A DNA stretch of 64,000 bases from Glycomyces buryatensis (lineage in GTDB: Bacteria > Actinomycetota > Actinomycetes > Mycobacteriales > Micromonosporaceae): assembly GCF_004912275.1 (NCBI RefSeq), contig NZ_STGY01000057.1, positions 1-64,000 on the forward strand, read 5' to 3'. Below the pieces are notes generated by a model. It was not told the DNA's origin, searched no databases, and saw only the letters and a program-made list of their open reading frames with translations. Made by a program: the position numbers and the translations under genes. Below are positions 1 to 64,000 of the stretch, piece by piece (position 1 is the first letter of the stretch; each line of letters begins with the position of its first letter).

Positions 1-364
1 GATAACTTTACGTCACAGACCGATCCACTAACGACAAAGAGGCGTGGGTCACATCCACCTCGTGGAGTGGTTGCGGCACAACACCTCTCGCCACGACCGG
101 CACCACCCCGCACCCCGCGGTCGGGCGTGTCCCCCGCCCCAGTTTCGCGCCCGGCCACGCACGCCGTCCACCCGAACCCCGGGTGCCCCGGAACCTCGGA
201 AGCCTGGCACCGCCAACGGACACCCGCCCCGTCCACGCCTTCGTCGCCGATGCCTTAAGCGCAGCCCGACCATGTACGGAATGGTCCCCGCCAGCGCACC
301 AGTTCCCAATGCAGGCCTCCCCGGGCGCAACAACACCCTCAGACCGACTAGGTCTGACCGACAA

Positions 365-404
365 CGAAGGGGTCAATCATCCTCGTGGATGATGAGCCCC
401 TTCG
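365..404. repeat. 40-nt two-part hairpin
   Basis: CGAAGGGG (365-372) pairs with CCCCTTCG (397-404), and ATCATCC (376-382) pairs with GGATGAT (387-393). The two stems are separated by a symmetric 3-nt internal loop and capped by TCGT. It has no adjoining gene and no T-run, so its role (structured RNA, terminator of an element to the left, or protein site) is unknown. Confidence 0.5.
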
Positions 405-471
405 ATCGCGCGCAGGTCGCGGCGTTTCGATCGTGGTGCTGAAGCGGCACAGCCGAAAGAGCGCTTGTAGC

Positions 472-511
472 AGCGAGCGGCCCGGCGGCAGAATCCGCCG
501 GGCCGCTCGCT
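472..511 (-). terminator. Terminator hairpin after the DUF397 gene
   Basis: A perfect 17-bp GC-rich stem (472-488 with 495-511) and a 6-nt loop lie 13 nt beyond the stop of the minus-strand DUF397 gene. Position and strength fit transcription termination. Confidence 0.75.
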
Positions 512-523
512 TTGACGTCCGCT

Positions 524-775
524 TCAGCCCGCGGCGTTGAGGACGGCGCTGAAATCCTTGGGGGACAGGTCGAACACGGGTGAGTCTGCTCCGAGCTTCG
601 AATCCCGCAGGTGGAATCCGTCTTCAACGCACAGGGCCACCTCGACGCAGCTGGTGTCGTTGTTCGCACCGCTGCGGGTGCTCTTGCGCCATGCCCGCCG
701 GATCTCGACGCAGTCAGTGTTGTTGTTGGCGCCGCTGCGAGAGCTCTTACGCCATACGGTCACGCCTGTCGTCAT
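524..775 (-). CDS. DUF397 protein with a duplicated first half
   Basis: This 83-residue protein carries the DUF397 hallmark W-R-K-S-S/T-R-S-G followed by C-V-E. Unusually, the block occurs twice in tandem: WRKSSRSGANNNTDCVEIRR at about residues 8-27, then WRKSTRSGANNDTSCVEVAL. The usual tail (RDSK...F....F) follows once. The ATG at 775 overlaps the end of the upstream XRE gene by 29 nt, so the two are probably translationally coupled. DUF397 proteins typically partner XRE/DUF5753 regulators in actinomycetes, where they have been tied to development. The internal duplication is seen directly; its effect on pairing with the regulator is unknown. Confidence 0.85.
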   Translation of the reverse strand: MTTGVTVWRKSSRSGANNNTDCVEIRRAWRKSTRSGANNDTSCVEVALCVEDGFHLRDSKLGADSPVFDLSPKDFSAVLNAAG

Positions 776-1583
776 CTCGGTAGACCTCGATCCGGATCGC
801 CATTTTCCAAAGCCTCTTGCGAAGCTCATCGTAACGCGCGATTCGGTCGGGATCATCGATGCACCAGCTGGTATCGGCGATCTCGGTGTAGACGAACGGC
901 GGGCAGGCCCGCGGCATGTCCTCGGGCTGGTAGATGCTGAAGCCGCTCATCCGGACGGGCACAGGCTCCCGGAGGATCCGGATGGACACCCCCGGCCGCT
1001 TCGCCCACTTCCGGAGGTACGCCATCTGCTTCTGATACAGCTCCTCGGAGAATCGCCGCAGGTGGACGAGTGCGGCTTCGCCGATGAGGAATGACATCAT
1101 CGGCTGATCCGGGCGGTCCTCCAGAGCAATCCGGCGCGCCTCCTTGAAGACCCAGCCGTCTTTGGACTCGTCGTCGCTGGCCTCCGGGTCTGCCGGACGA
1201 ACGATAAGATCGTGGTACTCCTTGAGCTGGAGCGGCCCCGGAATGAAGGTGGCGTCGAACTTGAAGAAGCTTCCGAAGAACTCCTCGGCCAGCGACATGA
1301 ACAGCGCGTTGAAGCGCATGTCGGCCTCGACTGGCTTGCCCTCCCTGCGAGCGATGGCGACCTGCACCATGTAGCCGATGATCTCGTCATTCACTCCGCA
1401 CGCCTTGGCGTACCTCGCAAGCATCTTGAGCGGGATGGTGGCCCTGCCCAGCTCCCAGGCCCGGATGGTGTCTGGGGAATAGAAGAGCTCGTCTGCGATT
1501 GCTTGTTGAGTTGCCCCCGAAGCTATCCGGTGCTTTCGCACCATGGTCTTGAGAAACCATCCGCCCGAGTCTTCGAATGCCAT
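747..1583 (-). CDS. XRE-family regulator with DUF5753-like C-terminal domain
   Basis: The 278-residue protein has an N-terminal helix-turn-helix (about residues 12-65, with ATQQAIADELFYSPDTIRAWELG). A long C-terminal domain follows that resembles DUF5753, with aromatic and acidic stretches such as FVYTEIADTSWCIDDPDRI near the end. I chose the ATG at 1583 because GGGGGCAGG lies just upstream; an earlier in-frame start at 1643 is possible. It overlaps the DUF397 gene, the classic actinomycete regulator pair. The family acts as cytoplasmic DNA-binding regulators; the targets cannot be told from the sequence. Confidence 0.88.
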   Translation of the reverse strand: MAFEDSGGWFLKTMVRKHRIASGATQQAIADELFYSPDTIRAWELGRATIPLKMLARYAKACGVNDEIIGYMVQVAIARREGKPVEADMRFNALFMSLAEEFFGSFFKFDATFIPGPLQLKEYHDLIVRPADPEASDDESKDGWVFKEARRIALEDRPDQPMMSFLIGEAALVHLRRFSEELYQKQMAYLRKWAKRPGVSIRILREPVPVRMSGFSIYQPEDMPRACPPFVYTEIADTSWCIDDPDRIARYDELRKRLWKMAIRIEVYRDDDRRDRMA

Positions 1584-1814
1584 ACCTGCCCCCAGATTCG
1601 TGGATCGGCGTGCGATGGACCATCCACTATCGCACACTCCCATTGATTGCGAAACCCCAGGTAAATCGGTATGAGAGAAGGGAACCCTGAGAAATACGGT
1701 ACCGAATTCTCATGGTCCTACAGTCACGGTCCAATATGCCGCATGAAGGAAGTGATAAGGGCTGGAAAGGAATGCGTGATGGCGGAAAGCGCTTCATGCC
1801 TGCGTAGTTGCAAC

Positions 1815-1880
1815 AGGTTCCAGATTTGCCGCCACTTGAGTTCCAGTTCTGCCGCTACCTGAGTTCCAGATCTGCCGCAA
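1815..1880. repeat. Three tandem copies of a 23-bp unit
   Basis: Units begin at 1815, 1838 and 1861 and share the pattern GTTCCAG(A)TTTGCCGC. The third copy is shorter and runs into the palindrome at 1878. The region 1584-1814 upstream holds nothing else I can support: a 63-codon frame at 1671-1862 has no recognisable features. Confidence 0.65.
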
Positions 1881-1921
1881 GGAAGCGCCCGCCGCCCCAT
1901 GGGGCGGCGGGCGCTTCCTTG
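1878..1921. terminator. 44-bp perfect palindrome, likely bidirectional terminator
   Basis: A 21-bp perfect stem (1878-1898 with 1901-1921) surrounds a central AT. It sits 8 nt beyond the stop of the minus-strand GH30 gene, where a terminator is expected. The absence of a loop makes it a true palindrome as DNA. Confidence 0.75.
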
Positions 1922-1928
1922 CGTCCTT

Positions 1929-4874
1929 CTACTTGGCCGGGGCCTTGGCGTAGACCTCGATCTCGCTCAGGATGATCCAGCCGGCGATGTCGCCGCTGTC
2001 GGCGGTCATTGCGACCCGCACCGCTGAGGTCCTTGCATTCACCGGCACATCGATGACCGGCGGATTGTCGATGTCGGTCCCGACGTCGACGCTTTCACCC
2101 GCGTTCACCCACTCGCCGTTCGCATCCAGGTACTGCACCTGGAGGGTGTCCGCGTAGGACGGGCGCCCGCCGTCGGCCCAGAAGTGGGACACCACGCGCG
2201 TGACGTCCCGCTCGGTCGGCAGTGTGACCGTGATCGTGTCCTCGGTATTGAACCCGCCCGACTTCCAGTTCGACCAGGCCTTGTCGTCTAGGTCGCCATT
2301 GAGCAGCGCCTCGTTCGAGTAGCCGGGCTCGGTGAAGGTCGTCTCCACACTCACCCCGTCACCGGTCGCGACATTGGCCTCGATCGGGTCGGTCACCTCG
2401 ACGTCGATCTGCGCGTCGAGCTCGGTCCCGTCGATGAGCGTGGCCGTCCCCGCCAGCGTGACGGTGCCAAAGTCGTCGTAGGCGCCCTCGGGGGCCTCCT
2501 CCCAGACCACCGGCACCACGGCCTCGGTGCCGTTGTCGCCCAGCGCGATCACCGTGTCCGGCAGGTCGGGCGTGAACCCCGGGTAGGTCTTGGCCGCGGC
2601 CGGAGCCGTCGCGGAGAAGGTGTCGACACTGACCTTCGCCTCGGCGGCGAAGGTCTCTCCCAGAGGATCGGTCGCCTCACCTTCCACGATCACCTCTCCC
2701 AAAGCGTCCCAAGCGGAATCCTCGGGCATCTCCCACTCCACCGGGATCGCCCCGCGCTCGCCGTCGCGGTAGACGCCGGGCACCGTTTCGGGCATGTCGG
2801 GGACGTACCCCGGAACGGTGTACGTCTCCACCGCGGCGGCGTTCAGCACCATCTCGTCCGTGAGGGTCCAGAGCTGGTTGCTCGCTGACGTCGGCGTGTA
2901 GGTCTGGACGGGGGAGCCGTCGGCGGTGGCCTCGCCCCAGACGTCCAGGACCCTGCCGGTGCCGACATTGACAGGCACGTAATTGCCATTCCCGGTGGTC
3001 GACAGGTACCACTGCGCGGCATCCGGCGACTTCTTGCCATCCGGTTCGAGCACGGCCTGATCCCCGGACACCGCCAGGCGGGTTCCGGTGGCGGCGTTGA
3101 CGATCTCGTACCGATCGCGGTTCGAGTCACCGTCGGACTTCAGGTCGAGCTTCCACAGCTGCTCGGCGCTGGCGGCGTCGTCCGTCGCCAGCGCGATGCC
3201 GGTGCCGTCCTCAGACGGGACGATCGACTTGCCGCTCTGGACGCCGTCGAAGCGGTAGACGTGGTCGTCCTGTATCATGGCGGCGTCGTCGGCGACGCCG
3301 GAGACGCCCTCGACCACGAAGGTGGTGACGGACTTGCCCGGCACAGTCAGCGTCGCGGAGTCGCCGGTGACGGCGACCGAGTCACCCTCGACCAGGACGC
3401 CGTCGGCGCTGGTGACCACCGGAGTGACCGTGGCGCCGTCGATCGAGGCGAACTTCGACAGGTCGAGCGTGACGTCCAGCGCGCCCTCGCTGTTGTTGGT
3501 GTACACCACGTTCGCGCCCTCGCCATCGGCCTCGAGCGCGGCCACGGTGGAGGCGTCGTCGACGCCGAGCATGCGGTCGCCCGGCTCGATGTAATGCGTG
3601 AAGTTGCGGATCGTGTCGTACTTGGTGTTGGTCTTGACCGGGCAGGTCTCCAGCGTGTCCTCGGCGTCGCAGTCGAAGGAGACGTGGATCGAACCCCAGT
3701 TGTGGCCGAGGTCCGCGTTCTCGATCGGCTGCCACAGCACCCAGGCCGACGGCTCGAGCTCGCGAATGTCGTCGGTGATGCGGGAGGCGATGCCCAGGCC
3801 GCTCTCCATCGACTCGTAGTCCTGGCCGGAGGTCCAGCTTCCCTCGACCTCGCTCATCCACAGGGGCTTGTCGCTGCCCTTGGCCAGGTCGCGGGCGCTG
3901 GTGCGCTGCCCGGTGCCGTAGGTGTGGACGTTCATCTGGTCGACGGCCGCCCGGACTTCTTCGCTGTAGGCGTTCCAGTCGGCGGTGAACTTGCCCGGGT
4001 TGGTCTCGTCCGGCGCGGAGATCACCGCATCGGTGTCGGCGCCTGCCAGCCGCGCGGCCAGGGCCAGGATGACCTCCTGCTGCGACTCGGGCCCGGCGTG
4101 CGCGCCCTCCTGCCCGCCGCCGGTCGGCTGGACGCCGTCCTCGCCGAGGGTGGTCTTCCAGTAGTCGGTGTTGGGCTCGTTGAGCGGGTCGACGGTGTCG
4201 AACTCGATCCCGTGCGACTCTTCGAGCTGCTCCATGACCTCGGTCAGGTAGAGCGCGAACTCGTCCACCGTCTCGGAGCGGATCTGGTCCGCGTTGGGGT
4301 CGAATCCGCCCGAGGTGTAACCGGAGTTCGTCTGGAAGTACGGCGGGGAGTTGGAGAAGGCCTCCCAGTGGCTGACTTCGTCCTTGACCTGGTCGACCCA
4401 CCAGCGCTGGTTCGCGTCGGCGTCCCAGTTCCAGTGGTCGGGGTTCTCGGGGTCCCACCAGTCCTTGTCCTCGTGGGTGGTGCCCTCGGGAGCGTTCCAG
4501 AACCCGGGGACCGCGGAGGCCCCGCCCCGCAGGTACTCATTGTCGATATTGGGGGCGTTGCCGCCGCCGATGTTGTACCGGGCGATATTGAGGTTCAGGC
4601 CCTCGTCGCCGAACACCATGTCGGCCAGCTGGTTTCGAATCTCATCGGGATAGCCGCCGGTGGCGTTGGCCATCCACACCAAGCTGGTGCCCCAGCCCTC
4701 CCATTCGGCGCCTTGGTAGGACGGGTCGATGCCGACGGTGACGGCGCCCTCGGCAGTGGCCGCGTCATCGGTCTGCGCCTGCGCGGTGATCGTGAGCTGA
4801 GTGGCCGCCAAGGCGATTCCGGCGGCTCCCGTGACGGCGAGCAGTCGCTGCCACCTGGGTCTGGGGGAGGACAT
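1929..4874 (-). CDS. Secreted GH30 endo-beta-1,6-galactanase-like enzyme with ricin-type and Ig-like modules
   Basis: The 981-residue precursor starts at ATG 4874, preceded by AAGGAG at 6 nt. A signal peptide (about 1-33) precedes a GH30 barrel opening with GWGTSLVWMANATGGYPDE, a pattern typical of the subfamily with beta-1,6-galactanases. The likely acid/base Glu is in DPLNEPNTDYW (about 232) and the nucleophile Glu in MSEVEGSW (about 339). After the barrel come a ricin-type lectin-like region with QLWTL, two Ig-like repeats (each beginning near Y-P-G-x-x-P-D-x-P-x-T/E-V), and a C-terminal discoidin-like beta domain. The expected substrate is beta-1,6-galactan side chains of plant arabinogalactan. 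An inverted repeat upstream (4946-4978) suggests specific regulation. The exact substrate is inferred from family. Confidence 0.85.
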   Translation of the reverse strand: MSSPRPRWQRLLAVTGAAGIALAATQLTITAQAQTDDAATAEGAVTVGIDPSYQGAEWEGWGTSLVWMANATGGYPDEIRNQLADMVFGDEGLNLNIARYNIGGGNAPNIDNEYLRGGASAVPGFWNAPEGTTHEDKDWWDPENPDHWNWDADANQRWWVDQVKDEVSHWEAFSNSPPYFQTNSGYTSGGFDPNADQIRSETVDEFALYLTEVMEQLEESHGIEFDTVDPLNEPNTDYWKTTLGEDGVQPTGGGQEGAHAGPESQQEVILALAARLAGADTDAVISAPDETNPGKFTADWNAYSEEVRAAVDQMNVHTYGTGQRTSARDLAKGSDKPLWMSEVEGSWTSGQDYESMESGLGIASRITDDIRELEPSAWVLWQPIENADLGHNWGSIHVSFDCDAEDTLETCPVKTNTKYDTIRNFTHYIEPGDRMLGVDDASTVAALEADGEGANVVYTNNSEGALDVTLDLSKFASIDGATVTPVVTSADGVLVEGDSVAVTGDSATLTVPGKSVTTFVVEGVSGVADDAAMIQDDHVYRFDGVQSGKSIVPSEDGTGIALATDDAASAEQLWKLDLKSDGDSNRDRYEIVNAATGTRLAVSGDQAVLEPDGKKSPDAAQWYLSTTGNGNYVPVNVGTGRVLDVWGEATADGSPVQTYTPTSASNQLWTLTDEMVLNAAAVETYTVPGYVPDMPETVPGVYRDGERGAIPVEWEMPEDSAWDALGEVIVEGEATDPLGETFAAEAKVSVDTFSATAPAAAKTYPGFTPDLPDTVIALGDNGTEAVVPVVWEEAPEGAYDDFGTVTLAGTATLIDGTELDAQIDVEVTDPIEANVATGDGVSVETTFTEPGYSNEALLNGDLDDKAWSNWKSGGFNTEDTITVTLPTERDVTRVVSHFWADGGRPSYADTLQVQYLDANGEWVNAGESVDVGTDIDNPPVIDVPVNARTSAVRVAMTADSGDIAGWIILSEIEVYAKAPAK

Positions 4875-4945
4875 CGTTGTCTCCTTCGGGGGTGGGAATT
4901 TGAATTGAGTTTGATCGATGCTCCCACAAATTCGAACCCTTGTGA

Positions 4946-4978
4946 ACACCCTTCGTATAACGGATTGAGAAAGGGTGT
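4946..4978 (-). promoter_or_regulatory. Inverted repeat upstream of the GH30 gene
   Basis: ACACCCTT (4946-4953) and AAGGGTGT (4971-4978) form perfect 8-bp half-sites 17 nt apart. They lie about 70 nt before the GH30 start and enclose AT-rich sequence with a TATACG-like -10 element. It could be a repressor or activator site. Confidence 0.45.
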
Positions 4979-4994
4979 CCAACGGACGCGAACA

Positions 4995-5015
4995 GGCCCG
5001 GCCTGGAGCCGGGCC
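4995..5015 (-). terminator. Terminator hairpin after the lectin-phosphatase gene
   Basis: GGCCCGGC and GCCGGGCC flank a 5-nt loop, just past the stop at 5037 on the minus strand and before the GH30 promoter region. The two minus-strand genes are therefore probably separate transcripts. Confidence 0.6.
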
Positions 5016-5036
5016 CATTCCCCTGCGCGCCTTGGA

Positions 5037-6389
5037 TCAGCGCTGGGTGTAGATGACGCCGAGCTTGTCGACCTCGGCGCCAGCCCGGCCGTGGAAGCCC
5101 GCGATCTGCCAGCCCGACGGGGCCTCGAAGGCGGTGCAGTCCCCGGTTTCGGTGCCCGTCTCGACGGTGCGGCCGGTGCTGGTGGTGAAGCGGGCGGAGA
5201 AGATCCGGGTGCGCCCGTCGCGCTGGCCCTGGCACAGCTCGAGCCCGGTCGGATACTCGCCGGATTCGAGGACGAGGCTCGCGGCGGTCCCGCCGCTGCC
5301 GCCGTGCGCCAACGCGGTGCCGTCCGCGAGGGTCAGCCCGATCTGGTCGACCCGTTCATTGCCGCGCAGGAGCAGTTCGCTCGCACCCGCCCCGGCGCTG
5401 AGGTCGTCGATATCGTTGAAGAAGTCCCCGTGCGGGCCCCCGAACTGGTCGCTCATGACGAAGTCCTCGCTGGTGGACCAGGCGAAGTCGACGGCGATCG
5501 GGTAGTGGTCGGACAGGTTCCCTCCGGCCTCGTCCCGGAACTCCGCGTGCTCATTGCGGTAGGAGCTCGCATCCAACCGGACGTGGTCGCCCGAGCGGTA
5601 GAGGACCTTGTCGACCACCTCGCACTGCTCGTCCACGGTCTCGTCCTCGCACACCAGCGCCTCGTCGCCCTTGTTCGGGGCGGTCCCGCCGCGCACCTCC
5701 TCGACCCACGCGTCCGTCAGGCCGTTCCCGGCCGCGAACTCGGCGATCGTGTCGCCCTCGCGGGTATAGCGGGTATTGGTGTCGCCGTAGACGATCACGG
5801 CATTTCCGGCCGAGTGCGTCGCCATGAAATCGCCGACCTGCTCGAGGTTCTTCGCGCGCGCCCCCAGGTCACCGGATTCGGAGCCCGCGTCGGTGTGGAG
5901 GTTGTACACGTCGACCCAGGCGCCCTCGGCGAGGCGGGCGCGCATGAAGGTGAAGCCCTTGGGGGTGAGGCAGTCGCCCGATCCCGACGAGCAGTCGTCC
6001 CATTCGACCCGCTCGAAGTCCTCGAACGCGATGTCCGAGAGGGTGTTCAACCCGTCGCCGAACGGCACGCCGCCGCTGGTCGAGGTCCGGTACTCGTGGT
6101 CGTCCGCCTCGTACAGCGCCGCGTGGTAGTTGAAGTCCTCCTGGACATTGACCAGGTTGTACGGGCCGAGGCGGGAACCGATGATCGGGGTGTTCGTCTC
6201 GGGGTCGCCATCGCCCAGGCCCAGGGGGAGCCCGGCGATGTTGTAGCTGAGGACGGACAGCTCTCCGGCGGCCGTCGTCTCGGTCTGGGCTCCCGCCGGG
6301 GCGGCGCTGCCGGCGGCGGTGAGCCCGATTCCGGCCGCGCCGAGAACGGCGGTCGACACGAGGGCGGCCAATCGCGCTGGTGATCGCAT
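5037..6389 (-). CDS. Secreted endonuclease/exonuclease/phosphatase-family protein with jacalin-like lectin domain
   Basis: This 450-residue precursor has a signal peptide (about 1-38) and an EEP catalytic domain like that of secreted sphingomyelinase C enzymes. Catalytic-type motifs are LSYNIAGLP (metal Asn), NVQEDF (metal Glu), YNLHTDAG, YGDTNTRY and the terminal SDHYP (catalytic His). From about residue 320 a jacalin-like beta-prism domain follows (EFxGGPHGDxFND type start, GVIY near the end), which would bind glycans. I prefer the ATG at 6389, which has GGAG at 6 nt; an ATG 12 nt earlier lacks a Shine-Dalgarno. Substrate (phospholipid, nucleic acid or other phosphodiester) is not decided by the sequence. 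Confidence 0.82.
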   Translation of the reverse strand: MRSPARLAALVSTAVLGAAGIGLTAAGSAAPAGAQTETTAAGELSVLSYNIAGLPLGLGDGDPETNTPIIGSRLGPYNLVNVQEDFNYHAALYEADDHEYRTSTSGGVPFGDGLNTLSDIAFEDFERVEWDDCSSGSGDCLTPKGFTFMRARLAEGAWVDVYNLHTDAGSESGDLGARAKNLEQVGDFMATHSAGNAVIVYGDTNTRYTREGDTIAEFAAGNGLTDAWVEEVRGGTAPNKGDEALVCEDETVDEQCEVVDKVLYRSGDHVRLDASSYRNEHAEFRDEAGGNLSDHYPIAVDFAWSTSEDFVMSDQFGGPHGDFFNDIDDLSAGAGASELLLRGNERVDQIGLTLADGTALAHGGSGGTAASLVLESGEYPTGLELCQGQRDGRTRIFSARFTTSTGRTVETGTETGDCTAFEAPSGWQIAGFHGRAGAEVDKLGVIYTQR

Positions 6390-6478
6390 GGGATGCTCCA
6401 TATTCGGATATCCGGGAACGTCGAGCCGGGGGCGGCTGCGACGCGATCATCCAAGATTGCCCGAAATAGGAGAAATGT

Positions 6479-7609
6479 TCAAGACATGCGGCTTAAAGCC
6501 CCATTGCGCTCAGGTGACGAATCGGTCCGGGAGCCGGCGCGCCGGATCGCCAGGAGCGAGACGTCGTCGTCCATGCGGGTGGCGAAGCGCGCCACGTCCT
6601 CCCACACGAACTCGACCAGCCGGCGCGGCGAGGGCGGGACGACGAGTCCGCGGAGGCGGTCGGCGAGCGGATAGAAGTGCCCGGCCTTGTCTCGGGCCTC
6701 GATCACCCCGTCCGAATAGGCCAGCAGGGTCTCCTCGCGCAGAAACCGCATCGAACTCGAACCGTGCCGCTCCCTCGGCTGCAACCGCAGGCCCAGCACC
6801 GGCCCCGGCTTGAGGTCGAGTTCCTCGACCCGGTCGCCGCGCAGCAGCAGCGGCGCGGGGTGCCCGCACGACAGCAGCCGCATCTGCCGCGAGTCGGCGG
6901 TGAACTCGACCAGCAGAACCGAGGCGAACAGCTCGGGGATGTATCCCTGTTCGGCGTCGATGAGGATCCGCCGCTCCAGGCGGGCGGCCACCCCCTCCAG
7001 ATCGGACTCGTCCAGGATCGCCTCGTGGAAGGTGGACAGCAGGACCGCCGCGGTACTCACCGCCGGCAGGCCGTGACCCTGCACGTCGCCGAGGATCATG
7101 CGGGCCCCGTACGGGCTGGGGCGCACGTCGAACAGGTCGCCGCCGATGCGCGCGCCGCGCTGCGCCGAATGGTAGAGCCCGGCACAATCCAGGTCGCTGA
7201 CGCGCTCGGGCAGGTCGGGCAGGACCGCCAGCTGGGCGACCTCCGAGACCGACTGCATGGTCACCAGGCGGGCCTCGAAGCGCTGCCGCAGCCACGCGAT
7301 GCCGACGCTGGTCACGCACACGACCCCCACGGCGACGATGTCGTCGCCGTCGAACTGCTCGGTCAGCGGGATCGGGGCGGCGACCAACAGGAGCGAGAGC
7401 ACCGCGATGACGCCCGTCCACACCGGACCCAGGACGAAGGCCGACAGCACCGGCACGATGGCGACCGCGATCCCGGCGTGGACCCGGTCGGGGCTTGAGA
7501 TCTGGAACAGCTCCGAGCCGATCAGCAGCAGGATCGGCAGCAACCGCACCCAGATCGGCAGCCGCGTGCCCGGGATCAGGCGCGCGTCCTCTGGATCCAG
7601 CCGTCGCAT
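6479..7609 (-). CDS. Membrane SpoIIE-type PP2C serine phosphatase
   Basis: The protein has 376 residues. The N-terminal third contains about three membrane segments (WVRLLPILLLIGS, GIAVAIVPVLSAFVLGPVW, VIAVLSLLLVAAPIP). The C-terminal two thirds form a SpoIIE/RsbU PP2C domain with ARIGGDLFDV, GDVQGHGLPAV, YSDGVIEARD and the terminal DDDVSLLAIR, so all acidic metal ligands appear present. Such enzymes dephosphorylate anti-anti-sigma factors in partner-switching stress pathways. No sigma factor, anti-sigma or antagonist gene lies beside it, so its partner must be elsewhere. The N-terminal domain is not a recognised sensor. Confidence 0.85.
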   Translation of the reverse strand: MRRLDPEDARLIPGTRLPIWVRLLPILLLIGSELFQISSPDRVHAGIAVAIVPVLSAFVLGPVWTGVIAVLSLLLVAAPIPLTEQFDGDDIVAVGVVCVTSVGIAWLRQRFEARLVTMQSVSEVAQLAVLPDLPERVSDLDCAGLYHSAQRGARIGGDLFDVRPSPYGARMILGDVQGHGLPAVSTAAVLLSTFHEAILDESDLEGVAARLERRILIDAEQGYIPELFASVLLVEFTADSRQMRLLSCGHPAPLLLRGDRVEELDLKPGPVLGLRLQPRERHGSSSMRFLREETLLAYSDGVIEARDKAGHFYPLADRLRGLVVPPSPRRLVEFVWEDVARFATRMDDDVSLLAIRRAGSRTDSSPERNGALSRMS

Positions 7610-7728
7610 GGGCCGAGTGTAGGCCGATCACGGGCGTCTACCAGCGCATTAGCGCAGTCCGGTCGGCCTGGATGGACGGTTCACCGGTTTGCGGGATGCC
7701 GCCGGTCGAAATCGTTCTTCGCGGCGGG

Positions 7729-8133
7729 CTAGATGGCGGGGTGCTTCCGGTCGTAGTCGCTCTGCGCGGTGAGCACGTCGGGCATGAAGGAGTAGAGCTC
7801 ATCGACCAGTGTCTGGAGCCGGTCGGTGATGGTCGCTCCGAGCTCGGTGAGGTTGTACTCGACGCGCACGGGGAAGCCCTCTTCGGCGTGCCGTTCCACG
7901 AAGCCGTCGCGTTCGAGCGCGCGCAGGGACTGGGAGAGGGCCTTCTCGTTGATGCCCTCGATGTGGCGGCGGATCTCGCTGAAGCGCAACGAGTCCTCGC
8001 GCAGGGCGAGCAGGACGAGCGTGCCCCAGCGGCCGGTGATGTCCCCCAGGACCGGCCGGGAGACGCAGTCCTTGGCCAGCACCAGGAACTCGAGCGCGGA
8101 CGGCGACTCGGTCCCTGCGGCTTCGGTGGTCAT
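7729..8133 (-). CDS. HxlR-family transcriptional regulator, divergent from an NmrA-type reductase
   Basis: A 134-residue winged helix-turn-helix protein with the HxlR core GRWGTLVLLALREDSLRFSE followed by IEGINEKALSQSLRALERDGF. A single Cys near residue 23 (AKDCVSRP) sits where redox-sensing members of the family carry theirs. It is transcribed away from a quinone-reductase-like gene at 8231, an arrangement like the QorR/quinone-oxidoreductase pairs. An inverted repeat in the shared promoter (8174-8194) is the probable binding site. Quinone or electrophile sensing is an inference from family and neighbour. Confidence 0.87.
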   Translation of the reverse strand: MTTEAAGTESPSALEFLVLAKDCVSRPVLGDITGRWGTLVLLALREDSLRFSEIRRHIEGINEKALSQSLRALERDGFVERHAEEGFPVRVEYNLTELGATITDRLQTLVDELYSFMPDVLTAQSDYDRKHPAI

Positions 8134-8173
8134 GATGCGATGTTATCCCAACAACAGTGCTTTCGAAAAGTTT

Positions 8174-8194
8174 GTACTTTCGATTTGAAAGTGC
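8174..8194. promoter_or_regulatory. Probable HxlR operator in the divergent promoter
   Basis: ACTTTC (8176-8181) and GAAAGT (8187-8192) are perfect inverted half-sites with a 5-nt spacer, extended by one more matched pair outside. The site lies in the 97-nt gap between the divergent HxlR and NmrA-type genes. Confidence 0.5.
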
Positions 8195-8230
8195 AATGGT
8201 AGTCGCACCAACTGTTGAAGGAGCAAGCCA

Positions 8231-9088
8231 ATGATCGTTGTCACCGGTGCTACCGGCCACCTCGGCCAGCACGTCGTCGCAGGTCTGCTGGAGACCGTCC
8301 CCGCCGACCAGCTCGCCGTCGTCGTCCGCGACGCGGCCAAGGCCGCCGACCTCGCCGAGCGCGGCGTCGACGTCCGCGTCGCCGACTACAGCCGGCCCGA
8401 GACCCTGAAGGGCGTCTTCGGTTCCGGCGACAAGGTCCTCCTGATCTCCGGCAGCGAGGTCGGCCAGCGCCTTCCCCAGCACACCGCCGTCATCGATGCG
8501 GCGAAGGAAGCCGGCGTCGGCCTCCTCGCCTACACCTCCGTCCTCGGCGGCCCGGCCGCCGAGTTCCAGCTGGCCGAGGAGCACATCGCCACCGAGCGGT
8601 ACCTGATCGACTCCGGACTGCCCTATGCGCTGCTGCGCAACGGCTGGTACCACGAGAACTACACCGAGAATCTCGGCCCCGTCCTCGCCGCGGGAGGCGT
8701 CCTCACGAGCGTCGGTGAAGGTCGCGTCGCCTCCGCCTCTCGCCCCGACTTCGCCGCGGCCGCCGTCGCCGTTCTCACCGGCGAGGGACACGAGAACCAG
8801 GTCTACGAGCTCTCCGGCGACACCGCGTGGAACTTCGAGGAGTACGCCGCCGAGGTCTCGCGCCAGGCCGGCCGGGAGCTGCCCGTCAACCGGGTTCCCG
8901 CCGAGACGTACCTGGAGATCCTGGTCGGCTCCGGCCTGCCCGAGGCGTTCGCCGGGATCCTGGTGGATGTGGACGGTGGGATCGAAAGAGGCCTCCTGGC
9001 CACCCGGACCGGCGACCTCGCCCGCCTCATCGGCCGCCCCACCACCCCGATCGCCGACGCCATCGCCGCGGGCCTGAAGGCCGCCTGA
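8231..9088 (+). CDS. NmrA-type NAD(P)-binding reductase (quinone oxidoreductase 2-like)
   Basis: 285 residues. The N-terminal Rossmann motif TGATGHLGQHV binds NAD(P). Downstream it has VLLISGSEVGQR..QH, SVLGGP and LRNGWYHENY, patterns seen in the QorB (quinone oxidoreductase 2) branch of the NmrA-like family. GAAGGAG lies 9 nt before the ATG. It is divergently paired with an HxlR regulator, as expected for inducible quinone or electrophile detoxification. Two related reductase sequences, one intact and one broken, follow within 2 kb (9350-10650). Substrate is unproven. Confidence 0.82.
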   Translation: MIVVTGATGHLGQHVVAGLLETVPADQLAVVVRDAAKAADLAERGVDVRVADYSRPETLKGVFGSGDKVLLISGSEVGQRLPQHTAVIDAAKEAGVGLLAYTSVLGGPAAEFQLAEEHIATERYLIDSGLPYALLRNGWYHENYTENLGPVLAAGGVLTSVGEGRVASASRPDFAAAAVAVLTGEGHENQVYELSGDTAWNFEEYAAEVSRQAGRELPVNRVPAETYLEILVGSGLPEAFAGILVDVDGGIERGLLATRTGDLARLIGRPTTPIADAIAAGLKAA

Positions 9089-9167
9089 GCCTGAGCCGCG
9101 CAACGTATTCGGCCCGCGAGACGCTCGTTTCGCGGGCCGTGGGTGTTCCGACGGGGGCCTGGTTGTT

Positions 9168-9335
9168 CTAGGGCCTGTCCTGTGAATCCGGACGGTCGCT
9201 ATCCGGCCCATTTGCCCGCTCGCTGCGTTGTCAGGGCCTCTGAATACAACACCGGTATTCAGAGGCCCTTCCGCCTTGCGAGCGAACAAATGGACTCGGA
9301 TATCGCCTCTCCCGGATTCACAGGACAGGCCCTAG
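9168..9335. mobile_element. MITE-like palindromic element with 24-bp terminal inverted repeats
   Basis: The outermost 24 bp (9168-9191 and 9312-9335) are perfect inverted repeats that begin and end in CTAG. The inner arms also match imperfectly right up to a 14-bp perfect stem around the centre (9234-9247 with 9255-9268, 7-nt loop). The element encodes no transposase. CTAG-bounded termini fit elements that target CTAG, such as the IS701 family, or an IS5-like group. It lies between two NmrA genes that point at each other. Confidence 0.8.
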
Positions 9336-9349
9336 GGATCCGGGGAGCG

Positions 9350-10168
9350 TCAGCGGAAGTCCGCGGCGTGGGCCTCGGCCCACTGGGCGAAGGCGCGAGC
9401 AGGGCGGCCGGTGACCACCTCGACGGCGTCCGAGACGATCCGGAACGCCTCGGGCGGGTCGGACTGCCAGCCCAGGACGTAGTCGACCACCGCATCCTCA
9501 TGGCCCAGGTCACGCATCCGTTCGCGGGCCTGCGCGTCGGTGAGTGCTTCGAACCGGATCGGCCGCCCGGCCGCCTCGGCAAGGATCGCAACGCGCTCGG
9601 CCGGATTCAGTGGCTCTGGCCCGGTAAGCGGGTAGGCCTTGCCCTCATGTCCGTCGCTCGTCAACGCGACCGCCGCGACGGCGGCGATGTCGGCTTCGTG
9701 CACCTGGGTTTGCCTGATGTGGGCATTGGCCTCGCGCACGACTCCCGAGTTGCGGACCTCCTCGGCCCAGGTGAGCGCGTTGGACATGAACTCGCCGGGC
9801 TGCAGCTCCGTCGGCCGCAGACCGGCCGTCTCGAAAGCCTCCTCGACTGGGCCGCGGTACCCGTTCCACAGGAGCGTCACCCGCCGCACGCCCGCCTGCC
9901 GGACCAGTTCGGCCAGCTCGGGACCGTTGGGCAGGGTTTCGTTGGAGGGTCCGTAGGTCGTGATGAGGTGGAGGGCGTCCACTCCCTTCAATGCGGCCTC
10001 CAGGCTCGCCAGGTCGGTGAAGTCACCGGCCACAGCTTCGACTCCGTCGGGGAGGTCGGCCGAGTCAGGGTCGCGGGTGAGCGCCCGGACCCGGTGCCCG
10101 GAGGAGACGAGTTCGTTCACGAGGTGGCGGCCGACGTTGCCGGTCGCCGCGGTTACCAAGATGTTCAT
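9350..10168 (-). CDS. NmrA-family NAD(P)-binding protein
   Basis: A 272-residue protein with the dinucleotide motif TAATGNVGRHLV at the N terminus and the NmrA-like pattern LWNGYRG, LQPGEFMSN and EADIAAVAAVAL. The ATG at 10168 directly precedes the Rossmann strand; an upstream start would add 12 residues of unlikely sequence. It ends 15 nt from the MITE. The C-terminal RPARAFAQWAEAHAADFR closely resembles the end of the truncated copy at 10309, so the two are paralogues. Likely role: NAD(P)H-dependent reductase or redox-sensing protein; substrate unknown. Confidence 0.8.
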   Translation of the reverse strand: MNILVTAATGNVGRHLVNELVSSGHRVRALTRDPDSADLPDGVEAVAGDFTDLASLEAALKGVDALHLITTYGPSNETLPNGPELAELVRQAGVRRVTLLWNGYRGPVEEAFETAGLRPTELQPGEFMSNALTWAEEVRNSGVVREANAHIRQTQVHEADIAAVAAVALTSDGHEGKAYPLTGPEPLNPAERVAILAEAAGRPIRFEALTDAQARERMRDLGHEDAVVDYVLGWQSDPPEAFRIVSDAVEVVTGRPARAFAQWAEAHAADFR

Positions 10169-10245
10169 GGCCGCAACGCTACGAGCGCACTCGCCCCGCG
10201 GCATCGGGCCCGAGTCCCGGGCCGTCTCAGCCGCAGGTCTTAAGA

Positions 10246-10307
10246 CCGCAGTGGAATGGGTGCTCCGGACTCAGTCGACAGGGTCCGCAGCACCCATTCC
10301 ACTGCGG
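10246..10307 (-). terminator. Long-stem terminator after the NmrA remnant
   Basis: A perfect 19-bp stem (10246-10264 with 10289-10307) encloses a 24-nt loop that can pair again internally. It starts 1 nt beyond the stop codon of the minus-strand NmrA fragment. Confidence 0.7.
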
Positions 10308-10308
10308 C

Positions 10309-10650
10309 TTACCGGAACGCGGCCGCGTTCCGCTCCGCCCACTCGGCGAAGGTCCGGCCCCGGCGGCCGGTGAGGCGCTCGACCTCGCTGCTCGCGGCCC
10401 GCTCGATCTCGTTCGGATTGCCGATCACCTCGAGCGTGGCGTCCGCGACCTCGGCCGTCCAGGCCTTGCTGAGCACGTTGAAGGCCTCGGCGCGGGTCTG
10501 CTCGATGAACTCCACCGGCTCGCCCAGCGCCTCGCCGATCAGCTTCGCCTGCTGCCGCGGCGAGATCGGCTCAGGCCCGGCCAGCAGGTATCGCTCGCCG
10601 AGGTGCCCGTCCTCGCGGAGCGCCACCGCGGCCACGGCCGCGATGTCGGC
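10309..10650 (-). pseudogene. C-terminal remnant of an NmrA-family reductase
   Basis: The last ~113 residues of an NmrA-type protein (from ADIAAVAAVALREDG to RGRTFAEWAERNAAAFR) survive in frame. The N-terminal Rossmann domain is gone. The homology stops at about 10650, exactly where an HxlR fragment begins on the other strand. The frame continues antisense through that fragment, so a longer protein could be predicted by software, but the extension is not NmrA-like. Confidence 0.8.
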
Positions 10651-10947
10651 CGGTGGGGCGTGTGGGTGCTGATCGCCCTGCGCGACAGGCAGATGCGTTT
10701 CTTCGAGCTGCGCGAGTCCATCGAGGGCATCAGCGAGAAGATGCTCTCGCAGACCCTGCGCAACCTTGTCCGCGACGGCCTGGTGTGGCGCGAGGTGGAG
10801 CCGACCATCCCGCCGAAGGTCACCTACGGCCTGACTCCGGTCGGCCAGGGCACGAGCGATCGGCTGGCGTCCATGTTCGACTGGATCACCGACAACGCCG
10901 GCGACATCCGGTCCACCCAGATGGAGTTCGACACCGCGAACTCCTAA
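10642..10947 (+). pseudogene. HxlR-family regulator lacking its N terminus
   Basis: The fragment reads DVGRWGVWVLIALRDRQMRF, then FELRESIEGISEKMLSQTLR, and ends ...STQMEFDTANS. It contains the recognition helix and wing but lacks the first ~20-30 residues and its promoter. It is fused head-to-head to the truncated NmrA gene; the shared bases GATGTCGGC (10642-10650) read as DVG here and as the reverse of ADI there. The intact divergent pair at 7729-9088 shows what was lost. Confidence 0.8.
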
Positions 10948-10976
10948 GCCCCGCAACTGCATTGGGCTTCGCTCTC

Positions 10977-11816
10977 TCAGCTGAACGTCCAGCGCTGGGA
11001 GGCCTCCTCGCTGTCGCAATCGGCGGTGGCGATCGCGGTGCCCGCGTTCGAGGAAGCGTCCGAGAGGATGCCCAGGCACAGCCCGGCCGCGCTGTTCTCG
11101 ATGAGGTACTTGCCGCCGCCGGCCGGCTTCAGCTCGAAGAACTGCGTCTCGGTGAACTCACAGCCATAGCCGGCCACGAGGTAGCCGCTCTGGTCGCCGG
11201 GCGCGTCGACGCCCATGCAGGCCTGCCAGTCGTCGTTGGAGAAGTCCATGCTCACCGCGTAGACGCCCTCGTCCCAGGCCGACCACTGCAATGACGACGG
11301 GTAGGCCGAGCCGCAGTCGCCCAGGACCACCACGGTCCGGGACTCGTTGCCCGGCTCGGGGCCGGTCGACATGCACAGCCCGCTGGCGTCCTGCACGACC
11401 TGGTAGTGGCCGTCGGCTGGCAGGCCCTGCTCCGGTTCTTCCTTGGTCTCTTCGGCTTTGGTCGTGGTCGGTTCCTCGGCGGCCGAGGTCGGTTCGTCCT
11501 CAGTGGGCTCGGGAGATTCGGTCTCGCTCGGAGACGCGGAAGGGGACGGGGTGAGGACGGGACTGCGGGGTGCGGAGGGGGAGACGTCCCCGGTCTGCGC
11601 CACCGAGGTGGACGGGTCCTGGCCGCCTCCGTCGTCGGCGGCCAGGACCGCCCAGGTGACGGCCACGAGCAGCACCATCGCGGCGGTCGCGGCGGTCCCG
11701 GCCAGGATGCGGCTGGTGCCCAGTCGCATTCGGAACGCTTCGATCGACTCGCCCAGGCGGGCAGGCAGATCGCGCTGCTGCCGATGGCGGGGGAGCTGCG
11801 GGGGTTGGTCGGTCAT
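10977..11816 (-). CDS. Membrane-anchored protein with lectin-like (beta-trefoil) ectodomain
   Basis: The 279-residue protein has a short basic cytoplasmic start and one membrane helix (about 38-60, ILAGTAATAAMVLLVAVTWAV). A Ser/Pro/Thr/Glu-rich linker (about 65-135) follows. The extracellular domain carries repeated G-L-C motifs (ASGLCMSTGPEPGNE, AAGLCLGILSDAS) and ends SQRWTFS, a Q-x-W-type signature of ricin-like folds. It is 40% or so alike by eye to the next gene. Both precede the 871-residue candidate type VII substrate and read in the same direction, so a role in the secretion locus, perhaps at the cell surface, is inferred. Confidence 0.7.
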   Translation of the reverse strand: MTDQPPQLPRHRQQRDLPARLGESIEAFRMRLGTSRILAGTAATAAMVLLVAVTWAVLAADDGGGQDPSTSVAQTGDVSPSAPRSPVLTPSPSASPSETESPEPTEDEPTSAAEEPTTTKAEETKEEPEQGLPADGHYQVVQDASGLCMSTGPEPGNESRTVVVLGDCGSAYPSSLQWSAWDEGVYAVSMDFSNDDWQACMGVDAPGDQSGYLVAGYGCEFTETQFFELKPAGGGKYLIENSAAGLCLGILSDASSNAGTAIATADCDSEEASQRWTFS

Positions 11817-11829
11817 GGCGAGACGGGTC

Positions 11830-12570
11830 CTAGGGGACTAGCAGGCTGAAACGCTGATTCGCGTCCTCGGGGTCGCACGCGGCCGTCGCCAGGGCGGCAC
11901 CGGCCTCGGCGCTGGCGTCCTCCAACAGGCCCAGGCACAGGCCTGTCGCGGCAACTGCGACGGCGTACACGCCGCTTCCCAAGTCGCTCAGGGTGAACGA
12001 CTGGAGCTCTGAGCCGTCGCAGTCGTAGCCGGAGGTCAGGTATCCGGCCTCGTCGGCGGGGTTGTCCGCGCCGAGGCACGCCTCCCACTGGTCCTCGGCG
12101 AAGTCCAGGCCGACGGTGTACCTCCCCTCGCCTTGACCTGCGAAGGCCAGGCTCACCGGGTAGGTTTCGGCGCAGTCGCCCAGGACCATGACGGTCCGCT
12201 CCTCATTGCCCGGCTCGGGCCCGGCGGTCACGCACAGGCCGCCGGCCTCCTGGCGCATGAGGTAGTTGCCGTCGGCGGGCAGGCTCGGCGCGGTCTGGGC
12301 GTCGTCGCCCGCGGCGGCCTCCTCGGAAGCGCTCGCCTCGGCGGCGCTGCTCTCATCGGTGGCGACCTGCTCGGTGCCCCCGTCCTCGTCACCGCCGCCG
12401 GAGGCGACCACGGCGGCGACGACGGCGATGAGCAGGACTCCGGCCACGACGGCGGCCGTGACGGCCACGGCCCGGTTGGCCCCGAACTTGTCCCGCATGC
12501 CCTCCCAAGAGGACTGGATCTTGTCGGGCAGATCGCGCTGTGGGCGCTGATCCTGTTGTGTCACAGTCAA
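11830..12570 (-). CDS. Second membrane-anchored lectin-like protein (paralogue)
   Basis: The protein has 246 residues with the same plan as the gene at 10977: a cytoplasmic N terminus, one helix (about 36-57, VAVTAAVVAGVLLIAVVAAVVA), an acidic/Ala-rich linker, and an ectodomain with AGGLCVTAGPEPGNEERTVMV, ATGLCLGLLEDAS and a terminal NQRFSLL. The spacing GPEPGNE and the paired Cys positions are shared by both paralogues, pointing to a local duplication. It lies 13 nt upstream of its paralogue and 23 nt downstream of the 871-residue gene, so all are probably one transcript. No enzymatic motif is seen. Confidence 0.7.
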   Translation of the reverse strand: MTVTQQDQRPQRDLPDKIQSSWEGMRDKFGANRAVAVTAAVVAGVLLIAVVAAVVASGGGDEDGGTEQVATDESSAAEASASEEAAAGDDAQTAPSLPADGNYLMRQEAGGLCVTAGPEPGNEERTVMVLGDCAETYPVSLAFAGQGEGRYTVGLDFAEDQWEACLGADNPADEAGYLTSGYDCDGSELQSFTLSDLGSGVYAVAVAATGLCLGLLEDASAEAGAALATAACDPEDANQRFSLLVP

Positions 12571-12593
12571 AGGTCCTTGTCAGGGTGAGGGGG

Positions 12594-15209
12594 CTACCTG
12601 GAGTGGTTCTCCCCGTAGTCTTCGCGCTGGTCGTCGAGGGTCGACATGTATTCGTTGTAGCGCGCGGTATTGTGCGGGCCCAGGAACGACCGGTAGTCGC
12701 GCAGTGCGTTGTCGGCGGTGTACTGCTCGTCCTTGGGCTTCATGGGGTCGTTGCCGATCAGGACCTCGTCGGCCGGGCGCATGACCCAGTTCCCGTCGGC
12801 GTCCTTCTTGGTGAGTTCCGGGGCCAGTTCGCGCAGTTCGGCGACGGTGCGGCCGGAGTTCGGGTCCTGCACCAGCGTTTCGACCACGTTGTGGCCGAAC
12901 TTGAGTTTCATGTCCTCCAAGCTCACGCCGTCGTCGCCCTTCTTGGGCGCGTCGGGTCCCTGGAAGGCCCAGCCGTCGGTCTCGGCCACGTTCGGTCCGT
13001 ACTTGCCCATCTCGAGGCTCTGCTTGGCCAGCAGCTCCCAGCCGATCTTGGCGCCCCTGACCGGCGGAATGGAGGTGATGACCTCCTTGGCGATCGCGGA
13101 TCCGGCCCGCATCCAGGCGGCCTGCGACTTGTTCTCCGCCGCCGAGAGCTTGGCGTCGTCCGTGCCGTCGGCGAGGACGTTGTTGTAGCCGGAGTCGAGG
13201 AATCCGAGGAGGCGGCCGGTGCGGTTGGCGTAGGCCTCCGCGCCGTCGCCGTCGGTGACGAGCTTGCCCAGGTCCGCGTGGCCGTCGCCGTCGCTCCACT
13301 CGGGCAGGTTCGACCCGTCGAGGTAGACCTTGGCGTAGACCGCCTGGCCGAGGGACTGGGCGCCGGACTTCGAGCCCATGGCCAGTTCGAACATGTTGGC
13401 GCGGTCCTGCATGGTGATGTATCCGCCGCGGTCGGCGGGGTCGATGGACCACCTCAGGTCGGTGGGGAACTCGACCTTCTCGCCGCCCACCAGGTGCTCG
13501 GCATTGGGGTCGGCGAACCAGTCCAGGTAGGGGACGGTGGCGTCGGCCAGGGATTTGGAGATGACCGGGTTGGCCACGCCGAGCGGGGCGTTCTTGAAGC
13601 CGTTGATCTCCCCGAAGCCGTCGGTGAAGAACGTGTACGCCGAGTCCTTCCAGTGGCCGCCGACCTCCTCGTTGGTCATGGTGTCGAGGAGTCCGAAGTA
13701 GGCTTCGGCGGCGTCGCGCTGGAGGGCGGGGTCGATGTCCCTCGAGGCGGCGGGGATCCAGTCGATGAGCTTCGAGACGGACTTGCCGTCGTCCTCCCAC
13801 TGGTGGCCGAACATGCCGCGGAGCAGGTGCTCGGTGCTGTCGTCGCCGTAGTCGGGGTGCTGGATGACGCCGGAGAGCAACTGGGCGTTGAGGTTCCGGT
13901 CGCGGGTGACGATATCCATGATGTCGCCGACGACGCTGTCGGGGTTCTTCAAGTCGTTGAGGTGGTTCAGGACCGGGTCGTTCTCATGGTCGAAGGTGTC
14001 GGCGATCATCCACATCAGACCGGTGGAGAGTTCCCGGCCGGCCTGGAGCCTTCCGAATATCTGCTTGCCGTCGATGTCTTCGGCGCCGCGAACGGAGCCG
14101 AGCATGGGGGCTAGGCCCTCCAGGTACATCGTGTAGTCGTTGTAGTTGAAGCGCTTGTCGTTGTTCCCGAAGGTCAGGTACTCGAGGGGCCTGCGCAGGC
14201 TGGCGGGCAGGCGGCCCATGCCGCCGCCGAAGTCGGAGTTCGACAGGGTCATGAGGCCCCCGCCCATGGCGCCCAGGACCAGCGCCTGGTCGGCGTCGGA
14301 GAAGTCGAGGTCCTTGAGGTGGTCGGCGACGTTGTAGAGCAGGTAGTTGTCGGGCCCGCCGGTGATGTCGCGGACGTCCATCCCCTTGAAGAACGCCTCC
14401 AGGAATCCCAGCTCCCCGGGCGCGAGCTGGGTGTCTTCGAGCCCCTGCATGCTCTGGGCGCGCGCCGCCAGAGCGAGCATGAGGTTCAGCTGCTCGCGCA
14501 GCTCCGGGGTCAGCTCGTCGCCGTTCTTGAGCATTGCGGCGATCTTCTCGGCCAGCGCCTTGCCGTCCTGCGCGTCCAGCGGCATGGCGGCGTCGGCGCC
14601 GAAGATGTTGTAGAGGGCCCAGCCGGCGGCGCCGCCGTTGCCGAGTTCGCGGAGGTTCGCGGGGGTGGGGCCGCCCTTGAGCCAGCGCCCGGTGTCCTCC
14701 GCCGCCTGCTCGTAGGCGGCGCGGACGGGGGCGTAGTCGCCCTCGACCTGGGCGAGCTTTGCCTCGCCCTTGGCCTGGATCTCGTTGTCGAGTATGCGGG
14801 ACTGGACGTCGGCGGGCATGCCGCCGGTGATGGAGCCCTTGGCCACGAGGCCCTCGAGGGTCACCCCGAAGTCCGATCTGACGGCGGCGTTCCAGTCGTC
14901 TTGCAGGTCTTCGACGTCGCGAATGTACGTGGAGACGGCTACGGCCCAGCGGTCGGTCACATCGGCGCCCCAGACAGCGCCGCCCATGGCGTCCATGGAG
15001 GCGCGTTCGAACTTGCCGCCCTCCCTGGTGATCGGGTCGGCGACGAGCTCCGAGAACTGGGTCGCGGTGCCGTACATCTTCTCGGACACGTCGCTGCCCT
15101 GGCCGATGATGCGGGTGCTGTGGGCGCGCAGGAATCCGACCTGCTCGCCCAGTTTCCCCGGGTCGGCCTCGGTGGGGGTGGGTTTGAAACTGGCTTCGGT
15201 GAACGCCAT
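12594..15209 (-). CDS. 871-residue protein of the type VII secretion locus, candidate substrate
   Basis: The ATG at 15209 is preceded by AGGAAGGA. The first ~130 residues are helical and WXG100/LXG-like, with heptad-type spacing and the patch VWGADVTDRWAVAVSTYI. There is no signal peptide or membrane segment. The rest is a long, mostly helical protein with many Asn/Asp-rich turns and no toxin, nuclease or glycosidase motif I can recognise. It resembles large DUF6571/TPR-region proteins found next to actinomycete ESX genes, though I cannot confirm the family. Its position beside a 108-residue WXG-sized protein suggests a secreted effector or structural partner. Confidence 0.6.
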   Translation of the reverse strand: MAFTEASFKPTPTEADPGKLGEQVGFLRAHSTRIIGQGSDVSEKMYGTATQFSELVADPITREGGKFERASMDAMGGAVWGADVTDRWAVAVSTYIRDVEDLQDDWNAAVRSDFGVTLEGLVAKGSITGGMPADVQSRILDNEIQAKGEAKLAQVEGDYAPVRAAYEQAAEDTGRWLKGGPTPANLRELGNGGAAGWALYNIFGADAAMPLDAQDGKALAEKIAAMLKNGDELTPELREQLNLMLALAARAQSMQGLEDTQLAPGELGFLEAFFKGMDVRDITGGPDNYLLYNVADHLKDLDFSDADQALVLGAMGGGLMTLSNSDFGGGMGRLPASLRRPLEYLTFGNNDKRFNYNDYTMYLEGLAPMLGSVRGAEDIDGKQIFGRLQAGRELSTGLMWMIADTFDHENDPVLNHLNDLKNPDSVVGDIMDIVTRDRNLNAQLLSGVIQHPDYGDDSTEHLLRGMFGHQWEDDGKSVSKLIDWIPAASRDIDPALQRDAAEAYFGLLDTMTNEEVGGHWKDSAYTFFTDGFGEINGFKNAPLGVANPVISKSLADATVPYLDWFADPNAEHLVGGEKVEFPTDLRWSIDPADRGGYITMQDRANMFELAMGSKSGAQSLGQAVYAKVYLDGSNLPEWSDGDGHADLGKLVTDGDGAEAYANRTGRLLGFLDSGYNNVLADGTDDAKLSAAENKSQAAWMRAGSAIAKEVITSIPPVRGAKIGWELLAKQSLEMGKYGPNVAETDGWAFQGPDAPKKGDDGVSLEDMKLKFGHNVVETLVQDPNSGRTVAELRELAPELTKKDADGNWVMRPADEVLIGNDPMKPKDEQYTADNALRDYRSFLGPHNTARYNEYMSTLDDQREDYGENHSR

Positions 15210-15232
15210 CGGGGTGGGTCCTTCCTGGCGGG

Positions 15233-15559
15233 TCAGCCGATGCCGGGCGGGGTGACCGGCGGGGCGGTGACGCTCTGGTCGGCGGCGTTGGTGATGTCGG
15301 TGCCGGTCCCGTCGGAGACGGTGATCGTGGTGGTGCCGCCGACGCTTTTGCCGTGCGCGGCGGTCTGGTTCACGTCGGTCATCCAGGTCTCGCCGAAGGT
15401 GTCGTAGCCGTTCTTCACCTCGGGTTCGCCGGCCACGGCCTTGCAGCTCTCCACTATGGCCTTGAGGCGGTCGGCGAGCGATTCGTAGCTCTCCGCAAGT
15501 GTCATCGTCTCGACGCCGCCTTTGCTGGCGGCATTGGGGTTCATGCCCAGGTAATCCAT
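15233..15559 (-). CDS. 108-residue WXG100-sized protein, divergent from the esx genes
   Basis: Start ATG 15559, with ACGGAGG just upstream; an earlier ATG adds eight residues of no interest. The body (residues 12-75) is helical (TLAESYESLADRLKAIVESC, then ETWMTDVNQTAAHGKS), with a turn between the halves that holds W but no exact W-x-G. The tail is Thr/Gly/Pro rich. Size and layout suggest a type VII chaperone or partner for the 871-residue protein 23 nt downstream. It faces the WXG100 genes at 15811 across a 251-nt divergent promoter region. Confidence 0.65.
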   Translation of the reverse strand: MDYLGMNPNAASKGGVETMTLAESYESLADRLKAIVESCKAVAGEPEVKNGYDTFGETWMTDVNQTAAHGKSVGGTTTITVSDGTGTDITNAADQSVTAPPVTPPGIG

Positions 15560-15810
15560 TGGTCCTCCGTGGGGGTGGGGCACTGGGGACTGCGATCAGC
15601 GTACCGGCGGTGAGTGAAAAATGGAACAACTCCGGGTGAATCCGCACCGATTTCGAAACGGTTGGTGCGGCGCGGTGTCATTGCGACACAAGTGCTTTGG
15701 AATTGCGCATGCGATCGAGGATGGACTTTACTTTCGATTCACCGCCGTGTCACCATGAATCGATACCCTGGCCGCCAGGCCCCTTCTCACCCTTTACTTA
15801 GGAGGACCCC
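15560..15810. promoter_or_regulatory. Divergent promoter region of the type VII locus
   Basis: This gene-free 251-nt stretch separates the leftward substrate-type genes from the rightward esx-eccD-eccC genes and must carry both promoters. It is AT-richer than its surroundings. I could not assign a -35/-10 pair with confidence. AGGAGG sits just before the ATG at 15811. Confidence 0.5.
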
Positions 15811-16155
15811 ATGGCCGGAGCCGAATTCGGGCTCAGCGAAGCACCCGCGCTCGCAGTCAGCGCGGGCAACCACGCCACCACCGTCGATGAGATGTTCGGC
15901 GATCTCCGCGCGCTCATCGGGGAGATGGAAGCCGACGCGACCGCCCAGGGCGGCAACGCGCTAACGCAGTTCCGCCTCGCCAAGGCCGACTTCGTCGAGG
16001 CCTACAACCAGCTCGCCGACAAGTACGGCGTCAGCGCGATGGCGCAGGACGCCACCAGCACCGACGGCACCACCACCGACGAAAGCAACGAGGGCGAGTA
16101 CTCCGGCGCGCACGGCGCCCTCACCCCGATCAAGCCGATCAGCATCCAGATCTAG
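15811..16155 (+). CDS. WXG100-like (EsxB-type) protein
   Basis: The 114-residue protein starts 6 nt after AGGAGG. It shows the two-helix layout of ESAT-6-family proteins (about 20-48 and 56-75), but the turn reads QGGNAL in place of W-x-G. A disordered acidic tail (STDGTTTDESNEGEYSG) follows, possibly holding the export signal: a Y-x-x-x-D/E pattern is approximated by Y-N-Q-L-A-D near residue 67. It lies 14 nt before the canonical WXG100 gene, the usual tandem arrangement in which the two products form a heterodimer secreted by EccC. Confidence 0.72.
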   Translation: MAGAEFGLSEAPALAVSAGNHATTVDEMFGDLRALIGEMEADATAQGGNALTQFRLAKADFVEAYNQLADKYGVSAMAQDATSTDGTTTDESNEGEYSGAHGALTPIKPISIQI

Positions 16156-16169
16156 AGGGGACCGTCCAC

Positions 16170-16472
16170 ATGGCTACATCTCCGTACGAGCTCTACGGCA
16201 ATGTCGGCGCCCTCCAGGGTCTGGCCGACGTCCAGCACACCTACCGGGGCCGCTTCGACGGCATCCTCGCCCAGATCCAGGGCCACGTCTCCACGGTCCA
16301 GGGCAAGTGGGTCGGCGCCGGTACCGCGGGCTTCGCGAGCTTCAACACTGAGTCCGAGGGCGAGTTCACCGAACTCCAGGCGGCGTTCCAACGGCTCGCC
16401 ACCGCCACCGAGGACTCCGCGTCGAACTGGAAGGGCGCCATCAGTCGCATCGACGGCCGGTGGGGCGGGTGA
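16170..16472 (+). CDS. WXG100 (ESAT-6-like) secreted protein
   Basis: Exactly 100 residues, with the canonical turn QGKWVGAGTAGF at about 44-55 between two long amphipathic helices. This is the size and motif of the WXG100 family exported by type VII systems. It is the second gene of an esx pair and overlaps the next gene by 4 nt, so it is in the same operon as eccD and eccC. Substrate and structural component of the machine at once in known systems; function in this organism is unknown. Confidence 0.9.
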   Translation: MATSPYELYGNVGALQGLADVQHTYRGRFDGILAQIQGHVSTVQGKWVGAGTAGFASFNTESEGEFTELQAAFQRLATATEDSASNWKGAISRIDGRWGG

Positions 16473-16801
16473 CCGTACCCGCCGATACGGAGCCGGGCCG
16501 CACCGCCGAGCCCGGCTCCGACATCGCGCCGCTGGTCATGCGGCGCACCGGCCAGAGCGAACGCTACGTCCTCCAGGCCGCGGCGCTGCGCAGGCGCCAG
16601 CTGCGGGCGGCGATCCTGTACGGCTCGTCGCGCAGCTGGCGGCAGCGCCAGAGCCTGTGGCCGGCCGCGCTCATCGGCGTGATCGCGGTGGCGCTCATCG
16701 TCGCCGCCATTGCGGTGACCGGCGCCTTCGAGAAGCAGCAGCAGCAAGACCGCGAGGCCGAGAACGAACGGAACGCCTCCATCACGGCTCCCACCAGCTG
16801 A
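16469..16801 (+). CDS. Small single-pass membrane protein of the type VII locus
   Basis: A 110-residue protein read from GTG 16469, which overlaps the WXG100 stop by 4 nt (GTGA); a GTG three codons earlier is possible. It has a cytoplasmic Arg-rich start (LQAAALRRRQLRAAILYGSS), one membrane helix (about 66-88, LWPAALIGVIAVALIVAAIAV) and a short Gln/Glu-rich tail. The N-terminal plan recalls the cytoplasmic part and helix of EccB, but the large extracytoplasmic EccB domain is missing. Whether it replaces EccB here is an inference worth testing. Confidence 0.65.
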   Translation: MTVPADTEPGRTAEPGSDIAPLVMRRTGQSERYVLQAAALRRRQLRAAILYGSSRSWRQRQSLWPAALIGVIAVALIVAAIAVTGAFEKQQQQDREAENERNASITAPTS

Positions 16802-16823
16802 AACCCCGTCCAGAAGGTCTACA

Positions 16824-18149
16824 GTGCCCGGTCGATACAGCACCGTCACCGTCGTCGGCCCCCAGGCCACCCGCGACCTCGCCCTGCCCGACGACCTGCC
16901 GGTCGCCGAGCTCCTGCCCCAGATGCTCCACTCCACCGGAACCACCACCGACGAGCCGGTCAACTGGGCCCTGACCACCGCCGACGGCACCACCTTCGAT
17001 GCCGCGGACACCCTGGGCGACGTGGCCGTCGAGGACGGGGCCGTCCTCCTCATCCGGGACGCCACCGCCGACGCCCTGCCCCGCACGGTCGAGGACGTCC
17101 GCGACAGCGTCGAGGACGCCGTGGACGAGACCGGCACCCGCTGGGAGTCCAGCATCGGGCGCCTGCTGGCCGTCGCCACCGCCGCGATCCTCATCGCCGC
17201 GGCCGCGTTCAGCCCCGGCGCCACCGTCGCCGTCGTCTTCACCGGCGCCCTCGTCTGCGTCCTGGCCGTCCTCATGTCCTGGTGGTCGGCCCGCCAGCAT
17301 CCCGTGCTCACCCACCTCGCCCTCATCGGCGGGATGCTGTGGGCCGGGCGGATCGGCGCCGCCGCGACCGACATGCTCGCCCCCGATGGCCACGCCGCCT
17401 CCGCCACCCGCGCGGTCGGGGCCCTGGCCGCGGCGCTGCTCATCTGCGTCCTTGCCCGCGCCGGGGCCCGCCTCGCCGGGGGCTACGTCGTCGCCGTCGG
17501 CCTCACTCTCGCGGTGGCGGGCGGCGGCTGGGCGCTGTGGGCCCACGCCGGCCTGACCGCCGCGGCCGCCGCCGTCGTCTGCGCGATCGCCGTGCTGTTC
17601 TCCCTGGCGCTGGCCCCGCGCATGTCCATGTTCGCCTCCGGGCTCTTCGGCCTCGACCGGGACGTGCGCGGCGGCGAGAACGTCACCGATGCCGGGCTGC
17701 GCGAACGGCTCGCGGTGACCGACGCCCGCCTGACCGGCGCCATCTACGGGCTCGCCGCGGCGGGTGCGGCCGCCAGTGTCCTGCTCGCCGCCGACCCCGA
17801 CCCGTGGTCCCAGGCGACCGGCGCCGGGGTCGCCCTCGCCCTCCTGACCCGCTCGCGGATCTTCGAACTCGTCCGCCACGTCGCCCCGCTTCGACTGGCG
17901 GGCATGGGGTCCGGGGCCTGGGCCGCCTGGGTCTGGATCGGACACTCCGAGCCGCTGCTGGCCTGGTTGCCCGCGCTCGCCGTCCTCGCCGGGCTCGCCT
18001 ACGTCTCCGTCGCCTCGATCGCCCGTTCCTCGGTGTCGGCCGCATGGTGGCGCCGGGTCATCGCGGTCGTCGAGATCATCCTGGTCGCCGCCGTCTTCGC
18101 CGCCGCCGGGCATCTGCTCGGCCTGTACGCCATGGTGTCGGGGGCCTGA
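16824..18149 (+). CDS. eccD: EccD-like type VII secretion channel protein
   Basis: The protein has 441 residues from GTG 16824 (AGAAGG 7 nt upstream). The N-terminal ~80 residues form a ubiquitin/YukD-like domain (STVTVVGPQATRDLALPDDLPV...). About 11 hydrophobic membrane segments follow from residue ~110 to the end. This is the EccD architecture: the protein lines the inner-membrane pore and its ubiquitin-like domain contacts EccC. It overlaps the eccC start by 1 nt (TGATG). Confidence 0.88.
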   Translation: MPGRYSTVTVVGPQATRDLALPDDLPVAELLPQMLHSTGTTTDEPVNWALTTADGTTFDAADTLGDVAVEDGAVLLIRDATADALPRTVEDVRDSVEDAVDETGTRWESSIGRLLAVATAAILIAAAAFSPGATVAVVFTGALVCVLAVLMSWWSARQHPVLTHLALIGGMLWAGRIGAAATDMLAPDGHAASATRAVGALAAALLICVLARAGARLAGGYVVAVGLTLAVAGGGWALWAHAGLTAAAAAVVCAIAVLFSLALAPRMSMFASGLFGLDRDVRGGENVTDAGLRERLAVTDARLTGAIYGLAAAGAAASVLLAADPDPWSQATGAGVALALLTRSRIFELVRHVAPLRLAGMGSGAWAAWVWIGHSEPLLAWLPALAVLAGLAYVSVASIARSSVSAAWWRRVIAVVEIILVAAVFAAAGHLLGLYAMVSGA

Positions 18150-21100
18150 TGGGCACAGAAGTCGTCCGCAGGCCCGCCCGCCGCCCGATGCCGAAGGTGT
18201 CGAGCAAGCCCATCGCGCTCGCCTCGCCGCCCGCGCTCGGCGAGGCCCAGTCGCCCATGATGGGCGCGCCGATGCTCATGATGCCGCTCATGACCGGCTC
18301 GGGCGCGATGATCATGGTGCTGTCGAACCTCGAACGCCCGCTGTACGCCATGGCGGGCCTGCTCATGCTCGTCGCCAGCGTCGCGATGGGCATCGTGCTG
18401 TTCATCGCCATGCGTTCGGGACCCCGGCGCAAGCTTCGGCAGGAGCGCGAGCGCTACCTCGACTACCTCGAGGACGCCCGGCAGACCATCCGCGAAGCCG
18501 TTCGGGCCCAACGCGATTTCGCTGCCACCCGCCATCCGCACCCGCACCTGCTGCTCGATCTGTGCCGCGATCCGGCCCGCCGGTGGGAGCGGCGCGGCAC
18601 CGACGCCGACCTGCTCACGGTGCGGTGCGGCCTCGCCGAGGTGCCCCTGTCGCGCACCCTCTCGCTCAAACTCGACCAGGACAATCCGCTGGTCGCCTAC
18701 GACCCGGTGTGCCACTCCGGCGCCGAAGAGCTCGTCGAACGCTATGCGGCCCTGGCCGACCAGCCGCTGACCATCCCGGTCGGCGATACCGGCGACGTCT
18801 CACTGGTGGGGGAGTATCCGGAGGTGAGGGCCACGGCCCGGGCCATGCTCGCACAGCTCTGCACCCTCTGCGCGCCAGAGGATCTGCGCGTCGCCGTCGT
18901 CGCCGACGGCCGCGTCGCCGATCAATGGAGCGGCCTCTCCTGGCTGCCCCACCTGCTCACCGACGTCGGCACCGAACTGCCCGCTCCGCTCATCTGCCCC
19001 ACCACGACCGCGCTCGCCGACGCGCTGGCGGGCGATCTCGCCACGCGCGCTGCCGAACTGCGCCGCCGCCGCGGTGCCCCGCCCGGCCCCGGATCCACCC
19101 ACCTGCTGGTCATTGTGGACGGTGAGCATCAGGTGTCGCTGCCTGGACTGGTCGGGGACGGCGACGCCGCCCTCCTCGGCGTCCACCTGTGGACCCTCGT
19201 CGCCGAGCAGCGGCAGGAACCCGAGCACACCGCCGCGCGCGTGAGCGTGGACGGCGCCGAGCTGACCATCACCGACATCGTCCGCGACGACGGCCGCGTC
19301 GCCGAGACCAGTCGCACCGGCCGTCCCGACACGCTCGGCGTCGCGGACGCGGCCGCCATCGCCCGCGCGCTCAGCCCTTACCGACTCGCCGCCGACGACT
19401 CCTCGCATGCCCTGACCGGCGTCCACGGACTCCCGGAGATCCTCGGCGTCGCCGACCCCGCCAACGTCGATTGGCGATCGACCTGGGCGCCCCGCAGCGA
19501 ATCCGAGCTGCTGCGCGCCCCCTTCGCGGTCGACGCCGACGGCGCCATTGTGGAACTCGACCTCAAGGAGTCGGCCCTGGGCGGCATGGGCCCCCACGGC
19601 CTCATCGTCGGCGCCACCGGCTCGGGCAAGTCCGAGGCGCTGCGGACCCTTGTCGCCGCTCTGGCGGTGCGACACCCACCGGACCGGCTCGCGCTGCTCA
19701 CTGTGGACTTCAAGGGCGGGGCGACGTTCGCCGACTGCGACGCCCTGCCGCACACCGCCGGCGCCATCACCAACCTCGCCGACGACCTCGGGCTGGTCGA
19801 CCGCTTCGCCGAGGCCCTGTACGGCGAGATGACCCGCCGCCAGCACCTGCTCAAGGACGCCGGAAACCTCCCCAACGTCCACGCCTACGCCAAGGCCCGC
19901 GCCGCCGACCCCACGCTCGAACCGCTCCCGCACCTGTTGGTGATCATCGACGAGTTCTCCGAGCTGCTCACCGCCAAGCCCGACTTCTCGGAGCTGTTCG
20001 TCGCCGTCGGCCGCATCGGCCGCTCCATCGGCGTCCACCTGCTCCTGGCGACCCAGCGGCTCGAAGCCGCCCACCTGCGCGGACTCGAATCCCACCTGTC
20101 CTACCGGATCGGGCTGCGCACCTTCTCCGAGGCCGAGAGCCGCGAGGCCATCGGCGTCCCCGACGCCTACAAGCTCCCGCCCGAACCCGGCTCCGGATAC
20201 CTCAAAGTGGACACCACGATCTTCACCAGGTTCAAGGCCGCCTTGGTATCCGGCCCCTACACCCCGCCGCGCGACGTCGAAGACCAGCGGCTTCCCGTCC
20301 TGCCCTGGCCCCTCCCGCCGCTCGCCTCCGCCCTCGCGCTCGACTTCGGCGAGGACGGCCGGGCCGAGACCGTCGAGGGAGAGGGCAGCGTGCTGCGGGC
20401 ACTGGTCGAATGCCTCGCGGCGGCCGACGTCGAAGGCGTCCGCCCGGTGTGGCTCCCACCGCTGCCCGAATCGCTCGCCCTGGCGGACGTGCCCGGCGGC
20501 ACCGACCCCGCCGCGGAACCCGGCACCGTCACCGCCGTCCTCGGCCTGCGCGACGACCCCCGCCGGCAGCACCAGGGCCCCATCGAATGGGAGCTGTCCG
20601 GCGCCGACGCCAACCTCATCGTCGTCGGAGCCCCCAGCTCCGGAAAGTCCACATTGCTGCGAACGCTCGTCTCCAGCCTGGCACTGCGCCACGGCCCGGA
20701 CGCGGTGGCCTGCTACGTCATCGACTACGGCGGCGGCGCCCTCGCAACCCTCGCCGACCTGCCGCACGTCGCGGTCGCCGCCGGCCGCGCCGACCCCGAA
20801 CTCGTCGGCCGCACCCTCGCCGAGGTCCGCGCCCTCCTCGACGTCCGCGAAGCCGCCATGCAGCGCGCCGGCATCGACTCCGCCGCCGGCCTGCGAACCG
20901 CCAGCGCCGAGGGCACCGTGAACCTCCCCGGCGACATCGTCCTCCTCATCGACGGCTGGGGCGCCCTCTACGAGGCCAACGACGACGCCAACGAGATCCT
21001 CAGCGAGATCGCCGGACGCGGACCCGCCCTCGGCGTCCACGTCGTCCTCACCGCCGTCAACTCCACGCAGGTCCGTTCCCGGCTCGCCGCGTCCTTCTCC

Positions 21101-22093
21101 GGCCGGATCGAACTGCGCCTGGCCGACAACTACGACTCCGGCATCGACCGCAAGCTCATCGAACAGCTCCCCAAGGACGTCCCCGGCCGAGTCATCGTCT
21201 CCGACAAGCGCTTCGGGCACATCGCCCTGCCCCGCCTCGACGGCGACGGTACCGACGACCTCGCCTCCGGCTTCGCCGACCTCGCCAAGGCCGTGGGCGC
21301 GCGCTGGCCCGGGCGGCGCGTCTCGCGGGTTCGCTCCCTCCCGGCGGCCGTGCAGCTGCGCGAGCTCGTGCCGCCGATCGCCGCACCGGAGGCGGGGGAC
21401 CGGTACGCGATCAAGCCGGTCGTCGGCGTCGGCGAGTCGGACCTCGGCCCAGCCCGGCTCGACTTCACCGCCGACCCGCACCTGGTCGTCTTCGGTGACA
21501 CCCAGACCGGCAAGTCGACCCTGCTGCGCACCATCATGGGCCAGATCGTGCGGCGCCCCTCCAACGAGACCGGGATCTTCCTGGTCGACTACCGGCGCAC
21601 CCACCTCGAGGCGGTGCCCGAGGACCACCTCATCACCTACTGCAACACCGCCCCGCACGCCGCCCAGAACGCGAAGGAACTCGCCGAGGCGCTCCAAAAG
21701 CGCCTCCCCGGGCCCGACGTCACGCCCCGGCAACTGCGGGAGCGCAACTGGTGGACCGGCCCGGAGATATTCGTGGTCGTGGACGACTACGACCTCGTGG
21801 CCAGCGCCTCAACCGGAAACCCCTTGGGTCCCTTGGCCGATCTCGCACCGCAGGGACTGGACCTGGGCCTGCACTTCATCATCGCCCGCCGCACCGGCGG
21901 CGCCGGGCGAGCGGTGTACGAGCCCCTGCTGCGCCAGATCGCGGACATGTCGAGCCCCGCACTGCTGTTCTCCGGCGACCGCCTGGAAGGCCGCCTGATC
22001 AACGCCACCGCCAGCCGGCAACTCCCGGTCGGGAGAGCCCTGTGGGCCAGAAGGGGCCAAGCACCCGAACTCGTCCAGGTGGCCACGCCCTGA
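18149..22093 (+). CDS. eccC: EccC, type VII secretion FtsK/SpoIIIE-type motor ATPase
   Basis: The 1314-residue protein starts at ATG 18149. Two N-terminal membrane helices (about 46-90) are followed by a domain of unknown function and three FtsK/SpoIIIE ATPase domains. Walker A motifs are GATGSGKSE (about 487), GAPSSGKST (about 825) and GDTQTGKST (about 1116). Walker B is LLVIIDEF in domain 1 but lacks the catalytic Glu in domain 2 (VLLLIDGW) and domain 3 (VVVDDYD), as is usual. EccCa and EccCb are fused. It recognises esx substrates and powers export. The last 50 nt and stop are tandemly duplicated downstream. Confidence 0.93.
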   Translation: MGTEVVRRPARRPMPKVSSKPIALASPPALGEAQSPMMGAPMLMMPLMTGSGAMIMVLSNLERPLYAMAGLLMLVASVAMGIVLFIAMRSGPRRKLRQERERYLDYLEDARQTIREAVRAQRDFAATRHPHPHLLLDLCRDPARRWERRGTDADLLTVRCGLAEVPLSRTLSLKLDQDNPLVAYDPVCHSGAEELVERYAALADQPLTIPVGDTGDVSLVGEYPEVRATARAMLAQLCTLCAPEDLRVAVVADGRVADQWSGLSWLPHLLTDVGTELPAPLICPTTTALADALAGDLATRAAELRRRRGAPPGPGSTHLLVIVDGEHQVSLPGLVGDGDAALLGVHLWTLVAEQRQEPEHTAARVSVDGAELTITDIVRDDGRVAETSRTGRPDTLGVADAAAIARALSPYRLAADDSSHALTGVHGLPEILGVADPANVDWRSTWAPRSESELLRAPFAVDADGAIVELDLKESALGGMGPHGLIVGATGSGKSEALRTLVAALAVRHPPDRLALLTVDFKGGATFADCDALPHTAGAITNLADDLGLVDRFAEALYGEMTRRQHLLKDAGNLPNVHAYAKARAADPTLEPLPHLLVIIDEFSELLTAKPDFSELFVAVGRIGRSIGVHLLLATQRLEAAHLRGLESHLSYRIGLRTFSEAESREAIGVPDAYKLPPEPGSGYLKVDTTIFTRFKAALVSGPYTPPRDVEDQRLPVLPWPLPPLASALALDFGEDGRAETVEGEGSVLRALVECLAAADVEGVRPVWLPPLPESLALADVPGGTDPAAEPGTVTAVLGLRDDPRRQHQGPIEWELSGADANLIVVGAPSSGKSTLLRTLVSSLALRHGPDAVACYVIDYGGGALATLADLPHVAVAAGRADPELVGRTLAEVRALLDVREAAMQRAGIDSAAGLRTASAEGTVNLPGDIVLLIDGWGALYEANDDANEILSEIAGRGPALGVHVVLTAVNSTQVRSRLAASFSGRIELRLADNYDSGIDRKLIEQLPKDVPGRVIVSDKRFGHIALPRLDGDGTDDLASGFADLAKAVGARWPGRRVSRVRSLPAAVQLRELVPPIAAPEAGDRYAIKPVVGVGESDLGPARLDFTADPHLVVFGDTQTGKSTLLRTIMGQIVRRPSNETGIFLVDYRRTHLEAVPEDHLITYCNTAPHAAQNAKELAEALQKRLPGPDVTPRQLRERNWWTGPEIFVVVDDYDLVASASTGNPLGPLADLAPQGLDLGLHFIIARRTGGAGRAVYEPLLRQIADMSSPALLFSGDRLEGRLINATASRQLPVGRALWARRGQAPELVQVATP

Positions 22094-22147
22094 GCGGACC
22101 AGAAGAGGCGAGACACCCGAACCCGTCCAGGTTGCCACCTCCTGAGC
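22044..22147. repeat. 52-bp tandem duplication of the eccC 3' end
   Basis: 22044-22095 and 22096-22147 are adjacent copies of one 52-bp unit, differing at about nine positions and both ending in CCTGAGC. The first copy holds the final codons and stop of eccC; the second is outside the gene. Confidence 0.85.
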
Positions 22148-22227
22148 CAATCCCCAAACCGACTTCAGCTGCCCTTCAGATAGCCCGCGCTAGGCTTCGA
22201 ACCGGTCGAACCGAACGAGGAGTCCAC

Positions 22228-22440
22228 ATGGCACGCACAGCAGTGATCAGCGGTGGCGGCACCGGCTATGCAGTGGCCGAACGCTTCGCCTCGGCAGGCG
22301 ACAAGGTCGTCATCGTCGGCCGTCGCGAAGCAGTCCTGGAGACCGCCGCCGCCCTCGCCCACTGGCTCGCCGCGCCCGAGGTCGGACACATCACCGCACA
22401 GATAATCCAAACCAATGGCGGCGCGCTGGCCGGCCACTGA
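22228..22440 (+). pseudogene. Short-chain dehydrogenase reduced to its two ends
   Basis: A GAGGAG site and ATG open a 70-codon frame. It reads like the start of an SDR (ARTAVISGGGTGYAVAERFA, then DKVVIVGRREAVLETAA) and jumps at about residue 43 to a typical SDR end (WLAAPEVGHITAQIIQTNGG). About 170 residues with the catalytic Ser-Tyr-Lys are missing, and the G-x-x-x-G-I-G loop is also shortened (GTGY where GTGIGR is expected). Both deletions keep the frame. It cannot be an active SDR; a small Rossmann-like peptide may still be made. Confidence 0.75.
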
Positions 22441-22455
22441 ACGACCGGCGACAAA

Positions 22456-23853
22456 ATGGAATTCTTCTGGTTCGTAGTCCGATTCCTCGCCGTCACCGTC
22501 GGTTTCACCGTGCTCCACGGATACGTGTGGTGGCGGCTGTTCCGCGACACCACCCGGCCCGGCTCACGCTGGCGACCGATCGGGGCCATCGGGTTGGGGG
22601 TCCTGGCCGCCTTCGGCCTCGCTGCGCGGTTCTTCGTGCCCTCGTCGGTCCCGATGGGTACGCAGGAATTCCTCGGATGGCCCGGCTGGATCTGGTTCGG
22701 GATCTTCATGTATCTGCTCGGGTTCCTCGTGGTGGCCGAGCCCCTGCGCTGGTGGCTGCTGCGCCGCCACCGGAACGCAGAGAACGCGGAGACGACTCTG
22801 CGTGCCGAACCGCCAATGGCATCCGCGGTGCCCGCCGAACCACCGAAGGCCGGAACGCAATTCGCCCCCGAGCCGGTCGCCGCACTCGCGGGCACCGGGC
22901 CGCAGGAGTCCGGCATCGACCCCGCCGCGGAACCGGCGGCCGCCGAATCGAAACCCCCGCCCAGGAAACCCGACCCCGTCACGACCGTTCCACCCGAATC
23001 GAACGCAGGCTCCGGACCCACCCGCCGCAGATTCGTCTCCCGTGCCATCGGGCTCGGCGTCGCCGTCGCAGCGACGGCGACCACCGGATACGGCCTGATC
23101 GAGGGCTACCGCACCCCCACCCTGAAAGACGTCGCCGTCCCCATCTCCCGCCTGGACCGGACCTTCGACGGGTACCGGATCGCCGTCGTCGGCGACACCC
23201 ACCTCTCGGCGATCCGCGGGCGCGGCTACTGCGAACGCGTCGTCGACCAGATCAACCGCACCCAACCCGACCTCATCGCCTTCGTCGGCGACCTCGCCAG
23301 CGGCGAGGCCGACCAGCTCCGCGATGCCACCGAACCCCTCGCCCGCCTCGCCTCCCGGGACGGCGCCTACTTCGTGGCCGGCAACGCCGAACACTATGTC
23401 GGCGCGGACTCCTGGTACGAACGCGTCGAGGAACTGGGCATGATCCCGCTGCCCAACACCCGCGTCGAACTGCCCGGCTTCGACCTCGCCGGCGTCAACG
23501 ACCTGATCGTGGAGCAACGCCACCTGACAGATGAGGTCGGCCCCGATCTCGAAGCCGCGCTGGCGGATCGGGACCCCGAACGGGCCTCGGTCCTCATGGC
23601 CCACCAGCCCGATTTCGTCGTGCGGGCCGTGGACTGGGGCGTCGATCTCCAGCTGTCGGGCCACACGCACGGCGGCCAGATGTGGCCGATCCACATCCTC
23701 ACCCGGATGCGCGACCTCCAGGTCAGCGGCATGGGCCAGTACGGGGACACGCGGCTGTACGTCACCAACGGGGCGGGCACGAACGGCCCGCCGATGCGGG
23801 TTGCCGCGCCGCCGGACATCACGGTGATGACTCTGAGGTCGACGAAGGCGTGA
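22456..23853 (+). CDS. Membrane-bound metallophosphoesterase (YkuE/YaeI-like)
   Basis: The protein has 465 residues, with four membrane segments in the first ~105 and then a Pro/Ala-rich linker. A further hydrophobic, TAT-like segment (TRRRFVSRAIGLGVAVAAT, about 192) precedes a calcineurin-like phosphoesterase domain. Motifs are VVGDTHLS, FVGDLASG, LMAHQPD and LSGHTHGGQ. The usual GNHE motif reads GNAEHY, losing one conserved His. Homologues act on lipid phosphates such as undecaprenyl- or lipid-A-related substrates at the membrane. Activity with the altered motif is uncertain. Confidence 0.85.
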   Translation: MEFFWFVVRFLAVTVGFTVLHGYVWWRLFRDTTRPGSRWRPIGAIGLGVLAAFGLAARFFVPSSVPMGTQEFLGWPGWIWFGIFMYLLGFLVVAEPLRWWLLRRHRNAENAETTLRAEPPMASAVPAEPPKAGTQFAPEPVAALAGTGPQESGIDPAAEPAAAESKPPPRKPDPVTTVPPESNAGSGPTRRRFVSRAIGLGVAVAATATTGYGLIEGYRTPTLKDVAVPISRLDRTFDGYRIAVVGDTHLSAIRGRGYCERVVDQINRTQPDLIAFVGDLASGEADQLRDATEPLARLASRDGAYFVAGNAEHYVGADSWYERVEELGMIPLPNTRVELPGFDLAGVNDLIVEQRHLTDEVGPDLEAALADRDPERASVLMAHQPDFVVRAVDWGVDLQLSGHTHGGQMWPIHILTRMRDLQVSGMGQYGDTRLYVTNGAGTNGPPMRVAAPPDITVMTLRSTKA

Positions 23854-23964
23854 TTCGGGCGGGACCTGGTGTCCCGTCCGGTCATCCTGGAGAGGCAGGG
23901 GTCCGCTAACGCGAGCCGCCCGCGCTCGCAATCGGCGTGACCGCTTGTGGGACAAGCGCTCCGG

Positions 23965-24402
23965 TCAGGCGTCGCGGAGGTGGCAGGTGAGCCGGGCCGT
24001 GCAGATGCGGCGGTCCTCCTCGTCCGAGACGATGATCTCGTAGGTGGCGGTCGATCGTCCAAGATGGATCGGGGTGGCCACGCCGGTGACCGTGCCGGAG
24101 CGGACGGCTCGGTGATGCGTCACGTTGAGGTCTACGCCGACTGCGATCCTGCCGGGTCCGGCGTGCAGCATCGAACCGACCGAACCGAGCGTCTCGGCGA
24201 TCACCGCCGACGCCCCGCCGTGAAGCAGCCCGTACGGCTGCCGATTGCCCTCGACCTTCATAGTGGCCACGATTCGCTCGGGTTCGGCGTGCGTGACCTT
24301 GATGTCCATGCGTTCGCCCAGCTCACCGGCGGAGAAGAGCGTTTCGAGATCGACACCGGCTCCGGAGAACCGTTCGAGGACTTCAGCGGGGAATACGGAC
24401 AT
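23965..24402 (-). CDS. PaaI-type hotdog thioesterase
   Basis: The 145-residue protein has the hotdog pattern EGNRQPYGLLHGGASAVIAE (residues about 50-70), in which the HGG loop and following Glu are the active-site elements of PaaI/YbgC-type acyl-CoA thioesterases. The ATG at 24402 has GGAG 9 nt upstream; a GTG 27 nt earlier is the alternative. Closest in style to 1,4-dihydroxy-2-naphthoyl-CoA or phenylacetyl-CoA thioesterases. No menaquinone or phenylacetate genes adjoin it, so the acyl-CoA substrate is open. Confidence 0.83.
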   Translation of the reverse strand: MSVFPAEVLERFSGAGVDLETLFSAGELGERMDIKVTHAEPERIVATMKVEGNRQPYGLLHGGASAVIAETLGSVGSMLHAGPGRIAVGVDLNVTHHRAVRSGTVTGVATPIHLGRSTATYEIIVSDEEDRRICTARLTCHLRDA

Positions 24403-24565
24403 GAGGCGGCTCCAATCGCTCAGGGCCACAGCCTAGGCCAGAATCGGGCGAACCGCGAACCGACCGTCACACCACCCGGGCACTATTGCGAACTGGGGGT
24501 CCGTACGGCGAACACGCCCGACCCCGGGTGACGCAGGCACCAGGCCGCCGCACCTCTCGCCGGTC

Positions 24566-25201
24566 TCAGGCTCGATCGCCGGCGGCCGCCGCGACGCCGA
24601 GGCCGATCATGGAAGTCCCGCCGATGTGGGCGAGGATGCGCTTGGGTCGCGGGGCGCTCAGCATATTGCGGGCGGCCGAAGCGGCCAGCGCCCACAGCGA
24701 GTCGCACACGCCCGCGAGGATCGCGAAGATGCCGCCGAGGATCAGCATCTGCATGGTGACCGATCCGGCGCCCGGGTTGACGAACTGCGGCAGCAGCGCC
24801 ACGAAGAACAGGATCGACTTGGGGTTGAGCAGGCCGACCAGGAAACCCTCGAACATCATCGCCGTCGTGCGTCGACGGCCGACCGGTTCGATCTCGGCCT
24901 CGTCGGACTCCTGCTTGCGGCCGCGCAGCGCCTTGACACCAAGGTAGATCAGGTAGGCGGCCCCGGCGTACTTGACGATGCCGAAGGCGAGGGCCGACTG
25001 CTGGAGCAGTGCGCCCAGCCCGATCGCGGCGAGCACCGCGGCCGTGAACTCACCGGCGCAATTTCCGATCGCCGACAGGACCGCCTGGCGCCGCCCCGCG
25101 GCCAGCGCCCTGCCCACGACGTACATGACGCTGGGTCCGGGGATCACGATGAGGACCAGCGCGGTGGCGGTGAAGGCGAGCAGTTGCCCGGTTGAGAACA
25201 T
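24566..25201 (-). CDS. LysE/RhtB-family amino-acid exporter, copy 1
   Basis: 211 residues with about six membrane helices and the family motif VLIVIPGPSVMYVVGRALAAG near the N terminus, plus the conserved GFLVGLLNPKSILFFVALLPQF loop. Members export basic or neutral amino acids or homoserine lactones by proton antiport. It lies 39 nt downstream of a close paralogue of the same length, forming a tandem pair likely read as one transcript. The substrate cannot be deduced. Confidence 0.9.
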   Translation of the reverse strand: MFSTGQLLAFTATALVLIVIPGPSVMYVVGRALAAGRRQAVLSAIGNCAGEFTAAVLAAIGLGALLQQSALAFGIVKYAGAAYLIYLGVKALRGRKQESDEAEIEPVGRRRTTAMMFEGFLVGLLNPKSILFFVALLPQFVNPGAGSVTMQMLILGGIFAILAGVCDSLWALAASAARNMLSAPRPKRILAHIGGTSMIGLGVAAAAGDRA

Positions 25202-25240
25202 CAGAGAAACCTACCTCGCGCTTTGCCGCACGCCCATTGG

Positions 25241-25876
25241 TCAGGCCCGCTCACCAGCGGCTGCGGCGACGCCGAGGCCGATGAGCGAGGTCCCGCCGAC
25301 GCCATTGAGGATGCGTCCCGCGCGCGGGGCCCGCAGTTTGTCGCGCGCGGCGGAGGCCACCAATACCCATCCGGTGTCGAGCAGCATCGCGATCGCGCCG
25401 AATATCGCGCCGAGCAGCAGCATCTGGAGCGTCGCCGATCCGGCGCCCGGATTGACGAACTGCGGCAGCAGCGCCACGAAGAACAAGACGACCTTGGGAT
25501 TGAGGACCCCGACCAGGAATCCTTCGAAGATCGACATGGCCGTGCGCCCGGCGCCGCGCTGGTCGGCGTCGGGGATGGTCAGTGCGCCCTTGCGGTCGCG
25601 GAGCGCCTTGACACCCAGGAAGATCAGGTAGGCCGCGCCCACGTACTTGACGATCGCGAACGCCAGGGCCGACTGCTGGATGACCGCGCCGAGCCCGACC
25701 GCCGCGAGAGCGGAGGTGCAGAAGACGCCGAGCGAGTTGCCGATCACGCCGAGGATCGCTTTGCGGCGCCCGTAGGACAGGGCCCGTCCGATGGCGAACA
25801 TGACGCTGGGTCCGGGGATGAGGATCATGATGGTCGAAGCGGCGAGGAACGCCAGCAGTTGGCCGGTAGTGGGCAT
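25241..25876 (-). CDS. LysE/RhtB-family amino-acid exporter, copy 2
   Basis: Also 211 residues, with MILIPGPSVMFAIGRALSYG, GFLVGVLNPKVVLFFVALLPQF and the same C-terminal GGTSLIGLGVAAAAGERA as its neighbour. Extensive identity over the whole length shows a recent tandem duplication. The two copies differ mainly in the cytoplasmic loop after helix 3 (about residues 93-112), which may alter substrate or regulation. Some LysE-type proteins work as dimers, so a heterodimer is possible but speculative. Confidence 0.9.
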   Translation of the reverse strand: MPTTGQLLAFLAASTIMILIPGPSVMFAIGRALSYGRRKAILGVIGNSLGVFCTSALAAVGLGAVIQQSALAFAIVKYVGAAYLIFLGVKALRDRKGALTIPDADQRGAGRTAMSIFEGFLVGVLNPKVVLFFVALLPQFVNPGAGSATLQMLLLGAIFGAIAMLLDTGWVLVASAARDKLRAPRAGRILNGVGGTSLIGLGVAAAAGERA

Positions 25877-26003
25877 GGCGCGAATTCAACCACCGCCCCG
25901 CCGCGTCGACAACCCCATTTCCAAGCATCCGAACCCCAAGCGGGCGGGTTGCCTTCGAACGATCCCGACGTGGTGAACCTGGCCGGAACCGTCCGGGTTC
26001 GGG

Positions 26004-26546
26004 CTACATGCGCACGATCTCGAAGTCGTGGAACTTGCCCGAAGCGGAGTCGTAGTGCAGCCGTGCGCCCTCCATGTAGTCGAACAGGTTGCCCCACTCG
26101 TCGTAGTCGGCGTCCGGGAACAGGGCTATGAGCGCACATTCGAGGTGCCCGCCATGGCCGATGATCATCCCCGAGTCGCCCGGACTCAACTTCGCGAGCA
26201 GCCCGCTCCATTGCCCCGCAAGGGCATACGAGTAATCGCAGACGGCGCTTCCCCGGCGGTGGACCAGCCTCGCCAACCGCGTGAAGGGGGCGCCGACATC
26301 GTAAGCGGCCGACTGGGATTCGGCGAGGAAGGCGTTGACGTTCTGGAGTGTGGGCAGCTCGGTGGTGACGGCGAATCCCATGGCGATGGCGGTCTCGCGG
26401 GCCCGCGGGGCGACGCTGCTGGCCACGAACTCGAAGGGTCCCATGAGAGTTCCGGCCCACCGCGCGAGCTCGACCCCCTCTTGGGAGAGGTGGACGGCCT
26501 CGTCGCCGCTTCGCTTGCTGTGCCGACGGATTTCGAGCATGGGCAT
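26004..26546 (-). CDS. Histidine phosphatase (phosphoglycerate-mutase-like) superfamily protein
   Basis: 180 residues. The N-terminal catalytic motif reads LEIRRHSKR (R-H-S where R-H-G is usual) and the second His motif is IIGHGGHLE; SSVAPRARETA supplies the conserved Arg. This is the fold of phosphoglycerate mutase and phosphohistidine phosphatases. The ATG at 26546 gives the methionine just before the core; one 6 nt later also fits. Substrate unknown; no pathway neighbour helps. Confidence 0.8.
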   Translation of the reverse strand: MPMLEIRRHSKRSGDEAVHLSQEGVELARWAGTLMGPFEFVASSVAPRARETAIAMGFAVTTELPTLQNVNAFLAESQSAAYDVGAPFTRLARLVHRRGSAVCDYSYALAGQWSGLLAKLSPGDSGMIIGHGGHLECALIALFPDADYDEWGNLFDYMEGARLHYDSASGKFHDFEIVRM

Positions 26547-26681
26547 GAGGGACTCTTTTCGTCTGTGGCGCCAGCAGGTGCGCATCGAGCGTACGCGGCT
26601 GCCCGGCGCGGGGCGAGCGCGGCTGCGCCCTACATTAGGGCCCGTCGCAGGTCGGACGCCATAGCCCCAGGGATATCGACG

Positions 26682-26717
26682 TATGTCAAACTGAGGTTAG
26701 TTTCATGGTTTGTCATA
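26682..26717 (+). promoter_or_regulatory. Nested inverted repeats before the pectate lyase gene
   Basis: TATGTCAAAC (26682-26691) and GTTTGTCATA (26708-26717) are inverted with one mismatch. Inside them, AAACT (26688-26692) and AGTTT (26699-26703) form a second inverted repeat. They lie 22 nt before the ATG in AT-rich sequence, a good position for a regulator of pectin use. Confidence 0.5.
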
Positions 26718-26738
26718 ACCAAGAAAATGGAGGAAAAC

Positions 26739-27812
26739 ATGACATCGCACAGCGATACATCCGCCTCTCGCGTACCGGATCGCCCCCCGCGCTCCAAGCG
26801 CCGCACCGTGGTCGTCCTGACCTCGGTCCTCGGACTCGCCGCGGGTGCGCTCGCGGCAGTGGCGACGTTCCCGGCACAGGCCGCCACCGAGGACCAGGGC
26901 GACCACGGTGCGGCGGCGCAGCTGCCGCCCGGCGTCGACGCGCTGGAGGGCTTCGGCGCCGCCACCACCGGAGGCGAGGGCGGCGAGACCGTCACCGCCA
27001 CTAGCCAGGCCGACCTGGAGACCTACGCGGCGGCCGAGGAGCCGTACGTGATCGTCGTGGACAGCGCACTCGAGATCAGCCCCAAGGGAACCGAGATCCG
27101 CGTCGGCTCGAACAAGACCATCATCGGGGCGGGCACCGGCGGCGAGATCGTCGGCGGCGGCTTCTTCCTGGAGGGGTCGAGCAACGTCATCATCCGCAAC
27201 CTCACCATCCGCGACACCCAGATGCCCGAGGACGACCCCGACGACAAGGAGTTCGACTTCGACGGCATCCAGATGGACGGCGCGACCGGCGTGTGGATCG
27301 ACCACAACCGGATCGAGCGGATGAACGACGGCCTCATCGACAGCCGCAAGGACACCACGGACCTGACGGTCTCCTGGAACGTCATCGGGGACGGAAACAA
27401 GTCCTTCGGCATCGGCTGGACCGAGAACGTCACCGCGCGGATGACCATCCACCACAACTGGATCCACGACACGAGCCAGCGCAACCCCAGTACCGACAAT
27501 GTGGAGTACGCCCACCTGTACAACAACTACCTGGAGAACATCTCCAGCTACGGCAACCTCTCCCGCGGCGCGACCAGCATGGTCCTGGAGAACTCCTACT
27601 TCGAGAACGTGAAGGACCCGTACTACGTCGAGTCCGACGCGGCGCAGCTGCGCGAGAGCGGCAGCATCTGCGTGGACTGCACCGGTAGGCAGGAGACCAA
27701 TGGCGAGGCCTTCGACCCCGGCGAGTTCTACGAGTACACCCTGGACGCGGCCGAGGACGTCCCGGCGCTGCTGGGCGAGTACGGCGGCCCGCAGGAATGG
27801 ATCGGCGCCTGA
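26739..27812 (+). CDS. Secreted pectate lyase, polysaccharide lyase family 1
   Basis: The 357-residue precursor starts at ATG 26739, preceded by GGAGGA. The signal peptide (about 1-46, ending FPAQAA) precedes a right-handed beta-helix domain. PL1 landmarks are NKTIIGAG, NVIIRNLTI, the Ca-binding DGIQMDGATGVWIDHNRI and the catalytic Arg region SQRNPSTDNVEYAHLYNNY. It would cleave polygalacturonate by beta-elimination outside the cell, in line with the other plant-wall enzymes of the window. A nested inverted repeat lies directly upstream. Confidence 0.93.
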   Translation: MTSHSDTSASRVPDRPPRSKRRTVVVLTSVLGLAAGALAAVATFPAQAATEDQGDHGAAAQLPPGVDALEGFGAATTGGEGGETVTATSQADLETYAAAEEPYVIVVDSALEISPKGTEIRVGSNKTIIGAGTGGEIVGGGFFLEGSSNVIIRNLTIRDTQMPEDDPDDKEFDFDGIQMDGATGVWIDHNRIERMNDGLIDSRKDTTDLTVSWNVIGDGNKSFGIGWTENVTARMTIHHNWIHDTSQRNPSTDNVEYAHLYNNYLENISSYGNLSRGATSMVLENSYFENVKDPYYVESDAAQLRESGSICVDCTGRQETNGEAFDPGEFYEYTLDAAEDVPALLGEYGGPQEWIGA

Positions 27813-27896
27813 CCGGGCGCGATGAATATCCATCGCCCGGTAGAAGACAGCGCGGCTGGATCGAGCGGTCGATGGAGATAGCCGCCGCATGAACGC

Positions 27897-27932
27897 GTTG
27901 CGGGGCGGCCCGGAGGGGGTCCGCCCCGCAAC
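27897..27932. terminator. Terminator hairpin between pectate lyase and SDR remnant
   Basis: A perfect 12-bp stem (27897-27908 with 27921-27932) with a 12-nt loop lies 85 nt after the pectate lyase stop and 12 nt beyond the stop of the minus-strand SDR fragment; it can serve both. Confidence 0.65.
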
Positions 27933-27944
27933 GTCCTCTCTCGC

Positions 27945-28085
27945 TCAACGAGCCGAGGCGCCGACCAGCTCTTCCGAACGGTCCCACAGCTTCCGGGCCA
28001 ATTCCTCGTCCCCGGCCACCGGCGACGGGACGGAGGACCTGGACGCCCTCGTCACCGAGGCGTTCAGCGTCTTGAAGCCGCGCTG
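27945..28085 (-). pseudogene. C-terminal tail of a short-chain dehydrogenase
   Basis: Read leftwards, the frame ending in TGA at 27945 gives VPSPVAGDEELARKLWDRSE followed by ELVGASAR. The pattern A-x-x-L-W-x-x-S-E-E-L-V is the usual last helix of retinol-dehydrogenase-like SDRs. Homology covers only about 25-30 residues before becoming unrelated, so this is a gene stump, not a functional gene. Confidence 0.55.
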
Positions 28086-28095
28086 ACCCCCCGAA

Positions 28096-28812
28096 CTACG
28101 CGTGCGAGCGGGGGAGATGGCCGATCGGAGTGGTCGCCGGATCGATCAATTCGATCCCGCCCGGCCGCTCCGTCGACGCCAGCAACGCCAAGCCCGCCGG
28201 GTCGTCCGGCAGCCCGCCCTCGCTCGACCGGAAGTAATCCTCCAGGAACCCGCGGACCGGCACCGGCGACACCCGGTCCGCCGTTAGCTGGAACTCCCGG
28301 TCCAGATGCAGCACCACCAAAAGCATTCCGTAAGCGCGCTCGGCCTTCTTGCCCAACGCCGGCTGGAAGTACGGCAGGTTCAGCACCCTCGCCCCATGCC
28401 GCACATAGAACTCGAAACGCCGCCGCGGATCGCCCCACGCCGGCTTGCCCGGGACTGAAGCCGGATGCTCCACTTCGGCCAGGACCGCGCAAGGTCGCGA
28501 GCTCTTCGCCCACCGCTCCACGACCGCATCCAGCAGTCGCCCGCCGACCCCACCCGCCCGGCGCGCGGGATCGACGGCCAGATGCGACAGCAGCCAGACC
28601 CGATGCGCGGCATCCCAATGCCCCACGGCGACCCCCTCGCGGTTCCCATCGGCATCGACGGAGGCCAGCGCGCTGGCCGTGCCGTCCTCGACTTCGGTGA
28701 CGAGGTCCGATTCGGGGCCGAGCTCATGGGGCGGGAAGTTGGGCGTCAACAGGTCACGATGGACCGCCGCCAGCTCGGGCGGCTCTACCTCGACAATGCG
28801 CAGTCCGGTCAC
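28096..28812 (-). CDS. GNAT-family N-acetyltransferase
   Basis: The 238-residue protein begins at GTG 28812. The GNAT core is VWLLSHLAVDPARRAGGVGG (about 82-101), including the acetyl-CoA loop R-R-x-G-G-V-G, followed by RRFEFYVRHGARVLNLPYFQ. The C-terminal ~60 residues are an extra segment of unknown role. The Shine-Dalgarno is weak, so the start is less certain than the frame. Substrate unknown. Confidence 0.75.
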   Translation of the reverse strand: MTGLRIVEVEPPELAAVHRDLLTPNFPPHELGPESDLVTEVEDGTASALASVDADGNREGVAVGHWDAAHRVWLLSHLAVDPARRAGGVGGRLLDAVVERWAKSSRPCAVLAEVEHPASVPGKPAWGDPRRRFEFYVRHGARVLNLPYFQPALGKKAERAYGMLLVVLHLDREFQLTADRVSPVPVRGFLEDYFRSSEGGLPDDPAGLALLASTERPGGIELIDPATTPIGHLPRSHA

Positions 28813-28986
28813 TCGGCCATTGTCACACCGAACCAGGACTTTCACGTCGCACTTGGCCGGAACCTTCTGCGCCTGCGGCCCGTGCGCACCTTCCGTTCCC
28901 GCTCGACGCACCCGGACCGTGCCTCGCGCCTCGATGCAGACTCGCTGCCGCTCTCCGAACCCCGCGTTCCGCCTCCACGGCACAAA

Positions 28987-29020
28987 GCAGGGGCGCCGTC
29001 GCGAACGACGGCGCCCCTGC
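28987..29020 (-). terminator. Intrinsic terminator of the GH5 gene
   Basis: A perfect 15-bp stem (28987-29001 with 29006-29020) with a CGAA tetraloop is followed, on the minus strand, by TTTGTG. It begins 28 nt past the GH5 stop. Confidence 0.8.
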
Positions 29021-29048
29021 AGGACTGCGCCCCATCAGGGGCCGATGG

Positions 29049-30800
29049 TCAGCCGGCCGAGCCGGTGACCGTGCTGCCCGAGCGGGTCAGCGTGTAGGAC
29101 ACGGTCTCGCCGCTCCAGAAGTGGAACGTCAGGTTGACCGTGGAGTTGTCGTTGACCTCGGCGAAGAACGCCTCGGGCAGAACGACCTGCCCGGCCTCTT
29201 CGTCGGGCAGGAATGCGACGTCGTACTCCTTGTAGGTCGTCCAGTTCTGGGGACCGGCGGCGGTTCCGTCCTCGTAGGCGGCCTCCATGGTGGCCAGTTG
29301 GTCGCCGTTGAACTCGGTCGGGATCGCCAGCTCGGCGGTGGTGCCCGAGGCGTCGGCCACCGTCGGTGTGTCGAAGTTGATCACGTGGAGCTTCCACGGG
29401 ACCCCGCCGGAGAACCGGGCCTCCAGGACGGCCTGCTCACCGAGCGAGCCGTCGCCGGCCAGCGACGCCAGCAGCTCGGCAGAGAGCGTGAGCTCGTCGC
29501 CGGAGATGGTGTAGTCGGTGCCCTCGGCCAGAGCCGTGTCCCCGTTGTATAGGCCCTCGAAGGCCTGGCCGTTCGGGTTCAGCGTCACCGTCTGCGCCGC
29601 GGGAGTTTCGCCGGTGCGCAGGAAGACCTGGTCGGTCGAGCCGGTGCCGGAGCGTTCGGTCCAGGCGGTGGCGACGTGCGCGAACAGGTCCGGGTCCTGC
29701 CATTCGAACGTCTCGCGGTCGAAGTGCTGGCCGTTGTCCCACCACATGGTGGTGATCTGGGATTCGTTCGCGTAGTAGCCGAGGTATTCGAAGAACTTGA
29801 GCTTCTCGCCCTGCTCGATGGTGCCGGTGTTCTTGTCGAAGCCGAGCAGGCCCCACTCGCCGAGGATGACCGGGATGCCGTTGTCCACGAAGGTGGCCCT
29901 GGTGCGATCGAAGTAGTCGATGATGTCCTGCTGGACTTCCTCGTTGAACGTCGTGTAGCCGGCGATGTTGACGCTGAAGGGCCAGTAGCCGTAGTAGTGG
30001 ACGGTCGCTGCGATGTTCGGGTCGTCGAGGCCCTGGATGGTCTCCAGCAGCGGGTCGAGGTGCACCTGCTCGGCGCTGGTGTGCAGGGTCGGCAGGATCA
30101 GCACTCGGCTGTCGTTGTTGCCGCCCGAGGCGCGGACGATCTCGTGGAACGAGGTGTTGAGCTCGTGGAGGAGCTCGTGGCTCTCGGCGTCCTCGACATC
30201 GTCGAACTGCGGCTCGTTGACGCTCTCGAAGACCAGTTCCGGCGGGGCGTCGGCAAAGGTCTCGGCCAGCTGGGTCCAGGTGGCGTTGTACCGGGCCAGC
30301 ACCTCGTCGTGCTGGGTCGGCATTGTATTGATCCACTGCCACGAGTCGTGGTGGATGTTGATCATGACGTAGAAGCCGTCTTCGAGCGCCCAGTCGACGA
30401 CCTCTTGGACGCGGGCGAGGTAGTCGGCGTCGATCGTGTAATCGGGGCCTTCGCCCTGGTGCTGGCTCCAGGTGACGGGGATGCGGATGCTCTTGAAGCC
30501 CTCGGCCCGGATGGCCTCGAGCTGCTCCTCGGTGACCATCGGGTTGCCCCAGGAGGTCTCGTCGTCACCGGTCGAGTCGAGGGTGTTGCCGAGGTTCCAG
30601 CCGGGCTGCATCTCGGCGACGATCTCTTCCGCGGTGAGTTGCTCCGCGTTGCCGTTGCCGTTCCCGTTGCCGTTACCCCGGTCTTCCGGGTCGGCGAAGG
30701 CGGTCTGTGCGGCGAAGGCCGCGACGAGCGCGGTCACCGCGACCATGATGGTGATGAGAAGTTTCGGTTTTCTGCGTCTCAAGGGAGATCGCCCTTTCAT
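29049..30800 (-). CDS. Secreted GH5 endoglucanase with X2 module
   Basis: A 583-residue precursor: signal peptide (about 1-37, ending TAFA), an Asn-Gly repeat linker (GNGNGNGNGN), and a GH5 barrel (about 52-375) with GWNLGNTLD, INIHHDSWQW, the acid/base Glu in SVNEPQFDD and the nucleophile Glu in ILGEWGLLG. A carbohydrate-associated X2-type Ig module follows (TVTLNPNGQAFEGLYNGDTA). The C-terminal ~100 residues are a further beta domain without a name I can give. It would hydrolyse beta-1,4-glucan outside the cell. The ATG at 30800 lacks a good Shine-Dalgarno. Confidence 0.92.
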   Translation of the reverse strand: MKGRSPLRRRKPKLLITIMVAVTALVAAFAAQTAFADPEDRGNGNGNGNGNAEQLTAEEIVAEMQPGWNLGNTLDSTGDDETSWGNPMVTEEQLEAIRAEGFKSIRIPVTWSQHQGEGPDYTIDADYLARVQEVVDWALEDGFYVMINIHHDSWQWINTMPTQHDEVLARYNATWTQLAETFADAPPELVFESVNEPQFDDVEDAESHELLHELNTSFHEIVRASGGNNDSRVLILPTLHTSAEQVHLDPLLETIQGLDDPNIAATVHYYGYWPFSVNIAGYTTFNEEVQQDIIDYFDRTRATFVDNGIPVILGEWGLLGFDKNTGTIEQGEKLKFFEYLGYYANESQITTMWWDNGQHFDRETFEWQDPDLFAHVATAWTERSGTGSTDQVFLRTGETPAAQTVTLNPNGQAFEGLYNGDTALAEGTDYTISGDELTLSAELLASLAGDGSLGEQAVLEARFSGGVPWKLHVINFDTPTVADASGTTAELAIPTEFNGDQLATMEAAYEDGTAAGPQNWTTYKEYDVAFLPDEEAGQVVLPEAFFAEVNDNSTVNLTFHFWSGETVSYTLTRSGSTVTGSAG

Positions 30801-30898
30801 CACGCCAGGGAGGTGTGCCGGGTATGGATACTCCGTGGCGCATAGAGTTTGGTTGCCGGTGGTCCCGGCACCGGGAACCGGAGCGGGACATTGCGCCC

Positions 30899-30927
30899 AT
30901 GTTTCCAGGCAAATCGGGCCATGTCAA
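30899..30927 (-). promoter_or_regulatory. Promoter of the GH5 gene
   Basis: On the minus strand TTGACA (30927-30922) is followed after exactly 17 nt by AAACAT (30904-30899). The start site would fall about 95 nt before the GH5 ATG. Confidence 0.5.
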
Positions 30928-31062
30928 TAGTTGCGCGTCTATACAAACTAAGTATTCGCTAGTCACGGACACCTTACGGAGAGAAAATGCGGCAGGTCAT
31001 CGCCGCAGCCGAGATGAGGAACGACACCGGCGGGCTCGGCCCGAACGCAGTATTCTTGCGGC

Positions 31063-31536
31063 ATGGGCGAGGACGTAGATGAGCCGATGGGGCTGCCGAC
31101 CGCGCTGGTGCGCACCAGGTTCCTGGTCGATGCCGCCTATGCCGACGCCGTCCGCGACTACGGGATCACCTCCCAACAGGCGCAGCTGATGTGTCTGGTC
31201 ATCGCCGGCCCGCGCGGCATGTGCGATCTCGCCGGGGTCCTGGGACTGGCGAAGTCGAGCCTGACCGGCCTGGTCGACCGCACCGCCAAGCGCGGACTGG
31301 TGCACCGCGTGCCCGACCCCTCGGACGGGCGGGCGCAGTTGGTCGCCCTGACCGAGGAGGGCGCCGACGTGGCCGAGCGGATGCACGCCAGCACCGTCCA
31401 GCACGTTGACAACCTCGCCTACGGCCTCAGCGAGTCCGAACGCGAGCTGCTGGCGTCCCTGCTGTCCCGAGTGATCACGGACAACGAGGTGCCGAAGGTC
31501 TTCGGCGAGGGCGACCGCGCCCAGGCCTCGGCCTGA
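31063..31536 (+). CDS. MarR-family transcriptional regulator
   Basis: This 157-residue winged-helix protein has the MarR core LAGVLGLAKSSLTGLVDRTA and the wing DPSDGRAQLVALTEEG. It is divergent from the GH5 gene across 262 nt and could control it, though MarR proteins more often control redox or efflux genes. The convergent neighbour is a broken FAD oxidoreductase (31614), a plausible former target. No ligand is predictable. Confidence 0.9.
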   Translation: MGEDVDEPMGLPTALVRTRFLVDAAYADAVRDYGITSQQAQLMCLVIAGPRGMCDLAGVLGLAKSSLTGLVDRTAKRGLVHRVPDPSDGRAQLVALTEEGADVAERMHASTVQHVDNLAYGLSESERELLASLLSRVITDNEVPKVFGEGDRAQASA

Positions 31537-31556
31537 GCTTCTTATCCGAACACGCG

Positions 31557-31597
31557 AACGCCCGCCGCATTCGGAGGTTCCGGACGCGACGGGCGTT
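31557..31597. terminator. Hairpin between convergent MarR and FAD-oxidoreductase remnant
   Basis: AACGCCCG (31557-31564) pairs with CGGGCGTT (31590-31597) just after the MarR stop and just before the end of the opposing frame; a bidirectional terminator is likely. Confidence 0.5.
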
Positions 31598-31613
31598 GTG
31601 AAACCCGATCGAA

Positions 31614-32156
31614 TCAGGCGGTGCCGAACAGCTCGGCGAACCTGCCGCTCAGGAGGTCACCGCCCTTCCAGGCGATGACGTCCTCGACCGACAGCAGGCT
31701 CGGCCCCTCGGGCGTCGGGAACTGGCCGACGCCGCCGGTGGGGCCGAGCGGAAGCAGCACCGCCGGGATGGGGGAGGGCTGGTACTCCGCCTTCGGCTCC
31801 TCCCCGCCGATCTGGCCGATGATGTTCTCGGCCACGACGGCGGCATGGAGCAGCGCGAAACCGGCCATTTTGGCCTCGGCCACGTCGGTCAGGTCGCCGA
31901 TGGCGTAGATGTGCCGGTGGCCTTCGACATTGAGCCGCGGAGTCACCGACAACTGCCCCTTGTGGTTCAGGGCCCCGATCTCCCGACCCGTGAGGAATCC
32001 CGAATTGGTGCGCACCCCGAACGCGCGGAACCAGATGTCGGCCTCGATCGCGTCGCCGCCCACCGAGACGCTGAAGGTCCCGACCCGGCCCGGCTCGATC
32101 TGCGGTAGCTGATCGAAGGGCTTGCCAAGGCGTACTTCGACACCGAGTTCATCGAG
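31614..32156 (-). pseudogene. C-terminal half of an FAD-dependent NAD(P)H oxidoreductase
   Basis: The surviving 180 residues read from LDELGVEVRLGKPFDQ through ADIWFRAFGVRTNSG, YAIGDLTDVAEAKMAGFALL (the conserved FAD-binding G-D box with the following helix) to GRFAELFGTA. This is the last part of an AIF/FSP1- or NDH-2-like enzyme. A TAG codon immediately precedes the homology, and the N-terminal ~190 residues with the FAD and NAD Rossmann motifs are absent. There is no start or Shine-Dalgarno in place. Confidence 0.8.
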
Positions 32157-32222
32157 CTACAAACCACATGCGGAATCCATCCAGTGACGTGGCTCATGAC
32201 GGGAACCGGTCTCCCGTGAGAT

Positions 32223-32918
32223 TTAGGTGCGGCGCAACCGGAGTGCCAGGAGCGACGGCTTCTGGTTGAGCTTGTCGAAGGCCGCCGGATCGACTTCGCG
32301 CAGTGCCTTTGACGGTTGCGGTTCCACCAGGCGCTCCAGCACGAAGCCGGCGCCCAGGAATTCGCCGAGCAGCGACTCGACGGTCATGCGCTGGTAGTGG
32401 ATCGACAGCTTGCCGCTCGCACTCGGGAGGTCGATCCAGTCCTGGGAGAAGTACGAGCCGCCCGCCCAGCGCCAGTCGGCGCTCGGGTGGGTCGTGGATA
32501 GCAGCAGCCGTCCGCCGGGCCTCAGGACGCGGAGGAATTCGGCGAGGAGCTGCTTCCGGTCGTGGATGTGGTGGTACACCAGGGCGCAGACGATCGCGTC
32601 GAACGAAGCGTCGGAGGCGAAGTGCAGGGGTGCTTCGAGATCGTGGCGCAGCAGTTCGACGCCTTCGCCGAGCCGCTTTCGGGCGTGCGCGAGGAGCACC
32701 TCGCTGCCGTCGACACCGACGACCTCGGCCCCGCGTTCGATTAGTGCGGCAGCGTAATGACCAGGGCCGCAGCCGATATCGAGAACGCGCTGACCGGTCA
32801 CATCACCGGCCAGTTCGAGCATCGCCGGGCGATCGATGTAGGCGTTCCAGGAGCTCTGTTCAGAATGGGCGGCGAACTCCTCGCCGAGCGGGCCGTGGTA
32901 GGCGGTATCAAAGGTCAT
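32223..32918 (-). CDS. Class I SAM-dependent methyltransferase
   Basis: 231 residues with the SAM motif VLDIGCGPGHYAAALIERGA (about 45-64), acidic motif II GVDGSE and motif IV FDAIVCALVYHHI. This matches UbiE/type-11 small-molecule methyltransferases. The ATG directly abuts the stop of the upstream GNAT gene (32919), so the genes are translationally coupled in a four-gene minus-strand operon. Acceptor unknown. Confidence 0.88.
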   Translation of the reverse strand: MTFDTAYHGPLGEEFAAHSEQSSWNAYIDRPAMLELAGDVTGQRVLDIGCGPGHYAAALIERGAEVVGVDGSEVLLAHARKRLGEGVELLRHDLEAPLHFASDASFDAIVCALVYHHIHDRKQLLAEFLRVLRPGGRLLLSTTHPSADWRWAGGSYFSQDWIDLPSASGKLSIHYQRMTVESLLGEFLGAGFVLERLVEPQPSKALREVDPAAFDKLNQKPSLLALRLRRT

Positions 32919-33434
32919 TCAGCGAGTATTCCGCCGGAGTACCCACGCGCTCAACCGAGTTAAGACCGTTCCGGAGGCCGGACGCCAACGGTAGTGCGCG
33001 TCGGGCACGCCCTCCTCGTTCTGGGATCCGTCCCTGATGGACACCGAAACGAATCCGTGACGCTCGTACAACCTGCGGGCACCGGTATTCGGCTCGAACA
33101 CGTGCAGGTTCAGTTCGTGTGGGCGGCACCGTTTGACCTGCTCGACCAGCGCGGTACCGGCGCCGCGGCCCTGCGCGGCGGGGTCGACATAGAGATGATG
33201 GAGCCAATCCTGCTGCAACGCGGCGAAGCCGACCGCCCGCCCGTCCAGCTCGGCGATCCACAGCTCCGAACGGGGGACCATGACCTCCCTGACCCACCAT
33301 TGCACCTGGTCGTCGGTGTAGAGCTGCGGAAGATAGCGCATCCCGGCGCGGGCGGCCGCGAAGATCTCGTAGACCCGGTCGGCATCCGCGGGCGTTCCTT
33401 GCCGGATCGATACCGGCTCATCGTGCGTGGACAT
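32919..33434 (-). CDS. GNAT-family N-acetyltransferase
   Basis: A 171-residue GNAT with LHHLYVDPAAQGRGAGTALV as the acetyl-CoA-binding motif A (Q-G-R-G-A-G) and LNLHVFEPNTGARRLYERHG as motif B. It lies 12 nt downstream of another GNAT gene and abuts the methyltransferase gene, inside the operon headed by the NB-ARC/TPR protein. Substrate unknown; family members modify small amines or protein N termini. Confidence 0.87.
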   Translation of the reverse strand: MSTHDEPVSIRQGTPADADRVYEIFAAARAGMRYLPQLYTDDQVQWWVREVMVPRSELWIAELDGRAVGFAALQQDWLHHLYVDPAAQGRGAGTALVEQVKRCRPHELNLHVFEPNTGARRLYERHGFVSVSIRDGSQNEEGVPDAHYRWRPASGTVLTRLSAWVLRRNTR

Positions 33435-33446
33435 GGGGTCAGGCGC

Positions 33447-33875
33447 CTAGAGGTTGTCGGGCCACAACCGCTGCATCCACGTCATGCCCTCGCTGTCGAG
33501 TCCTTCGAACTCGAACTTGCGGTAGAGCTCCTCGGCGTCGTCGGTGGAGAGCATGATCCTGCGCAATCCCATCGCCTCGACGTCCCGCAGGATGTGTGCG
33601 ACCAGGCGTTTTCCGAGGCCTTCGCCGCGGACCGCCCGGTCGATGTAGACGTCGCCGAGCCAGGCGAAGACGGTGCGGTCGGTGATCAGTCGCGCGAATC
33701 CCACCTGGCGTCCCGAATCGTCGTAGACGCCGTAGCAGATGGAGTTCTCGACGGCTTGGACGATGCGCTCCTTCGGGCGGCCGGGCGCCCAGTAGGTGTC
33801 GGTCGAGAGGACCTGGTGAACCCAGTCGAGATTGAGGCGCTCCGGGTCGTCTGAGATCACATAGCCGTCAGTCAT
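33447..33875 (-). CDS. GNAT-family N-acetyltransferase
   Basis: 142 residues starting at ATG 33875, which overlaps the end of the NB-ARC/TPR gene by 8 nt. The acetyl-CoA motif is VYIDRAVRGEGLGKRLVAHI, preceded by VGFARLITDRTVFAWLGD, a pattern typical of the single-domain GNATs related to aminoglycoside 6'-type acetyltransferases. Coupling to the regulator-like gene upstream is clear from the overlap. No antibiotic substrate can be claimed. Confidence 0.87.
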   Translation of the reverse strand: MTDGYVISDDPERLNLDWVHQVLSTDTYWAPGRPKERIVQAVENSICYGVYDDSGRQVGFARLITDRTVFAWLGDVYIDRAVRGEGLGKRLVAHILRDVEAMGLRRIMLSTDDAEELYRKFEFEGLDSEGMTWMQRLWPDNL

Positions 33876-36471
33876 AGGTGTATTCGTCTTTCCGATCGCG
33901 CCTTCGCCATCTGGCCTTCGCCTCGCCGGGCTCGGCCAGTCCGTTGTCCAGCAACAGTTGCCGCATTCGCGCGGCATGGCTATGCCCGATCCCACTGTAC
34001 AGTTTCCGGGCTTCCTTCAGCGGGTCTCCGGCCTCCGCGGTCCGGCCGAGAAGCAATAGTGTCTCGCCTTGGCCCGCAAGTGCATCGGCGGTGCCGACCG
34101 GGTCCATGATGCGCCGGTGCAGTTCGGTGGCGGCACCGAAGTGCCGCAGTGCGTCCGCGGGGCGGCCCTCGGCGAGCGCGAGGTATCCCATCCCGCGCCG
34201 AGTCTCACCCTCGACGAGTTGGTCGTGGGTGAGACGGGCGAGTTCGAGTGCGGATTCGTAGTCCCGCGAAGCGTCGGCGAGGTCTCCCCGCATCCGCGCG
34301 ATCTCGCCCCGGCCCCAGCATGATTCGGCGACGCCGTGCATGTCGCTGTGGTCCTGGAATAGCCGCCCGGCGAGGCGGTAGAGCGCGAACGACTCCTCAA
34401 GGTCCGGATCGTCGCGGAGCATGCCGACCTCGGCCAGTCCGAGCAGGCAGTCGGCCTCGCCCCGGTCGAGTCCCAGTTCTATGTAGCCTTTGCGTGCCCG
34501 CTTGAGCTGGTCGGTGGCGACGTCCCAGTTCTCGTCCAGGCGCGCCACATGTCCCAGGCCGCAACGGGTGTTGGCCTGGCCTTCGAGGTCGTCCAGCTCC
34601 TCGAACAAGTCGAGCGCCTTCCCCAGCTCGCGTTCGGCCTCGGCGTAGCGGTCCAACATGCGGAAGACCCGGCCGCCGAGCGCGCGCCTCGACTCGGCCT
34701 CGGCCGGACGGTCACCCAGCGCCACAGCGATATCGACGGCGCTGGACAGGGCCAGTTCCGCGTCGCGCGTGTAGCCGAGGCGCAGTAGGGGAACCCCGGC
34801 GAGCCCGCACAGCTCCATGAGAACCCGTAGGGTCGTCACGTCCTGGGAGTCGCTGTGGAAGCGCAGGGCCTCGCGCAGATTGCGGCGCTCGGTGGTGAGC
34901 CAGTGCTGGGCCTCGTCGGCGGTCAGGTGCAATCGGTCCGAGTCCGGGTGGAGGTTGCGGCCCTGGGAATCGTCGAAGCGGTCATGGACGGCCCGCATGT
35001 GCGCGAGCTGGTGGACCAGCAGACGCAGGCGGGCACCGCGCAGCTCCGTCTCGCCGACGTACGCACTGAGATCGGCGCTGACGAAGGCGACCGTCCGGTC
35101 GTGGAAACCGTACGAATCTTCGGGGCCCGGCTTCAACAGCCCGACCTCGGCCAGCGCGGCGAGACGGGCGGCGGCCTCCCCGGACTCGAGCTGATCGAGG
35201 GCGGCGAGGGTTGCGGCGGTGAGGCGGAATCCAGGCTGCCCGGCGAGCAGGCAGAGCGAGCGGTGCAGCTCGGGAGTGAGGCCGTCGATGACGAGGCGGT
35301 GGGCGATGTCCACCAGATCGTCGGCGGCGGGGTCGGCGCCGAGGATCTCGGGAGGCAGCCCGCCGAGCAGCTGGTCGGGGTCGGAGCTGAGCGAGCGCAG
35401 GAGCGGGAGCAGCAGCGGGGTCTGGGAGATCTCCCGGGCCAGGCGGCTCACCAGCGCGGCGTCCCGTCCGTCGAGGGCGGTGGCGTGGGCGGCGATCGCG
35501 TCGATCGAGACCGAGGGGATCGCCAGGCGCCGGGCGAGCAGGCCGGGCGGGTTGGCCCGGCTCGTGACGATGAGGACGCAGTGGCCGTCGCCGGGCAGGA
35601 ACGGTTCGATCTGGTCGGCGTCGCGGGCGTCGTCGAGCACGATGACCTGCACGTTTCGCAGGCCCACCACGGTCTTCCAACGAGCGCGCATTTCGCTCTC
35701 GGAGAGCCGGTCGGCACCGGCGACATCGTAGCGGCGCAGCAGATCGGCGAGGATGCGCTGCGGATCGGTCACCGTGGTGGTGCCGTCGAGTTCCTTTGAC
35801 GCGCCGCGCAGCCGCACGAAGGGCACGGCAAGGCCGGCGCCGTCGTCGAGCCTGCGGGCGAGCTCGGCAGCGAGGGTCGTCTTGCCGGAGCCGGCGGCGC
35901 CGTGAATCCACACGATCGTGGCGCCGGCCGCCATGCGGCAGTGGTCGAGCAGTTCCGCGATGTCGCCTTCGCGACCGAGCACCGGCTCGTCGGAGACGGG
36001 GAGACCGAAGACGGTTCCAGAGAAGTCCACTTCGGAATTATGGGCGGCGGCTTCGATGTGGGCCCGGCGCACGTCCTGGACGCGGGTATTGAGGTGCTCC
36101 AGGGTGCTGCCGGAGTAGCCCTGACGGCCGATCTCCTCCAGGATCGCCTCATGCAATGCTCGGGCGACCTTGGTGGCGGACGGCTGCGGGGCGATGCGTT
36201 CCAGCTCGCCCAGGCGCCGGGCGAGGCTGTCTCGCAGGAGGAGGTTGCCGTAGGGGTCGACGAAGTCGTCCTCACGGAGGCCGGCGAGCGCGACCTTGAG
36301 ATGGGAGGCGAGGTCGCCGCGTTGCGATCCGGCCGTCGCCGCGACCGTATTGACGGCCCTGCGGACGGCGCGCCGAAGGGCCCTGCGGGCACGCAGCCGC
36401 GGGAATTCGTCGCGAAACGACAGTCCCATCAGGTCGGAGAGGAAGCCGATGATCTCAAAGAGAAGGCCCAC
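33868..36471 (-). CDS. NB-ARC ATPase with TPR repeats (STAND-type regulator)
   Basis: An 867-residue protein from GTG 36471 (GGAG 9 nt upstream); the start is uncertain because the frame stays open far upstream. A hydrophobic N terminus (VGLLFEIIGFLSDLMGLSF) precedes a helical region, then an NB-ARC domain with P-loop IHGAAGSGKTTLA (about 190), Walker B VIVLDDARD and the sensor LIVTSRA. From about residue 530 there are at least six TPR-like helical repeats. It lacks the DNA-binding domain of SARP/AfsR regulators. STAND proteins switch on ligand sensing; here it heads an operon with two GNATs and a methyltransferase. Target unknown. Confidence 0.8.
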   Translation of the reverse strand: MGLLFEIIGFLSDLMGLSFRDEFPRLRARRALRRAVRRAVNTVAATAGSQRGDLASHLKVALAGLREDDFVDPYGNLLLRDSLARRLGELERIAPQPSATKVARALHEAILEEIGRQGYSGSTLEHLNTRVQDVRRAHIEAAAHNSEVDFSGTVFGLPVSDEPVLGREGDIAELLDHCRMAAGATIVWIHGAAGSGKTTLAAELARRLDDGAGLAVPFVRLRGASKELDGTTTVTDPQRILADLLRRYDVAGADRLSESEMRARWKTVVGLRNVQVIVLDDARDADQIEPFLPGDGHCVLIVTSRANPPGLLARRLAIPSVSIDAIAAHATALDGRDAALVSRLAREISQTPLLLPLLRSLSSDPDQLLGGLPPEILGADPAADDLVDIAHRLVIDGLTPELHRSLCLLAGQPGFRLTAATLAALDQLESGEAAARLAALAEVGLLKPGPEDSYGFHDRTVAFVSADLSAYVGETELRGARLRLLVHQLAHMRAVHDRFDDSQGRNLHPDSDRLHLTADEAQHWLTTERRNLREALRFHSDSQDVTTLRVLMELCGLAGVPLLRLGYTRDAELALSSAVDIAVALGDRPAEAESRRALGGRVFRMLDRYAEAERELGKALDLFEELDDLEGQANTRCGLGHVARLDENWDVATDQLKRARKGYIELGLDRGEADCLLGLAEVGMLRDDPDLEESFALYRLAGRLFQDHSDMHGVAESCWGRGEIARMRGDLADASRDYESALELARLTHDQLVEGETRRGMGYLALAEGRPADALRHFGAATELHRRIMDPVGTADALAGQGETLLLLGRTAEAGDPLKEARKLYSGIGHSHAARMRQLLLDNGLAEPGEAKARWRRRDRKDEYTYD

Positions 36472-36637
36472 GTTCGCGAACTCCAAGCATTCGAGGGGTG
36501 ACGCCGGGCGCCTCCACCACGTTACTTCGCGCCCGCAAACCGATCCTCTCGCCATGGCCGCGTGGGCCGGATCCTGCGGATACGATCGGCGGTGAGGGCG
36601 GCCTCGAAGGCGAGGTTCGGGACAAGGAGATCGAAAC

Positions 36638-38989
36638 ATGGCGAAGGAACTCGGGCGCGACCCCGACCAGGGAAACCCGAAGGTCCGCGCGCCGAAACAC
36701 GAGGCGGTCGGGATTCCGGCCGTAGTCAACTCGGTGCGCTTCGTCGGCTCCCAAGCCGGAGTCAAACGCGGCCTCCCACTCCTGCGGACGGTCAACCAGG
36801 TCGGCGGATTCGACTGCCCCGGCTGCGCCTGGCCCGAACCCGGCCACCGCCACCCGGCCGAATTCTGCGAGAACGGCGCTAAGGCCATCGCGGAGGAAGG
36901 CACCCGCCTCACCGCCGGCCCCGAGTTCTTCGCCGCCCACCCCGTCGCCGACCTGGCCGACAAATCCGGATACTGGCTCGGCCGGCAAGGCAGGCTCACC
37001 CACCCGATGTACCTCGCCGAAGGGGCCGAGCGCTACGAGGCCGTCAGCTGGGACCGGGCCTTCGACCTGATCGCCGAAGAGCTTGCCGCACTTGGCGACC
37101 CGAACGGTGCCGCCTTCTACACCTCGGGACGCACCAGCAATGAGGCCGCATTTCTCTACCAGCTGTTCGCGCGCAGGTTCGGCACGAACAACCTCCCCGA
37201 CTGCTCCAACATGTGCCACGAATCCTCCGGCTCCGCGCTGAGCGAGACCATCGGAATCGGCAAGGGCAGCGTCAGCCTCGAAGACCTCTGGGCCGCCGAT
37301 CTCATCATCGTCGCGGGCCAGAACCCCGGCACCAACCACCCCCGCATGCTCACCGCCCTCGAAAAGGCCAAACGGGCCGGCGCTCGCATCGTCACCGTGA
37401 ACCCGCTCCCCGAAGCCGGCATGCAGCGCTTCAAGAACCCACAGGCCGCCCGCGGCCTCGCGGGACGCGGCACCGAACTGACCGACCTGTTCCTCCAGAT
37501 CAAGGTCGGCGGCGACCTCGCCCTGTTCAGCGCCGTCAACCGGATGCTGCTGCGCGCCGGCGAAGGCGCGATCGACCGAGACTTCATCGACGAATACACA
37601 CACGGTTTCGAAGACCTCGCCGCGCACCACAGTGCCGGTGACGACGACGCGGCGCTGGCCGAAGCCGTCCGCCACTCCGGTTTGACAGCGGTCGAAATCG
37701 AACGACTCCTCGCCATGGTGCTGGGCGCCGACAAGATCGTGGTCTGCTGGGCGATGGGCCTGACCCAGCACCGGCACGCCGTCCCCACCATTCGTGAGAT
37801 CGTCAACTTCCTGCTGCTGCGGGGCAATATCGGCAAGCCCGGCGCGGGCGTGTGCCCGGTGCGCGGTCACTCCAACGTCCAGGGCGACAGGACGATGGGC
37901 ATCTGGGAGCGAATGCCCGATCGCTTCCTCGACGCGCTCGGCACCGAATTCGAGTTCGAGCCGCCGCGGGAGCACGGACACGACACCGTCGACACCATCC
38001 GAGCGATGCGCGACGGCGGCGTCAAGGTCTTCTTCGCCATGGGCGGCAACTTCGTCGCCGCCACCCCCGACACTGCCGCCACCGAGGAGGCCATGCGCCG
38101 GTGCCGCCTGACCGTCCACGTCTCGACCAAGCTCAACCGCTCGCACGTCATCACCGGCACCCGGGCCCTGATCCTCCCGGCCCTCGGCCGCACCGACCAC
38201 GACGTCCAAGTCGGTGGCGAGCAGTTCGTGACGGTAGAGGACTCGATGGGCATCGTCCACTCCTCGACGGGCCAGGTCCCGCCGCTGAGCGACCGGATGC
38301 GCTCCGAGATCGGCATCATCACCGGCCTGGCACGCAAGGTCTTCGGCGAGAACGACGACGTCCCTTGGGAAGCGCTCGCCGCCGACTACGACCGGATCCG
38401 AACCCGGATCGAACGCGTCGTCCCCGGATTCGAGGACTACAACGTCCGGGCCCGCGAACCCGGCGGCTTCGCGCTACCCCACGCCCCCAGGGACGAACGT
38501 GTCTTCCCCACGGCCACAGGCAAAGCCAACTTCACCGTCAATGAAGTCACCTCGCCTGAGGTCGGCGAAGGCCGGCTCCTGCTCCAGACGCTCCGCAGCC
38601 ACGACCAGTTCAACACCACCATCTACGGACTCAACGACCGCTACCGAGGCATCCACCACGGCAGGAGGGTCGTCCTGGTCAACCCCGACGACGCCGTCGA
38701 ACTCGGCCTCCCAGACGGTGCCCACTGCGACCTCGTCAGCGAATGGTCCGACGGCGACAGACGCGCCCCGCACTTCAAGATCGTCCACTACCCGACCGCC
38801 CGCGGCTCCGCGGCCGCGTACTACCCCGAAACGAACGTGCTCGTCCCGCTCGATTCGGTAGCCGACATCAGCAACACCCCCACTTCCAAATCCATTGTGA
38901 TCCGCTTCGAGCCCGACAGCGGCGCCGCCACCGGCCCCTCCGAGCCGGCCCACAACCAGAAGAGCACCCCGGACCTGAAGGAGAGCTGA
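36638..38989 (+). CDS. FdhF/YdeP-family molybdopterin oxidoreductase
   Basis: 783 residues. The N-terminal FDCPGCAWPEPGHRH box is the signature of the YdeP branch, and NMCHESSGSALSETIGIGKG carries the Cys expected to ligate molybdenum. ADLIIVAGQNPGTNHPRML and RGNIGKPGAGVCPVRGHSNVQ are standard MopB dinucleotide-binding motifs. There is no extra ferredoxin or NuoG-type domain. Such enzymes are formate-dehydrogenase relatives of uncertain substrate, linked in E. coli to acid resistance. The fdhD gene follows 9 nt later, so the pair is one operon. Confidence 0.9.
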   Translation: MAKELGRDPDQGNPKVRAPKHEAVGIPAVVNSVRFVGSQAGVKRGLPLLRTVNQVGGFDCPGCAWPEPGHRHPAEFCENGAKAIAEEGTRLTAGPEFFAAHPVADLADKSGYWLGRQGRLTHPMYLAEGAERYEAVSWDRAFDLIAEELAALGDPNGAAFYTSGRTSNEAAFLYQLFARRFGTNNLPDCSNMCHESSGSALSETIGIGKGSVSLEDLWAADLIIVAGQNPGTNHPRMLTALEKAKRAGARIVTVNPLPEAGMQRFKNPQAARGLAGRGTELTDLFLQIKVGGDLALFSAVNRMLLRAGEGAIDRDFIDEYTHGFEDLAAHHSAGDDDAALAEAVRHSGLTAVEIERLLAMVLGADKIVVCWAMGLTQHRHAVPTIREIVNFLLLRGNIGKPGAGVCPVRGHSNVQGDRTMGIWERMPDRFLDALGTEFEFEPPREHGHDTVDTIRAMRDGGVKVFFAMGGNFVAATPDTAATEEAMRRCRLTVHVSTKLNRSHVITGTRALILPALGRTDHDVQVGGEQFVTVEDSMGIVHSSTGQVPPLSDRMRSEIGIITGLARKVFGENDDVPWEALAADYDRIRTRIERVVPGFEDYNVRAREPGGFALPHAPRDERVFPTATGKANFTVNEVTSPEVGEGRLLLQTLRSHDQFNTTIYGLNDRYRGIHHGRRVVLVNPDDAVELGLPDGAHCDLVSEWSDGDRRAPHFKIVHYPTARGSAAAYYPETNVLVPLDSVADISNTPTSKSIVIRFEPDSGAATGPSEPAHNQKSTPDLKES

Positions 38990-38998
38990 AGCAGACCG

Positions 38999-39820
38999 AT
39001 GGGACGAGTCACCGCCCGCCGCAAGATCACCCGCATCACCGCCGGCGCCCGCACCGAACGAGTCGACACGCTGGCGGTCGAGGAACCGCTCGAACTTCGC
39101 GTGGGCGGCGAATCCCTCATGGTCACCATGCGCACGCCAGGAGACGACTTCGATCTGGCAGCGGGATTCCTGGTCTCCGAAGGCGTGGTGACCGCCGAAG
39201 CCGATCTCACCACGATGCGCTTCTGCGCGGGGAAAGACGAGACCGGAGAGAACAGCTACAACCTCCTGGACATCACCCTCGCCCCAGGCGTATCCGCCCC
39301 GACGCCATCCGCGAAACGGAACTTCACCACGACCTCCGCCTGCGGCATCTGCGGCAAGGACTCCCTGGACGACGTCCGCACCAAATCCACCTGGGACCTC
39401 ACCGACGACCTGTCGACCTTCAAAGCCGAAGTCCTGGCAGCCCTTCCGGACCGGCTCCGAGCCGCCCAGAAGGTCTTCGACAAGACCGGGGGCCTCCACG
39501 CCGCCGGCCTCTTCAGCGCCGAAGGCGACCTCCTGGCAATCCGCGAAGACGTGGGCCGCCACAACGCGGTGGACAAGGTCGTCGGCTGGGCCCTTCGAAC
39601 CGGCAGACTCCCACTGCGGCAGACCATCCTGATGGTCTCGGGGAGAGCCTCGTTCGAACTCGCCCAGAAGGCCGTCATGGCGGGAATCCCGGCCCTCGCA
39701 GCGGTCTCGGCCCCGTCCTCCCTCGCCGCCGACCTCGCCGAGGAATCGGGCCTCGCCCTCGCCGGCTTCGTCAGAGCCGACACCATGAACCTCTACGCCA
39801 ACGCGAACCGCGTCATCTAG
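38999..39820 (+). CDS. fdhD: FdhD sulfurtransferase for formate-dehydrogenase maturation
   Basis: 273 residues. The catalytic pair lies in TTSACGICGKDSL (C-G-I-C, about 118-122). Further family motifs are GLHAAGLFSAEGDLLAIRED and VGRHNAVDKVVGWAL. FdhD carries sulfur from IscS to the molybdenum cofactor of formate-dehydrogenase-type enzymes in the cytoplasm. It directly follows the YdeP-type gene, as in many actinomycetes. The ATG at 38999 matches the usual start. Confidence 0.94.
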   Translation: MGRVTARRKITRITAGARTERVDTLAVEEPLELRVGGESLMVTMRTPGDDFDLAAGFLVSEGVVTAEADLTTMRFCAGKDETGENSYNLLDITLAPGVSAPTPSAKRNFTTTSACGICGKDSLDDVRTKSTWDLTDDLSTFKAEVLAALPDRLRAAQKVFDKTGGLHAAGLFSAEGDLLAIREDVGRHNAVDKVVGWALRTGRLPLRQTILMVSGRASFELAQKAVMAGIPALAAVSAPSSLAADLAEESGLALAGFVRADTMNLYANANRVI

Positions 39821-39857
39821 CGCAGAAGATTCACCCTGGCGTGTCTCCGACGCTTAC

Positions 39858-39869
39858 TACCGGTCGGTA
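39858..39869. promoter_or_regulatory. TACCG/CGGTA inverted repeat
   Basis: TACCGGTCGGTA holds perfect 5-bp inverted half-sites, a form common for TetR-family operators. It lies 40 nt before the hypothetical gene at 39909. No tetR gene is adjacent. Confidence 0.35.
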
Positions 39870-39908
39870 ACTAAGCTCTGCGGCAACGGAACTACGAATG
39901 GGGGCAAT

Positions 39909-40430
39909 ATGGGCAACCAATCGAAGCAGGGCACCTGCCGACCGAAACCCGATACGCGGGTATGGCTGGACGACAACGAGCACGATCGCTGCTCCATGCG
40001 GACACCGGCCGACACGAACCGCCCGCAGCGCAGCGACCAGCGCGACCGACTCTCCCGATATCCCGACGGAGAACGCAAGTACCCCAACGCAACACCGCCC
40101 CGGCCGCGCCATCCCCGATCCGCCACGTGGGTCACCCAACCGATCCTCCGAACCCGTGGCTGGACCGACACCGCCATCCGCAAATTCCTCCCTACACCCG
40201 AATCCCACCGCAGAAACCCGTACCGAAGAGGCCGCAACCGCCCCATGCCACTCTGGAGCCCCGAAACGGTCGCCAGAATCGAAGCCACCGCCGAGTGGCA
40301 AGACTGGCTCGAAAAGTCCCTGCACCGCCGCAAAACCACGCTGCGCAAGCTCAAACCAAACCCAGGCCTCGTCCGCCACACCCGAGCAGCCCAATCCGCA
40401 ATAGACCACTTCCGCCGAATCCGGCGCTGA
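39909..40430 (+). CDS. Basic hypothetical protein
   Basis: A 173-residue, strongly basic protein (many Arg, Pro, His). The C-terminal ~110 residues look like a folded domain: WVTQPILRTRGWTDTAIRKF resembles a helix-turn-helix recognition segment, followed by LWSPETVARIEATAEWQDWL. I do not recognise the family. GGGGG precedes the ATG. The gene stands alone between fdhD and a strong terminator, with a TetR-like inverted repeat upstream. DNA or RNA binding is an inference from charge and the HTH-like pattern. Confidence 0.6.
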   Translation: MGNQSKQGTCRPKPDTRVWLDDNEHDRCSMRTPADTNRPQRSDQRDRLSRYPDGERKYPNATPPRPRHPRSATWVTQPILRTRGWTDTAIRKFLPTPESHRRNPYRRGRNRPMPLWSPETVARIEATAEWQDWLEKSLHRRKTTLRKLKPNPGLVRHTRAAQSAIDHFRRIRR

Positions 40431-40436
40431 AAAGAA

Positions 40437-40486
40437 GTCCCGAGGGTTCCGCCGGGCCGCTCGTCGCCCGCCCGAACCCTCGGGAC
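40437..40486. terminator. Bidirectional terminator hairpin
   Basis: A perfect 13-bp stem (40437-40449 with 40474-40486) with a GC-rich 24-nt loop lies between the convergent genes ending at 40430 and 40496. Confidence 0.75.
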
Positions 40487-40495
40487 GTCCTTGAG

Positions 40496-41056
40496 TCAGC
40501 GCCGTCCTACCTGTGAAGGCGCCGCGAGGTGGTCATGGATCTTGCCGAGGTTGACCTCGATCGACTCGACGGCATCGACAGTCAGCCGGTCGACGGTCAG
40601 GGGTGGGAACTCGGCGCGCATGCGCTCCACGTGCTCCCAGTCGATCTCATGCCAGTTGGGAATGTTCCGCTTCCGTCCCTCGACCCGCGTCCGGTGCAGC
40701 TCAACGTCGCTGCACACGCACTCGATGACGCGCAGCTCGGCGTCATGCTCGGCCGCGAGCCGCCCCCAGCGCTCGGCCGTCCCGTCGTCGATGACGCTGT
40801 CGGTGATCGCCGACTGGTCCAGCAGCAGCTGCCGGGCCACCAGTGACTCGACCAAGCCGTTGTAGAGCGCGACGTAGGTCGGCTGATCCATGCCGTCGAA
40901 CACGCGGTACGGCTTGAGCGCCCCCATCAGCCAGTCGCCGGCGAAAACCGGTGCCCGCGAGACACGCGCGAGCGCTTCTGCCAGGGTCGACTTCCCGGTG
41001 CCGGGCAGACCGGCGAACGCGATGATCTGAGGTCGGTCGGCGCTGTCGATGTGCAT
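40496..41056 (-). CDS. P-loop NTPase/kinase (AAA_33-like)
   Basis: The 186-residue protein starts at ATG 41056 with GGAGG 6 nt upstream. It opens with IIAFAGLPGTGKSTLAEALA (Walker A) and later has ITDSVIDDGTAERWGRLA and VCSDVELHRTRVEGR, the lid-type Arg region of small-molecule kinases such as gluconate kinase, zeta-toxin-like and chloramphenicol-phosphotransferase-like proteins. No antitoxin gene is adjacent. Likely cytoplasmic phosphotransferase of unknown substrate. Confidence 0.82.
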   Translation of the reverse strand: MHIDSADRPQIIAFAGLPGTGKSTLAEALARVSRAPVFAGDWLMGALKPYRVFDGMDQPTYVALYNGLVESLVARQLLLDQSAITDSVIDDGTAERWGRLAAEHDAELRVIECVCSDVELHRTRVEGRKRNIPNWHEIDWEHVERMRAEFPPLTVDRLTVDAVESIEVNLGKIHDHLAAPSQVGRR

Positions 41057-41162
41057 CAGGAACCTCCAGTGATGTTCTCCGCAATCTCCCACGTGCCTTC
41101 GCGTTGGCTGAATCGGCCTCTGGAGATCGCCGAGGTCACCTCTGGCGCAGTATCGTTCTCGG

Positions 41163-42035
41163 ATGGTTTCCGGTTTGTTGTACTGCGCCGATATGTTGCG
41201 GCCTCGTCGGGCCGATGAGCATTTTGCGGCCGAGGCGCAGGTTGCGCGTGATCTTGGCGGGGTGGTCGCCCTGATCGACCATGATGCGTTGATACGCGGC
41301 GAGACCGATCGGGCGGTCGCCCGGGTTCCGCGCGACCTGGGCGAGGTGTGGTATCGAGGATGGATGATCGGTGCCGAACGGTATGCGGATCTGTTCCGCA
41401 GCCTCGACGATCGCGGGGTTCGGTTGATGACCGAGCCGGCCGAGTACCGGGCCGCGCATGAGCTTCCGGGATGGTTCGACAACTTTGCGGACCTCACGCC
41501 GAAGAGCGTGTGGATGCCGATGTCGGGAAGCCAGGTTCCCTCCGATGAGGAGCTGGCCGGTTTGGCTGCGGCGCTTCCGGAGGGAGCGGCGATCATCAAG
41601 GACTATGTCAAGTCTCGCAAGCATGAGCCCGACGCCTTCTTCATCGAGGACTTGGCCGATCTGGCGGGATTCCAAGCCGTGGTGCGGCGCTTCATCGAGC
41701 GGCAGGGATCGGATCTGGCGGGTGGGATCGTGCTGCGGTCGTTCGAGGACTTCGGAGGGGTGGATGGGCCGGCGGCCGAGGCGCGGATCTGGTGGGTCCG
41801 TGGGGCTCCGGTGGTGATCGGTCCGCATCCGGACCATGCCGGTGCGGTGGTCGATCCGAAGCTGGACGAGGTCGCCGAGGCGATGGGGGAGTTCAAATCC
41901 CCGTTCGTGACCACTGACCTGGTCCAGCGGGCCGACGGCCGGTGGCGGCTGGTCGAGGTCGGCGCCGGGGAGGTCAGCGATTTCCCTCGCGGCACGGAAG
42001 TTGAGCCTTTGCTGCGCGCACTGCTTAAGCGCTGA
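41163..42035 (+). CDS. ATP-grasp domain protein
   Basis: 290 residues. The C-terminal half has the ATP-grasp pattern: AAIIKDYVKSRKHEPDAFFI (Lys for ATP), LRSFEDFGG, EARIWWVRGAPVVIGPHPD and WRLVEVGAGEVSDFP, with a metal-binding Glu. The N-terminal part is a mixed alpha/beta region that begins LLYCADMLRPRRADEHFAAE. It fits the ATP-grasp_3/4 ligases that join a carboxylate to an amine. No biosynthetic neighbours indicate the product. Confidence 0.75.
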   Translation: MVSGLLYCADMLRPRRADEHFAAEAQVARDLGGVVALIDHDALIRGETDRAVARVPRDLGEVWYRGWMIGAERYADLFRSLDDRGVRLMTEPAEYRAAHELPGWFDNFADLTPKSVWMPMSGSQVPSDEELAGLAAALPEGAAIIKDYVKSRKHEPDAFFIEDLADLAGFQAVVRRFIERQGSDLAGGIVLRSFEDFGGVDGPAAEARIWWVRGAPVVIGPHPDHAGAVVDPKLDEVAEAMGEFKSPFVTTDLVQRADGRWRLVEVGAGEVSDFPRGTEVEPLLRALLKR

Positions 42036-42220
42036 TCAGGGAAATCTCGAAGGGGCGCGGGTGATTACGCGGCTCGATCATCGTTGCGATGTGCTCTGAT
42101 TCGTTATTGTTCGGCGCCTTCGTGAGAGCTCAGCGTGATCGCGGCGTGACGTCGTGGCTCCATGCTGAGAGTTCGGAAATCGATCCGTTTTGGATCCCGA
42201 CACCCCTTGCGAGGCATATC

Positions 42221-43096
42221 ATGCGACTCCTCAGTATCCCCGCGGCGTTCTTGGCCGCACTCGTCCTCATGGCCGGCTGTTCCGAAAGCGGAGGCGAGGA
42301 CGGGGGTGTTGCAGCTCAGGGCTTGGGTCAGATGGAGGCAGAAGATAATGCCGCCCCCGAGGAGGAACAGCAACCGCTGGACGTCGCCGAGCAGCGGGAC
42401 CTGATCTATACCGCGTCCGTCGAGACGGTCGATCCCGATCCGATCAGGGTCGCCGAGGGGGTCTGGGCGGCGGCGGAGTCGTACGACGGCTTCGTGACCT
42501 CCGATGCGCGGGAGGGGGCAGACGACTGGACCCGGGTGGAGCTGGTGGTTCGCATCCCGTCCGCGCAGTTCCAGGAGGCCATGGACGAGCTCGTGGCGTT
42601 GGCACACGAGGAGGTCACTCGGACAGTCAATACCGAGGACGTCACCGGACAGGCGGTCGACCTTGAGGCCGCCATTGCCACGAAGAGTGCCAGCCTCGAA
42701 CGGGTTCGAGCGCTGTTGGACGACGCGGAGTCTATTCAGTCCATCTTGGATCTTGAGTCGGAATTGGCCGAGCGCGAGGCCGAGGTCGCCTCGTTGGAGG
42801 CGCAGCTGGAGGGGCTCCAGGACAGCGTCGACTACTCCACGATCACGTTCATCGCCAGCACTCCCGAACCCGAGGAGGAAGAGGCGGGCTATGGCGGCCC
42901 GGGGAACTTCCTGGAGGGACTGGGCTCCGGTCTGAGCGGATTGCTGACCTTCCTTGTGGCACTGTCCATCGCGCTCGGCGTGGTGTTGCCGTTCGCGCTC
43001 TTGGCCGGGGTGGTGCTCGTGGTGATCTGGCGCGTCCGTCGCGCTCGCCGCGCCCGCCGCCCGCAGGAGGCCGAGAGCGTCCAAGCACCCGAATAG
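42221..43096 (+). CDS. DUF4349 membrane lipoprotein
   Basis: 291 residues from ATG 42221 (GAGG 7 nt upstream). The lipobox LVLMAGC places the lipidated Cys near residue 20. A beta domain (RDLIYTASVETVDPDPIRVA...DYSTITF) surrounds a coiled coil (about 155-200, KSASLERVRALLDDAESIQ...ELAEREAEVASLEAQLEGL). A membrane helix (about 243-275) and a basic cytoplasmic tail follow. This is the DUF4349 layout. The function of the family is unknown. Confidence 0.88.
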   Translation: MRLLSIPAAFLAALVLMAGCSESGGEDGGVAAQGLGQMEAEDNAAPEEEQQPLDVAEQRDLIYTASVETVDPDPIRVAEGVWAAAESYDGFVTSDAREGADDWTRVELVVRIPSAQFQEAMDELVALAHEEVTRTVNTEDVTGQAVDLEAAIATKSASLERVRALLDDAESIQSILDLESELAEREAEVASLEAQLEGLQDSVDYSTITFIASTPEPEEEEAGYGGPGNFLEGLGSGLSGLLTFLVALSIALGVVLPFALLAGVVLVVIWRVRRARRARRPQEAESVQAPE

Positions 43097-43099
43097 GCG

Positions 43100-43250
43100 T
43101 CAGTCGGCGGGACCGGTGAGCCACCCTGCGGTGTCGAGCCGGAACGGGTTCTCCGGGGTGAGCTTGCGGAGATCCGTTTGGAGGGCGTGCATGCGGCCCG
43201 GCCCCAGTTCCGCCGACCAGCGATCGCGGAGCTCGTCGAAGTGGCGCGCC
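43100..43250 (-). pseudogene. C-terminal stump of a MarR-type regulator
   Basis: Read leftwards to the TGA at 43100, the frame gives RHFDELRDRWSAELGPGRMH, then ALQTDLRKLTPENPFRLDTA and ends GWLTGPAD. This is the usual ending of a MarR-family protein group (LG-x-x-R-M-x-x-L-x-x-D-L). Upstream of about 43250 the frame becomes meaningless, and the wHTH domain is absent. Confidence 0.6.
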
Positions 43251-43333
43251 GATTGGAGGCAGAGGCACGAGTTCGGGTTGGGGTTGGAGCAGGCCGGGCG
43301 GGACGGCGGCGCTCGGCCGCCGTCCCTTCCTGG

Positions 43334-44095
43334 TTAGTCGAGGTTCGCTTCGGCGTAGGCGTCCATCGCTTCTCGCAGATACCTCGCGAGGCCCATGGCC
43401 ACCTCGTCGAAGGTCGTGGCGAACGCCGGGTCCTCCGTGTAGAGCGCGCCGAGTCCCTTGTAGGCCTCGGCGGTCGGCTCGGTGCCCCAGAGGCGTTCGA
43501 TGAAGCGGTAGTGCTCGCCGACGATCGCCTGGACGCCCGCGTTGTCCGCGCCGGCGCCTCCCTCTCGGAGTTCGGCGAGTCGACGGTGGAGGTCCGCGAA
43601 GATCGCGGGGATCCGCGTGCGCTCCTCGGGCGTCATGGCTCGAATCGCCTCCTCTCCGGCGTCCACGACCGCGTCGCCCCACCTGCTGCGGGCCTCGGCT
43701 TCGTATTGGGCCTGCTTTCCGGCGTCAAGGCCGTCGAACCAGGTTTCGGGTGCCATTTCCTGGCCTCCTTCGAGTTGTCGGATGGTCGCATCGACGGTGG
43801 CGGACAGCAGATCAAGGCGCCGTCGCTCCACGTGCAGCTGATCGGCATGGCGCTTGAGCGCCTCGACTTCGGCGAGGCCGCCGTCAAGGATCTCGGCGAC
43901 GACGTCCAACCCCAGTCCGAGGCGCTTCAGCAATAGGATCTGCTGCAAGCGCAGCAACTCCGGCTCGCCGTAATGGCGGATGCCGCCGTGCCCGGTCGCC
44001 GCGGGCTCCAGGAGCCCGATCGCGTCGTAGTGACGCAGGGTTCGCGCGGTCACGCCCGTCATGCGGGCGACCTCGGCGGTTGACCAGGTGCGCAT
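43334..44095 (-). CDS. MerR-family regulator with TipA-like drug-binding domain
   Basis: 253 residues from ATG 44095, preceded by GAGGAG. The MerR HTH (WSTAEVARMTGVTARTLRHY) leads into a long dimerisation coiled coil (about 75-112). A C-terminal TipAS-type domain (about 120-250) follows, with EARSRWGDAV, HYRFIERLWG and AMGLARYLREAMDAYAEANL. TipA proteins bind thiopeptides or other hydrophobic drugs and activate their own promoter. A MerR-type promoter with its operator in a 19-nt spacer lies just upstream, so autoregulation is very likely. Confidence 0.92.
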   Translation of the reverse strand: MRTWSTAEVARMTGVTARTLRHYDAIGLLEPAATGHGGIRHYGEPELLRLQQILLLKRLGLGLDVVAEILDGGLAEVEALKRHADQLHVERRRLDLLSATVDATIRQLEGGQEMAPETWFDGLDAGKQAQYEAEARSRWGDAVVDAGEEAIRAMTPEERTRIPAIFADLHRRLAELREGGAGADNAGVQAIVGEHYRFIERLWGTEPTAEAYKGLGALYTEDPAFATTFDEVAMGLARYLREAMDAYAEANLD

Positions 44096-44139
44096 CGCTC
44101 TCCTCAACTCATCGGTGCGTTCCGTTCAGGACTCCATCG

Positions 44140-44170
44140 ACGGTATTGGCTGACGCTACGTCAGCCGCAA
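44140..44170 (-). promoter_or_regulatory. MerR-type promoter with operator in a 19-nt spacer
   Basis: On the minus strand TTGCGG (44170-44165) and TACCGT (44145-44140) are separated by exactly 19 nt. The spacer and its edges hold the perfect inverted repeat GGCTGACG-CTA-CGTCAGCC (44148-44166). A 19-20-nt spacer with an internal dyad is the hallmark of MerR-regulated promoters. Confidence 0.8.
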
Positions 44171-44443
44171 GTCCGATTTCCTGAGACGGCGGACACATAT
44201 TCACCCGGTGGGAGTTTTCCAGGGCGGACACCCGTCGGGCGGGAGCGCCTTCGGCTGACCTTCCTGGGGCAATCTGCCGGCGGACGTGTGCCGGGCCGGA
44301 CCGTCTTGGCGTCCCGGCCCCGGCCAGCGTCATTTCCGAGCCTGCTCGATACCTACGGCAATGCCATGGGCGCCCTGCGATAACGGTTCGGTAAACCGGG
44401 GTTGACTTCGCCCGTCTGGATAGCCGATGATCTATCCATCGAT

Positions 44444-44463
44444 CTGATAAATCGATTTAGCAG
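44444..44463 (+). promoter_or_regulatory. LacI-type operator upstream of the LacI gene
   Basis: CTGATAAATCGATTTAGCAG is a near-perfect dyad with the 12-bp palindrome TAAATCGATTTA (44448-44459) and the central CG typical of LacI-family sites. It ends 28 nt before the preferred GTG, so it likely overlaps the promoter. Confidence 0.7.
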
Positions 44464-44491
44464 ACGGTTCGACAGCGAGAGCAGGTTCGGT

Positions 44492-45568
44492 GTGCGCCCG
44501 AAGATCAAGGACGTGGCCCGTCTCGCCGGGGTCTCTCCCGGCGTGGTCTCCCTGGTGCTCAACAACTCTGAGGGCGCCCGCGTCTCCGAGCCGACCCGGC
44601 TCCGCGTCATCGAGGCCGCCGCCGAGCTGGGGTACACCCCCAATCGGCTGGCCCGCAGCCTGCGCACGCAGCGGACCCACACCCTCGGAATGATCTCCGA
44701 CCAGATCGTCACCACGCCCTATGCCGGACGCATGATCCAGGGCGTCCAGGACGCGGCCTGGGAGGCCGGATACCTGGTGGAGCTCATCGACACCGCCGGC
44801 TCGTCGGCGATGGAGGCTGCGGCCATCGAGGTGATGCTGTCGCGCCAGGTCGACGGGATCCTCTACGCCACCATGTACCACCGCGTAGTCGAGGTGCCGG
44901 AGGCATTGCGGGACAGGCCGGTCGTGGTGCTCGACTCCGAAACCGGGACCGACGGGACGGCCGCCGTCGTCCCCGACGAGGTCGAGGGCGGCCGGACCGC
45001 CGCCAGGCGGCTGCTCGAAGCCGGTCACCGGTGCATCGGGCACATCACCGAGGCCGAGGACGTCCCCGCCGCGCGGCTCCGCCTGGAGGGCTTCCGGCGC
45101 ACCTTGACCGAGGCAGATGCGTTCGACGAGAGTCTGATCTGGACGGACCACGCCGACAGTGCCGGCGGCGAGCGCGGCGCGCGCGAACTGCTGTCGCGGC
45201 CCGACCGACCCACCGCGCTGTTCTGCTACAACGACCGCATGGCCATGGGCGCCTACCGGGCCGCCCGCAAGCTCGGGCTCGCGATCCCCGGCGACGTGTC
45301 CGTGATCGGCTACGACGACCAGGAGCTCGTCGCCGCCGAACTCGAACCCGGCCTGACCACGGTGGCCCTGCCCCACTACGCGATGGGCCGCCGCGCCGCC
45401 GCCCTGCTCATCGCCGACATCGAACGCGGCAAGCCGAACCGAGACGACGAGAATCAGGAGGAGACTGCCGCGGGCACCACTTTGGAACCATGCCCGCTGG
45501 TGGAACGAGGGTCGGTCGGTCCGCCCGAAGGCGCAGCCACGCCGAAGGGCGGTCCGACCGACATCTGA
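44492..45568 (+). CDS. LacI-family regulator, probably of fructan use
   Basis: 358 residues from GTG 44492; an upstream TTG at 44402 would place the operator inside the gene and is rejected. The N-terminal HTH is IKDVARLAGVSPGVVSLVLN with the hinge YTPNRLARSLRTQRT. The periplasmic-binding-like ligand domain follows (GRMIQGVQDAAWEAGY...VSVIGYDDQELVAAELEP). The C terminus carries an unusual polar tail of about 40 residues (RDDENQEETAAG...). It is 57 nt upstream of the GH32 gene on the same strand and probably senses a fructose-containing sugar. Confidence 0.92.
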   Translation: MRPKIKDVARLAGVSPGVVSLVLNNSEGARVSEPTRLRVIEAAAELGYTPNRLARSLRTQRTHTLGMISDQIVTTPYAGRMIQGVQDAAWEAGYLVELIDTAGSSAMEAAAIEVMLSRQVDGILYATMYHRVVEVPEALRDRPVVVLDSETGTDGTAAVVPDEVEGGRTAARRLLEAGHRCIGHITEAEDVPAARLRLEGFRRTLTEADAFDESLIWTDHADSAGGERGARELLSRPDRPTALFCYNDRMAMGAYRAARKLGLAIPGDVSVIGYDDQELVAAELEPGLTTVALPHYAMGRRAAALLIADIERGKPNRDDENQEETAAGTTLEPCPLVERGSVGPPEGAATPKGGPTDI

Positions 45569-45589
45569 CCGTGTGAGCGGTCGAGACAC

Positions 45590-45609
45590 ACCCCGCTGCA
45601 ACGGGGTGG
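45590..45609 (+). promoter_or_regulatory. Short hairpin between lacI and GH32 genes
   Basis: CACCCCG and CGGGGTG pair around CTGCAA, ending 15 nt before the GH32 ATG and just upstream of its CAGGAG site. It may tune expression between the two genes or be a second binding site. Confidence 0.4.
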
Positions 45610-45624
45610 GAATCAGGAGCAACG

Positions 45625-48600
45625 ATGCTACGTACAAGCCCCTTGCCCGCAATCCTATCGGGCGGGCCCCGAAGGCGATGGCGCCGAGCCGCGATCGCCC
45701 TGGTCGCGGCCACTTCTGCCCTCGCCGCGACCCTGACCGTGGCGATTGCCCACGCCGCCGAACCCCAGGTCCCCAACGGCGGCTTCGAGACCGGTGACCT
45801 CACCGGCTGGCAGGTCATCGAGGGCGACGCCTTCTCCAGCGCCGGCGTCAGCAACGCCGCCGACTGGGGGTGGGGCTGCTGCTTCGAGCGCGAAGGCCAG
45901 TACCACTACTGGGGCTACGCCTCGGGCGGCGACGCCGCCACCGGGCGGATGCGCTCGGAGAGCTTCACCCTCGGCGGGTCCGGCCACCTCTCCTTCAAAC
46001 TCGGCGGCGGCAACGATCCCGAGAACCTCTACCTCGCCCTCATGCGCGCGAGCGACGACGCAGAGCTGATGCGCACCACCAACACCGGCTTCGCGGACAC
46101 TGAGCGGCTCGGCGACTTCGCCTGGGACGCCTCGGAATACCTCGGCGAGGACCTCTACCTCATGGCCGTCGACACCGCGACCGGCGGCTTCGGGCACCTC
46201 AATCTGGATGTGGTTCAGACCTATCACGAATCCCCGATCATCGACCCGCCGACGGATCCGCCCGCCGAGACCATCGATGCCCACTGGGCGTTCGACGAGG
46301 GCTCCGGCACCGATGCGGCCGACAGTGGGGCCAGCGTGACCGACCACGTCGAATACGTCTTCAACGACGCCGCCGACAAACCCGACTCCGATCCGCTGTG
46401 GCGAGGCGGTGTCCACGGTGGCGCGCTCCTGTTCGACGGCTACTCGACCACGGTGACCCGCCCCGCCTCGGAAGCGCACGTGCCCGGCTCGACGCTCGCG
46501 ATCGAGGCCTGGGTGGCCCCGCGCTCCTACGAATGGGGCGACGGCGGCAAGCCCTCGGTCATCGTCAATCAGCAGGACCGGAACGCCAACCGGGGCTACG
46601 AACTCGGCATGGGCCGCTTCGGAACCCTCACCTTCGGCATCGGCGACGGCACCGCCTGGCACAGCCTGACGAGCCCGGACGGCGCCGAACTTCCCAAGGA
46701 CGCCTGGACCCATATCGTCGGCGTCTACGACGGCGACGCCGGAAGCCTCGCGCTCTACCGCAATGGCGAACAGATCGCCGCGACCGAGGTCCCGGCGGGC
46801 GGCTTCATCGCCGCCGCGGACGCGGACCTCATCGTCGGAAGGCACAATGACGCCGCTCCGGTCGGGCCCTTCAGTGCCAATATGTTCAACGGCCTGATCG
46901 ACGAGCTTGACATCACGCGCACCGTCCCGACCGGCGAGGAGATCGCCGCGTCCTACGCCTCCGGCCTCGACGGCGAGGGAAACCCGCCGGAGGCCGAGAC
47001 CGGCTACGACCGCTCCCGCTACGACGGCGACCGCTACCGGCCGCAATACCACTTCCTGCCGCCCGAACACTGGATGAACGAACCGCACGCGCCGTTCTAC
47101 TACAACGGCCAGTACCACCTGTTCTACCAGTTCAATCCCCAAGGGCCCTTCTGGCACCAGATCCACTGGGGACATATGGTCTCCGACGACCTGGTCAATT
47201 GGGAGGACGCCCCGGTCGCCCTGAGTCCCACCAAGGACTCGGTCTCGCCCGACGGCGTCTGGTCCGGCTCGGCCACCTACGACGAGAACGGCGACCCCGT
47301 CCTGTTCTTCACCGCCGGGAACGACTCGGCCGAACTGTTCCAGCAGACCGGCCTGGCCACCCCGACCACCCTCGAAGGGAACCTCCCCGACTGGGAGATG
47401 TACCCCGAGATCGTCACCACCCAGACCCCGGATCAACCGGTCGGCGACGGCCTCGAAGTCCAATACGGACACTTCCGCGACCCGTTCGTGTGGCAGGAGG
47501 GCGACACCTGGTACCAGCTGGTCGGCTCCGGGGTCCGGCAGGAGGGCGGCGGCGAGGCCGTCGGCGGCACCGCCCTGCTGTACACCTCCACCAACCTCAC
47601 CGACTGGACCTATGAGGGCCCGCTGTTCGAAGGCGACCTCGCGAACCACCCGCAGGGCAGCGAGATCTGGGAACTGCCGGTGCTGCTGCCGGTCGGACAG
47701 GACGCCGAGGGCAACCAGAAGCACATCTTCGCCATCAACGCCCACTGGCCCGACCGCTACGACGAGCGCAACTCCAAGTCCGTCCCCTACTGGGTCGGCA
47801 CCTGGGACGCCGAGGCCAAGCGGTTCATCCCCGACTCCGAGGAGCCGCAGCTGCTCGACTACGGCGACCACTTCACCGGACCCTCAGGCATGGTGACGCC
47901 CGACGGCCGCAGCGTCATGTTCACCATCACCCAGGACGGACGCACCGATCAGGACCACTACGACGCCGGCTGGGCCCACACCATGGGCATGCCGGTCGAA
48001 CTCGCCCTCAAGGACGACGGTACCGTCGGCGTCTCCCCGCTGGACGAGTTCTCCTCGCTGCGCGGCGGCGCCATCGTGGACGAGCAGGGGCTCGGGCTCG
48101 AAGCGGCCAATGCCGTTCTCGAAGCCGCCCAAGGGGACATGACCGACACGCTCGAAGTCGAGATCGAACTGGACGCGGCGTCGGCCTCCTCCCTCGGAGT
48201 CGAACTGCGCCGCAGCGGCGACGGCACTGAGGGCACGAGCTTCACGATCGATCGCGATGCCTCGACCTACGCCGTCGACCGGGACCGCTCCAGCCTCGAC
48301 CCCGACACGGCCAAGGGCGTTCACTCCGGCGAGTTCACCGTCGCGGACGACGGCACGGTCACCTTCCACGCCTTCGTGGACCGCTCGATGCTGGAGGTCT
48401 TCGCCGACGACCGGCTCATGACGACCCGGGTCTACCCGACCCTGGCCGACTCGACCAGCCTGCGGATCTTCGCCGACGGCGACGTCACCGTGGGCTCCAT
48501 GAAGGTGTGGAACCTGTCCTCGATCTACGGCGAGACCGTCCCGTCGCACTTCGAGGACCCCGCACCCGAGACCGACACCGCCGACCTCGCGAACCACGAC

Positions 48601-49071
48601 TTCGAGTCGTGCAGCCTGGAGGGCTGGACCGCCTCGGGCGACGCGTTCACCGACGGGCACGTCACCGACGCGACCAACTGGGGCTGGGGCGGGCCCTTCC
48701 GACAGGCCAACGCCTGGGATTCGACCGACCGGTGCCACCTGTGGGGCTTCAACCCCGACTCCGGCGGCGACGGTGCCACCGGCAGCCTGCGGTCGGCGGA
48801 ATTCACCCTTGGCGGCGACGGGCGCATCGACTTCCTGCTCTCCGGCGGGAAAGACGCCGACAACCTGCGCATCGATCTGGTCGACGCCGCCACCGGTGAG
48901 CGCGTCCGGACCCGGACCGGCGCCGACGGCGAGCAGTACCTCCGATACGAGTGGGACGCCGCCGACCTCGTCGGCGGCCGCTACCACATCGAGGTGGTGG
49001 ACGACGACACCGGCGACTGGGGACACATCAATGTGGATGACGTGAACGTCCCGGTCGCTTCAGGCGGCTGA
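45625..49071 (+). CDS. Secreted multidomain GH32 fructan hydrolase
   Basis: A 1148-residue precursor with a signal peptide (about 1-46, ending AHAAEP). Order: a carbohydrate-binding-like beta domain (about 50-205), a LamG/concanavalin-like domain (about 220-450), the GH32 five-blade propeller and C-terminal sandwich (about 465-980), and a second copy of the first domain (about 990-1140). Both copies share the W-G-W-G box and a C-terminal G-H-L/I-N-x-D-x-V. GH32 motifs are HFRDPFVW (about 617) and SEIWELPVLLP (acid/base Glu, about 679). The nucleophile motif reads HWMNEPHAP where WMNDPNG is usual. Substrate is probably levan or inulin. Confidence 0.9.
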   Translation: MLRTSPLPAILSGGPRRRWRRAAIALVAATSALAATLTVAIAHAAEPQVPNGGFETGDLTGWQVIEGDAFSSAGVSNAADWGWGCCFEREGQYHYWGYASGGDAATGRMRSESFTLGGSGHLSFKLGGGNDPENLYLALMRASDDAELMRTTNTGFADTERLGDFAWDASEYLGEDLYLMAVDTATGGFGHLNLDVVQTYHESPIIDPPTDPPAETIDAHWAFDEGSGTDAADSGASVTDHVEYVFNDAADKPDSDPLWRGGVHGGALLFDGYSTTVTRPASEAHVPGSTLAIEAWVAPRSYEWGDGGKPSVIVNQQDRNANRGYELGMGRFGTLTFGIGDGTAWHSLTSPDGAELPKDAWTHIVGVYDGDAGSLALYRNGEQIAATEVPAGGFIAAADADLIVGRHNDAAPVGPFSANMFNGLIDELDITRTVPTGEEIAASYASGLDGEGNPPEAETGYDRSRYDGDRYRPQYHFLPPEHWMNEPHAPFYYNGQYHLFYQFNPQGPFWHQIHWGHMVSDDLVNWEDAPVALSPTKDSVSPDGVWSGSATYDENGDPVLFFTAGNDSAELFQQTGLATPTTLEGNLPDWEMYPEIVTTQTPDQPVGDGLEVQYGHFRDPFVWQEGDTWYQLVGSGVRQEGGGEAVGGTALLYTSTNLTDWTYEGPLFEGDLANHPQGSEIWELPVLLPVGQDAEGNQKHIFAINAHWPDRYDERNSKSVPYWVGTWDAEAKRFIPDSEEPQLLDYGDHFTGPSGMVTPDGRSVMFTITQDGRTDQDHYDAGWAHTMGMPVELALKDDGTVGVSPLDEFSSLRGGAIVDEQGLGLEAANAVLEAAQGDMTDTLEVEIELDAASASSLGVELRRSGDGTEGTSFTIDRDASTYAVDRDRSSLDPDTAKGVHSGEFTVADDGTVTFHAFVDRSMLEVFADDRLMTTRVYPTLADSTSLRIFADGDVTVGSMKVWNLSSIYGETVPSHFEDPAPETDTADLANHDFESCSLEGWTASGDAFTDGHVTDATNWGWGGPFRQANAWDSTDRCHLWGFNPDSGGDGATGSLRSAEFTLGGDGRIDFLLSGGKDADNLRIDLVDAATGERVRTRTGADGEQYLRYEWDAADLVGGRYHIEVVDDDTGDWGHINVDDVNVPVASGG

Positions 49072-49140
49072 TGGCGGAGTAAGGGGCGCGAACCTCCCGG
49101 CCGTGCCCTGACCGATGCCATCTGATTCTTCAATATCCCC

Positions 49141-49174
49141 GGCGGGACCCGCGAGCTGCTCCGCGGGTCCCGCC
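49141..49174. terminator. Bidirectional terminator between GH32 and AAA genes
   Basis: A perfect 13-bp stem (49141-49153 with 49162-49174) and an 8-nt loop lie between convergent stop codons at 49071 and 49196. Confidence 0.8.
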
Positions 49175-49195
49175 GCATTCGGGCGAACGCGTCCG

Positions 49196-50614
49196 CTACC
49201 GCCAGGCGTCGACCAGGTCCTCCGCGGAGTACACGGTCGTCCAAGGGCCGGCCTCACTTCGCACCCTGGAGACGCCGATCAGCGGGGTCTCCTCGGTCGC
49301 CCCTGGAACGCGGGCCACGACGGCGGCGAGCGCCGTGAAGTCCTTCCGGGCCAGCCGCACGGACTCGTGCCACTTGACCGACCCGAGGTAGCCGATGCGC
49401 TTCGCGATCGGCCTCCGATCGGTGCCGACCAGGTCGATCTCGACATCATTCGAGCGGGTCCAGTAACCCCCGACCTCGACGGTCGCATCCGCGTCGGCCC
49501 AATCCTCGCCCGCATCCGGCACCAAGCGCGCCAATGACTCCCGGACCAGTGGCTCCACCGCCCTCCCGCGCCAGGCGGGCCAGCCCGCCAGGATGCGGCG
49601 GGCGGCCCGGTCGCCCCGGCCGCGCTGCACCATGCCGAGCGCCGGCTGCAACAAGTACAGCCAGAACCGCAGGTACGAGTCGGTGATGCGGTACCGGGTC
49701 TCGCGCGACGGCTTAGTCGACAATGGAGTCTCGGCCGCGACGATGCCCTTCTCGGTCAGCCGCGTGAGGGCCCGGGAGAGGGTCATGCGACTCAGGTCGA
49801 GATCGCCCAAAGTGGAGGTGAATGTGCGCTCACCGGATGAGATCGCCGAGAGCACCTGTGGCGCATGGGTATCCGGAGGGAACTCGCCGCTGATGGCGAG
49901 TTCTCCAGACGTGATGAACGGGTCGGCCGGGTCGGCCAGCGCGAGTTCCAGGAACCGCTCCAGGCTCGCGCCGCGAGGCCATTGCACGCACAGCCGGGGC
50001 ATCCCGCCGGTGACGATCCGGGCGTCGATGGCCTGCGCCGGAGGCAGACCGGTCATGTCCTGCACGTCGGCGGCGGTCAGCGGTTCGATGAGCACCGGGT
50101 TGCCGCGCTGGTAGAACGGCCGCTCATGCGTGTTGAGCGCCTGCATGATCGACAGATCCGAACCGACGAGCAGGAGGAGCACCGGTTTGCGGGACATGAT
50201 CCGGTCCCAGACGGTCTGGAGGCTCCCCTCGAATCCGTCGACGTGTTCAGTGAGATAGGGGAGCTCGTCGAGCACGACCACGCTCGGGCGGTCGGAGGGA
50301 AGGATCTGCGCGAGCATTCGCAGTGCGTTGTCCCAGGAGGTGGGGGCCTCACCGAAGGATTCGGCATCGGGCAGGTCGGAGGCCAGCACTGCCTGGGTGA
50401 GGTTGTGCAGTTCCTGCGAGGCCGAGAGATTGGAGGCGGTGAAGAACACCGAGGGCGCGTCGAGCCGGCGGACGAACTCCTCGATGAGCCGCGACTTGCC
50501 CACCCGGCGACGGCCCCGGATGATGAGGCACTGGCCTGGTTGGGCGTCGCGCCCCACGGCGCCGTACCAGCGATTCAGCTGGGCGAGCTCGCGCTGGCGG
50601 CCATAGAACTCCAT
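49196..50614 (-). CDS. AAA ATPase with DUF234-like C-terminal domain
   Basis: 472 residues from ATG 50614, with GGAGG upstream. FYGRQRELAQLNRWYG leads to Walker A IRGRRRVGKSRLIEEF (about 38) and Walker B SVVVLDELPYL. A winged-helix region follows (TSTLGDLDLSRMTLSRALTRLTEKGIV). The C-terminal DUF234-type nuclease-like part contains DVEIDLVGTD and the Lys of GSVKWHESV. This is the architecture of archaeal/bacterial MoxR-unrelated ATPases of the ATPase_2 family, sometimes linked to mobile DNA. Function unknown. Two direct repeats lie in its upstream region. Confidence 0.85.
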   Translation of the reverse strand: MEFYGRQRELAQLNRWYGAVGRDAQPGQCLIIRGRRRVGKSRLIEEFVRRLDAPSVFFTASNLSASQELHNLTQAVLASDLPDAESFGEAPTSWDNALRMLAQILPSDRPSVVVLDELPYLTEHVDGFEGSLQTVWDRIMSRKPVLLLLVGSDLSIMQALNTHERPFYQRGNPVLIEPLTAADVQDMTGLPPAQAIDARIVTGGMPRLCVQWPRGASLERFLELALADPADPFITSGELAISGEFPPDTHAPQVLSAISSGERTFTSTLGDLDLSRMTLSRALTRLTEKGIVAAETPLSTKPSRETRYRITDSYLRFWLYLLQPALGMVQRGRGDRAARRILAGWPAWRGRAVEPLVRESLARLVPDAGEDWADADATVEVGGYWTRSNDVEIDLVGTDRRPIAKRIGYLGSVKWHESVRLARKDFTALAAVVARVPGATEETPLIGVSRVRSEAGPWTTVYSAEDLVDAWR

Positions 50615-50651
50615 GGTGACGTCGCCTCCAATCAGGGATAGTATGGATTTC

Positions 50652-50675
50652 GGTACTCTCAATGAGGGTACTCTC
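50652..50675. repeat. Direct repeat GGTACTCTC x2
   Basis: GGTACTCTC occurs at 50652-50660 and 50667-50675, 15 nt apart, about 40-60 nt upstream of the AAA ATPase start. It could be a regulator site. Confidence 0.45.
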
Positions 50676-50887
50676 TGCAAGAAGAATACCAAAATTTATA
50701 CTCATTCTTTCATCGCCGTCCCCATCCCGCCCGCGCCCCACGTTCGGGTGACAAGGTCCCTGGGGGTCCCGGTTCTTGTCGTACCTCCGCGGGAGGATCG
50801 AGGCTACGGTTCCCCCGGGTCGGTGGGGTATGGGACGGCCGCTGCGCTTACGCACAGTTTGCTTGTCGCACATGGACATAAGGTGCC

Positions 50888-50893
50888 TATAAT
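50888..50893 (+). promoter_or_regulatory. TATAAT -10 element of the first SGNH gene
   Basis: A perfect TATAAT, with a TTGTCG candidate -35 at 50863-50868 (19-nt spacer, long). The start site would be near 50900, giving a 55-nt leader. Confidence 0.45.
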
Positions 50894-50955
50894 GGCGCGG
50901 TCCTTCCGGCGGGGACTCTCACCGCCCGCCGGTCTGCTCGATGATCGGAGACTCA

Positions 50956-51786
50956 GTGTCCTCAAAGGATGTCAAGAAGCGCCGCGTAGTGCGTGGAATC
51001 GTCGTCGCGGCCACCGCCGCGCTCGCGACCACCGGTGCGTTCATGGTGGCCTCGTTCGGCTCCTCGGCTTCGGCGGACGTCACCCTGCTCCAGTACACCG
51101 CGCTCGGCGACTCTTACGCCTCCGGCGTGGGCGCCGGCGACTACATCGGCGACGACGGCTGCTACCGCTCCGCGAACGCCTACCCCAAGCAGGCCGCGGC
51201 CGAGATCGGCGAGAAGCTGAAGTTCAATGCCTGTTCGGGCGCGGTCGTGGCGGACGTGGTGGAGAACCAGCTCATCCACCTCACCGACGAAACCGTCCAT
51301 GTCACGATCGGCGTGGGCGGCAACGACGCCGGGTTCTCCTCGGTCCTCGGCGCCTGCGCCGGCACCGACACCGCCGCCTGCACGGCCGCGGTCGAGGGCG
51401 CTCGGGCCATCATCACCGACACCCTGCCCACCCGCCTGGACGACCTGTACACCCAGGTCGAGACCGAGGCCGACAAGGCGTCGATCGTGGTCGTGGGCAA
51501 CCCGCGCCTGTTCAACGAGACCTCCTGCGACGACACGCTGGCGATCACCCCCGAGGAGCAGGCGCTGCTGAACGACGCGGCCGACCTGCTGGCCGAGACC
51601 ACCGCGGCCGTGACCGCCGACCACGGCTTCGAGTTCGCCGACGTGCGCGAGGCCTTCACCGGCCACGAGGTCTGCTCGGCCGACCCGTGGCTGCTGGGCT
51701 ACACCGGCAACTTCGAGTCCTTCCACCCGAACGCGGCCGGCCAGGACGGCTACACCGACGTCGTGGTGCCCTACCTGAACGACTAA
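50956..51786 (+). CDS. Secreted SGNH/GDSL esterase, copy 1
   Basis: 276 residues from GTG 50956 (GGAG 6 nt upstream). A signal peptide (about 1-40, ending SSASA) precedes an SGNH hydrolase with the catalytic Ser in TALGDSYASGVGAG, oxyanion Asn in GVGGNDAGF and catalytic His in ESFHPNAAGQ. Cys pairs (CYRSANAYP, NACSGA, CAGTDTAAC, CDD, CSAD) suggest three disulfides as in Streptomyces scabies-type and SCO lipase-like SGNH enzymes. The tandem paralogue follows 165 nt later with its own promoter. Substrate: an ester or lipid outside the cell, not determined. Confidence 0.9.
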   Translation: MSSKDVKKRRVVRGIVVAATAALATTGAFMVASFGSSASADVTLLQYTALGDSYASGVGAGDYIGDDGCYRSANAYPKQAAAEIGEKLKFNACSGAVVADVVENQLIHLTDETVHVTIGVGGNDAGFSSVLGACAGTDTAACTAAVEGARAIITDTLPTRLDDLYTQVETEADKASIVVVGNPRLFNETSCDDTLAITPEEQALLNDAADLLAETTAAVTADHGFEFADVREAFTGHEVCSADPWLLGYTGNFESFHPNAAGQDGYTDVVVPYLND

Positions 51787-51800
51787 GGCGCGCAATGTGA

Positions 51801-51831
51801 ACCGGCCCGGGGGATGTTCTCCCGGGCCGGT
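51801..51831 (+). terminator. Terminator of the first SGNH gene
   Basis: ACCGGCCCGGG and CCCGGGCCGGT (11 bp) around a 9-nt loop, 15 nt after the stop codon. Confidence 0.8.
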
Positions 51832-51870
51832 CGCCGTATCGGAGGCCGACAGTTCGAGGTACGACCCGGA

Positions 51871-51897
51871 TTGCCGGGTGTCTATACAATTGCCGGG
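51871..51897 (+). promoter_or_regulatory. Candidate promoter of the second SGNH gene with direct repeats
   Basis: TTGCCGGG occurs at 51871-51878 and 51890-51897, flanking a TATACA -10-like box (51883-51888). The arrangement could be a promoter with a paired binding site. Confidence 0.35.
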
Positions 51898-51951
51898 ATC
51901 ATTCGGTGCGCCCGCCCCGGCCACCGTCGCACTCTTCGATCGGAGATTTCT

Positions 51952-52797
51952 GTGTTCCAAAGGTCCGTGTTCCCAAGGGACGCAAAGCCGCGCTGGGCGT
52001 TGCGGGCCCTCGCCGCCGCGGGCGTCGTCGCGCTCGCCGGTGCCGCCGCGTTCGGGGTGGCCTCGTTCAGCCACCAGGCCACGGCGGACATCACGGCAGA
52101 GGAGTACGTCGCCCTCGGCGACTCCTATGTGGCCGGCGCCGGCGCGGGTGACTACATCGACGATGACGCCTGCCGTCGCTCCGAGAACGCCTACCCGAAG
52201 CTGGCGGCCGTCGAGCTCGGCGAGGAACTGCGGTTCGACGCCTGCTCGGGCGCTGAGACCATTGATGTGGTCGAGAACCAGCTCACCCACCTCGACGACT
52301 CGACGGCGCACGTCTCGATCGGCGTGGGCGGCAATGACATCGGGTTCTCCGCGATCATGAGCGCCTGCTCGGGAACCGACGACGACGCCTGCGCGAGCGC
52401 GATCGAGAGCGCCGAAGCCGCGACCACCGACGTGCTGCCCGCCAGCCTGGACGACCTGTACACCCAGGTCGCGGCCGAGGCGGGCAACGCCATGATCGTG
52501 GTGGTGGGCTATCCGCATCTGTTCGACGGGACCACCTGCGACGCCACCGTGGGCATCACGCCCGAGGAGCAGGCGGCGCTGAACGACTTGGCGGATCTGC
52601 TGAACGCGACCACCGCCGAGGTGGCCGAGGCGCACGGGTTCCCCTTCGCCGACCCGCGCGAGGCCTTTGCCGACCATGCGATCTGCTCCGAGGATCCGTG
52701 GCTGCTGGGCCATGTCACCGACGAGGCGTCCTTCCATCCGAACGCCGCCGGTCAGGCCGGCTACGCCGAGGTCGTGCTGGACTACCCGTACGAATAG
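51952..52797 (+). CDS. Secreted SGNH/GDSL esterase, copy 2
   Basis: 281 residues from GTG 51952, with GGAG 7 nt upstream. The sequence before both paralogues' starts is also shared (a CGGAGA-type site followed by GTG). Signal peptide about 1-44. The catalytic blocks VALGDSYVAGAGAG, GVGGNDIGF and ASFHPNAAGQ are intact, and the Cys positions match copy 1. The two are a tandem duplication with separate promoters and near-identical terminators, which suggests different induction or substrate range. Confidence 0.9.
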   Translation: MFQRSVFPRDAKPRWALRALAAAGVVALAGAAAFGVASFSHQATADITAEEYVALGDSYVAGAGAGDYIDDDACRRSENAYPKLAAVELGEELRFDACSGAETIDVVENQLTHLDDSTAHVSIGVGGNDIGFSAIMSACSGTDDDACASAIESAEAATTDVLPASLDDLYTQVAAEAGNAMIVVVGYPHLFDGTTCDATVGITPEEQAALNDLADLLNATTAEVAEAHGFPFADPREAFADHAICSEDPWLLGHVTDEASFHPNAAGQAGYAEVVLDYPYE

Positions 52798-52811
52798 GCC
52801 GTAAGAAGCGG

Positions 52812-52840
52812 ACCGGCCCGGGGCATCGCCCCGGGCCGGT
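52812..52840 (+). terminator. Terminator of the second SGNH gene
   Basis: A 13-bp stem (52812-52824 with 52828-52840), ATC loop, then GCTTTT. It shares the ACCGGCCCGGG core with the terminator of copy 1. Confidence 0.85.
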
Positions 52841-52936
52841 GCTTTTCGGGCGTCATCCAACGCCCGATCGACGTCCCTGCATAACCTGGGCGTGTTCGAA
52901 GTGGCCCGCCGAGACACACGGGGAAAGGGAACCGAC

Positions 52937-53326
<390 letters not shown>

Positions 53327-53361
53327 CCTGCGGATCGGCGTCGGCACAACACGTTGCGGTG

Positions 53362-53661
53362 CTACTCGGTCGCGTCGGGGGCGTCGGCCTCCAGATCGGC
53401 GTACTCGGGGTGCCGCTTGATCCATTTGGAGTAGAACGGGCACACCGGCCGCACTCGCTCGCCGCGCTCCCGCGCCTCGTCCAGCGAGGCCCGCGCCAGC
53501 GCCGAGCCCACGCCGGTGCCTTCCGCCTCGCGGAAGACCTCGGTGTGGATGAAGGTGATGACGTCGCCCTGCCGCGTGTACTCGGCGAAGCCCGCGAGCT
53601 TGCCGTCAATGTGCGCCTCGTAGCGGTTCCGCTCCGGCGCATCGGTCACTATCACGCTCAT
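53362..53661 (-). CDS. Small YjdJ-type GNAT acetyltransferase
   Basis: 99 residues from ATG 53661 with GGAGGGG upstream. The compact GNAT_YjdJ layout is clear: NRYEAHIDGKLAGFAEYTRQ, then FIHTEVFREAEGTGVGSALA (acetyl-CoA loop) and VRPVCPFYSKWIKRHPEYAD with the conserved Cys. Proteins of this size (about 90-100 residues) form a known short GNAT class of unknown substrate. It converges on the VOC gene. Confidence 0.9.
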   Translation of the reverse strand: MSVIVTDAPERNRYEAHIDGKLAGFAEYTRQGDVITFIHTEVFREAEGTGVGSALARASLDEARERGERVRPVCPFYSKWIKRHPEYADLEADAPDATE

Positions 53662-53861
53662 CCGGGTCCCCTCCGGGTTCGATTCCAGGCCGCGCGTCGA
53701 AGACCGAGTACCGGCCTCGACCCCTTCGCACGTCGTCCAGCATGGTCCCGCCCCGACGGGATGTCCGCGGAACCATCGAACCATCACCCGTCGCAGCAGG
53801 TCACGGCCGTCTTGATTTGTCGACACTTGTTAATTAATGGACGTTCGCCTATGGTCTCGAG

Positions 53862-54461
53862 ATGGATTCGCCCCCGCAGTTCCCTCCGCGCGCCAAGGAC
53901 CGCCGGGTGCGCCGTTCCCGCGCCGCCCTGATGAACGCCGCATACGCGCTGGTCACCGAGCGGGACACCGCAGCCGTCCCCGTCTCGGACATCGCCGAGG
54001 CCGCAGGGGTGAGCCGCCAGCTGCTCTACCAGCACTACGGCGACCGCGAGAGCCTCCTGTTGGAGGCCGCGCTGGACCTGGCACGGAGGGAACTGAGCGA
54101 GCGATTCGAGGACGACGCCTCCGTGCCGATCGGACGTGACCGGGCGCTGGTCGCCGCCCGCCATTTCGCGGAGCACCGCCGCTTCTATCGGGCGGTGCTG
54201 AACAGCGCCAACGGGTTCGCCTTGAATCAGGGGCTGTCGGCGCTGCTGGTTCCGGTGAGTCGGGAGCGGATCGAGCGGTCCTTCGGCGATTCGCTGGACG
54301 CGGAGCGGATCGATGAGCTGGCGTTGTTCCTGACGGGCGGGGCGGCCGCGGTCGTCAACCGCTGGCTCACCACCGGCGACGACCCGCTGGACGCGGAGGC
54401 CTTCGCCGACCGGCTCCTGGAGCTCGGCGCGATGTTCATCGCCTCGACACGGACCTCCTGA
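53862..54461 (+). CDS. TetR-family transcriptional regulator
   Basis: 199 residues. The N-terminal HTH is VSDIAEAAGVSRQLLYQHYG (about 42-61). The C-terminal ligand/dimer domain is helical. The upstream sequence is AT-rich with TTAATTAA and TGTCGACA palindromes, possible autoregulatory sites. The next gene (54530, a ketopantoate-reductase-like enzyme) follows on the same strand after 68 nt and may be a target. Ligand unknown. Confidence 0.9.
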   Translation: MDSPPQFPPRAKDRRVRRSRAALMNAAYALVTERDTAAVPVSDIAEAAGVSRQLLYQHYGDRESLLLEAALDLARRELSERFEDDASVPIGRDRALVAARHFAEHRRFYRAVLNSANGFALNQGLSALLVPVSRERIERSFGDSLDAERIDELALFLTGGAAAVVNRWLTTGDDPLDAEAFADRLLELGAMFIASTRTS

Positions 54462-54529
54462 CCCGCGCAGTCCCGCCCTGTGACGGCGGTTGGTCCGCGA
54501 TCTAGCGAAACACCCCCTAACATGCGGCC

Positions 54530-55525
54530 ATGAGCATCTGCGTGTACGGCGCCGGAAGCATCGGCTGCTACATCGGAGGACGCCTGGCCGCGGCCGGTGC
54601 GGAGGTCGTCTTCATCGGACGCGAGCGCCTGGCCCGGCAGATCACCGGGCCGGGCCTCACCCTCACCGACTACCGCGGCGCCGAACTGCGCGTCCCCGAG
54701 CCCCGCTATGAGACCACCCCGGAGGCGGCCGCCGAGGCGGACCTGGTCCTGGTCGCCGTCAAGTCCGCGGCGACCGCGCAGGCGGGGGAGGAACTGGCCG
54801 CCCACCTGCGGCCGGGAACGGTCGTGATCAGCTTTCAGAACGGGCTGAACAATGCCGAGGTGCTGCGCCAGCGGCTTCCCGGCGCGATCGTCCTGGCCGG
54901 GATGGCGCCGTTCAACGTGGTCGCCCGGGGAGAGGGCCGCTTCCACTGCGCCAGCTCCGGCGATCTCGAGGTCGAAGCCCACACCTCACTCGATCCGTTC
55001 GAGGCGGCCTTCGACCGGGCCGGACTGCCGCTCATCCACCGCGACGACATGCGCCCCGTCCTCGCCGCCAAGCTCCTTCTCAACCTGAACAATGCCGTCA
55101 ATGCCCTGTCGGGTCTGCCGCTGCGCACCGAACTGTCGCAGCGGCCCTTCCGTCGCTGCCTCGCGCTGGCGCAGCGCGAGGGCCTGGCCGCCTTCGACGC
55201 CGTCGGCCTGGTCCCGGCCAGGCTCACGCCGATCCCGCCGCGCTGGACTCCGGTCCTGCTCGGCCTGCCCGATGCGCTCTTCACCCGAGTCGCCGCCCGC
55301 ACGCTCGAGATCGATCCGCACGCCCGCTCCTCGATGCAGGACGACCTGGAGGCGGGACGGGCCACCGAGGTCGACTACCTCAATGGCGCGATCGTCGCCC
55401 TCGCCGCCGAACACGGCCGGACCACGCCCGTCAATGCCCGCCTGACCGAGCTGGTCCACACCGCCGAGGCCGGGGGCCGCCGCGACTGGACCGGCCCCGA
55501 ACTGCTCGCAGCCCTGCGTCCCTGA
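54530..55525 (+). CDS. 2-dehydropantoate 2-reductase family enzyme
   Basis: 331 residues. The N-terminal Rossmann motif YGAGSIGCYIGGRLAAAG binds NADPH; FQNGLNNAEVL, MAPFNVV and KLLLNLNNAVNAL (catalytic Lys) are ApbA/PanE-type signatures, and SSMQDDLEAGRATEVDYLNG closes the active site. It would reduce a 2-oxo acid such as ketopantoate in pantothenate synthesis, but several paralogues of this family in actinomycetes have other substrates and no other panthothenate gene is nearby. Confidence 0.87.
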   Translation: MSICVYGAGSIGCYIGGRLAAAGAEVVFIGRERLARQITGPGLTLTDYRGAELRVPEPRYETTPEAAAEADLVLVAVKSAATAQAGEELAAHLRPGTVVISFQNGLNNAEVLRQRLPGAIVLAGMAPFNVVARGEGRFHCASSGDLEVEAHTSLDPFEAAFDRAGLPLIHRDDMRPVLAAKLLLNLNNAVNALSGLPLRTELSQRPFRRCLALAQREGLAAFDAVGLVPARLTPIPPRWTPVLLGLPDALFTRVAARTLEIDPHARSSMQDDLEAGRATEVDYLNGAIVALAAEHGRTTPVNARLTELVHTAEAGGRRDWTGPELLAALRP

Positions 55526-55655
55526 CCTCCGGGAACGGTGACCGAGCCCACCGCACTGACCGCCCCCGGATCGGAATAGCCCGTTGCCCTGCCTCGTTGA
55601 AGAAGATGCAAACGCATGAACTTAGGCCCGCGGAGGCGGGGGAACGAGGCCCACG

Positions 55656-56840
55656 ATGCAATTCGGAATCTTCTCGGTCAGCGACATCACGCGCGACCCC
55701 GTGTCGGGCGAGACGCCGAGCGAGGCGGAGCGGATCAAGGCGATCGTCCAGATCGCGAAGAAGACCGAAGAGGTCGGCCTGGACGTGTTCGCCATCGGCG
55801 AGCACCACAACCCGCCGTTCTTCTCCTCCTCGCCCACCACGCTGCTGGCCAATATCGCCGCCCTCACAAGTCGGCTGCTGCTGACCACCTCGACCACCCT
55901 GATCACCACCAACGACCCCGTCCGCATCGCCGAGGAGTACGCGATGCTCCAGCACCTCGCGGGCGGGCGCATGGACCTCATGCTCGGGCGCGGCAACACC
56001 GCGCCGGTCTACCCGTGGTTCGGCCAGGACATCCGCAAGGGCCTGCCGCTGGCGCTGGAGAACTACAACCTCCTGCATCGGCTGTGGCGCGAGGACGTAG
56101 TGGACTGGGAGGGCGAGTTCCGCACCGCGCTCCAGGGCTTCACCTCGACGCCGCGCCCGCTGGACGACGTCCCGCCGTTCGTGTGGCACGGCTCCATCCG
56201 GACCCCGGAGATCGCCGAGCAGGCCGCCTTCTACGGCAACGGCTTCTTCGCCAACCACATCTTCTGGCCCACCTCGCACTCGCTGCGCCTCATCGAGTTC
56301 TACCGCCAGCGCTTCGAGCACTACGGCCACGGCACTCAGAAGCAGGCCGTCGTCGGGCTCGGCGGGCAGACCTACATCGCCAAGAACTCGCAGGACGCGT
56401 TCAAGGAGTACCGGCCCTACTTCGACGAGGCCCCCGTGTACGGGCACGGTCCGTCGCTTGAGGACTTCAGCTCCCAGACGCCGCTGTCCGTCGGCAGCCC
56501 GCAGGAGGTCATCGAGAAGACCCTGACGTTCCACGACGCCTTCGGCGACTACCAGCGCCAGATGTTCCTCATCGACCATGCCGGACTGCCGCTCAAGGCC
56601 GTGCTGAACCAGCTGGACCTGCTCGGCGAGGAGGTCGTTCCGGTGCTGCGCAAGGAACTCGCCTCGCGCCGCGACCCGGAGTCGGCCGACGCGCCCACGC
56701 ACCAGGGTCTGGTGCGCGCCAAGTACGGCGACGAGCCGGCCCGCCAGCCGCGCCCGAACGCCAACCGCGGCGACAATGTCACGGGCGCCTCGCCCTACCA
56801 GGACAGCGACGCCTCGGCCGAGTACCCGAAGCTGGTCTGA
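55656..56840 (+). CDS. CE1758-type luciferase-like FMN monooxygenase
   Basis: 394 residues of the bacterial-luciferase (LLM) fold: MQFGIFSVSDITRDPVSGET at the start, GEHHNPPFFSSSPTTLLANI, LTTSTTLITTNDPVRIAEEY and LAGGRMDLMLGRGNTAPVYP. The C-terminal ~50 residues are a polar extension typical of the CE1758 branch. It uses FMNH2 and O2, and the paired CE1759-type FMN reductase lies two genes on (57338), with a MarR gene between. The three form an operon. Substrate unknown. Confidence 0.9.
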   Translation: MQFGIFSVSDITRDPVSGETPSEAERIKAIVQIAKKTEEVGLDVFAIGEHHNPPFFSSSPTTLLANIAALTSRLLLTTSTTLITTNDPVRIAEEYAMLQHLAGGRMDLMLGRGNTAPVYPWFGQDIRKGLPLALENYNLLHRLWREDVVDWEGEFRTALQGFTSTPRPLDDVPPFVWHGSIRTPEIAEQAAFYGNGFFANHIFWPTSHSLRLIEFYRQRFEHYGHGTQKQAVVGLGGQTYIAKNSQDAFKEYRPYFDEAPVYGHGPSLEDFSSQTPLSVGSPQEVIEKTLTFHDAFGDYQRQMFLIDHAGLPLKAVLNQLDLLGEEVVPVLRKELASRRDPESADAPTHQGLVRAKYGDEPARQPRPNANRGDNVTGASPYQDSDASAEYPKLV

Positions 56841-56855
56841 GGGGGAGTGACGGCC

Positions 56856-57341
56856 ATGGCCCGCAGTGAAAGCCGACTCGCGAACGACGCGTGGGAAGCG
56901 CTGCTCACCGCCCACGCGCGGCTGATGAAGGGCTTCGCCGCCGAGGACATGTGGGATGACATCTCGATGCGCGAGTACGACGTCCTCTACACGCTGTCCA
57001 AACACGACGGACCGATCCGGCCGGTCGAACTGGGCCGCGACGTCCTGCTCAGCCAGCCCGCCTTGTCTCGGATGGTCGAGCGCCTGGTCGACCGGGGCCT
57101 GGTGGCGCGGGCCGCCGATCCGGTGGACGGGCGCGGCGTCAGGCTCTCGTTGACCGAGGCCGGACGCGGGGCGCAGCGCCGCATCGGCGGGCGGCACGCC
57201 GTCGACGTCTCGCGTGCGGTCAAGCGCGCGCTCACCGAATCCGAGATGCACCAGCTAGAGGCGCTCTGCCGCAAGCTCGCCGCCGGCGAGCGACTCATTC
57301 AAGACGACCACTTCAAGTCCGAACAGGAGCCACAACGATGA
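56856..57341 (+). CDS. MarR-family regulator inside the flavin monooxygenase operon
   Basis: 161 residues from ATG 56856 (GGGGGAG 8 nt upstream); a GTG at 56847 is possible. The wHTH reads VELGRDVLLSQPALSRMVER with the wing DPVDGRGVRLSLTEAG. It sits between the monooxygenase and FMN reductase genes and overlaps the latter by 4 nt (ATGA), so it probably controls this operon in response to the monooxygenase substrate. Confidence 0.92.
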   Translation: MARSESRLANDAWEALLTAHARLMKGFAAEDMWDDISMREYDVLYTLSKHDGPIRPVELGRDVLLSQPALSRMVERLVDRGLVARAADPVDGRGVRLSLTEAGRGAQRRIGGRHAVDVSRAVKRALTESEMHQLEALCRKLAAGERLIQDDHFKSEQEPQR

Positions 57342-58042
57342 ACGACCCCGCAGGCCAGGCCGCCACCGAACGCTTTCGTCTCGTCGTCGTCTCCGGCGGC
57401 ACCAGCGATCCGTCCTCCACCCGGCTGCTCGCCGACCGGATCGCCTCTCGCACCGGCGAACTCGCCGCCGACCGCGGCGAGAGCGTCGAGGTCGGCGTGA
57501 TCGACCTGCGCTCGCTCGCCTCCGAGATCGCCACCGCGATCGTCTCGCAGCACATTGGCCCGGGTCTGACCCGCGCGGTCGAGCTGCTGGGCGCCGCCGA
57601 CGGCATCGTCGCCAGCGCGCCGGTGTACAAGGCCGCGCCGAGCGGGCTGTTCTCCTCGTTCTTCCATGTGCTGGACAACGATCTGCTCATCGCGAAGCCG
57701 GTGGTGTTGGCCGCGACGGCCGGGACGGCGCGGCACGCGCTGGTCGTGGACGAGCAGATGCGGTCCCTGTTCGCCTACATGCGCACGCTGACGGCGCCGA
57801 CGTCGGTCTTCGCCGCCAGCGAGGACTGGAACGACAAGGCGCTCGGAGGGCACGTGGAGCGGGCCGCGATCGAGCTGCTGCTGCTCATGGAGAGCGGCTT
57901 CGCCCGCCAGATCCGGGACGAGTCCTGGAAGAGCTACCAGCACGAGTACGGCAGCGCGGGCGGCACCGAGCTCGACATCGATTTGAGTTCGGACCTGATG
58001 CGGCTGGCCACCGGCGGAAAGTCGGTGCCCAGGCAGCGCTGA
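57338..58042 (+). CDS. CE1759-type NADPH-dependent FMN reductase
   Basis: 234 residues. RLVVVSGGTSDPSSTRLLAD is the flavodoxin-like FMN phosphate loop, and VASAPVYKAAPSGLFSSFFH matches the NADPH-dependent FMN reductase signature. It supplies reduced FMN to the CE1758-type monooxygenase encoded upstream. The ATG overlaps the MarR stop. A C-terminal ~50-residue extension is normal for this branch. The peptide/P450 pair begins 260 nt further on the same strand. Confidence 0.9.
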   Translation: MNDPAGQAATERFRLVVVSGGTSDPSSTRLLADRIASRTGELAADRGESVEVGVIDLRSLASEIATAIVSQHIGPGLTRAVELLGAADGIVASAPVYKAAPSGLFSSFFHVLDNDLLIAKPVVLAATAGTARHALVVDEQMRSLFAYMRTLTAPTSVFAASEDWNDKALGGHVERAAIELLLLMESGFARQIRDESWKSYQHEYGSAGGTELDIDLSSDLMRLATGGKSVPRQR

Positions 58043-58302
58043 CGCAATGCGCGAATCAGCCCGCCCGTCGCCCGCCACCGTCTGAGCCCGAGCGCGGACT
58101 GGTCCGCCCGTCGACATCGCTCCTCGGGGAGCGGATCCTCGGGATCTTCGGCAGAGCGTTTCCCGAAGCGGGATGCGTGAACGCGCTCGCAATTCCTGCC
58201 GCTTTCCCGCCGGTCCACCGCCTCGCAATCGCTGCCTTCGACTGCTGTACTTGACTTTCGAACACCGCGGCGGCTTCCGTCGCCCGAATGACTGGAGTGA
58301 AA
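58043..58302 (+). promoter_or_regulatory. Leader region of the peptide/P450 pair
   Basis: 260 nt without a convincing gene. TTGACT at 58251-58256 is a candidate -35 about 50 nt before the peptide ATG, with no clear -10. No strong terminator separates it from the flavin operon, so read-through is possible. Confidence 0.35.
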
Positions 58303-58386
58303 ATGGCACTGATCAAGGCATTCATGCTCAACGCTTTCGGTGGGAGCGTCAAGCCCGCCAGCTACCCGCTGCCTTACCCGAAGTAA
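58303..58386 (+). CDS. 27-residue candidate RiPP precursor peptide
   Basis: A 28-codon gene with a good Shine-Dalgarno (GGAG, 5 nt spacing) and ATG start. It ends in TAA only 2 nt before the ATG of a cytochrome P450, so the two are almost certainly co-translated. The product starts MALIKAFMLNAF, has a Gly-Gly at 13-14, and ends SVKPASYPLPYPK. The C-terminal half is rich in Pro and has two Tyr (21 and 25) spaced i, i+4. Tiny precursors directly before a single P450 are the layout of biarylitides, cittilins and tryptorubin-type peptides, in which the P450 crosslinks aromatic residues. The core here matches none of those that I know. Product and activity are inference. Confidence 0.7.
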   Translation: MALIKAFMLNAFGGSVKPASYPLPYPK

Positions 58387-58388
58387 CC

Positions 58389-59711
58389 ATGGATCGCAAC
58401 GGTCGCGGTGCCGACATGCGGACCTCGCCCGCAGCCCCAGACGGTTCGCGGGAGTCGACAACACTTCCCCCAGGACCGGTGCCGCGACCGTTGGGATTGC
58501 CCCCCAAAGACTTCGACCGTGACCCGATCGCATGCCTGGCGCGACTGCGAGACGAGTACGGCGACGTGTGCTCCTTCGCCGCGGGCAGGGTCCTGCTCGC
58601 CCGTCCCGAGTGGACAAACTGGGCGATGGCCCGCAGCAACAGCGCGACCGTCGCGGATCAGACCGAGGAACCGCGGCAGTTCAGCCGCCCCGACCTCATC
58701 CGTGACCACGTCGAGACCTGGATGGCCGCCCGCCGCACTGCGCAGTGGCACCGGCTCGGCCGCGACGTCGCCGAGCGGACGGCCCCGGCCATCCGCCTGC
58801 GCCTCCGGGAGTTCATGGACGCCTCGGGGGATTCCCCGGCCAGTCTGACTGATTGCCAGCTCGCCGTGCTCGACGCCGCCGGAAGCGTGTTCGTCCGGGA
58901 TCTGGAGGGCCCGCTGCGAAGTGTCCTCATCTCCGCCGCGGACCTGCTCCAGCAGGAGAGCATGGCGTCGTTCACGCTGCCGTACTGGCTCTCCTCCCGG
59001 GCGCGCCGCCGCCTGCGCGTCAACACCGTCTGGATCGAAGCCCTCGTCGCGCACGTCGGGGAGCGCCGCGCTGCGCGGGATGCCGCTGAACCGCCCTCGG
59101 ACCTGCTCGACCTGCTCCTCGACGCCCGCGACGACGACCGTCCGGCGTTCACCGATCTCGAAGTCGCGCAGGCGCTGTCGATCAATCTCGGAAACCTCTA
59201 CACGGTCGGCGGGACCGGCTTGGCGTGGCTGCTGACGGCCTACGGCGAACACGACATCGTCCGGCCCGAGGCGGTCGGCGCCGAAGACTGGGCGCGCGCC
59301 GTAGTGAAGGAGACCCTGCGGCTGTATCCGTCGGTTGCGCTCACCAGCCGAATCCTGACGGAGGACGCCAAGTTCGGGGACGTCACGGTCCCCGCGGGCG
59401 ACTCGGTCTTCCTCAGTCCGCTGCTGCTCCATACCGACCCGCGCTGGTGGCGCGAGGACCCGAGCCGGTTCGATCCGACGCGGTGGCTCGCCGAGGAGGT
59501 CCACGACCCGCACGCGTACCTGCCCTACGGCGCGGGCCCGCGGATCTGCACCGGAGTCCACATCTCGAACGCGGTGCTGGAGAGCGCCGCCGACCTGCTC
59601 GCGAACCGAGCGGTGACGGGGAATTCGGGCCTCCCCAGGCGTCGGTGGGGTTCGGTCACTCAGCCCCGAAAGCTCCGCGTCCGCATCGGCCGAGACACCA
59701 AGACCGGCTAA
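58389..59711 (+). CDS. Cytochrome P450 coupled to the small peptide gene
   Basis: 440 residues from ATG 58389. The heme loop reads LPYGAGPRICTGVHISNA with the axial Cys at about 387. The K-helix ExxR is VVKETLRLYPSVALTSR (E308, R311). The I-helix is atypical: INLGNLYTVGGTGLAWLL in place of A-G-x-E/D-T-T, so the acid-alcohol pair for O2 activation is altered, as in some P450s that crosslink peptides. No ferredoxin or reductase gene is adjacent. The start overlaps nothing but lies 2 nt after the peptide stop. Likely a tailoring enzyme for that peptide. Confidence 0.9.
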   Translation: MDRNGRGADMRTSPAAPDGSRESTTLPPGPVPRPLGLPPKDFDRDPIACLARLRDEYGDVCSFAAGRVLLARPEWTNWAMARSNSATVADQTEEPRQFSRPDLIRDHVETWMAARRTAQWHRLGRDVAERTAPAIRLRLREFMDASGDSPASLTDCQLAVLDAAGSVFVRDLEGPLRSVLISAADLLQQESMASFTLPYWLSSRARRRLRVNTVWIEALVAHVGERRAARDAAEPPSDLLDLLLDARDDDRPAFTDLEVAQALSINLGNLYTVGGTGLAWLLTAYGEHDIVRPEAVGAEDWARAVVKETLRLYPSVALTSRILTEDAKFGDVTVPAGDSVFLSPLLLHTDPRWWREDPSRFDPTRWLAEEVHDPHAYLPYGAGPRICTGVHISNAVLESAADLLANRAVTGNSGLPRRRWGSVTQPRKLRVRIGRDTKTG

Positions 59712-59731
59712 CTCCCGGCCCCCACACTGGG

Positions 59732-59792
59732 AACGTGGCGGGCGCTCCCCGGTCGGGAACTCCCACCGCGGCCGGGCGCCCGCCGGCACGTT
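59732..59792. terminator. Hairpin between P450 and ABC permease genes
   Basis: GGCGGGCGC (59737-59745) pairs with GCGCCCGCC (59776-59784); outer AACGTG/CACGTT pairing extends it past a bulge. It lies between the convergent stops at 59711 and 59826. Confidence 0.6.
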
Positions 59793-59825
59793 GCCGACGG
59801 GCGGTTCTCAGCGTGTCCAGAAGGG

Positions 59826-60677
59826 TCAGGCGACGTCGCGGCGCTTGATCAGGATCAGCGTCCCCACCAGGAAGACGACCAGGTAGATCCCCAGCAGGCT
59901 CGCGGCGGTCGGTCCGGTGAGCGCGTCGAGCACGCCCGGCGTCGCCTCCGATCCGCTCGACGCCGCGCCCAGTGCCCCGGCGAGCGAACCGGCGCTCGAC
60001 CCGGGCAGCACGTCCGTCACCGCCGAGAAGCCGTCGATCAGGTTGGCCGCGCCGCGCAGCAGGTTCTCCACCGCCAGCGTCCACAGCAGACCCAGCCCGA
60101 CGCTCAGCGCCGGTCCGCGAGTCAAGGCGCCCAGGAACAGTCCCGCCGCCGCCCACATGCCCAGCACCAGGCCGGTGCCGCCGACCGCGACGCCCAGGTC
60201 GCCCCAGTCGGGCCACACGATGTCGCGCGATTCGATGACGGCGATCAGCGACGACATCCCGAGCGTGACCGCGGTGCTGATCGCGATCAGCCCGGCCAGG
60301 CACACCCCGATGGCCGCGGCCATGCCGCCCATGGTGGTGAGGCGCCCCGGGCCCTGCGTCAGGGTGGTCTTCCAGGTGCCCCAGTTGTAGGTGCTGCCCA
60401 CGGCCAGAGCCGCGAAGATCATGACGATCGCGCCGCCGAACATGGGCGTGCCCTGGATCATGATCGTCGGGGCCTCGGGCGGCAGCATCGAGGCCAGCAG
60501 CTGGTCGCTGGGGCCGCCCTGGAACGCGTCCGGGTCGTTCGAGCGGTAGGCGATGAACGGGAACGCGTAGGAGAACATCAGCTGGAGGGTGATCCAGATG
60601 CCTCCGAGGACCCAGGTCGCGGGCCACAGCAGGATTCGGCGCAGTTCGGCGCGGGTGGTGTTCAGCAGGGCGGTCAT
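59826..60677 (-). CDS. ABC-2-type transporter permease
   Basis: 283 residues with about six membrane segments (WVLGGIWITLQLMFSYAFPF, GGAIVMIFAALAVGSTYNWG, GMAAAIGVCLAGLIAISTAV, GLVLGMWAAAGLFLGAL, LLGIYLVVFLVGTLILI). The ATG at 60677 overlaps the stop of the ATPase gene (TGATG). Together they form a two-gene ABC exporter of the bacitracin/antibiotic-efflux type. It converges on the P450 gene, so a link to that peptide is possible but not shown by operon structure. Confidence 0.88.
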   Translation of the reverse strand: MTALLNTTRAELRRILLWPATWVLGGIWITLQLMFSYAFPFIAYRSNDPDAFQGGPSDQLLASMLPPEAPTIMIQGTPMFGGAIVMIFAALAVGSTYNWGTWKTTLTQGPGRLTTMGGMAAAIGVCLAGLIAISTAVTLGMSSLIAVIESRDIVWPDWGDLGVAVGGTGLVLGMWAAAGLFLGALTRGPALSVGLGLLWTLAVENLLRGAANLIDGFSAVTDVLPGSSAGSLAGALGAASSGSEATPGVLDALTGPTAASLLGIYLVVFLVGTLILIKRRDVA

Positions 60678-61582
60678 CACTTGGCCTCCGTCATCGTCAG
60701 GAATACCTCTTCGAGGGAGCGTTCGTTCACCGAGACCGAGTGGACGTCGACGTCCTCGGCCACCAGTTCCCGGATCAGGGCCGGGATGTCGACGCCGCGG
60801 GCGTCGGCGGTGAGTGTGGGCCGCCCGTCCTCGTCGTCGGCCAGGTCGGCCCCCGACGCCGTGGCGCCCTTGAGGACCCGCATGGCCCGGTCGATCGGGT
60901 CGGCGTGCAGCCGCAGCACCCGGGAGCCGCGCAGCTCGGACACGGTGCCCTCGTAGGCCATCTTGCCGCCGACGATGACGCCGACGCGGTGGCAGAACTG
61001 CTGCACCTCGGCCAGGAGGTGGCTGGAGAGCAGGACGGTCTGGCCGTCGTCGCTCAGGCTCTGGATCAGCGAGCGCATCGACGCCATGCCGGCCGGGTCG
61101 AGACCGTTGGTGGGCTCGTCGAGGATCAGCAGGTCAGGGCGCCCCAAGAGTGCGGCGGCGACGCCGAGCCGCTGTTTCATGCCCAGCGAGTAGGTGCGGA
61201 AGCGGTCCGAGCCGCGCGAGGTGAGTTCGACCCGTTCCAGCGCCTCGTCGGCGTCGCGGCGGCCCAGGCCCCGGTAGCGGGCGATGACCCGCAGGTTCTC
61301 CAGGCCCGACAGGTAGGGGAAGAACCCGGGCCCCTCGATGAGGGATCCGGTGCGCCGCAGGGCATCGGGGCTTCCGGGCGCCAGGCCGTGCACGCTCGCG
61401 GTACCGCCGGTGGGCCTCACGAGGCCGAGCAGCATTCGCAGGGTGGTGGTCTTCCCGGCGCCGTTGGGCCCGAGGAATCCGTAGACCTCGCCGCGGCGCA
61501 CGCTCAGGCTCACCTGATCGACGGCGGGGTGGTCGCCGTAGCGTTTCGTCAACCGGTCGGTCGACACGATGTTGTCATCCAT
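60677..61582 (-). CDS. ABC transporter ATP-binding protein
   Basis: 301 residues. Walker A is FLGPNGAGKTTTLRMLLGLV, the signature is YSLGMKQRLGVAAALLG (L-G-M-K-Q where L-S-G-G-Q is usual, normal for this subfamily), and Walker B is LLILDEPTNGLDPAG with the H-loop in LLSSHLLAEV. The C-terminal ~80 residues are the DUF4162-like extension of antibiotic-exporter ATPases. Partner of the permease at 59826. Confidence 0.93.
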   Translation of the reverse strand: MDDNIVSTDRLTKRYGDHPAVDQVSLSVRRGEVYGFLGPNGAGKTTTLRMLLGLVRPTGGTASVHGLAPGSPDALRRTGSLIEGPGFFPYLSGLENLRVIARYRGLGRRDADEALERVELTSRGSDRFRTYSLGMKQRLGVAAALLGRPDLLILDEPTNGLDPAGMASMRSLIQSLSDDGQTVLLSSHLLAEVQQFCHRVGVIVGGKMAYEGTVSELRGSRVLRLHADPIDRAMRVLKGATASGADLADDEDGRPTLTADARGVDIPALIRELVAEDVDVHSVSVNERSLEEVFLTMTEAK

Positions 61583-61775
61583 GACTACATCGTCCGAGCC
61601 GTAGGCCCTGACTGAATCAGCGTGCGAACGTATCTTCGCCTACTCGCTGGGAGGTACCCCGGGGGAGAGGCCCCCGAATCTACTTGACGCCCGGCAAGCG
61701 GTTGACGCAGACTTGGCGGCGGTGCGCGCCCGTCCCGGCCCGCTTCGGCAACACCCCGCTGAGAGGACTCCCCGC

Positions 61776-62999
61776 GTGTCGACCCTGACGACCCCGGACC
61801 GAACATCCCCTGCCGCGTACTCCAAGCGGCGACGCGCCCTCGCGATCGGAGCGCTCGCCTTGGGTGCGTTCGGGATCGGGTTGACCGAGTTCGTCGTCGT
61901 GGGCCTGCTCGGCCCGCTCGGCGAGGACCTGGACGTCTCCATCTCCACCGCCGGTCTGCTGGTCACCGGCTACGCCGCATCGGTGGCGATCGGCGCGCCG
62001 ATCATGACCGCCGCCGGCACCCGCCTGCCGCGCAAGACGATGCTCATCGTCCTGATAGGACTGTTCATCGCCGGGAACGTCGTCGCCGCCGCCGCGACCG
62101 GCTACGGCATGCTCATGGTCGGACGCGTCGTCTCGGCCCTGTGCCACGGCGCGTTCATGGGCATCGGCCCGATCATGGCCGCGAGCCTCGTCGCCCCCGA
62201 ACGGCGCTCGCGTGCCATCGCGCTCATGATGACCGGCCTGACATTGTCCACTGTGGTTGGTGTCCCCTTCGGTACCGCGCTGGGGCAGCAGCTCGGATGG
62301 CGTGCCGCGTTCTGGGCCATCGCCATCATCGGCACCGCCGCGCTGGCCGCGATCGTCGCGTTCGTGCCCGCCCGCCCGAACGAGCCGGGCGCCGGTCTCC
62401 GCGGCGAGCTGGCGGTGTTCCGCCGCCTCCAGGTGTGGCTGGTCCTGACGGTCACCATGCTCGGCTGGGGCGCCGCATACGCCGCGATCACGTTCCTGGA
62501 GCCGATCCTGACGCGCGTCTCCGGCTTCGACGCCGCGGCGGTGCCGTGGCTGCTGCTGCTCTTCGGCGCCGGGCTGACCGTCGGCAACCTGCTCGGCGGC
62601 CGGCTCGCCGACCACGGGCTCACGCGCGCGATGTACGGGACGATGATCTGCGCGATCATCGCGCTGATCGTCTTCGCCTTCGCCGCGCAGCAGCAGGTCA
62701 CGGCCGTGATCATGGTGTTCATCCTCGGCGCGGCCAGCTTCGCGATGGTCCCGGTCTTCCAGACGCGCGTGATGGAGCAGGCGAAGGATGCCCCCTCCCT
62801 CGCCTCCTCCACCAACGCGTCGGCCTTCAACGTCGGCATCGCCATGTCCGCCTGGCTGGGCGGGCTCGCGATCGACGGCGGCCTGGGGATGATCGCGCCG
62901 GTGTGGATCGGCGTCGCCCTCGGCCTCGCGGCCCTGGGCGTCGCCCTCACCTCCGGCGCGATCGAACGCCGCTCCGGTCCTCGGTCCTTACGAGAGGAT
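61776..62999 (+). CDS. MFS transporter without an in-frame stop codon
   Basis: Read from GTG 61776 (GAGAGGA upstream). The first ~405 residues are a typical 12-helix MFS exporter of the Bcr/AraJ-like drug or sugar efflux branch (GAFGIGLTEFVVVGLLGPLG, GRVVSALCHGAFMGIGPIMA, FQTRVMEQ). The transporter homology ends at about SGAIERRSG near 62980, but the frame then runs on with no stop to the end of the window (64000), antisense to the esterase gene. The coordinates given stop where homology stops. Either a frameshift or deletion removed the natural stop, or a long antisense-coded tail is made. Confidence 0.8.
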
Positions 63000-64000
63000 C
63001 GGGTCCAGGGCCTCGAACCAATTGGCGGCCATCTTGACGTAGCCGTCCTCGTCGGGGTGGACGCCGTCGTAGGTGTCGTCCGCCGGGACCCAGCCGGTGT
63101 GCTGGTCCACCACGGTGATCGGCGATTCCTCGGTCGTCTGCTCGGCGGCCCAGGCCGGGATCTCGGCATTGAAGTCGATCGCCCGCTGCGGGCAGTCGGT
63201 GCAGCCGCCCGACGGGTCCGGTTCGAGCGGGATGATCTGCGCGACCAGGATGATCGCGTCCGGGTTCAGCTCGCGCAGGTCCGCCACGAGGGTCGTGTAG
63301 GCGTCGAGGATCTGGGCCGGCGGAATGTTCGACCAGACGTCATTGGTGGCGAAGTGCATCATCAGCACGTCGGGGGTGTTCTGCTCCAGCCAACTGCGCA
63401 CGTCGCCGTTCGCGACCGACTGCGTGACCTGGAAGCCGCCGTGGCCCTCGTGATCGGGATCGGAACCGGCCGGGTTGCAGGCCTGGGAGAGCGACCCGAC
63501 GAAGTCGACCTCGTGGCCGGCCTGGGTCAGCAGGTCCCACAGGTTCCCGCGCCAGCAGCCCGGGCTGCCGGTGATGGAGTCGCCCAGCGGCATGATCGAC
63601 ACCGCCTCGGCGGGTGGATCGGTGGGCTCGTCGGTTGGCGGATCGGTCGGGTCCGTGGGCGGGTCGGTCTGGTCGACCTGGCCCTCGCACAGGTCCCCGT
63701 TGACCGTGATGTTCGTGGGTTCATCGGTACTGCCGGAACCGATGAAGCCGAAGACCTCGCGGCTCTGCCCGGAGGAGATGCCGGCGTTCCAACCGACGTC
63801 GGCGCCGGTGAAGGTACTGCCGCTCTGGTCCCAGTCGACGTTCCACGCGCTGCTGACGGTGGTGTCGGCACCGAAGTCCCAGCTGATCTCCCAGCCGTCG
63901 ATGGGTTCGTCCGCGGTGATGGCGACATTGGCCTGGAAACCGCCGCTCCACTCGTTGCCGATGATGTAGTCGACCTGGCAGCCCTCTTCGGCGAAGGCCT
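62988..64000 (-). CDS. Secreted SGNH esterase with CBM2, 5' end beyond the window
   Basis: The last 337 residues are present; the start and signal peptide lie past 64000. It begins inside a family 2 carbohydrate-binding module (CQVDYIIGNEWSGGFQANVA, ...GWEISWDFGAD, VGWNAGISSG, FGFIGSGS, CEG), which binds cellulose or xylan. A Thr-Asp-Pro-Pro repeat linker follows (TDPPTDPTDPPTDEPTDPP). The SGNH hydrolase domain has IMPLGDSITGSPGCWRGNLW (Ser), HFATNDVW (Asn) and YDGVHPDEDGY (His). This is the arrangement of acetylxylan esterases of family CE3. It adds to the plant-wall set of the window. Confidence 0.88.
   Translation of the reverse strand, partial: AFAEEGCQVDYIIGNEWSGGFQANVAITADEPIDGWEISWDFGADTTVSSAWNVDWDQSGSTFTGADVGWNAGISSGQSREVFGFIGSGSTDEPTNITVNGDLCEGQVDQTDPPTDPTDPPTDEPTDPPAEAVSIMPLGDSITGSPGCWRGNLWDLLTQAGHEVDFVGSLSQACNPAGSDPDHEGHGGFQVTQSVANGDVRSWLEQNTPDVLMMHFATNDVWSNIPPAQILDAYTTLVADLRELNPDAIILVAQIIPLEPDPSGGCTDCPQRAIDFNAEIPAWAAEQTTEESPITVVDQHTGWVPADDTYDGVHPDEDGYVKMAANWFEALDPILS

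Follow-up and report, generated by a model that had tools for sequence, protein, structure and literature searches.

The window, the whole 64,000-nucleotide stretch of Glycomyces buryatensis DNA that we analysed, contains a 27-codon gene that has its own Shine-Dalgarno sequence and stops 2 nt ahead of the ATG of a cytochrome P450 gene (at 58389). This arrangement had been described in the original prediction, and it can be read directly from the sequence. The locus has these features:

58194–58214, forward strand: putative control element made of a direct repeat (TCCYGCCG-N3-TCCYGCCGGT), 109 bp ahead of the precursor's start codon
58246–58251, forward strand: TGTACT block ahead of the 5′ UTR, a possible −10 promoter element, conserved in most of nine loci
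58294–58297, forward strand: precursor Shine-Dalgarno, GGAG, seen in the sequence and at 9/9 loci
58303–58386, forward strand: precursor peptide gene, 27 codons plus stop, with a counterpart in 9/9 clade loci and 7 invariant columns out of 29
58360–58383, forward strand: presumed core, SYPLPYPK, its border a guess and its Tyr pair invariant in 9/9 loci
58363–58365 and 58375–58377, forward strand: codons of Tyr21 and Tyr25, within the presumed core
58389–59711, forward strand: cytochrome P450, 440 aa, the presumed cross-linking enzyme (PF00067; clade of nine, support 100/100)
59202–59228, forward strand: altered I-helix stretch TVGGTGLAW (residues 272–280), in which T272-V273 replace, by alignment, the E-T of four ordinary P450s (L043–L046)

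Translation of 58303–58386 gives MALIKAFMLNAFGGSVKPASYPLPYPK and a stop codon; five bases separate the GGAG from the ATG. The leader of this peptide includes Gly13-Gly14, and Tyr21 and Tyr25 are the sole aromatic residues of its core; both the Gly-Gly and the tyrosine pair four residues apart are thus where they had been predicted. Searches of the peptide against Pfam and NCBIfam gave no family at E ≤ 5. In the P450, Pfam finds PF00067 alone (E 5.5e-33), and our choice of start codon is backed by an N-terminal (N/D)GR(G/S) that the alignment shows to be common to nine clade members. The heme loop and ExxR are intact, as foreseen: ExxR occupies residues 308–311 (codons 59310–59321), and the heme ligand Cys387 (codon 59547–59549) lies within LPYGAGPRICTG.

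Conservation of the precursor–P450 pair and its control region in Glycomyces

A search of 22 Glycomyces genomes at a threshold of E ≤ 1e-20 found P450 matches in 9 of them, at 10 loci in total; nine P450 loci, in 8 of the 22 genomes, form one clade (64–100% identity, support 100/100). When only close relatives were scanned for, all six loci returned were from Glycomyces. Directly upstream of the P450 in every one of the nine clade loci is an ORF of 27–29 codons with a GGAG and a shared leader; the ribosome-binding site, start and stop are kept throughout, and alignment gaps are whole codons. In eight of the nine, exactly 2 nt separate the precursor's stop codon from the P450's start codon, and at G020 the two genes overlap in the alignment as TAATG. 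Homologous loci that lack the upstream peptide, which the original prediction had named as the observation to set against it, did not turn up inside the clade.

In the precursor protein alignment, which was set by hand, the invariant columns are M1, L4, A7, G14 and G15 in the leader, plus the two core tyrosines, four residues apart; within the core, invariance is limited to this pair. The Gly-Gly belongs to a leader hinge that is conserved across the clade: its predicted position was right, and cleavage at that point finds no support. The C terminus reads SYPLPYPK in the window, DYRLPYPK in G002a and NYRLPYAQ in G003; the other clade precursors end in HYYRLHYPE, GWYAWHYWL (an identical peptide in G001 and G020), SWYSLYYME, RWYVAYYTD or RWYVAYYTE, so that further aromatics flank the Tyr pair elsewhere in the clade. 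Y-x3-Y is present in 8/8 distinct precursors and Y-x-W in one of the eight. A Tyr-Tyr macrocycle over Pro-Leu-Pro had been proposed; the tyrosine pair survives as the likely site, and the Pro-Leu-Pro does not: the two nearest sisters have R-L-P in its place and the remaining precursors yet other residues, which makes Y-x3-Y, and not YPLPY, the conserved element.

The P450 was alone among 15 window genes in finding tblastn matches (E 1e-20) at the other eight loci, each represented by a span of 16.5–19.9 kb: it matched at 8/8, and the remaining 14 genes had no match there. When the 119 proteins called at the nine loci were compared all against all, the P450 family was present at 9/9, one other family at three and one at two. 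Because they are without a match at the other eight loci, neither the genes upstream (for a luciferase-like oxidoreductase, MarR and an FMN reductase) nor the downstream ABC genes are likely to belong to the cassette. The first three form a single run at 55656–58042, immediately ahead of the cassette. Elsewhere in the window (50941–52797), two adjacent, similar and secreted-looking ORFs (50941–51786 and 51814–52797), both with GDSYxxGxGAGDYI, look by eye like tandem SGNH-type esterases.

Two further Glycomyces loci deserve mention. At L077 (G007:C20:41953–42246), in a genome with no match in our genus P450 search, the control region and ribosome-binding site run straight into a P450 tail, beside an HTH-NB-ARC-TPR gene; this remnant is 58% identical over 62 residues, with the heme-loop Cys changed, and is a relic of the cassette, probably left by an internal deletion. 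A P450-tail query of the 22 genomes (E 1e-6) found no further relic. At L009 (G005:C1:918124–919365), another Glycomyces P450 with 33% identity has a different coupled peptide, MKIINRILRRKSQRMAGRNQWPPEHFYG.

The direct repeat is exact in 9/9 clade loci, 107–111 bp ahead of the precursor ATG. It has 52 exact sites, with 11-bp phasing, in 15 of the 22 Glycomyces genomes, in which the reversed pattern has none. Many of the other sites in the subset that we examined precede lipoprotein-like or secreted proteins, as judged by eye. At three of the nine clade loci (G013, G015, G018) there is a convergent HTH-NB-ARC-TPR gene. Of the 24 closest Glycomyces homologues of this protein, all scoring more than 860 bits, 10 have an exact repeat no more than 1.6 kb away, against about 0.06 expected for evenly spread sites (reckoned for 1.5 kb), where the cut-offs were chosen after the lists had been seen and 3 of the 10 are at cassette loci (G013, G018 and the G007 relic). 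These sequence patterns suggest that a regulator of this type acts at the direct repeats, and that the repeat likely marks its genus-wide regulon; the control element would then connect the cassette with promoters across the whole genus. A hairpin in the 5′ UTR was also considered and rejected: 87% of cells pair, but no pair is changed on both sides, and z falls below −2 in only two of nine folds.

The P450 and its peptide-linked relatives

By alignment, Thr272-Val273 occupy the I-helix slot that in ordinary P450s holds an acid-alcohol pair (the E-T of AGHETT). This pair is gone from 35 of the 36 peptide-linked P450s that we examined, its place being taken by G-V, G-A or G-P in the relatives and by T-V or A-V in the Glycomyces clade, and it is kept in four unlinked P450s (L043–L046). 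The I-helix is therefore unusual in the way that had been claimed, but this is no peculiarity of the window protein, given how widely the peptide-linked enzymes share it. Phenol-coupling P450s are known to have lost the acid-alcohol pair, a loss that is expected for coupling and not for hydroxylation. The exception among the 36 is L041 (G352:C11), which retains ETT; upstream of its P450 is a 27-aa ORF ending in TTPYIYY, which we take to resemble the cittilin core.

The best curated model (NCBIfam) for the window P450 is ApyO, with E 8.3e-25; AlbFlvMonOxTrpSyn and PentlenOxigase (terpene-pathway) rank after it. Among solved structures, its sequence comes closest to 7wzl (‘Putative cytochrome P450’) and 3dbg, and no RiPP name occurs among the best 60 of 333 structure matches, nor among 60 of 61.

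At E ≤ 1e-25, the window P450 had matches in 34 of the 300 genomes sampled at family level, 12 of the 397 at order level and 4 of the 396 at phylum level; the samples are not disjoint, and the window genome is counted in them. The matches amount to 44 distinct places, of which we examined 40, leaving out four weak ones (G121 twice, G134, G112). Of the 31 P450s outside the clade, 27 are preceded by a short ORF that carries a Shine-Dalgarno-like sequence and whose C terminus is aromatic; we chose these ORFs by eye from the enumerated set. L043–L046, which are the phylum-level matches, lack one. Pairing with a peptide is therefore what is normally seen in this region of the P450 tree. Y-x-Y or Y-x-W is found in 26 of these 27 peptides, and Y-x3-Y in four. 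Many of them read R-(M/V)-(G/A/S)-G-x-Y-x-(Y/W), which is close to the stretch RMGEGYLYD of ApyA (PMC13192836). One family of 29–32 aa peptides precedes the P450 genes at L012, L014, L015, L017–L020, L022–L025, L027–L031 and L042, for example MARVLRHVAARLMGRSQVSGRYPYWFYNYPE, or with RYIYW/RYDWW/RYEWW cores; its members may or may not be known micitide-like RiPPs.

We suspect long-branch joins among the relatives in the P450 tree, and the stem of the nine-row clade is long (2.22). Homology between the clade leader and that of the relatives was not upheld, the scores being weak: the best hmmsearch E for a clade precursor was 0.14, and the hhalign probability was 42%, or 10% with another column setting.

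Translation, proposed pathway and alternatives

Codon-level evidence for translation of the precursor, to which the original prediction had also attached weight, came out neutral overall. Pairwise differences over eight distinct precursors are 0.40, 0.37 and 0.36 at codon positions 1, 2 and 3, so there is no silent excess. NG86 estimates of dN and dS are 0.164 and 0.107 for the window and G003 (dN > dS), 0.209 and 0.292 for the window and G002a, and 0.064 and 0.339 for G002b and G015. The high GC content of third positions, together with a fast-changing core, may mask selection on the precursor. By substitution score, frame 0 is the best of six (2.15 versus 0.71–1.66) and has no stop, in an alignment that was made from protein and favours this frame. 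When the five other distinct clade precursors were used as a profile, the window ORF came 10th among 1972 six-frame ORFs (E 1.5); the same profile placed G002a 7th (E 0.079), and G003 was absent from the best 15 of 1972. As a control we inspected four other P450 genes in the window genome, one of which, L072, has an SD-preceded 27-codon GTG frame, apparently by chance, 9 nt before one of 11 enumerated P450 starts. Since a short frame of this kind can arise there too, the coupling of precursor and P450 is not decisive by itself; its conservation is.

A conserved short precursor gene beside a P450, the feature by which membership of the P450-modified RiPPs (cyptide superfamily) was judged, is found at 9/9 loci. 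The pairing is conserved, the leader is shared, the Tyr pair is invariant, the I-helix pair is lost and the enzyme is kin to peptide-linked P450s; judged from sequence, the precursor and P450 very probably constitute a P450-modified RiPP system. This is what had been predicted, and the Tyr pair is upheld as the likely cross-link site: it is the core's invariant element, and the nearest model is that of ApyO, which cross-links Tyr to Tyr. We lean, though only slightly, towards the P450 joining Tyr21 to Tyr25 specifically, and the same slender preference extends to a minimal P450-modified RiPP operon that yields a Tyr-x3-Tyr cross-link and a five-residue ring.

In such a pathway, a regulator bound at the direct repeats would govern a two-gene message. 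The 27-residue precursor would be translated, followed by the P450 through translational coupling, which is suggested by the gap of only 2 nt. The N-terminal leader (M-x-(S)-L-x-K-A ... G-G) would dock on the P450, which would in turn position the C-terminal SYPLPYPK over the heme. Tyr21 and Tyr25 would be joined by phenol oxidation and radical coupling, with the loss of two hydrogens and the formation of a C–C or C–O bond; the outcome would be a five-residue Tyr-x3-Tyr ring, and a housekeeping protease would afterwards remove the leader.

Several other explanations have to be weighed. The pair might be a P450-modified RiPP of which the modification is a different one (a bond from Tyr to a backbone nitrogen or to an aliphatic side chain such as Leu23 or Pro, or a hydroxylation), with the Tyr pair serving for binding; we regard this as a genuine possibility, albeit not a probable one. 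A plain hydroxylation fits poorly with the lost acid-alcohol pair, and the fact that both tyrosines are the only invariant core residues at 9/9 loci speaks against the alternative as a whole. In its favour are the extra aromatics beside the Tyr pair in the wider clade, the aryl-to-backbone bonds described for atropopeptides (PMC11450843), and the switch in ApyO bond type that follows from a one-residue change (PMC13192836).

It is improbable, in our estimation, that the 27-codon ORF, instead of encoding the P450's substrate, regulates the P450 gene as a leader that acts by stalling or coupling. Its tight coupling, its Pro-rich C terminus and the strong conservation of the upstream DNA would suit that role; yet, the Tyr pair excepted, variation in the peptide is greatest at its C terminus, and kin P450s have ApyA-type aromatic peptides at variable distance, which a coupling element would not need. 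We consider it very improbable that the ORF is untranslated and owes its apparent conservation to the flanking promoter and P450: the missing silent excess and the chance frame before one other P450 of the genome are what this would lead one to expect, but start, ribosome-binding site, stop and whole-codon gaps are preserved at 9/9 loci, and the stop-free frame 0 scores best of six, even if the protein-made alignment favours it.

Relation to known P450-modified RiPPs

The cittilin core is YIYY; a cittilin was rejected, the window core being SYPLPYPK. Likeness to ApyO/ApyA of Burkholderia thailandensis rests on the best curated model and on the joining of two Tyr by one P450; however, ApyA is 66 aa long with YLY (i,i+2), whereas the window precursor has 27 aa and i,i+4 spacing, and the aminopyruvatide cluster adds MNIO, B12-radical SAM and methyltransferase genes, none of which is among the scanned window neighbours (PMC13192836, PMC11117315). 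An aminopyruvatide was rejected, the ApyO model giving 87.3 bits against a cut-off of 525 and the window precursor having no Y-x-Y/W motif. ApyO makes C–C bonds between the YLY tyrosines, and C–O bonds when the middle Leu is changed; the rings that the introduction of this source names for P450 RiPPs have three or four residues, plus a two-residue case (PMC13192836).

The Y-x-Y/Y-x-W pairs of our own survey (L011–L031, L038–L040, L042) resemble the clade in their 31–39% identity, short aromatic precursors and identical I-helix loss, and differ from it in core spacing, i,i+2 as against i,i+4. Pseudosporamide (PMC7277628) and micitide 982 are Tyr-Pro-Trp products, and the YPW in L013 suggests that these loci are related to them. 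Atropopeptides (tryptorubin A and kin) have in common with the window a minimal two-gene cluster, a short precursor and one P450, and their published definition calls for the class P450, a KSLK-type leader motif and Trp at core 2 (PMC11450843). The window precursor has KPAS at 17–20, which is not KSLK-type, and no Trp, so an atropopeptide was rejected; (K/R)SL occurs in sister precursors only near residue 2–4. A four-residue spacing is not unheard of as a prediction, since 14 predicted atropopeptide octapeptide cores, which have additional residues between those that are modified, place aromatics four apart (W2, Y3, W6, Y7; W2/W6) (PMC11450843). Biarylitides resemble the pair in the P450 cross-linking of aromatics in a tiny precursor; they too were rejected, the precursor there having five residues and the ring three, versus 27 residues here (PMC13417212). 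From its sequence, the cassette would work like the atropopeptides, biarylitides, cittilins and aminopyruvatides, yet it fails tested features of each. A review counts 1057 P450 RiPP clusters, sorted into 11 categories, and also reports the cyptide superfamily (PMC12299652); further related literature includes PMC12352619, PMC13383641, PMC13250620 and PMC12230676.

We tentatively suggest, a shade short of even confidence, that the Glycomyces clade constitutes a RiPP family of its own, shifted from the i,i+2 Tyr-x-Tyr/Trp of its relatives to an i,i+4 Tyr-x3-Tyr macrocycle, and that the window and its two nearest sisters are a stripped-down form with only the ring-forming tyrosines. Because the relatives use Y-x-Y/W and G001/G020 keep Y-x-W, the bond could differ within the clade. 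The open-licence literature, outside which the main P450 RiPP surveys lie (He 2023, Hu 2023, Nam 2023, Liu 2024), yielded no recognised Glycomyces P450 RiPP (the one paper found for the genus concerned a thiopeptide) and no Y-x3-Y P450 RiPP; the Glycomyces clade may already be present in the networks of published surveys. Relative to the open-licence literature covered, which leaves those surveys outside, a five-residue P450 RiPP ring is perhaps new, a claim that we make with some hesitation.

P450s that knit ribosomal peptides are sought as macrocyclisation catalysts, and the invariant Tyr-x3-Tyr pair, if cross-linked, would widen the ring size to five residues. There is just a single aromatic pair in each of the cores of the window, G002a and G003, and so these offer a clean test of the bond; the contrast between this clade and its Y-x-Y/W relatives would reveal what in the P450 sets the spacing.
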